Of a DNA stretch of 20,361 nucleotides, positions 1 to 20,361 are shown one piece after another. The translations under genes and the position numbers were made by a program. The stretch is taken from positions 1 through 20,361 of IMG/VR virus record IMGVR_UViG_3300025137_000401; one strand, written 5' to 3'. Each line of letters starts with the position of its first letter. Position 1 is the first letter of the stretch. Below the pieces are notes generated by a model. The model ran no database searches. It saw nothing but the letters and a program-made list of their open reading frames with translations, and had not been told where the DNA came from. This DNA comes from a virus.

Positions 1-30
1 GACACAGTAGAATTAAATGAGGTATATTAA
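1..30 (+). CDS. possible C-terminal end of an upstream gene (partial)
   Basis: The frame from base 1 is open and ends in TAA at 28-30, giving a nine-residue tail (DTVELNEVY). The stop directly abuts the next ATG at 31, the tight spacing seen throughout this genome. Too little is present to say what the protein is, and a short open frame at a window edge can arise by chance. Confidence 0.3.
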   Translation, partial: DTVELNEVY

Positions 31-243
31 ATGAGTAAAAGAAAAAAGATAGAGCAACTGATTGCTAAGATAAACGAAATATATAACAAGGATTATGAAG
101 TAGATCATAGTTCAGCATATACATATCCATATAGGATACGATCTAATAATGGATCGCATGATGTGACTTCAAGGTTGACACCTGCCGAATGTTTGACATG
201 GTGTCAGGGTGTACTTCATGTAGCATGGGATATCGAAAGATGA
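31..243 (+). CDS. small hypothetical protein, 70 aa
   Basis: A 70-residue protein with a basic start (MSKRKK), a Tyr-rich middle and a C-terminal part rich in Trp and Cys. GAGG at 19-22 lies eight bases before the ATG. I recognise no family and see no signal peptide or membrane segment. Its stop overlaps the start of the next small gene in an ATGA arrangement (240-243), so the two are probably translated together. Confidence 0.6.
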   Translation: MSKRKKIEQLIAKINEIYNKDYEVDHSSAYTYPYRIRSNNGSHDVTSRLTPAECLTWCQGVLHVAWDIER

Positions 244-353
244 TATTCAATAAAAAGGTTGACTTGGAAAAAACTTATTTCCATGTGGCAGAATGTCTTA
301 TTGTGATTGCACACGTAATCATTATAATGATTTTAATATTAACAATATGGTGA
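240..353 (+). CDS. single-span membrane microprotein, 37 aa
   Basis: The ATG at 240 overlaps the previous stop by four bases (ATGA) and the frame runs to TGA at 351-353. The first ~16 residues are polar and charged (MIFNKKVDLEKTYFH). Residues ~17-37 are almost all hydrophobic (LIVIAHVIIIMILIL) and would form one transmembrane helix ending in Trp. No strong Shine-Dalgarno is seen, so translation would rely on coupling to the preceding gene. Its codons overlap a candidate promoter at 301-328. Function unknown; phages often carry such proteins for host envelope interference, but that is inference. Confidence 0.45.
   Translation: MIFNKKVDLEKTYFHVAECLIVIAHVIIIMILILTIW
301..328 (+). promoter_or_regulatory. 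candidate sigma70-like promoter for the amidoligase cassette
   Basis: TTGTGA (301-306) is followed after 16 bp by a perfect TATAAT (323-328). Transcription would start near 335, before the GAGG at 352-355 and the amidoligase ATG at 363. The -35 matches consensus at four of six positions. It lies inside the frame of a 37-residue microprotein, which lowers confidence. Confidence 0.4.
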
Positions 354-362
354 GGTAATAAT

Positions 363-1721
363 ATGACAACTAATACGACTACACTACTACGATTTATGAG
401 ATCGGAAACTTACTCATTAAATATCACAGGTAGCCCTAGCTACTATGATATATGGAAGGCAGTACGAAAACAAACAGTAAGAAAAATCGTTGACTGGGAT
501 CACGACCATTTGCAAGAGTATCTTAATACTTTATTTGAGCGTAATGTTGACCTCCCATTTCTACTAGAAAAAGTAGACGGCATGGGTGTTTGGATATGGA
601 ATCGTATGCGACACCAAGGTTACAAAATGCACAACCATGAACAATGTTATCAGGTGCGTCATCATTTGATATCTAGTGACATGAGTGAGTACGATATTTC
701 ATCATGTGATAGCTGTTCTACTGTATCATATACAGAAGATCAGACCTATGTAGATGGTGATGAGTATGTATGCGAAACCTGTATCAATGACAACTATCAA
801 TTCCATGATGGTGATGGTGTGTGGTATCACACAGATGATTACCCATATGATGATGAAGATGACTATGAAGATAGTTATGGTAAGTATTCATATGACGCGT
901 GTGTCATACGATCCATGCAAAACAATGGGTTTGATAAGCATTGGATTAATGGAGGTATGCGTATGCCTTCAGATGATAAAGATGAAATGCTTCTAGGATT
1001 TGAGGCTGAATGGGAAATCAGAGATGATAATGATATGCACGACTTAGTGTCAGATATGCACACACAAATGAGAGGGTTTGGAATAGTCAAGCATGATGGA
1101 TCACTAGAAAATGGAGGTGAGATAGTTACGATACCTGCGACTTTGAAAAGTCAGAAGTATAGGTGGACACAATTCTGTGAGAGTAAGACGAACTTTACAA
1201 ACAGATGTAAGGCATGGCATACAAGTACCTGTGGTACTCATATCCATGTAGACAGACGAGCAGTCACTCCCTTAGAAATCGGTAAGCTATTGGTGTTTGT
1301 AAATGGTAAACACAATAGTAGTTTCATTACTAGCTTTGCAGGTCGTGATGATACTCAATGGTGTAAACGATATACTAAAAGTATCAAGGATGGATTGGAA
1401 CGAACAGATAAATATGAAGCTATCAATACAGGTAAACCTAATACGATAGAGTTCAGAATGTTCAGAGGTAACTTATCGAAGTCAGGTATCATGCGAAACC
1501 TAGAGTTTGTGCATAGCCTAGTGAGGTTTGTAAAACAATCATCATATGATATAGATACTAACAGCTTAAAAGATTTGCAATACGAGAACTTTGTGAAGTG
1601 GGTAGGATTGCAAGACAACAGGGGTATGTATCCATACCTATACAAATGGCTTGTAAAGAATAGCTTTGCAAGTGGAAAGACTAACACTATAAGAGAGAAT
1701 GAGGTAAACGAATGTGCTTAA
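363..1721 (+). CDS. amidoligase (COOH-NH2 ligase) with N-terminal zinc-ribbon-like region
   Basis: The C-terminal half carries the conserved blocks of the amidoligase family (glutamine-synthetase/glutamate-cysteine-ligase fold): GFEAEWE (212-218), HDGSLENGGEIVT (244-256), CGTHIHVD (290-297) and TIEFRMFRGN (361-370). These acidic, His and Arg residues should bind ATP, metal and the acyl-phosphate intermediate. Such enzymes join a carboxylate to an amine at the cost of ATP. Two CxxC pairs (115/118 and 137/140) suggest a zinc ribbon, followed by a very acidic Tyr/Asp stretch (154-177). Start: GAGG at 352-355, seven bases before ATG. The stop overlaps the start of a glutamine amidotransferase gene by ten bases, a pairing known for this family, in which the partner supplies ammonia. 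The substrate cannot be read from sequence. Family assignment is firm; the biological role is inference. Confidence 0.82.
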   Translation: MTTNTTTLLRFMRSETYSLNITGSPSYYDIWKAVRKQTVRKIVDWDHDHLQEYLNTLFERNVDLPFLLEKVDGMGVWIWNRMRHQGYKMHNHEQCYQVRHHLISSDMSEYDISSCDSCSTVSYTEDQTYVDGDEYVCETCINDNYQFHDGDGVWYHTDDYPYDDEDDYEDSYGKYSYDACVIRSMQNNGFDKHWINGGMRMPSDDKDEMLLGFEAEWEIRDDNDMHDLVSDMHTQMRGFGIVKHDGSLENGGEIVTIPATLKSQKYRWTQFCESKTNFTNRCKAWHTSTCGTHIHVDRRAVTPLEIGKLLVFVNGKHNSSFITSFAGRDDTQWCKRYTKSIKDGLERTDKYEAINTGKPNTIEFRMFRGNLSKSGIMRNLEFVHSLVRFVKQSSYDIDTNSLKDLQYENFVKWVGLQDNRGMYPYLYKWLVKNSFASGKTNTIRENEVNECA

Positions 1722-2689
1722 TAGTAAAAACAAATGACAGTTCATCTGTCAAAGAAAACTTAATCAAATCTGCCTATGAAAATAATTCAGATGGGTTTGG
1801 TATCATGTATCTAAAAAAGGATAGGGTAGTAACACAAAAGATTGTACCTAAATCCTCTAAGGATATTGTGAAACTGTTCGATCAGTACAAAGACATGAAG
1901 ATTCCAATGGGATTACATTGGAGGTTTACAACTACAGGTAGTAGTAACAAGGGAAACTGTCACCCATTTAGTGTACTAAATACTGAGACACATGGACGTG
2001 ATGTATTCCTTATGCACAATGGTGCAAAGCTACCAACGCCAATGATTGACAAAGACAAGTCGGACACTCATCAGTATGTAAAGTATGTGTTACGACCTAT
2101 GTTATCTAACAATCCTGACCTACTGTACAATGCTGATTGGCAAGAAATGATTGCTGATAGTATTGGTAGTGACAAGTTATTGTTCCTAGATAGCAAGACA
2201 AAGAAGTTCACGATCATCAATGAAGATGAGGGTGAGTTACTAGATAATGATATGTGGCTATCCAATACATATTCATTATCGAGAGGTGTGGGTATGGACT
2301 ACGATCCCGTAACCGATACACTATCCAATAACATAATGCCGTATGGTAATTCTAGTATATGGAATAGTAAATCGTACAAGCCTACCTATGGCACAAAGTC
2401 AGACAACGATTGGGGTTGGGATGATGTGTATGACTCAAGGTATGACTACGACACCGAAACTTACAAGCCTCAAAGCAATACCTTTGAGATATCTAAAGAG
2501 GGTGAGTTATATAACCTAGCTGATCTATATGGAGCAACCTCTGATGAGATTGATGAGATAGTGAAACGCAATCCGTCAGGTACAGGTGATATGCTACATG
2601 ACCTAGTGTATGCAACACAAGATGAGATATACGATAGTGTATCTGAACTTGAACAACTAAAGTTCAACAGTAAAGGGGGTAACAAATGA
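1712..2689 (+). CDS. class II (Ntn-type) glutamine amidotransferase
   Basis: The protein starts Met-Cys, so removing Met exposes Cys2 as the N-terminal nucleophile. Class II amidotransferase motifs follow in order: DGFG (27-30), HWRFTTTG (69-76), NCHPF (82-86), MHNG (101-104) and SDT (117-119). These bind glutamine and build the oxyanion hole. The domain hydrolyses glutamine and passes ammonia to a partner, here most likely the amidoligase encoded directly upstream with a ten-base overlap. Residues ~185-325 are an extra region rich in Tyr, Asp, Asn and Ser that I do not recognise. GAGG at 1701-1704 is the ribosome site. The next gene overlaps the stop (ATGA), so the three form one translational unit. 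No synthase domain follows in the same chain, so it is not GlmS, PurF or AsnB. Confidence 0.85.
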   Translation: MCLIVKTNDSSSVKENLIKSAYENNSDGFGIMYLKKDRVVTQKIVPKSSKDIVKLFDQYKDMKIPMGLHWRFTTTGSSNKGNCHPFSVLNTETHGRDVFLMHNGAKLPTPMIDKDKSDTHQYVKYVLRPMLSNNPDLLYNADWQEMIADSIGSDKLLFLDSKTKKFTIINEDEGELLDNDMWLSNTYSLSRGVGMDYDPVTDTLSNNIMPYGNSSIWNSKSYKPTYGTKSDNDWGWDDVYDSRYDYDTETYKPQSNTFEISKEGELYNLADLYGATSDEIDEIVKRNPSGTGDMLHDLVYATQDEIYDSVSELEQLKFNSKGGNK

Positions 2690-3444
2690 CAGTAGATAAA
2701 GTATATAGGCACATAAACTTTGACAAACAAATGATCATAGGTTTTCAAACATTTAAACCTCATGATGATGATGTAGGTAGGTGTAATAAACTTTACTTAG
2801 GTAAAGCCTCTCATAGTAAAAGCTATGTTCTTATTAATGGAAGTAAGGCAATGAATCTATCACATGACGTGATAACGAAAGCACCTATTAAATTAGATAG
2901 CTTTGCATCTCAGCTAGTAGATAGATCTTTCTATATGAAAGATATAACTTGGGGCATCGCCAAAATTCTACCTGAAATCTTTCCGTCTGTTCACAGATTC
3001 AAGGTTGTTGATAGTTCGGAAACTAATATCAACAAACTTAAAGAGCAGATCATAGATCTCAACAGGAACAAAGGGCATGAGACTAAGTACATACTGATAG
3101 CAACAGGTACGCACATAAGACGATTCCAATTCGAGGAACTGCTACGCGATACCCCTGAGAATGCTAGGCACAGACGCATACTAAAGAAACCAAATGTATG
3201 GAGGTCATATAGATATCTATATCCTAGTATCAAGAAAACAATCCCTCGCTTCGAGGAGTTAGGTACTAACCCTAGTGGGTATGATCTTGCTGACATGACA
3301 CTCGATCCACCTATAGGTATACCAAAACCAATACTCGGTGGGGCATTCACAACACGAAGCAACCACACTAGAATTATTAACCACAACCATGTAATTAAAG
3401 ATGAGATGTATCAGACATGGAGTTACGACAGAAAATTAGCATAG
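2686..3444 (+). CDS. unrecognised third protein of the amidoligase cassette, 252 aa
   Basis: The ATG overlaps the amidotransferase stop (ATGA, 2686-2689) and AAGGGGG at 2673-2679 is its ribosome site, so it belongs to the same operon. I recognise no family. The protein is mixed, with many Arg, Lys and His residues and no signal peptide, membrane span or clear nucleotide-binding loop. Visible patches are an N-terminal HDDDVGRCN (26-34), an ATGTHIRRFQFEEL stretch (139-152), a basic ARHRRILKKP patch (160-169) and a Pro/Gly-rich segment with DPPIGIPKPILGG (208-219). It could be the acceptor of the modification, a DNA- or RNA-binding partner, or a third enzyme; context only shows that it is co-expressed. 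A hairpin terminator follows. Confidence 0.7.
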   Translation: MTVDKVYRHINFDKQMIIGFQTFKPHDDDVGRCNKLYLGKASHSKSYVLINGSKAMNLSHDVITKAPIKLDSFASQLVDRSFYMKDITWGIAKILPEIFPSVHRFKVVDSSETNINKLKEQIIDLNRNKGHETKYILIATGTHIRRFQFEELLRDTPENARHRRILKKPNVWRSYRYLYPSIKKTIPRFEELGTNPSGYDLADMTLDPPIGIPKPILGGAFTTRSNHTRIINHNHVIKDEMYQTWSYDRKLA

Positions 3445-3461
3445 CTAATACCTCACGAATG

Positions 3462-3503
3462 AAGGGGGCACTCGAAAAATAAAATGCAATGTCCCCTTTA
3501 TTC
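3462..3503 (+). terminator. hairpin terminator after the amidoligase cassette
   Basis: AAGGGGGCA (3462-3470) pairs with TGTCCCCTT (3490-3498), nine pairs including one G-U, around a 19-base A-rich loop. A short T-rich stretch (TTTATT) follows. It lies 17 bases after the 252-residue gene's stop. The large loop and short T-tract make it a moderate rather than a strong terminator. Confidence 0.55.
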
Positions 3504-3662
3504 AATATAACACCGACCGATCACCGACAGACCCCGAATGACACCCATTCTAGGAATGTCAGGCACACACCCTTTATATATTTATATATAATAAAAAAAT
3601 AATATAATTAAAATCGTATATTAGAGGGGTATGGGGGTGGGTAAACCAATAACAGTGTAATA
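3504..3662. other. noncoding segment with A/T-only tract, G-runs and short repeats; candidate origin or control region
   Basis: No credible gene is seen here. CACCGAC occurs at 3511-3517 and again at 3522-3528, one helical turn apart. Bases 3573-3614 (42 bp) contain no G or C. G-runs follow on the top strand at 3626-3629, 3633-3637 and 3639-3641. An easily melted tract beside repeats and G-rich sequence is typical of phage replication origins or regulatory hubs, but no known initiator site is recognised. Confidence 0.4.
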
Positions 3663-3663
3663 C

Positions 3664-3695
3664 GGGAACACTCGGTGTTCTCATGGTGTTATACT
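3664..3695 (+). promoter_or_regulatory. extended -10 promoter with a dyad over the -35 region
   Basis: TGT-TATACT (3687-3695) is an extended -10 element. There is no good -35 hexamer. Instead a perfect inverted repeat, GAACAC-TCG-GTGTTC (3666-3680), covers that position, as expected for an operator or activator site. Transcription would start near 3702, about 40 bases before the first gene of the small-gene block (ATG 3743). Confidence 0.45.
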
Positions 3696-3742
3696 ACTGC
3701 GACACAAAAGCTGTTGCATTTAATAACAGAAGGAGTATAATT

Positions 3743-3946
3743 ATGACTATGATTAACAGACTAAAGACAGAACTAAGTACACTACTAACCGATCTATCTC
3801 AACAGATAGAAGGGTACGAGAGATTGCCAGTCGGAACAAGTGATGAACGGATCACGCAGGGTTGGCTTGAAGCAGTCGAGTATATAGACAAACATATACA
3901 GAGGCTAGAAGAAGATGAACAACAGGAGGACTTTGACAATGGGTAA
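3743..3946 (+). CDS. small hypothetical protein, 67 aa
   Basis: The frame is open from 3683, but the start at 3743 is preferred because AAGGAG (3730-3735) sits seven bases before it and the upstream part overlaps the promoter region. The protein begins MTMINRLKTELSTLL, looks wholly alpha-helical, and ends in a very acidic tail (EEDEQQEDFDNG). It contains a TQGWLEAVEYID patch. No family is recognised. It is the first gene of the block of tiny genes behind the 3687 promoter, the usual place for early host-takeover proteins, though that role is only inferred. Confidence 0.65.
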   Translation: MTMINRLKTELSTLLTDLSQQIEGYERLPVGTSDERITQGWLEAVEYIDKHIQRLEEDEQQEDFDNG

Positions 3947-4100
3947 GGTAAAGGCATGGATGCAAGATCAGATCGACAACATGACTGATGAACAGATGAA
4001 AGAGTATGAAGAACAGAACGAATATCAAAGCGATTTGTTTAGTGTGATGATAGATGCACACAAAAAATCAAAGGAGAATGAAGATGAAAAAGATAATTAA
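3939..4100 (+). CDS. small hypothetical acidic protein, 53 aa
   Basis: Begins at ATG 3939 (MGKVKAWMQDQI), behind a strong AGGAGGA (3924-3930), and overlaps the preceding stop by eight bases. A longer in-frame start at 3915 has no ribosome site. Charged and helical, rich in Glu, Asp and Lys, with a TDEQMKEYEEQNEYQ stretch and no membrane span. Unrecognised. Its 3' end overlaps the start of the next gene (4084). Confidence 0.6.
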   Translation: MGKVKAWMQDQIDNMTDEQMKEYEEQNEYQSDLFSVMIDAHKKSKENEDEKDN

Positions 4101-4224
4101 TGAACTGAGTATATCGGTAGCGTGTATGCTAGATGATATAGCTGATGTTAAACAGAAAGATGTAGAACATTTACAAAGTTTAGTAACACAATTAGAAAAT
4201 AGAATGGAGGATAAAGATGAGTAA
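4084..4224 (+). CDS. small hypothetical protein, 46 aa
   Basis: ATG 4084 is preceded by AAGGAG (4071-4076) and the frame ends in TAA at 4222-4224. The 46-residue product begins MKKIINELSISVACM and continues as a predicted coiled-coil-like helix with heptad-spaced Leu and Val (VEHLQSLVTQLENRM). It overlaps the genes on both sides by 17 and 8 bases. Family and role unknown; it could be a small helical regulator or a protein inhibitor. Confidence 0.55.
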   Translation: MKKIINELSISVACMLDDIADVKQKDVEHLQSLVTQLENRMEDKDE

Positions 4225-4303
4225 CTTTTTACTAATGAGTATAACATTTTCTGTATTGGTATTGATATGTGTAGCATGGGGAATACTATGGGACTTGAGC
4301 TAG
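4217..4303 (+). CDS. single-span membrane microprotein, 28 aa
   Basis: ATG 4217 follows GGAGG (4206-4210) by six bases. The whole 28-residue product is essentially one transmembrane helix (FLLMSITFSVLVLICVAWGIL) with a short WDLS end. Strong ribosome site, packed overlaps with both neighbours and clean hydrophobicity support a real gene despite its length. Likely an inner-membrane peptide; function unknown. Confidence 0.5.
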   Translation: MSNFLLMSITFSVLVLICVAWGILWDLS

Positions 4304-4446
4304 TAATATTTTTTATGCTGGTGCTTATGGCTAGTATAGGATATGGCACTGCATATCTGCAGATGCGTAGAGAGATAAGGGTACGCGAAATTGAGATAGG
4401 TATACTTTATCATTACATAGAGACAGGACAGAGCAATGACAGATAA
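4288..4446 (+). CDS. small membrane protein, 52 aa
   Basis: ATG 4288 overlaps the 28-residue gene by 16 bases and follows a GGGGA (4278-4282). Residues ~4-24 form one membrane helix (ELVIFFMLVLMASIGYGTAYL). A basic, helical cytoplasmic tail with RREIRVREIEIGILYHYIE follows. This is the layout of a single-span protein with an amphipathic tail. It directly follows another single-span peptide, so the two could form a membrane pair. No homologue is recognised; a holin-type role is unlikely because the lysis genes are on the other strand, far away. Confidence 0.5.
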   Translation: MGLELVIFFMLVLMASIGYGTAYLQMRREIRVREIEIGILYHYIETGQSNDR

Positions 4447-4585
4447 AGAAAGATCAGAGTATGAAAAACTTAAGGGCGATTCAATGAATGGTACTATGAG
4501 TTTCGACAAGGCGATGCGTTACTTCGCATTGGTAAAGAAAGATAAGGAAGGTAAAGCTAATGACAAAACAAGAAGCAAAAAATAG
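4436..4585 (+). CDS. small hypothetical protein, 49 aa
   Basis: ATG 4436, with a weak AGGAC a few bases upstream; the frame ends in TAG at 4583-4585. The product is charged (MTDKERSEYEKLKGDSMNG, then a MSFDKAMRYFALVKKDKEGK helix) and ends in Lys/Ser. It overlaps the previous gene by 11 bases and the next by 26. Small and unrecognised; supported mainly by its place in the overlapping series. Confidence 0.45.
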   Translation: MTDKERSEYEKLKGDSMNGTMSFDKAMRYFALVKKDKEGKANDKTRSKK

Positions 4586-4754
4586 AGACTTCGCTAAGGC
4601 GATGATACAATTTATGCGTAAGTATATACCAATAGGACAGGCTGAAAATATATTAGCTGAAAGGTTAGGGCAATGTTATGATGCTTTCCCTCAGACAGAG
4701 ATGAAAGACAGGGAACAATACGTGAAGTGGTTGGGTATACACAATGAAGGATGA
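4560..4754 (+). CDS. small hypothetical protein, 64 aa
   Basis: ATG 4560 is preceded by an AAGGAAGG-type site (4546-4553). The product is mainly helical, with an AKAMIQFMRKYIPIGQAENILAER stretch in which hydrophobic residues recur every three to four positions. No signal peptide or membrane segment. Its start lies inside the end of the 49-residue gene. Family unknown. Confidence 0.6.
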   Translation: MTKQEAKNRDFAKAMIQFMRKYIPIGQAENILAERLGQCYDAFPQTEMKDREQYVKWLGIHNEG

Positions 4755-4758
4755 AGAT

Positions 4759-4986
4759 ATGCAATGGGATATAGCCTATTGGAATCCATCCGACAAAGTG
4801 ACGGACGCACAGCTAGATAGGTTCTTACTTGACGGCACAGGAACTTCAGCAGAAGTACCTACCTATTATACTGTCCGACAATTCGTCGATGCATATAACA
4901 AACAAGAGATAACAGACATGGGTTGGCTATACAGTACACCCCGTCACAATTCAGGAGGACATGATGATAAAGAAGTTAGTATATAA
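4759..4986 (+). CDS. small hypothetical protein, 75 aa
   Basis: Two ATGs are possible, 4744 and 4759. The second is favoured because GAAGGA (4746-4751) lies seven bases before it, while 4744 has only a weak site. The protein starts MQWDIAYWNPSDKVTD, has a TYYTVRQFVDAYNKQ helix and ends in a His/Gly-rich region. It reads as a soluble acidic protein. Not recognised. Confidence 0.55.
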   Translation: MQWDIAYWNPSDKVTDAQLDRFLLDGTGTSAEVPTYYTVRQFVDAYNKQEITDMGWLYSTPRHNSGGHDDKEVSI

Positions 4987-5104
4987 GTTACTAAATCGTA
5001 GACTACTACCTAAAGAAAACAAAATGAAATGGGTATGGTATAGTATGATACATAAAGAGAATGAATCAAACAAATTTGTTGACATCAATAAAAAAATGTG
5101 GTAA
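4964..5104 (+). CDS. small basic hypothetical protein, 46 aa
   Basis: AGGAGG (4953-4958) precedes a double ATG; 4964 has the better spacing, and 4961 is also possible. The product is strongly basic at the start (MIKKLVYKLLNRRLL) with a Trp/Tyr-rich middle (MKWVWYSMIH) and ends MW. The frame closes at TAA 5102-5104. It overlaps the previous gene by 23 bases. The amphipathic basic start could bind membrane or nucleic acid. Unrecognised. Confidence 0.5.
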   Translation: MIKKLVYKLLNRRLLPKENKMKWVWYSMIHKENESNKFVDINKKMW

Positions 5105-5113
5105 GACTATACT

Positions 5114-5497
5114 ATGAAACTACCTAAACATATAAGAATCGGAGCATTTAAAATTGAGTTAGTCTGCCTACCTCATAACTTAATGTATGAAGTTGGTGAA
5201 GCACAAGGCACATTCATTATCAAGCCACCCTATCAAATCTTTTTAGATAAAGAAATGGTTGAACGTGGTGGTGCTGACGCAATCAATGTAGTACTGCATG
5301 AACTAATGCACGTTGGTTATTATCAATACCATTTAAAAGATAAAGAAGAAGAGACAATCGTTAATTCATTCGGTAACTTTATGACTGAACTATTATGTCA
5401 TACAGAGTTAGGTGATTGGATTAACTACGAGAAAGATAGAGAGAGGAATACAAGTGGAAGAATACCTGTTCGTATACGGAACACTAAAAAGAAATGA
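5114..5497 (+). CDS. HExxH zinc metallopeptidase-like protein
   Basis: Residues 58-70 (NVVLHELMHVGYY) contain HELMH at 62-66: two His as metal ligands and the catalytic Glu. The acidic patch EEE at 78-80, about 14 residues on, could provide the third ligand, as in gluzincin-type minimal peptidases. The 127-residue size matches the small one-domain peptidases often found in phages, without the helix-turn-helix of full ImmA/IrrE proteins. No signal peptide, so it would act in the cytoplasm, perhaps on a host or phage protein; the substrate is unknown. The ribosome site is weak (GGTAAG). The last 44 bases overlap the next gene. Confidence 0.65.
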   Translation: MKLPKHIRIGAFKIELVCLPHNLMYEVGEAQGTFIIKPPYQIFLDKEMVERGGADAINVVLHELMHVGYYQYHLKDKEEETIVNSFGNFMTELLCHTELGDWINYEKDRERNTSGRIPVRIRNTKKK

Positions 5498-5867
5498 AAG
5501 ACTGCACGACTTACTAAGATCCCAAGAGTTTATAGATACTGCTACAACAGTAGACGCAAACTTTAACATGGGGGATTTAAGTAACGCATACCCTATAGTA
5601 TTTAGAAGCAATGAAGATGCTGACACATTCAAGTACAAGATAAGGGGCGAGGTTTTTAAACTGACAAGCCCTGGGGTGTATCATTACATTGATCGAATGG
5701 AAAAGGGTGCGGCATATAAGATGGTTGACACACTAGTCAGACTAAGTAATAATAAACAGATGATAGTAAAGATGTATGTGATGGATGATCTACCATACAA
5801 CCCTAGCTATCTGACTAAGGATAATATTAAATCCAAAAAGAATATACTCGAATGGAGTAATCAATAG
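5454..5867 (+). CDS. gamma-glutamylcyclotransferase-like (AIG2/GGCT) protein, GTG start
   Basis: The N-terminus LFVYGTLKRNERLHDLL carries the YGTL loop of the GGCT/AIG2 family, and IDRMEKGAAY (79-88) matches the D-x-x-E segment whose Glu (E83) is the general acid/base in GGACT-type members. These enzymes release 5-oxoproline from gamma-glutamyl amines or peptides. The start is GTG at 5454, seven bases after GAGAGG (5441-5446); an ATG at 5412 would add 14 residues lacking family similarity and has no ribosome site. Length (137) fits one domain. It overlaps the metallopeptidase gene by 44 bases. A functional tie with the amidoligase upstream is chemically plausible but unproven. Confidence 0.75.
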   Translation: MEEYLFVYGTLKRNERLHDLLRSQEFIDTATTVDANFNMGDLSNAYPIVFRSNEDADTFKYKIRGEVFKLTSPGVYHYIDRMEKGAAYKMVDTLVRLSNNKQMIVKMYVMDDLPYNPSYLTKDNIKSKKNILEWSNQ

Positions 5868-5989
5868 TGGAGAGTTCTTACTATTGGGACAAGGTATTCT
5901 CAGCCATACAAGGAGTGTTGGTTTGGATAATGTTACGTGGAGTATTCTATGTGATAGGATTTAATTTGTTATACAAACTATTAACATAA
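5867..5989 (+). CDS. membrane microprotein, 40 aa, GTG start
   Basis: GTG 5867 overlaps the preceding TAG by one base (TAGTG), with GGAG at 5854-5857. The product VESSYYWDKVFSA... continues into a hydrophobic stretch from ~12 to 39 (IQGVLVWIMLRGVFYVIGFNLLY) interrupted by one Arg, so one long or two short membrane helices. The frame closes at TAA 5987-5989, which overlaps the strong ribosome site of the next gene. Without it this 130-base stretch would be empty. Function unknown. Confidence 0.45.
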   Translation: MESSYYWDKVFSAIQGVLVWIMLRGVFYVIGFNLLYKLLT

Positions 5990-5999
5990 GGAGGACGGC

Positions 6000-6227
6000 A
6001 TGACTAAAAAGAAAAAGACCTACGAGACTGGTGATGATTACCTATTAGATGAAACACTAGAATTATTTGACGACAACATGAACGTGGAAGAATACATAGA
6101 TGATCCACAGTTTGACCCTAATGACTATGAATACTTACAGGAGGTACACGGAGATGGGATTCAATCCAAAGACTTACAATTTATTCCAACAGATAGATAT
6201 TTCAAACGCCTTAGAAAAGGTAAATAA
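6000..6227 (+). CDS. small acidic hypothetical protein, 75 aa
   Basis: A near-perfect AAGGAGG (5988-5994) precedes ATG 6000. After a basic MTKKKK start the protein is very acidic (LDETLELFDDNMNVEEYIDDPQFDPNDYEYLQ) and ends basic (RYFKRLRKGK). Such an acidic body resembles phage-encoded DNA mimics or inhibitors of nucleic-acid-binding proteins, but that is only a resemblance in composition. No family is recognised. It overlaps the next gene by 74 bases. Confidence 0.6.
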   Translation: MTKKKKTYETGDDYLLDETLELFDDNMNVEEYIDDPQFDPNDYEYLQEVHGDGIQSKDLQFIPTDRYFKRLRKGK

Positions 6228-6480
6228 ATATATAGAAGAGATTGACTTAGACGAAGTCAAGGTTACAATACCATGCGACAATCCTTTCGCATTGAAGATG
6301 AGGATACACCGATATATAAAAGCATATCGTGAACAGATGTCCAACAAAGATGAGGTTGACCATCAGAAATATGACATGTTAGTTATCAATGCTGTAGATA
6401 AAGCAGTAGAAATTTCTAGTGTGCTAGATAAAATGGAGGACTTGATTATCAAGGACTCAAAAACAGGAGAGATAATATGA
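6154..6480 (+). CDS. hypothetical protein, 108 aa
   Basis: ATG 6154 has ACAGGAGG (6137-6144) upstream. An in-frame ATG at 6100 lies without a site inside the previous gene, so 6154 is chosen. The product begins MGFNPKTYNLFQQID, is helical throughout, has a single Cys in TIPCDNPFALKMRI and ends EISSVLDKMEDLIIKDSKTGEII. The stop overlaps the next ATG (ATGA). Family unknown; probably a soluble helical protein. Confidence 0.6.
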   Translation: MGFNPKTYNLFQQIDISNALEKVNKYIEEIDLDEVKVTIPCDNPFALKMRIHRYIKAYREQMSNKDEVDHQKYDMLVINAVDKAVEISSVLDKMEDLIIKDSKTGEII

Positions 6481-6779
6481 CAACAGAAGAAACATACAGA
6501 CTAGAATTTGAGAAAGCAGTAGAGGAATTAAAACCTGCCATACTTGAGGCTAGTGCAAACTATAGTACGGACGTATTAGTATCTGCAATGGTGGAGGTAG
6601 GTATGAGATTATCTTTTCTAAAGTACGGCACTATGGGGATGGTAAGTTTACTTGCGGATATACTACACACAACAGCCACGTCAGGTGCTATGATTGAAGA
6701 GATGCAGAAGGCTGCGAAAAAATCTGACAGTGATATAATGAATGCTTTCGCACAACTAGGTGAGGAGACCAAACACTAA
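6477..6779 (+). CDS. hypothetical helical protein, 100 aa
   Basis: Linked to its neighbours by ATGA (6477-6480) in front and TAATG (6777-6781) behind. The protein is Ala-, Glu- and Met-rich and helical. A mildly hydrophobic middle (VLVSAMVEVGMRLSFLKYGTMGMVSLLADIL) is too interrupted by charges for a clear membrane span. No family is recognised. It sits just before the nuclease and recombination genes. Confidence 0.6.
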   Translation: MTTEETYRLEFEKAVEELKPAILEASANYSTDVLVSAMVEVGMRLSFLKYGTMGMVSLLADILHTTATSGAMIEEMQKAAKKSDSDIMNAFAQLGEETKH

Positions 6780-7018
6780 TGACAAAAGAAAAAGAAGATA
6801 CACTAGAGATACCCACAGAATTACTTGAGTCTGACCCACTAGAGTTAGCAGAGAATGAGAAGGGTATCCAAACTATTGTGGCTTACTTACAGGCTACAAG
6901 AGAGAACGTAAGATCAGCAGAGGCAAGTGGTAAACGAATTAGTAAGGCGACTGCGACAAAGACAGCGCCCAAAAAGTTTGACAAGAACCCACTTGAGATG
7001 TTAATATCAGAAACATAG
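6779..7018 (+). CDS. hypothetical protein, 79 aa
   Basis: Starts within the previous stop (TAATG) and ends in TAG, which forms part of the TAGGAG ribosome site of the nuclease gene. The N-terminal half is acidic (EDTLEIPTELLESDPLELAENE); the C-terminal half is basic (GKRISKATATKTAPKKFDKNPLEMLI). The polarised charge resembles small adaptor or scaffold-like proteins. Function unknown, but immediate linkage to the nuclease gene hints at a DNA-related role. Confidence 0.55.
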   Translation: MTKEKEDTLEIPTELLESDPLELAENEKGIQTIVAYLQATRENVRSAEASGKRISKATATKTAPKKFDKNPLEMLISET

Positions 7019-7028
7019 GAGAATATAA

Positions 7029-7988
7029 ATGAGTGAGTTACCAGAAAGACTAAGGAAGTTTGTGTGGAACGACAGAGGTGCCCCCGTCCAGAAGGTATGG
7101 GATACATCTAGTCTAAGTTCTTTCCTTGCTTGTCCAAGATATTATGATTGGTCAGTACTAAATGGGTGGCGACATGCTAGTTATGGTACGGCTACAGGTT
7201 TTGGATCAGCAGTACACGAAGGCTTTGAGCAGATGGAGATTGGTAAGTTCGAGGGTAAATCTAAAGAAGAATCCTTAGCTATGGCAATCAAGTATGTCCT
7301 CGAAAATTTTGGCGAAGAACTAAATATGTCTGACGATAAGGCAAGAGGATTAGAATCTGCCTTACGTGCTATCGTATGGAGAGCCGAAGAATATTGGGAC
7401 GACAACTTGAAGTTAGCTACCATGCCTGACGGAACACCTGCCCTTGAGCAGAGATTCGAAGTACCTATTGGAAACAATGGGCATAGGTTTAGTGGTAGGA
7501 TAGATAAGATTGTTACCATAGATGACAGGTTATATATTGTAGATTTTAAAACTACTAAGACATCTTTGTCTGACTATTACTTCAAAGGATTCATGCCAAA
7601 CAATCAGATCTTTGCATACATATGGGCATGTCGAGAGGTACTTAAGTTACCTGTTGATGGTGCAATCATTGATGGAGTACAGACAGGTGTGAACTTTACT
7701 AGGTTTGCAAGGCAAGTATTCAATGTACACAAAGACTTACTTGATGAATGGTATGATGATACGATACATCATCTTGAGATATCAGATGTATATGCTAACT
7801 CAGGGTACTACCCCGCAGATTTTACAGCGTGTAATAACTATGGTGGGTGTAAGTTTAGAGAGACATGCTCTCACTCAGGTACTCAAAGAGAGATGTTCTT
7901 TAAAGAAGATTTCAAACAGCAGTTACATGCAGACTTAGAAGAGACTAAGCCAATGACACTAGAGGTCATAGATGGGGGCGGTAAATGA
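7029..7988 (+). CDS. Cas4/RecB-like PD-(D/E)XK nuclease with Fe-S cluster
   Basis: A 319-residue protein of the Cas4/AddB-type exonuclease family. SSLSSFLACPRYYDW (27-41) is the typical N-terminal motif with the first cluster Cys (C35). Catalytic residues are H63 (AVHEGFE), the D159 of GRID, and D172 and K174 of VDFKTTKT; Q193 (NNQIFAY) is the usual downstream Gln. C268, C274 and C280 (CNNYGGCKFRETC) complete a four-Cys set for a 4Fe-4S cluster. It should degrade or resect DNA ends, supplying nucleotides from host DNA or single strands for recombination. TAGGAG (7016-7021) precedes the ATG. It is followed by glutaredoxin (ATGA overlap) and the Sak4-like ATPase. Confidence 0.85.
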   Translation: MSELPERLRKFVWNDRGAPVQKVWDTSSLSSFLACPRYYDWSVLNGWRHASYGTATGFGSAVHEGFEQMEIGKFEGKSKEESLAMAIKYVLENFGEELNMSDDKARGLESALRAIVWRAEEYWDDNLKLATMPDGTPALEQRFEVPIGNNGHRFSGRIDKIVTIDDRLYIVDFKTTKTSLSDYYFKGFMPNNQIFAYIWACREVLKLPVDGAIIDGVQTGVNFTRFARQVFNVHKDLLDEWYDDTIHHLEISDVYANSGYYPADFTACNNYGGCKFRETCSHSGTQREMFFKEDFKQQLHADLEETKPMTLEVIDGGGK

Positions 7989-8221
7989 AAAAAGTTATAG
8001 AGATATACTCAAAAGAAAACTGCGTTTACTGCACCAAGGCTAAGGCTTTACTAAAAGAACATGACCCTATGGTGCTCATGTTAGACAGGGATTTTAATAG
8101 AGAAGAGTTCTTTAAAATATTTCCTGATGCAAAATCTTTTCCTCAAATAATTATAAGCGGCAAACATATTGGCGGATATAATGAGGCGGAAAAATATTTG
8201 CTTGACAATTCTATAAATTAA
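7985..8221 (+). CDS. glutaredoxin
   Basis: A 78-residue thioredoxin-fold protein with the redox motif CVYC at residues 13-16, the cis-Pro loop SFPQIII and the GG of HIGGYNE that contacts glutathione. It would recycle the active-site disulfide of the class Ia ribonucleotide reductase encoded at 14029-16761. Phage glutaredoxins usually travel with nrdAB. The start overlaps the nuclease stop (ATGA). Size and motifs are complete and normal for phage glutaredoxins. Its last codons contain the -35 box of the next promoter. Confidence 0.92.
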   Translation: MKKVIEIYSKENCVYCTKAKALLKEHDPMVLMLDRDFNREEFFKIFPDAKSFPQIIISGKHIGGYNEAEKYLLDNSIN

Positions 8222-8229
8222 TATATACT
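8202..8229 (+). promoter_or_regulatory. sigma70-like promoter for the recombination/replication genes
   Basis: Perfect TTGACA (8202-8207), a 16-bp A/T-rich spacer, then TATACT (8224-8229). Transcription would start near 8236, just before TAGGAG (8240-8245) and the Sak4-like gene ATG at 8253. The -35 lies inside the end of the glutaredoxin gene. Confidence 0.7.
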
Positions 8230-8252
8230 TACAACTTAAATAGGAGACCGTA

Positions 8253-9056
8253 ATGGCAAACATAAGTCAACATAAATCAACAAGTGTTACCAAGCTACTA
8301 CTCGTAGGAGATAGTGGTAGTGGTAAGACATCTGCTCTAGCGAGTTTAGCTAACGCAGGTAAAAAACTACGCATCTTAGATTACGATGATGGTCTAGATA
8401 TTCTATCCGAATACCTAACACCAGAGGCTGTATCAAGAGTGTCGTATGTTACACTAAGAGATTCACTAGGACACGCTAATGCGTTTAGAAAAGGGGCACA
8501 ACTATTGTCCACTTGGAAAGACGGAGAAGAGAACTTTGGTTCTGTGAAAGAATGGGGAGACGATACTGTTTTAGTTATCGATTCCCTTACACTAATGGGC
8601 GAGGCAGCATTGAGAGGTGCTCTCGTCTTTAACAACAAGAAACCTACCGAGCAACCTACTCAACCTGAGTGGGGTACTGCGGCTAGAGATGTACAGAATA
8701 TTCTTCAATACATTACAGGAGACGAGGTGAAATGTAACGTGGTAGTTACTTCACATATTCAATACATGGAAGGTGAGTTGGGAATTGCGAAAGCATATCC
8801 TACTTCCGTAGGTTCAAAGCTATCTACAAAAATAGGTAGATACTTTAACTGTGTATGTCGCATAGATAGTAAGACAACAAGCAAAGGCAATGAACGTTCT
8901 CTGAGAACAGTATCTGATAACAAGATGGATCTCAAAGTAACTGCGCCTAGCTTGATTGAATCGAACATGGAACTAGACTTGAACAAGTTGTTTACTTCCA
9001 TACAATCTAACGCGAAAAGCAAACTTGAAACAAGCAAACCGAAAGGAGACAAATAA
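8253..9056 (+). CDS. Sak4-like RecA-family ATPase (AAA_24)
   Basis: Walker A GDSGSGKT at 19-26, followed by LRILDYDDGLDIL (39-51), the pattern of phage Sak4/AAA_24 single-strand annealing or RecA-core proteins. Walker B is VLVIDS (106-111). VVVTSHIQ (163-170) is the sensor strand. At 267 residues it is a bare RecA core without other domains. Such proteins load on single-stranded DNA and promote recombination-dependent replication, usually with a partner ssDNA-binding protein, here probably encoded next (TAATG overlap at 9054-9058). It has its own promoter and a good ribosome site. A DnaB-like helicase is less likely because of the small size and missing N-terminal domain. Confidence 0.8.
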   Translation: MANISQHKSTSVTKLLLVGDSGSGKTSALASLANAGKKLRILDYDDGLDILSEYLTPEAVSRVSYVTLRDSLGHANAFRKGAQLLSTWKDGEENFGSVKEWGDDTVLVIDSLTLMGEAALRGALVFNNKKPTEQPTQPEWGTAARDVQNILQYITGDEVKCNVVVTSHIQYMEGELGIAKAYPTSVGSKLSTKIGRYFNCVCRIDSKTTSKGNERSLRTVSDNKMDLKVTAPSLIESNMELDLNKLFTSIQSNAKSKLETSKPKGDK

Positions 9057-9499
9057 TGTCAAACGTTGCTGACTTCCTAACCATGACACCACAGGATACA
9101 CCTGATACAGTTGTATTACCCGAGGGTAGTTATGACTTCACTATCACTAGCTATAGAGCTGATGTGGTAGGTGAAAACCAGACACCACTTGTCAAAGTGA
9201 ATGTCAAAGCCACAGGTATTTTGGAATCTGATTTAACAGATGCCGATCTGCCTAACGCAGAGCCCACACGTATGGAGTTTTGGGCTACTCCAAATGCACT
9301 GAAGGTAAAGAATCCTGCGACAGGATTAAAATCTTTCCTCACATCAGGGATTGATTTGGGTCATGTAGATGACTTACCTTATGGTGAATTGCTAGAGATG
9401 GCAATAGGCAAATCCTTTAAAGGAGTTGTCAAACATGAGATGGTAGGTAAGAATAAAGATATCTTACAAGCCTCAGTAAAAAGAATACTGAGTAACTAA
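9056..9499 (+). CDS. putative phage ssDNA-binding protein
   Basis: A 147-residue protein starting in the stop of the Sak4-like gene, behind AAAGGAG (9042-9048). The body alternates short strands and turns: EGSYDFTITSYRADVV, PLVKVNVKATGIL, RMEFWATPNALKV and a C-terminal IGKSFKGVVKHEMVGKNKDILQASVKRIL. This resembles small OB-fold-like phage proteins found beside Sak4/AAA_24 ATPases (DUF669-like in style). It lacks the acidic tip of host SSB. Position and pattern support ssDNA binding in recombination or replication; no catalytic motif is seen. The exact family is not certain. Confidence 0.55.
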   Translation: MSNVADFLTMTPQDTPDTVVLPEGSYDFTITSYRADVVGENQTPLVKVNVKATGILESDLTDADLPNAEPTRMEFWATPNALKVKNPATGLKSFLTSGIDLGHVDDLPYGELLEMAIGKSFKGVVKHEMVGKNKDILQASVKRILSN

Positions 9500-9501
9500 C
9501 C

Positions 9502-10605
9502 ATGTCACAGCACGCAGTTCTTAAACCAGTTCCGTCTCAGAAACCAAAGAATGGTCTGCAATGTAAAATTGCTTTCGTCTTTGACTTCCCTACGAATGAT
9601 GAAGCCAGACTAGGCAAAATTATGACAGGTTCTGCTGGTCGAATGTTCAATCAGCTAGTCGAGATATTAGACATAGGTGTGGAGAACTGCTTGCTAACAT
9701 ACGCAATCTCAACCAAGCCTGCTCAAGAAAACCCAGCACATTTCTTTCACAACCGCGCAGATTATAAAGCGCAGTGTAAGACGACAGACTGGCGTAGTAA
9801 ATATTCTGTGAGTGGGTTTGGATATCTTAAAGAAGATAAAGAATCTGACGTAGAGAGATTGGCAAACGAGCTTAATGCTGCGCAACCTAATATCATTATT
9901 GCTATGGGTAGCTTAGCGTTATGGGCGCTGACAGGACTAGACAAAGTAGGTACTTACAGGGGAACCATATTGAATGCAACAACTCTAAGTGAGAGCATCA
10001 AAGTACTTCCTACGTATAGTCCTAGTGCCGTAGTTAGAAACTATGACTTCAGACCTATAGTACTTGCGGATATAAAGAAAGCAATACTAGAATCTGAATC
10101 AAAAGAAATAAAAATAATAGAAAGAGAGTTATGGATTGAACCAACTATCGAAGATCTTCAAAAGTTTGAAGACAAATTTATACAAAGGGGGAACAGTGAT
10201 GTACCTCTTAGCTTTGACATCGAGACCGCTTCAGGTGACATTACTTGCATTGGCTTTGCTCCTAGTGATAGGGTTGCTCTTGTAATACCTTTCAGAGATG
10301 AGAGACAAAAGCTTAGAAACTATTGGACTGCTTACGGAGACGAACTCAAAGCGTGGGATTGGATTAAGAAAATACTAGAGGACGATAAGATAACTAAGGT
10401 AGCACAGAATCAAACGTATGATGTCTCGTGGTTACAATATAAAAAGGGAATACGTGTGGCAGGTGTGGTACATGATACCATGCACGCACAACATTCCCTT
10501 CAGCCTGAGCAACAAAAAGGACTGGGGTATTTAGGCTCCATCTATACTAACGAGGGTGCTTGGAAAACTATGGCTAAGTTTTCAAAGAGTACTAGGAAAG
10601 AATGA
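9502..10605 (+). CDS. UDG-like domain fused to the first part of a DNA polymerase I exonuclease domain
   Basis: Residues ~20-195 follow the uracil-DNA glycosylase (family 4/5-like) pattern: a GKIMTGSAGRMFNQLVEIL block (38-56), NIIIAMGSLALWALTG (130-145) and LPTYSPSAVVR (169-179), where active enzymes have a His-Pro-Ser motif. The usual GE-x-PG loop is replaced by VFDFP, so glycosylase activity is doubtful. Residues ~233-350 are the start of a DEDDy proofreading domain: Exo I FDIET (238-242), Exo II NQTYD (303-307), then HDTMHAQHSL and LGYLGSIYT. Exo III is absent: the chain stops at residue 367 and the missing motif begins the gene at 11165. Only a weak ribosome site precedes ATG 9502. The two gene products probably assemble into one proofreading polymerase. 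Confidence 0.75.
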   Translation: MSQHAVLKPVPSQKPKNGLQCKIAFVFDFPTNDEARLGKIMTGSAGRMFNQLVEILDIGVENCLLTYAISTKPAQENPAHFFHNRADYKAQCKTTDWRSKYSVSGFGYLKEDKESDVERLANELNAAQPNIIIAMGSLALWALTGLDKVGTYRGTILNATTLSESIKVLPTYSPSAVVRNYDFRPIVLADIKKAILESESKEIKIIERELWIEPTIEDLQKFEDKFIQRGNSDVPLSFDIETASGDITCIGFAPSDRVALVIPFRDERQKLRNYWTAYGDELKAWDWIKKILEDDKITKVAQNQTYDVSWLQYKKGIRVAGVVHDTMHAQHSLQPEQQKGLGYLGSIYTNEGAWKTMAKFSKSTRKE

Positions 10606-10614
10606 TTAATATAA

Positions 10615-10899
10615 ATGAAACGAGCTCCATACTTTTCGGAGTTACATATACCACATGAACTGGTAACTATTGAAAAGGAAGTGCGGCTGTGGAGGGCTGT
10701 TATAGATCAAGCTTTGATAGATTTTATGACTGATAATATTGCAAGAGAATTTCAAGCAAACAAAGAGAAGGCAAAGATTTGGTTGCGTGGTAAGTCAGAA
10801 GACTTTAGTGTCGTCTGTGAGTACGCAGAACTAAATGCCAAAGAAGTGAGGGACGAGATATATAAAATAGTAGGAGGAGAGAATGAGCTCTACAGATAA
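10615..10899 (+). CDS. small phage protein inserted between polymerase parts, 94 aa
   Basis: A soluble helical protein with the pattern VRLWRAVIDQALIDF (23-37), AKIWLRGKSEDFSVVCEYAEL (53-73) and VRDEIYKIV. Small proteins of this style recur in phage genomes and look like compact helical DNA-binding or regulatory proteins, but I know of no assigned function. The ribosome site before ATG 10615 is weak (GGAAAG, far upstream). It starts nine bases after the first polymerase part and overlaps the DUF3310 gene by 17 bases. It has no endonuclease motif (no HNH, GIY-YIG or LAGLIDADG), so it does not explain the split as a homing insertion. Confidence 0.6.
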   Translation: MKRAPYFSELHIPHELVTIEKEVRLWRAVIDQALIDFMTDNIAREFQANKEKAKIWLRGKSEDFSVVCEYAELNAKEVRDEIYKIVGGENELYR

Positions 10900-11143
10900 A
10901 TACACAAGAGACAAATACAAATACGATAACTATAAATACACTAGCTTAGACAAGCAGATTGGTGGTGAGCATTATAAAAATTTTGTAATACAACCTGCAC
11001 AGTTTACTAATCAAAACAGATTACCTTTTGCTGAAGGCAATGCCATCAAGTATATATGTAGGCATAACCTTAAGGGAGGCAAGCAAGACTTAGAAAAAGC
11101 TAAACACTATATCGATATGATAATAGAACGTGACTATCAATAA
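10883..11143 (+). CDS. DUF3310 family protein
   Basis: Residues 25-85 match the DUF3310 pattern of phage proteins: QIGGEHYKNFVIQPAQF, then LPFAEGNAIKYICRHNLKGGKQDLEKAKHYIDMII. Members are widespread in T7-like and other phages and are sometimes labelled nucleotide kinase, without a proven reaction. The first ~20 residues are a polar Tyr/Lys/Asp repeat (DKYTRDKYKYDNYKY) that is probably disordered. AGGAGGAG lies just before ATG 10883. It sits between the two polymerase parts, in keeping with a role near replication or nucleotide supply. Confidence 0.8.
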   Translation: MSSTDKYTRDKYKYDNYKYTSLDKQIGGEHYKNFVIQPAQFTNQNRLPFAEGNAIKYICRHNLKGGKQDLEKAKHYIDMIIERDYQ

Positions 11144-11164
11144 TTAACATGGGAGACAAAAGCA

Positions 11165-12709
11165 ATGGCGAGGATAATCAAGAACGTAGATATACAAAAT
11201 ATTGAACTCGATTCTGAACAAACTCTTTGGACGTATTGTGCATTAGACTGCGCCGTTACTCTAGAGATTTGGCAGAAGATTAAAAAAGAACTAGACGAAG
11301 AAACCACCAAGACATATCAGTTTGAATTAGATAGTCTCAAGCCTGCGATGGCTATGATGCTACGAGGATTGCGTGTGGACAATGATAAGGTTGTGAAAAT
11401 GCGTGCCCCTCTCAAAGACAAGAGGCTCAAGCTAGAGCGCATGCTTAATCTATTTGCCAATGCGGTGACAGGTAAGGATCTAAATCATGCTTCGCCAAAA
11501 CAGTTGATGGATTTATTCTATACACAACTGAACCTACCTCCCGTTATTGCATACAAAAAAGGTAAGCAAAAAGTTTCTACAGATAGAGAAGCACTAGAAC
11601 ATTTACGTTCAGAGTATCCTAGGGCAAGACCTTTCTGTAATACTATCATGGCACTACGTGACATTGATAAACAACTTAACGTATTAGAAACTACTAGGGA
11701 TAACGACAACAGGATACGTTGTTCTTATAATGTAGCAGGCACTGAGACAGGCAGATGGTCATCATCAGAATCTCCTTGGGGTACAGGTACTAACTTACAA
11801 AACATTACGAAAGACTTGCGTGCAATCTTCGTACCTGATCCAGGTATGACTATGTTCTACGCTGACCTTGAACAGGCTGAGTCTCGTGTGGTTGCATACC
11901 TTACAGGTGATGAAGGTTACATCAATGCATGTGAGAGTGGTGACCTACATACTACAGTTGTTAAAATGGTATGGCCCAATATGGGTTGGAGTGGGGACGC
12001 GAAACAAGAGCGTGCTCTAGCCGACAAACCTTTCTACTTACACTATACCTTCAGAGATATATGTAAGCGAGCAGGTCATGGTACTAACTATGGATTGTCT
12101 GCTACCTCATTAGGTAGGCATTTAAAGATTAAGATATCACATGCCACAAGATTTCAATTACTATACTACGGAGGTGTGATACCTGTTGACTCAGTTGCTC
12201 GTTGGCATAAGCAAGATCCGCGTGGTGGCTTTGATGAGTTAGCTTCTTATGGTGTAGAGTTTGGCGATAAGATGAAGTATTTACGTATTCAAGGGGCATT
12301 CCCTGGGATACAGACATGGCACAGTGATGTGCTTAAACAGTTAGAAAAGGAGGGGGCACTGACAACACCACTAGGTAGACGCAGACAATTTTGGGGAAGA
12401 CTCAATGATGCATCTACGTTGCGTGAAGCCATTGCCTATGTACCCCAGTCTACTATCGGAGACCTATTAAACATGGGACTCTATCGTGTGTGGAGAGAAC
12501 TCGAAGGTAGAGGGGTACAGGTTCTTGGGCAAGTTCACGATGCTATCTTAGGTCAAGTGCCTACTGATAGGGTTGATGAACTTATGCCCGAGGTCATAAA
12601 TTGTATGACTAATTCTATTAAGATGGGAGACCGTGAATTAATTATTCCTTCTGTTGCTGAGGTAGGTAACACATGGAAGGATCTAAAAGTATGGGAGAAA
12701 CATGACTAG
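11165..12709 (+). CDS. polA: DNA polymerase I, Exo III motif plus polymerase domain
   Basis: The chain opens with LWTYCALDCAVTLEIW (21-36), whose YCALD is the Exo III (Y-x3-D) motif missing from the gene at 9502. The family A palm and fingers follow: motif A YADLEQAESRVVAYL (232-246, catalytic D234), motif B RDICKRAGHGTNYG (297-310) and motif C QVHDAILG (456-463, catalytic D459). ETGRWSSSESP (194-204) and LQNI (211-214) are the usual template-grip blocks. Two departures are seen: His305 sits where E. coli Pol I has Phe762, and motif C is HDA instead of HDE. The start is supported by GGGAGA about ten bases upstream. It overlaps the helicase gene by eight bases. It should replicate the phage genome together with the product at 9502. 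Confidence 0.9.
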   Translation: MARIIKNVDIQNIELDSEQTLWTYCALDCAVTLEIWQKIKKELDEETTKTYQFELDSLKPAMAMMLRGLRVDNDKVVKMRAPLKDKRLKLERMLNLFANAVTGKDLNHASPKQLMDLFYTQLNLPPVIAYKKGKQKVSTDREALEHLRSEYPRARPFCNTIMALRDIDKQLNVLETTRDNDNRIRCSYNVAGTETGRWSSSESPWGTGTNLQNITKDLRAIFVPDPGMTMFYADLEQAESRVVAYLTGDEGYINACESGDLHTTVVKMVWPNMGWSGDAKQERALADKPFYLHYTFRDICKRAGHGTNYGLSATSLGRHLKIKISHATRFQLLYYGGVIPVDSVARWHKQDPRGGFDELASYGVEFGDKMKYLRIQGAFPGIQTWHSDVLKQLEKEGALTTPLGRRRQFWGRLNDASTLREAIAYVPQSTIGDLLNMGLYRVWRELEGRGVQVLGQVHDAILGQVPTDRVDELMPEVINCMTNSIKMGDRELIIPSVAEVGNTWKDLKVWEKHD

Positions 12710-13967
12710 AATATATAAGGATTATATAGAAGCTTGCGTTGAAGCTAGTTCAGATAGTCCTATCCCTAAAATCTTTAGGAGATGGGCAGCGCTATCATCA
12801 GTCGCAGGTGCTCTGGGTAGACGTGTCTGGTTTCCTATGGCGAACTACGATATACGATCTAATATATTCGTTGTCATGATTGCTGGACCTGGTCGTAACA
12901 AATCTGTTAGCCTAGTCCTACCATATACTAAGATATTTAGTAAGCTAACAACACCGCCTGGATCACAACCTGATCATGAACAATTCAACTCAGGCTTAGA
13001 TCAGTATGGTATGAGAGACTATCCTTTGTATTGTATACAAGATAGGATAACTCCTGAGAAGTTAGCAGTTGATATGTGTAAGTCTTCCCGTTGGGATATG
13101 AGATTGTCTACACCTAATGAAGAGTTTCATGATGGGTCTATGACGTTAGTAACATCTGAACTTGGTACATTCTTATCAAGGCATGAGAGATATTTACAAA
13201 TGTTTCTTACAGATATGTGGGATAGTAAAGAAGAATACTCACATAAGACTAAGACATCAGGTGAATATATTATCAAAGGACCATGTTTAAATTGGATAGC
13301 ATGTGCTACACCTGAGCAGTTTGTAGATAACTTACCCGAAGATGCTAGGTCTCAAGGTTTACTATCTAGAATTATTCCTGTGTTTTATGACGGTCCGAAA
13401 ATTCCTCAGTCTCTTTTACAAAAAAGAATTGATGATCAGACTGTTGTAAATTTAAGAGAAGATCTATCAGAGATATCTAAGATGTACGGACCAGCCCACT
13501 TTGATCCTACTGCATTTGACAAGATCAATCAAGACATTGAAGCAGGTCTAACACCTGAGCCTACTGATCCTAACCTTGCGGAGTATGCTCAACGTAGAGT
13601 ATCTCACTTTATTAAGATAGCCTTGTCTGTATCAGCATCCAATAGCCCTAGTAGAGTTATCACATGGGATCATTGGCAACGTACTAAAGACATTATGTTT
13701 GAGGTAGAAGAGCACATGCCTAAAGCATTGGCAGGTTTTGGTATGGGTAGGACTGGTAAGATTGCACAGGATATGAGTGTGTGGTTTAAAAATACTATGA
13801 TAACTAACGGCAATAAGTATATTCACTTGAAGAAATTCAAGAGGGAGTTGCTAAGGAAGATACCTAACCCTGGCGAACTGGAACAAACAGTGAAAGCTAT
13901 GGAAGATTCAGGCTACATTGAAGTAAAAGATGGGGTTGTTTTTCCTAAAGCACTTGAACACATTTGA
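12702..13967 (+). CDS. DUF3987/D5-like replicative helicase ATPase
   Basis: A 421-residue protein with NIFVVMIAGPGRNKSVSLVLPY (54-75) as the P-loop strand and loop, ending in Lys67-Ser68 but with Asn where most P-loops have Gly. MTLVTSELGTFLSR (147-160) has the Walker B-side Glu153. LNWIACATPEQF (196-207) looks like the sensor and GLLSRIIPVFYD (219-230) holds a likely arginine finger. This order fits the DUF3987/D5-like helicase group common in marine phages. The C-terminal ~80 residues resemble a winged helix (KYIHLKKFKRELL...MEDSGYIEV). No primase domain is seen. It follows the polymerase with an eight-base overlap and is the only replicative helicase candidate here. Confidence 0.65.
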   Translation: MTRIYKDYIEACVEASSDSPIPKIFRRWAALSSVAGALGRRVWFPMANYDIRSNIFVVMIAGPGRNKSVSLVLPYTKIFSKLTTPPGSQPDHEQFNSGLDQYGMRDYPLYCIQDRITPEKLAVDMCKSSRWDMRLSTPNEEFHDGSMTLVTSELGTFLSRHERYLQMFLTDMWDSKEEYSHKTKTSGEYIIKGPCLNWIACATPEQFVDNLPEDARSQGLLSRIIPVFYDGPKIPQSLLQKRIDDQTVVNLREDLSEISKMYGPAHFDPTAFDKINQDIEAGLTPEPTDPNLAEYAQRRVSHFIKIALSVSASNSPSRVITWDHWQRTKDIMFEVEEHMPKALAGFGMGRTGKIAQDMSVWFKNTMITNGNKYIHLKKFKRELLRKIPNPGELEQTVKAMEDSGYIEVKDGVVFPKALEHI

Positions 13968-13982
13968 TCAGTATGATACAAT
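13954..13982 (+). promoter_or_regulatory. promoter for nrdAB with extended -10
   Basis: TTGAAC (13954-13959), a 17-bp spacer and TACAAT (13977-13982) preceded by TGA, an extended -10. Transcription would start near 13989, about 40 bases before the nrdA ATG. It overlaps the end of the helicase gene. Confidence 0.5.
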
Positions 13983-14028
13983 GCAAAGTTCGACCCTCTA
14001 CAAACACAACATTCTTAAAGGAGAAAAA

Positions 14029-15783
14029 ATGAAAATAAATATAGACTACTCACGCGATAACCTCTTGACAACAGCAGGTAAAATGATACTGAAAGACAGG
14101 TATATGTTACCGACAGAGGCTAGTCCACAGGACGCTTTCGCACGAGCCTCAATAGCCTTTGCTGACGATGAAGCACATGCTCAAAGGTTATATGATTACT
14201 CGAGTAAGCTATGGTTTATGTTCGCTACTCCTATCTTATCTAATGGGGGCACCACAAGAGGGTTACCTATATCTTGTTTCTTAAACTACGTGGATGATTC
14301 GAGAGAAGGATTAGCAGATCACTACACAGAAAACATTTGGTTGTCTAGTATGGGTGGAGGAATAGGCGGTTACTGGGGAGCAATTCGATCACAAGGAATG
14401 GCAACCAGCATTGGTAACAAAACTACAGGAGTGATACCTTTCATGCATGTGGTTGATTCTCAGATGACTGCCTTCCATCAAGGAGCAACGAGACGAGGAA
14501 GCTATGCAGCTTACATGGATGTAGCACATCCTGAGATAATAGAATTTATTGAGATGCGTAAGCCAACTGGTGGGGACATACATAGAAAGAATTTAAATTT
14601 ACATCACGGTATTAATATATCAGATAAGTTTATGGAAGCAGTACAAGATGGAAAGCCTTGGGATTTAATTGATCCACATACTCAACAAGTTATTAATACT
14701 ATAGATGCACGTACGTTGTGGATTAAAATATTAGAAACAAGAGTAGCAACAGGAGAACCTTATCTTTGTTTTGTTGATACAGTTAATGAAGCACTACCTC
14801 AATCACAAAAAGATTTAGGTTTAAAGTTTAATCATTCTAATTTATGTTCAGAGATTACATTACCTACTGCTATGGATAGAACTGCAGTATGTTGTTTGTC
14901 TTCTACTAACTTAGAATTTTATGATGAGTGGAAAGACAATCCATTATTCATAGAGGATTTGGTACGTATGCTTGATAATGTTCTTGAACATTTCATAGCC
15001 AATGCTCCACAGTATATGTGGAAAGCCGTGAACAGTGCACGTCATGAGCGTGCTATAGGACTGGGGGCTATGGGTTTACATACATACTTCCAAAAGAAAG
15101 GCTTGCCCTTTGATGGTCCTATGTCTAAAGATATTAACCACAATATCTTCAAGCATATAAACAAACAAGCTCAACTCGCAAACTATAAGTTGGGAACTGA
15201 GAGAGGTTCCCCTTCAGATATGGAGGGCACGGGCAAAAGACACTCCCATGTGATCGCTATTGCGCCTAATGCATCTTCATCTATTATCTGTGGGGGTACT
15301 TCTCCATCAGTAGAACCTATGCGAGCTAACTCTTTTTCTCAGAAAACTTTGACAGGTACGTTTGAAATACGTAACAAGTATCTAGAGAAACGATTGATAG
15401 AACTCAATAGAAATAATAAAGAAGTATGGAAATCTGTTACTACTAATGGTGGTAGTGTTCAACACTTTGACTTCTTAACAGAAGAAGATAAGCGTGTCTT
15501 TAAAACTGCTATTGAAATGGATCAGAATATATTAATAGAATTTGCAGGAGACAGGCAACAATTTATATGCCAATCGCAAAGCTTGAATATATTTTTAAGA
15601 CCTGATGTCAACTCTAAAGAGTTACATCTAATACACTTCAGAGCATGGAAGAATAAAGTGAAGACTTTATACTACTTAAGAAGCCAAGCATTGAAGAAGG
15701 TAGAAAACTTAACAACAAAGATTGAACGTACAGTACGCCCTGACTTCCAAACAGAAGAAGAGTGTGTTGCATGTCAAGCGTAA
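14029..15783 (+). CDS. nrdA: class Ia ribonucleoside-diphosphate reductase, large subunit
   Basis: Key catalytic residues are all visible: C83 (PISCFL) and C288 or C289 (VCCLSSTNLE) as the redox pair, N271-C273-E275 in NLCSEITLP with the thiyl Cys273, Y548-Y549 (TLYYLRSQ) for radical transfer, and a C-terminal C-x2-C (579/582, ECVAC) that exchanges with glutaredoxin. At 584 residues it is shorter than the bacterial enzyme and lacks the N-terminal ATP cone, so it should resist dATP shut-down, as is common for phage enzymes. The start at ATG 14029 follows AAAGGAG (14017-14023); the frame is open further upstream but without a site. It converts NDPs to dNDPs with NrdB and the glutaredoxin at 7985. 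Confidence 0.95.
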   Translation: MKINIDYSRDNLLTTAGKMILKDRYMLPTEASPQDAFARASIAFADDEAHAQRLYDYSSKLWFMFATPILSNGGTTRGLPISCFLNYVDDSREGLADHYTENIWLSSMGGGIGGYWGAIRSQGMATSIGNKTTGVIPFMHVVDSQMTAFHQGATRRGSYAAYMDVAHPEIIEFIEMRKPTGGDIHRKNLNLHHGINISDKFMEAVQDGKPWDLIDPHTQQVINTIDARTLWIKILETRVATGEPYLCFVDTVNEALPQSQKDLGLKFNHSNLCSEITLPTAMDRTAVCCLSSTNLEFYDEWKDNPLFIEDLVRMLDNVLEHFIANAPQYMWKAVNSARHERAIGLGAMGLHTYFQKKGLPFDGPMSKDINHNIFKHINKQAQLANYKLGTERGSPSDMEGTGKRHSHVIAIAPNASSSIICGGTSPSVEPMRANSFSQKTLTGTFEIRNKYLEKRLIELNRNNKEVWKSVTTNGGSVQHFDFLTEEDKRVFKTAIEMDQNILIEFAGDRQQFICQSQSLNIFLRPDVNSKELHLIHFRAWKNKVKTLYYLRSQALKKVENLTTKIERTVRPDFQTEEECVACQA

Positions 15784-15801
15784 ATAACAAAGGAGAAATA
15801 A

Positions 15802-16761
15802 ATGTCAGTATTTGAAGGACGAGAATATTATAAACCGTTTGAATACCCGTGGGCTTTCGAAGCTTACGATCAACAACAGAAGATGCACTGGTTACCCAGT
15901 GAAGTTCCATTACATGAAGATGTGAATGACTGGAACTCAAAGATGAGTGAGCCAGAAAAAAACTTAGTAAAACAAATCTTAACTTTCTTTACACAAGGTG
16001 ATGTAGATATAGCACAGGCCTATATGGATGTGTATATACCCATGTTTAAAAAACCTGAAGTGCGTATGATGTTATCCGCTATTGCTACATCAGAGGCTAA
16101 CCATGCGCACAGTTACTCTTTACTTAACGATACTATAGGTATGGATGACAGAGAGTACAAAGCATTTCAAGAATACAAAGAGATGGCAGACAAACATAAT
16201 TATTTATGGGAGAGTAAGGGTGGTAATGATAATCAAAAAGTTATCAGAGACATGGCAGTCTTCTCTGCATTTGGTGAGGGCTTACAATTGTTTGGGTCAT
16301 TCATCATGCTGTTAAACTTTCAAAGGTTTGGTAAGATGAAAGGTATGGGACAGATTGTTGCATGGTCTATCAGAGATGAGAACCATCACGTAGAAAATAT
16401 GTTAAAGCTATTTCATACTATACTAGATGAACAACCAGAGCTTTGGAATGATGACTTTAAGAAGTCACTCTACGATATATGTAGGGATATGGTAACTCTC
16501 GAAGAGAAGTTTATTGACCTGGCATTTAACCAAGGACCTGTTGAAGGACTGACTGCTGAAGATGTGAAGAAGTATATACACTACATGGCAGACAGAAGAT
16601 TACTACAGCTAGGACTCAAGCCTAACTATGGTGTCAAAGAAAACCCATTAGATTGGGTAGACTATGTAGTCAATGGACAGGCTCATGAGAACTTCTTTGA
16701 GACTAGATCAACTGAGTATGCTAAGGGTGCAGTACAAGGTAACTGGTCTGATGCGTTTTAA
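15802..16761 (+). CDS. nrdB: class Ia ribonucleotide reductase, small (radical) subunit
   Basis: A 319-residue ferritin-like di-iron protein. Metal ligands are seen as an Asp in TQGDVD (67 or 69), E98 and H101 in SEANHAHSY, E159 in AFGEGLQLF, and E193 and H196 in RDENHH. Tyr105 lies at the spacing of the radical tyrosine (E-x2-H-x3-Y), so this is a standard tyrosyl-radical subunit and not a Phe-type variant. AAAGGAG (15788-15794) lies seven bases before ATG. It follows nrdA by 18 bases in one operon. The C-terminal residues (GNWSDAF) should dock in NrdA. Confidence 0.95.
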   Translation: MSVFEGREYYKPFEYPWAFEAYDQQQKMHWLPSEVPLHEDVNDWNSKMSEPEKNLVKQILTFFTQGDVDIAQAYMDVYIPMFKKPEVRMMLSAIATSEANHAHSYSLLNDTIGMDDREYKAFQEYKEMADKHNYLWESKGGNDNQKVIRDMAVFSAFGEGLQLFGSFIMLLNFQRFGKMKGMGQIVAWSIRDENHHVENMLKLFHTILDEQPELWNDDFKKSLYDICRDMVTLEEKFIDLAFNQGPVEGLTAEDVKKYIHYMADRRLLQLGLKPNYGVKENPLDWVDYVVNGQAHENFFETRSTEYAKGAVQGNWSDAF

Positions 16762-16763
16762 TG

Positions 16764-16792
16764 TTGACAAATAGTATCAACTATGCTATACT
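16764..16792 (+). promoter_or_regulatory. consensus sigma70 promoter after nrdB
   Basis: Perfect TTGACA (16764-16769), a 17-bp spacer and TATACT (16787-16792) preceded by TGC, an extended -10. It begins two bases after the nrdB stop and predicts a start near 16799. It is the strongest promoter seen in the window. Confidence 0.8.
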
Positions 16793-16798
16793 TAATTT

Positions 16799-16915
16799 AA
16801 TAAGTGGGGGGCACAAAGAACCTTTCGAGCCTTAGATGAAATATTTAAGGAAAGTTTGGGGATACTCAACTTCCACACCGAGTGAAGGGCAGATTGAAAA
16901 GTCTGCCCTTTTTTT
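16799..16915 (+). ncRNA. candidate small noncoding RNA or attenuated leader (~117 nt)
   Basis: Bounded by the consensus promoter at 16764-16792 and a perfect intrinsic terminator at 16885-16915. The sequence contains no gene with a ribosome site; a 30-codon frame from 16836 lacks one and runs through the terminator. Local pairing is possible: CCTTA (16830-16834) with TAAGG, extended outward by CTTT/AAAG. G-rich stretches lie near the 5' end and at about 16857. No known RNA family (tmRNA, 6S, tRNA) is recognised. The next gene's ribosome site is only about five bases past the terminator, so it may instead be a regulatory leader for the genes at 16930 and 17100. Confidence 0.6.
16885..16915 (+). 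terminator. perfect intrinsic terminator
   Basis: AAGGGCAGA (16885-16893) pairs with TCTGCCCTT (16902-16910), nine uninterrupted pairs around an eight-base loop, followed by seven T residues (16909-16915). This is the clearest rho-independent terminator of the window. Confidence 0.9.
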
Positions 16916-16929
16916 ATTCAGGAGATAAA

Positions 16930-17112
16930 ATGAAACAGTTTACTTACCCACAGACCACACCATACGACAGCCTTGCAAAAACGCTATACCAGTCATTCAC
17001 TAATTTCCAGTTGACTAAACGCTTCAAGTTTGATAGACTCTCGATCAAGGATAAGGACTATTGGAGAGCCTTAGCCGAGATATCCAAACGGGAGAAACTA
17101 TGGAAAACGTAA
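16930..17112 (+). CDS. small basic hypothetical protein, 60 aa
   Basis: ATG 16930 follows CAGGAG (16919-16924); an earlier in-frame ATG at 16882 lies within the terminator hairpin and is rejected. The product begins MKQFTYPQTTPYDSLAKTL and is rich in Lys, Tyr and Phe, with LSIKDKDYWRALAEISKREKLWKT at its end. It is soluble and probably helical, with no known family. Its expression depends on read-through of the terminator 15 bases upstream or on control of that hairpin. Confidence 0.6.
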   Translation: MKQFTYPQTTPYDSLAKTLYQSFTNFQLTKRFKFDRLSIKDKDYWRALAEISKREKLWKT

Positions 17113-17297
17113 AGAACAATGTGTTTAGTATGACAAGATTATCTATTGATAAGTTTATCAATATGTTTGAAACTAAAAATACTAGCGCGGAAAAAGAACT
17201 CGAACTGTTTGTCAAGAACGAGTATAAAGATGATTGGCAATGGGCATTAGCCTACTACAGAGACTTTAAAGTCTTTCCTAGAAACTACATCAAGTAG
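17100..17297 (+). CDS. small hypothetical protein, 65 aa
   Basis: ATG 17100 is preceded by GGGAG (17090-17094) and overlaps the previous gene by 13 bases; an in-frame ATG at 17061 has no good site. The protein runs MENVKNNVFSMTRLSIDKF and ends WQWALAYYRDFKVFPRNYIK, an aromatic-rich helix. Family unknown. It is the last rightward gene before the convergent junction and ends about 17 bases before the shared hairpin terminator. Confidence 0.6.
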   Translation: MENVKNNVFSMTRLSIDKFINMFETKNTSAEKELELFVKNEYKDDWQWALAYYRDFKVFPRNYIK

Positions 17298-17313
17298 TCA
17301 ATAGATCAGAGAA

Positions 17314-17337
17314 GCTGGGTAGTGAAAACTACCTAGT
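17314..17337. terminator. bidirectional hairpin at the convergent junction
   Basis: GCTGGGTAGT (17314-17323) and ACTACCTAGT (17328-17337) pair through ten positions with two G-U pairs, around a GAAA tetraloop. The six inner pairs are perfect on both strands. It lies between rightward and leftward genes and overlaps the stop of the leftward gene at 17333. T-tracts are poor (TCTTGCTCTTT on the right), so termination may be partial. Confidence 0.6.
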
Positions 17338-17971
17338 CTTGCTCTTTAAATTCATAGAAGAAATTGTTATCGTCACCTGCGGTATACTTAGATTTACTCT
17401 CAACACCATACTCAATAGTAGATACCTTGTAATCAGGGAACCTCATCTTCTTAGGTGATAAAGATTTGTCATAGAATATGACGCGGTTATTAGGCTGAGC
17501 AGCGAAGTATCCATTGTCTAATTGAATAATATTAAAAGACTTATGCTGTGTAGGTATCTCAGAATACCCCACATCTGGTATGTTGTACTCAGGATGACAA
17601 CTATCTATGGTGTATAAATACTCACCAAAATAAAAATTCCCGTTAGGAGCCTTGTATTTACATTTACCTGACCCTACACTCACCTTTTGTATAATTGAGA
17701 TGTGATAGCTAAAAGCGTCCCATAATTCAAGGTCTTCCAGCTGCATCTCTTCTTTGGTTTCTTTCCAAACGAACGCGGATATAGGAAGCTTATCGTATAA
17801 AGCGCCAGTCTCATAGAGATATGTCTCAAAGTACAGGGCTCTACCCTGTATAGACTTAACTGTTATCCATATACCTGGCTCGTATTCACCGTGCCCCTTC
17901 TCAAAGTCATAGAGATATTCCTTCTTAACAAGGACTTCAGTCGGTGGTATGTTAGCTACAAGAAATGACAT
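17333..17971 (-). CDS. conserved phage protein of unknown function, 212 aa
   Basis: Begins MSFLVANIPPTEVLVKKEYL and continues with GHGEYEPGIWITVKSIQGRALYFETYL and ALYDKLPISAFVW. I recall this style of protein from other marine and T7-like phages, where it is hypothetical and lies near lysis or structural genes. It is largely beta-rich, with many Tyr and Phe residues, two Cys (CKYKAP and DSCHPEY) and no membrane span or signal peptide. Its start shares bases with the preceding stop (TAATG), so it is the distal gene of the lysis operon. It may be a virion-associated or late protein; no motif shows this directly. Confidence 0.7.
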   Translation of the reverse strand: MSFLVANIPPTEVLVKKEYLYDFEKGHGEYEPGIWITVKSIQGRALYFETYLYETGALYDKLPISAFVWKETKEEMQLEDLELWDAFSYHISIIQKVSVGSGKCKYKAPNGNFYFGEYLYTIDSCHPEYNIPDVGYSEIPTQHKSFNIIQLDNGYFAAQPNNRVIFYDKSLSPKKMRFPDYKVSTIEYGVESKSKYTAGDDNNFFYEFKEQD

Positions 17972-18201
17972 TAGCTTCTGTACTTATCTAATGTGTCAAT
18001 AGAAAAAGTATCCACACAATTGTAGTAGAATCCGCCACCATCAACAAAGATATCTTCAATCTCTTGAGCTATATCAAATCCTTCAAACATACAAGTGTCA
18101 AAGCTTGCGTGTACAGGTTCACCCATAATTCTTACGCAACTCTTCTCTTCATATTCATCACCAGGTAAACAAAGTTGAGCAAGCAGTACCCACTTAAGCA
18201 T
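17971..18201 (-). CDS. small Cys-containing, possibly exported protein, 76 aa
   Basis: The first ~13 residues (MLKWVLLAQLCLP) are a short basic-hydrophobic start like a weak signal sequence. The rest is acidic with Cys at 22, 37 and 62, so disulfides are possible if it is exported. It starts eight bases inside the end of the lysozyme gene and ends in a TAATG junction with the next. Position suggests a late or lysis-related role, such as a periplasmic helper, but no spanin, lipobox or known family is recognised. Confidence 0.5.
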   Translation of the reverse strand: MLKWVLLAQLCLPGDEYEEKSCVRIMGEPVHASFDTCMFEGFDIAQEIEDIFVDGGGFYYNCVDTFSIDTLDKYRS

Positions 18202-18643
18202 CAGCTTGTGCCCTGATTATTGAAGAGAGTTCCTCAGCACGGTGCGGAGTTTGTTTACTCCACCTAGAGTCGAGCATCTCATCTGCCGCACCATTGTACT
18301 GAAGTTTGGATAAGTTCAATAAGAACTTCTTGAATTTCCTAACTCCGCTTTCACCAAGTTGGAATACCATTTCGATTAGAACTTCGAAAACCACTGCTCT
18401 ATGCTCGTTAATGTGGATATCACAATCCGCAGCAATACGCATAGCGCCCTGGCTAGCATTTTCCAGATCGTGCTGAAAGGTATCTTCAAGCTGATCCACA
18501 CTATATTCAATGCCTTCTTCATAGTCGTCCTCCTTTGTTATCAAATGGCCCCACCCTATCGTAGCCTTACCAAGTGAGTCTTTATAAATGAAAGATCTAA
18601 ACCCTTCATGTTCTTTTATTCTCTCCTCTAAATTTTTTTTCAT
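18194..18643 (-). CDS. T4-type lysozyme endolysin
   Basis: Residues 9-33 (IKEHEGFRSFIYKDSLGKA and TIGWGH) contain the E-8aa-D-5aa-T catalytic triad of T4-type lysozymes: E13, D22 and T28. It should cut the peptidoglycan glycan strand between MurNAc and GlcNAc at the end of infection. At 149 residues it has one domain. There is no signal peptide, so it would need the holin encoded directly upstream (TAATG junction). AAAAGGAG lies upstream of the ATG. Length and motif are normal for the family. Confidence 0.9.
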   Translation of the reverse strand: MKKNLEERIKEHEGFRSFIYKDSLGKATIGWGHLITKEDDYEEGIEYSVDQLEDTFQHDLENASQGAMRIAADCDIHINEHRAVVFEVLIEMVFQLGESGVRKFKKFLLNLSKLQYNGAADEMLDSRWSKQTPHRAEELSSIIRAQADA

Positions 18644-19056
18644 TACTTAGCAACTCCTTTTACTTTCTCAAAACTTCTAATGCCAGCCATTCCCAATAGA
18701 GCCATGACTAAAGGCATCAATGTACCCATGTCTAGTGCAGGTAACTCTTGTGTTTGTACATCGAATACTGCTAGAAAGAATATGAGAAAATTCTTAATGA
18801 CATATTCCCATGCGATTGCGAGAGCACAGGAGAATCCAATGAGCGGTCTCCATGAACGCTGCAAGAAACCAGAGATACCACCAGAAGTAGACTTAGCATC
18901 TGCCAAATTGATTTGGCTCTGTGCCTGATTAAGTGTGGCTTCAATTTCTTTAAGTTTAATTTTTGCATTATTCTTTTCATCTTCACTTGTGTGAACAGAA
19001 TCTATTATAGATCCTACTGTTTTAACAAGGCCTCCGCCTAATAATTTATCTAACAT
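18643..19056 (-). CDS. 3TM-type phage holin
   Basis: A 137-residue protein: an N-terminal Gly-rich segment, a charged coiled-coil-like stretch (TSEDEKNNAKIKLKEIEATLNQAQSQINL, ~23-51), then the family pattern GFLQRSWRPLIGFSCALAIAWEY with a first clear membrane helix (~72-97) and a second near MGTLMPLVMALLGMAGIRSFEKVKG (~110-134). This matches the Phage_holin_3TMs family. It should form the inner-membrane lesion that releases the lysozyme encoded next. AGGAAGG lies upstream, and the start sits in the stop of the preceding gene (TAATG). Strong by pattern and position. Confidence 0.85.
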   Translation of the reverse strand: MLDKLLGGGLVKTVGSIIDSVHTSEDEKNNAKIKLKEIEATLNQAQSQINLADAKSTSGGISGFLQRSWRPLIGFSCALAIAWEYVIKNFLIFFLAVFDVQTQELPALDMGTLMPLVMALLGMAGIRSFEKVKGVAK

Positions 19057-19319
19057 TATGTAACCTTCCTGTACTTCTTAACTTTCTTCTTAATGTTCTT
19101 AGGCTGTGCAACAAATTGTTTACCTTGGGCTTTACCTTTTCTTTTAGCAGCAGATGTTGCAGCATACTCACTAGCTGATAAACTCTTAATAGCAGATGAA
19201 GGTAAGTATCTCTCACCTGTCGCCTTCGGTCCTTGAGTAGAGGGCTTACCTGATTTGGTACGCCACTTCTGTTTAGTCCATGCCTTTAAACTTCTTTGTG
19301 GTTTTTTAAGACCAGGCAT
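19056..19319 (-). CDS. lysine-rich small protein (DUF5872-like), 87 aa
   Basis: Residues 10-60 follow a pattern I recall from marine phages and algal-virus proteins (DUF5872-like): SLKAWTKQKWRTKSGKPS, then ATGERYLPSSAIKSLSASEYAATSAAKR. Twenty of 87 residues are Lys and the C-terminus is a poly-basic tail (IKKKVKKYRK). It should bind nucleic acid or another acidic partner; the precise role is unknown. TAATG junctions join it to the genes on either side. It belongs to a series of five basic proteins. Confidence 0.7.
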   Translation of the reverse strand: MPGLKKPQRSLKAWTKQKWRTKSGKPSTQGPKATGERYLPSSAIKSLSASEYAATSAAKRKGKAQGKQFVAQPKNIKKKVKKYRKVT

Positions 19320-19417
19320 TAGAAACCTTTTTTATTTTTTTTCTTTGCAGGCTTAGTACAATCACATTGTTTAATGTGAAAGATAGTACAGATGACTGAT
19401 CTAATATATTTCATCAT
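19319..19417 (-). CDS. tiny basic Cys-containing protein, 32 aa
   Basis: ATG at 19417 follows a strong AAGGAGGAGG on the minus strand (19427-19436) and overlaps the preceding stop (ATGA, 19414-19417). The product begins MMKYIRSVICTIFHIKQCDC and ends in TKPAKKKNKKGF; eight of 32 residues are Lys and three are Cys. A second ATG at 19414 is possible. The TAA overlaps the next ATG (TAATG). The tight junctions and strong ribosome site make a gene likely despite its size. Function unknown. Confidence 0.55.
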   Translation of the reverse strand: MMKYIRSVICTIFHIKQCDCTKPAKKKNKKGF

Positions 19418-19596
19418 GATTTATAACCTCCTCCTTTTGCTTTGTAAGACTTGGCTAACATCTGCGCTTTTCTTGCAGACCACTGACCAGGGGAACCCCC
19501 CTTGCCTCCAGCTTTTATCCTATTAAACAAAGCTTTCCTCATAGTAGGCTTGGTATAATTACCTGCTTTATTTACTGTTGATTTTTTTGCGGACAT
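19414..19596 (-). CDS. small basic protein, 60 aa
   Basis: Contains the run YTKPTMRKALFNRIKAGGKG followed by GSPGQWSARKAQMLAKSYKAKGGGYK. This Gly/Lys-rich block is one I recall from proteins in other marine phages and large algal viruses, always uncharacterised. Twelve of 60 residues are Lys. Its start lies within the end of the 86-residue gene (29-base overlap). Probably nucleic-acid binding by charge; unproven. Confidence 0.65.
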   Translation of the reverse strand: MSAKKSTVNKAGNYTKPTMRKALFNRIKAGGKGGSPGQWSARKAQMLAKSYKAKGGGYKS

Positions 19597-19828
19597 AACT
19601 AACTACCTTCTTCAGCTTAGGTGACATGCTAACAGGACCACCATCAGGCTTAACTCTTTTTTTACCTCGGTTCTTAATAGCTTTAAAATCTGCACCTGTT
19701 ATTTTATTTTTAGGAGCAGCTTTATTTGCTATAGCTTTTTGCTTAGGAGATAATTTCTTACCGCCTGGGGCATTTGCTTTAGGTTTATTTTTGGTAGTCT
19801 GATATAGACTAGCTCTAGACATAGCCAT
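19568..19828 (-). CDS. small lysine-rich protein, 86 aa
   Basis: Twenty-one of 86 residues are Lys; Pro, Ala and Gly are also common (NKPKANAPGGKKLSPKQKAI). The end, PVSMSPKLKKVVSYVRKKINSK, could form one amphipathic helix. No known domain. It starts two bases after the 128-residue gene's stop and overlaps the next gene by 29 bases. Low-complexity basic composition like histone tails suggests DNA or RNA contact. Confidence 0.6.
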   Translation of the reverse strand: MAMSRASLYQTTKNKPKANAPGGKKLSPKQKAIANKAAPKNKITGADFKAIKNRGKKRVKPDGGPVSMSPKLKKVVSYVRKKINSK

Positions 19829-19830
19829 TA

Positions 19831-20217
19831 TTATCTAGCTTTGTTTCCTAGTTTAGTGTTAAGATATTTTCCTAAATCTTTTTTACCATCTTTGAATCCA
19901 GCCTTCTTAACTTCGTCCTTAGTTACAGCGGCGTACTTCTTACCATTGTATTCAAACTCTTTAACGCCAGCTTTCTTAGCGGCTTTAAAAGCTTCTCCAA
20001 AACTTTGCTTAGATTTATTTTCTTTTCCCTTTGTTTCAGTTTTCTTCTTCTTAGGTCCTGCCAAGTTTAATGGATCTGGTCCTGTCTTTTTAGTTGTATT
20101 CTTTTTTTTAACGCCTTCTGTCTTCGGGCCTTTAGATTTAACTACGTTACTTGTTGTTCTGTTTTTGGCTGCGCTAGAAATAGCCTTGCCTTTATTCTGA
20201 AAATATTTATTTACCAT
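19831..20217 (-). CDS. lysine-rich protein with a small C-terminal domain, 128 aa
   Basis: Thirty-five of 128 residues are Lys. The first ~70 residues are low-complexity (Lys, Thr, Asn, Gly, Pro) and probably disordered. Residues 72-100 (SFGEAFKAAKKAGVKEFEYNGKKYAAV) form a compact unit I recall from the ends of other phage proteins: a short helix and a Tyr/Phe hairpin. AAGGA lies six bases before the ATG. It is the first sizeable gene behind the promoter at the right edge. Possibly virion- or DNA-associated; no assigned function. Confidence 0.65.
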   Translation of the reverse strand: MVNKYFQNKGKAISSAAKNRTTSNVVKSKGPKTEGVKKKNTTKKTGPDPLNLAGPKKKKTETKGKENKSKQSFGEAFKAAKKAGVKEFEYNGKKYAAVTKDEVKKAGFKDGKKDLGKYLNTKLGNKAR

Positions 20218-20243
20218 TTTATTCCTTTGTTGTTTGGGGGTTG

Positions 20244-20339
20244 TTATGAATCGTCAGATTCATCTTCCACTTTAACTGCATCCCCACCAACTTTTACAGT
20301 AGGTACAGCAAGCACTATCTCGTCTGTTATCTTTTCCAT
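20244..20339 (-). CDS. possible leaderless microprotein, 31 aa
   Basis: ATG at 20339 starts a 31-codon frame (MEKITDEIVLAVPTVKVGGD and an acidic VEDESDDS tail). No ribosome site precedes it; instead TATAAT lies only seven bases upstream, so the transcript would begin at or very near the A of the ATG. It is either a leaderless gene or a chance frame in a leader. An in-frame TAA just upstream rules out a longer version. Confidence 0.35.
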   Translation of the reverse strand: MEKITDEIVLAVPTVKVGGDAVKVEDESDDS

Positions 20340-20345
20340 ACAGAT

Positions 20346-20354
20346 ATTATAGCA
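20346..20354 (-). promoter_or_regulatory. extended -10 element of the leftward operon promoter (-35 off window)
   Basis: On the minus strand the sequence reads ATGCTATAAT: a perfect TATAAT (20351-20346) with a TGC extension, like the promoter after nrdB (TGCTATACT). The -35 would lie beyond base 20361. It would drive the leftward genes from 20339 to 17333. Confidence 0.55.
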
Positions 20355-20361
20355 TTAGAGA

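Follow-up and report, generated by a model that had tools for sequence, protein, structure and literature searches.

A phage family A DNA polymerase gene split inside its proofreading exonuclease domain in a clade of aquatic phages

Can a phage DNA polymerase remain one enzyme when its gene is broken inside the proofreading domain? The question is raised by a 20,361-base stretch of viral DNA (the window; the complete IMG/VR record IMGVR_UViG_3300025137_000401) that contains a phage replication module, and by an earlier note which had read its polymerase as divided within that domain. Four genes follow one another on the + strand, on which the features of this locus given below also lie: i) chain 1 (9502..10605; 367 aa), with a UDG-like domain and the Exo I/Exo II part of the 3'-5' exonuclease; ii) a gene for a 94-aa all-helical protein (10615..10899; AlphaFold model and comparison of relatives); iii) a DUF3310 protein gene (10883..11143; Pfam); and iv) chain 2 (11165..12709; 514 aa), with the Exo III helix and the whole family A polymerase domain. 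The placing of FDIET and NQTYD on the first gene and of YCALD at the start of the next polymerase gene was confirmed, the two intervening ORFs are exactly as the note had claimed, and the 559 bp separating chain 1 from chain 2, described there as almost all coding, are indeed so (529 bp). On the PHROG_17 profile, chain 1 covers positions 479-798 (E 2.5e-37) and chain 2 positions 802-1239 (E 1.5e-65); because these spans are consecutive and non-overlapping, the two chains together miss almost nothing of the polymerase. The PHROG_17-type UDG–exonuclease–PolA polymerase of the window is present as two proteins that in sum make one polymerase.

Chain 1 opens with an N-terminal UDG superfamily domain that was absent from the earlier note (aa 21-181, 9562..10044; Pfam PF03167, E 7.5e-10). 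Its motifs are degenerate: where an active family 4-like UDG has GEAPG and HP(S/A), the window has FDFPT and SPS. Motif comparison found both signatures lost throughout the marine clade; the isolated freshwater Caulobacter phage Kuura retains HPS, and its relative L180 retains GEAPG and HPA. The UDG-like domain of the marine clade is probably no longer a glycosylase. Chain 1 also matches positions 9-129 of the 173-position Pfam DNA_pol_A_exo1 model and carries Exo I, FDIET (10213..10227), and Exo II, NQTYD (10408..10422), which recur as D.ET and QN..YD respectively in 88 of 88 split loci. The chain ends in a conserved C-terminal tail, KTMAKFSKSTRKE (10564..10602).

Chain 2 is preceded by a Shine-Dalgarno-like GGGAG (11151..11155) 9 nt upstream of its start in the sequence, and a GGAG-like site lies ahead of the chain 2 start codon in nearly all relatives whose junctions were inspected. 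By alignment, its N-terminal head, MARIIKNVDIQNIELDSEQTL (11165..11227), is novel, being missing in intact relatives. It leads into Exo III, YCALD (11234..11248; chain 2 residues 24-28), found as Y...D in 88/88 loci, and then, in the alignment of the 88 loci, into polymerase motif A, DLEQAESR (11864..11887), the motif B region, KRAGHGTNYG (12065..12094), and motif C, QVHDA (12530..12544). With motifs A, B and C and a match to Pfam PF00476 DNA_pol_A above the cut-off (E 5.6e-43; 147.8 bits, cut-off 34.3), chain 2 is a family A DNA polymerase. In two relatives, moreover, the final 24 positions (150-173) of DNA_pol_A_exo1 match chain 2 (E 2.7e-4 and 3.5e-4). The motif set of a DEDDy 3'-5' exonuclease (Exo I D.E, Exo II D, Exo III Y...D) is therefore complete, with Exo III on chain 2.

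This arrangement is not peculiar to the window. Searches of viral contigs yielded considerably more than a hundred loci carrying the two halves, and the identical break was present in the 88 non-redundant loci (counting the window and the isolate Kuura) that were left once identical and nested copies had been dropped. At the junctions inspected, the chain 1 stop and the chain 2 start occupy a constant position, and Exo I–III as well as polymerase motifs A–C are all kept in 88/88 loci. Kuura (OQ067476), which belongs to the same clade as the window, has its polymerase divided into UDG-exo and ExoIII-pol parts at an identical alignment column, its two proteins being 37% and 40% identical to those of the window. 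It is a plaque-forming freshwater isolate whose assembly was checked by BamHI digest, and the accessible text of its description makes no mention of a polymerase split (PMC9959647); in its annotation, Kuura_029 (chain 1) is a hypothetical protein and Kuura_026 is the DNA polymerase. Since the identical break occurs in 88 loci including this isolate, chance or assembly error is ruled out, and the gene fission that the earlier note had read from a single locus is real.

Alignment with relatives, a check which that note had proposed, showed that intact polymerases do exist, outside the split clade: single-chain UDG-exo-pol relatives include MW202489, Microcystis phage Mel-JY34, L154-L165, L167, L169 and L175. 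In a tree of 49 joined sequences, rooted at the midpoint, the exo-split loci (including Kuura and L180) fall on one side of a branch with support of 100/99, so that the split has a single-clade origin, and with such a root the change presumably ran from intact to split; the kinship of L005, an intact phage on a long branch, is unsure. Compared with the intact relatives, the split proteins have lost nothing at the junction, and chain 2 has gained ~20 residues at its N terminus (MARIIKN...). A prophage or cellular source was set aside, as the scan of genome contigs yielded one 24% match only.

Both halves are under purifying selection. In sufficiently diverged pairs, pairwise dN/dS was 0.09-0.18 for chain 1 and 0.04-0.07 for chain 2; the role of chain 1 may thus be less strict, as it evolves two to three times faster than chain 2. 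Selection at the protein level extends to the new termini: dN/dS was 0.14 over the 13-14 codons that end chain 1 and 0.15 over the 20-21 codons that open chain 2. As befits a split enzyme, then, both halves are selected (dN/dS) and no part of the fold is lost (alignment). Furthermore, in the records of ten relatives (37-61 kb, including the complete Kuura genome) the split polymerase was the sole family A polymerase found, and no family B polymerase was found in the same records.

The genes in the gap, on the other hand, change from lineage to lineage. Across the split loci the gap measures 506-1053 bp and holds differing real genes: its second gene encodes DUF3310 in some lineages and DUF6378 in sister lineages (Pfam), both genes in the Kuura gap are unrelated to the window's pair, and the 1,053-bp gap of L180 contains an RNase H gene (L180:3157-3678). 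The DUF3310 gene of the window is 84% identical in DNA to that of L118 (L118:6354-6611) and 77% to that of L089, while the flanking polymerase genes rank in reverse (72-76% to L118, 90-93% to L089); because the two sets of identities contradict each other, recombination of the DUF3310 gene between lineages is suggested. The 94-aa gene is present in the marine clade and absent from Kuura and L180. Its product, all-helical in an AlphaFold model (pLDDT 90.6), has no Pfam match and is weakly similar to uncharacterised proteins of other phages. Among the hits listed by a PDB structure search with this model none fell below E 2, which does not make the fold a new one. It was considered and rejected as a third subunit, as the gene is absent from Kuura and L180 and did not turn up in the stretches of intact relatives that were retrieved, and as the 94-aa part is of low confidence in the read-through model described below; the rejection is less firm for the marine clade. 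Neither the 94-aa gene nor the DUF3310 gene belongs to an intron; both are exchangeable cargo.

Two readings would do away with a divided enzyme altogether. One joins the halves, via intron RNA, a split intein or ribosomal bypass. Introns are known in phage polymerase genes, and one was considered for the split polymerase of OM43 phages (PMC10580990). Rfam, however, gave no intron match across this region of the window, even with E<=1 allowed, and none at the gathering score in 12 relatives; a gap that varies in length and gene content also speaks against ribosomal bypass; the chain 1 tail is selected as protein up to its stop and the chain 2 head from its start; and chain 2 has a start codon of its own, with a GGAG-like site ahead of it. 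Tail and head together come to ~34 residues, which is below intein size and too short for a split intein. Joining of the halves is thus highly improbable and, Pfam having found no homing endonuclease gene in the gap at the window's break, the earlier note's view that no group I intron, intein or homing endonuclease is present stands. The other reading, an assembly or sequencing artefact or a broken gene in decay, could appeal to the window being a metagenomic contig, but it is already refuted by recurrence: the same structure is found in ~88 loci across many samples, among them an isolate with a BamHI-checked assembly (PMC9959647), and purifying selection acts on both halves. Its probability is practically nil.

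How the two chains might fit together was approached through L013, a locus in which both halves are in one frame, so that the gap could be read through and the whole folded as one joined chain (AlphaFold) from an alignment of the halves plus intact relatives. The model (mean pLDDT 77.8, pTM 0.72) is mostly confident over residues 1-355 (chain 1) and 548-1060 (chain 2), and not over the gap. It superimposes on Klenow 1d8y (Z 31.4; rmsd 4.2 over 554 of 601 residues, from 324 to 928) and shows the two chains jointly holding the full Klenow-like fold. As it was built from joined chains, with intact relatives among the aligned sequences, the docking in the model is not independent proof of affinity. 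In the alignment the break comes after Exo II and before the last exonuclease helix. The claim of a break inside the exonuclease fold therefore holds but is refined: as the break lies in the loop ahead of the last helix, chain 1 keeps most of the fold and chain 2 adds the Exo III helix.

These features are best accounted for by an old and stable gene fission in the surface loop that precedes the last exonuclease helix. The two cistrons would be translated separately, each from its own start site, and chain 1 (UDG-like domain plus Exo I/II) would bind chain 2 (thumb, palm and fingers behind the Exo III helix) non-covalently, so that the first helix of chain 2 completes the proofreading site. 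The site would comprise D239 and E241 (Exo I) and the Exo II aspartate of chain 1, and Y24 and D28 of chain 2. The exonuclease motifs are divided between the chains, as the earlier note's proposal of a site built from both demands; mutual binding and exonuclease activity are what this division leads us to expect. Taken whole (fission, non-covalent assembly of two chains with a shared proofreading site, and cargo genes), this explanation is very probably correct. Alternatively, chain 2 could replicate alone without proofreading and chain 1 could have a UDG-like or DNA-binding role, with no joint exonuclease, as the full polymerase domain on chain 2 and the two- to threefold faster evolution of chain 1 might suggest. 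Yet none of the 88 loci has lost the Tyr and Asp of Exo III from chain 2, or Exo I/II from chain 1, which is hard to expect unless they serve one shared site, and the UDG motifs are degenerate in the clade, so that the exonuclease motifs better explain why chain 1 is retained. We consider independent roles for the two chains decidedly unlikely.

Gene fission recurs in the UDG-exo-pol family, as breaks elsewhere in the protein also exist. Vibrio phage VS-ABTNL-3 (L003), L168, L174 and L179 belong to the same family and are broken inside the palm, which requires at least two changes on the tree; the gaps of L003, L174 and L179 contain different genes (90 aa, 184 aa, methyltransferase-like) and that of L168 is only ~130 bp. 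L171 (688-3383) and L177 (4001-6666) are broken at the UDG/exo boundary, and between the pieces lies a 113-aa HNH_3 gene that looks like a recent homing-endonuclease insertion. The palm breaks, and the break of phage MEP401 within its polymerase domain (PMC10580990), run counter to the earlier note's remark that most split polymerases break between domains. As for the fission in the window, its original cause may have been insertion of a mobile gene; by analogy, a homing-endonuclease-like gene that was later lost or replaced is plausible.

Other phage enzymes are likewise made as two chains. In Aeromonas phages 25 and 44RR the replicative polymerase is also encoded by two genes, gp43A and gp43B, with other sequence between them, and the two chains of phage 25 co-purify and have polymerase activity (reviewed in PMC2988022); that polymerase is of family B, whereas the window's is of family A, and the phage 25 gap has a seg homing endonuclease gene. 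NrdA of phage Aeh1, an essential enzyme split by insertion of mobE, likewise regains full activity from its two chains (reviewed in PMC2988022), but it is another enzyme and the inserted gene is a homing endonuclease. In the marine OM43 phages MEP401 and MEP402, a family A polymerase likewise occupies two ORFs, which a small ORF of unknown nature separates; there the break is within the polymerase domain, leaving the whole exonuclease and the N-terminal PolA part on one chain, and the authors suspected an intron (PMC10580990). Searches of a literature mostly outside subscription journals found no earlier description of a break through the exonuclease site. Split phage enzymes that work are already known; a cut through the exonuclease site, kept in ~90 phages, appears to be undescribed.

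The locus would represent a DEDDy proofreading active site divided by nature over two proteins, a state fixed in a diverse clade of aquatic phages, and proofreading could then be toggled by supplying or omitting one chain. The fission might even be exploited: if the proofreading site forms only on docking of chain 1, an exonuclease-proficient two-chain form could coexist with exonuclease-free chain 2 in a ratio that tunes fidelity or strand displacement, though we regard this as unlikely. As one family also contains unbroken polymerases and two or more further break sites, one of them with an HNH endonuclease gene still in place, the process of fission can be compared directly. Moreover, chain 1 is easily labelled 'hypothetical', as in Kuura, and such phages could wrongly be counted among those whose polymerase does not proofread.

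Elsewhere in the window, the genes at 363-1721, 1712-2689 and 5430-5867 are Amidoligase_2-like, class II glutamine amidotransferase-like and gamma-glutamyl cyclotransferase genes respectively, which suggests a peptide or gamma-glutamyl modification system.
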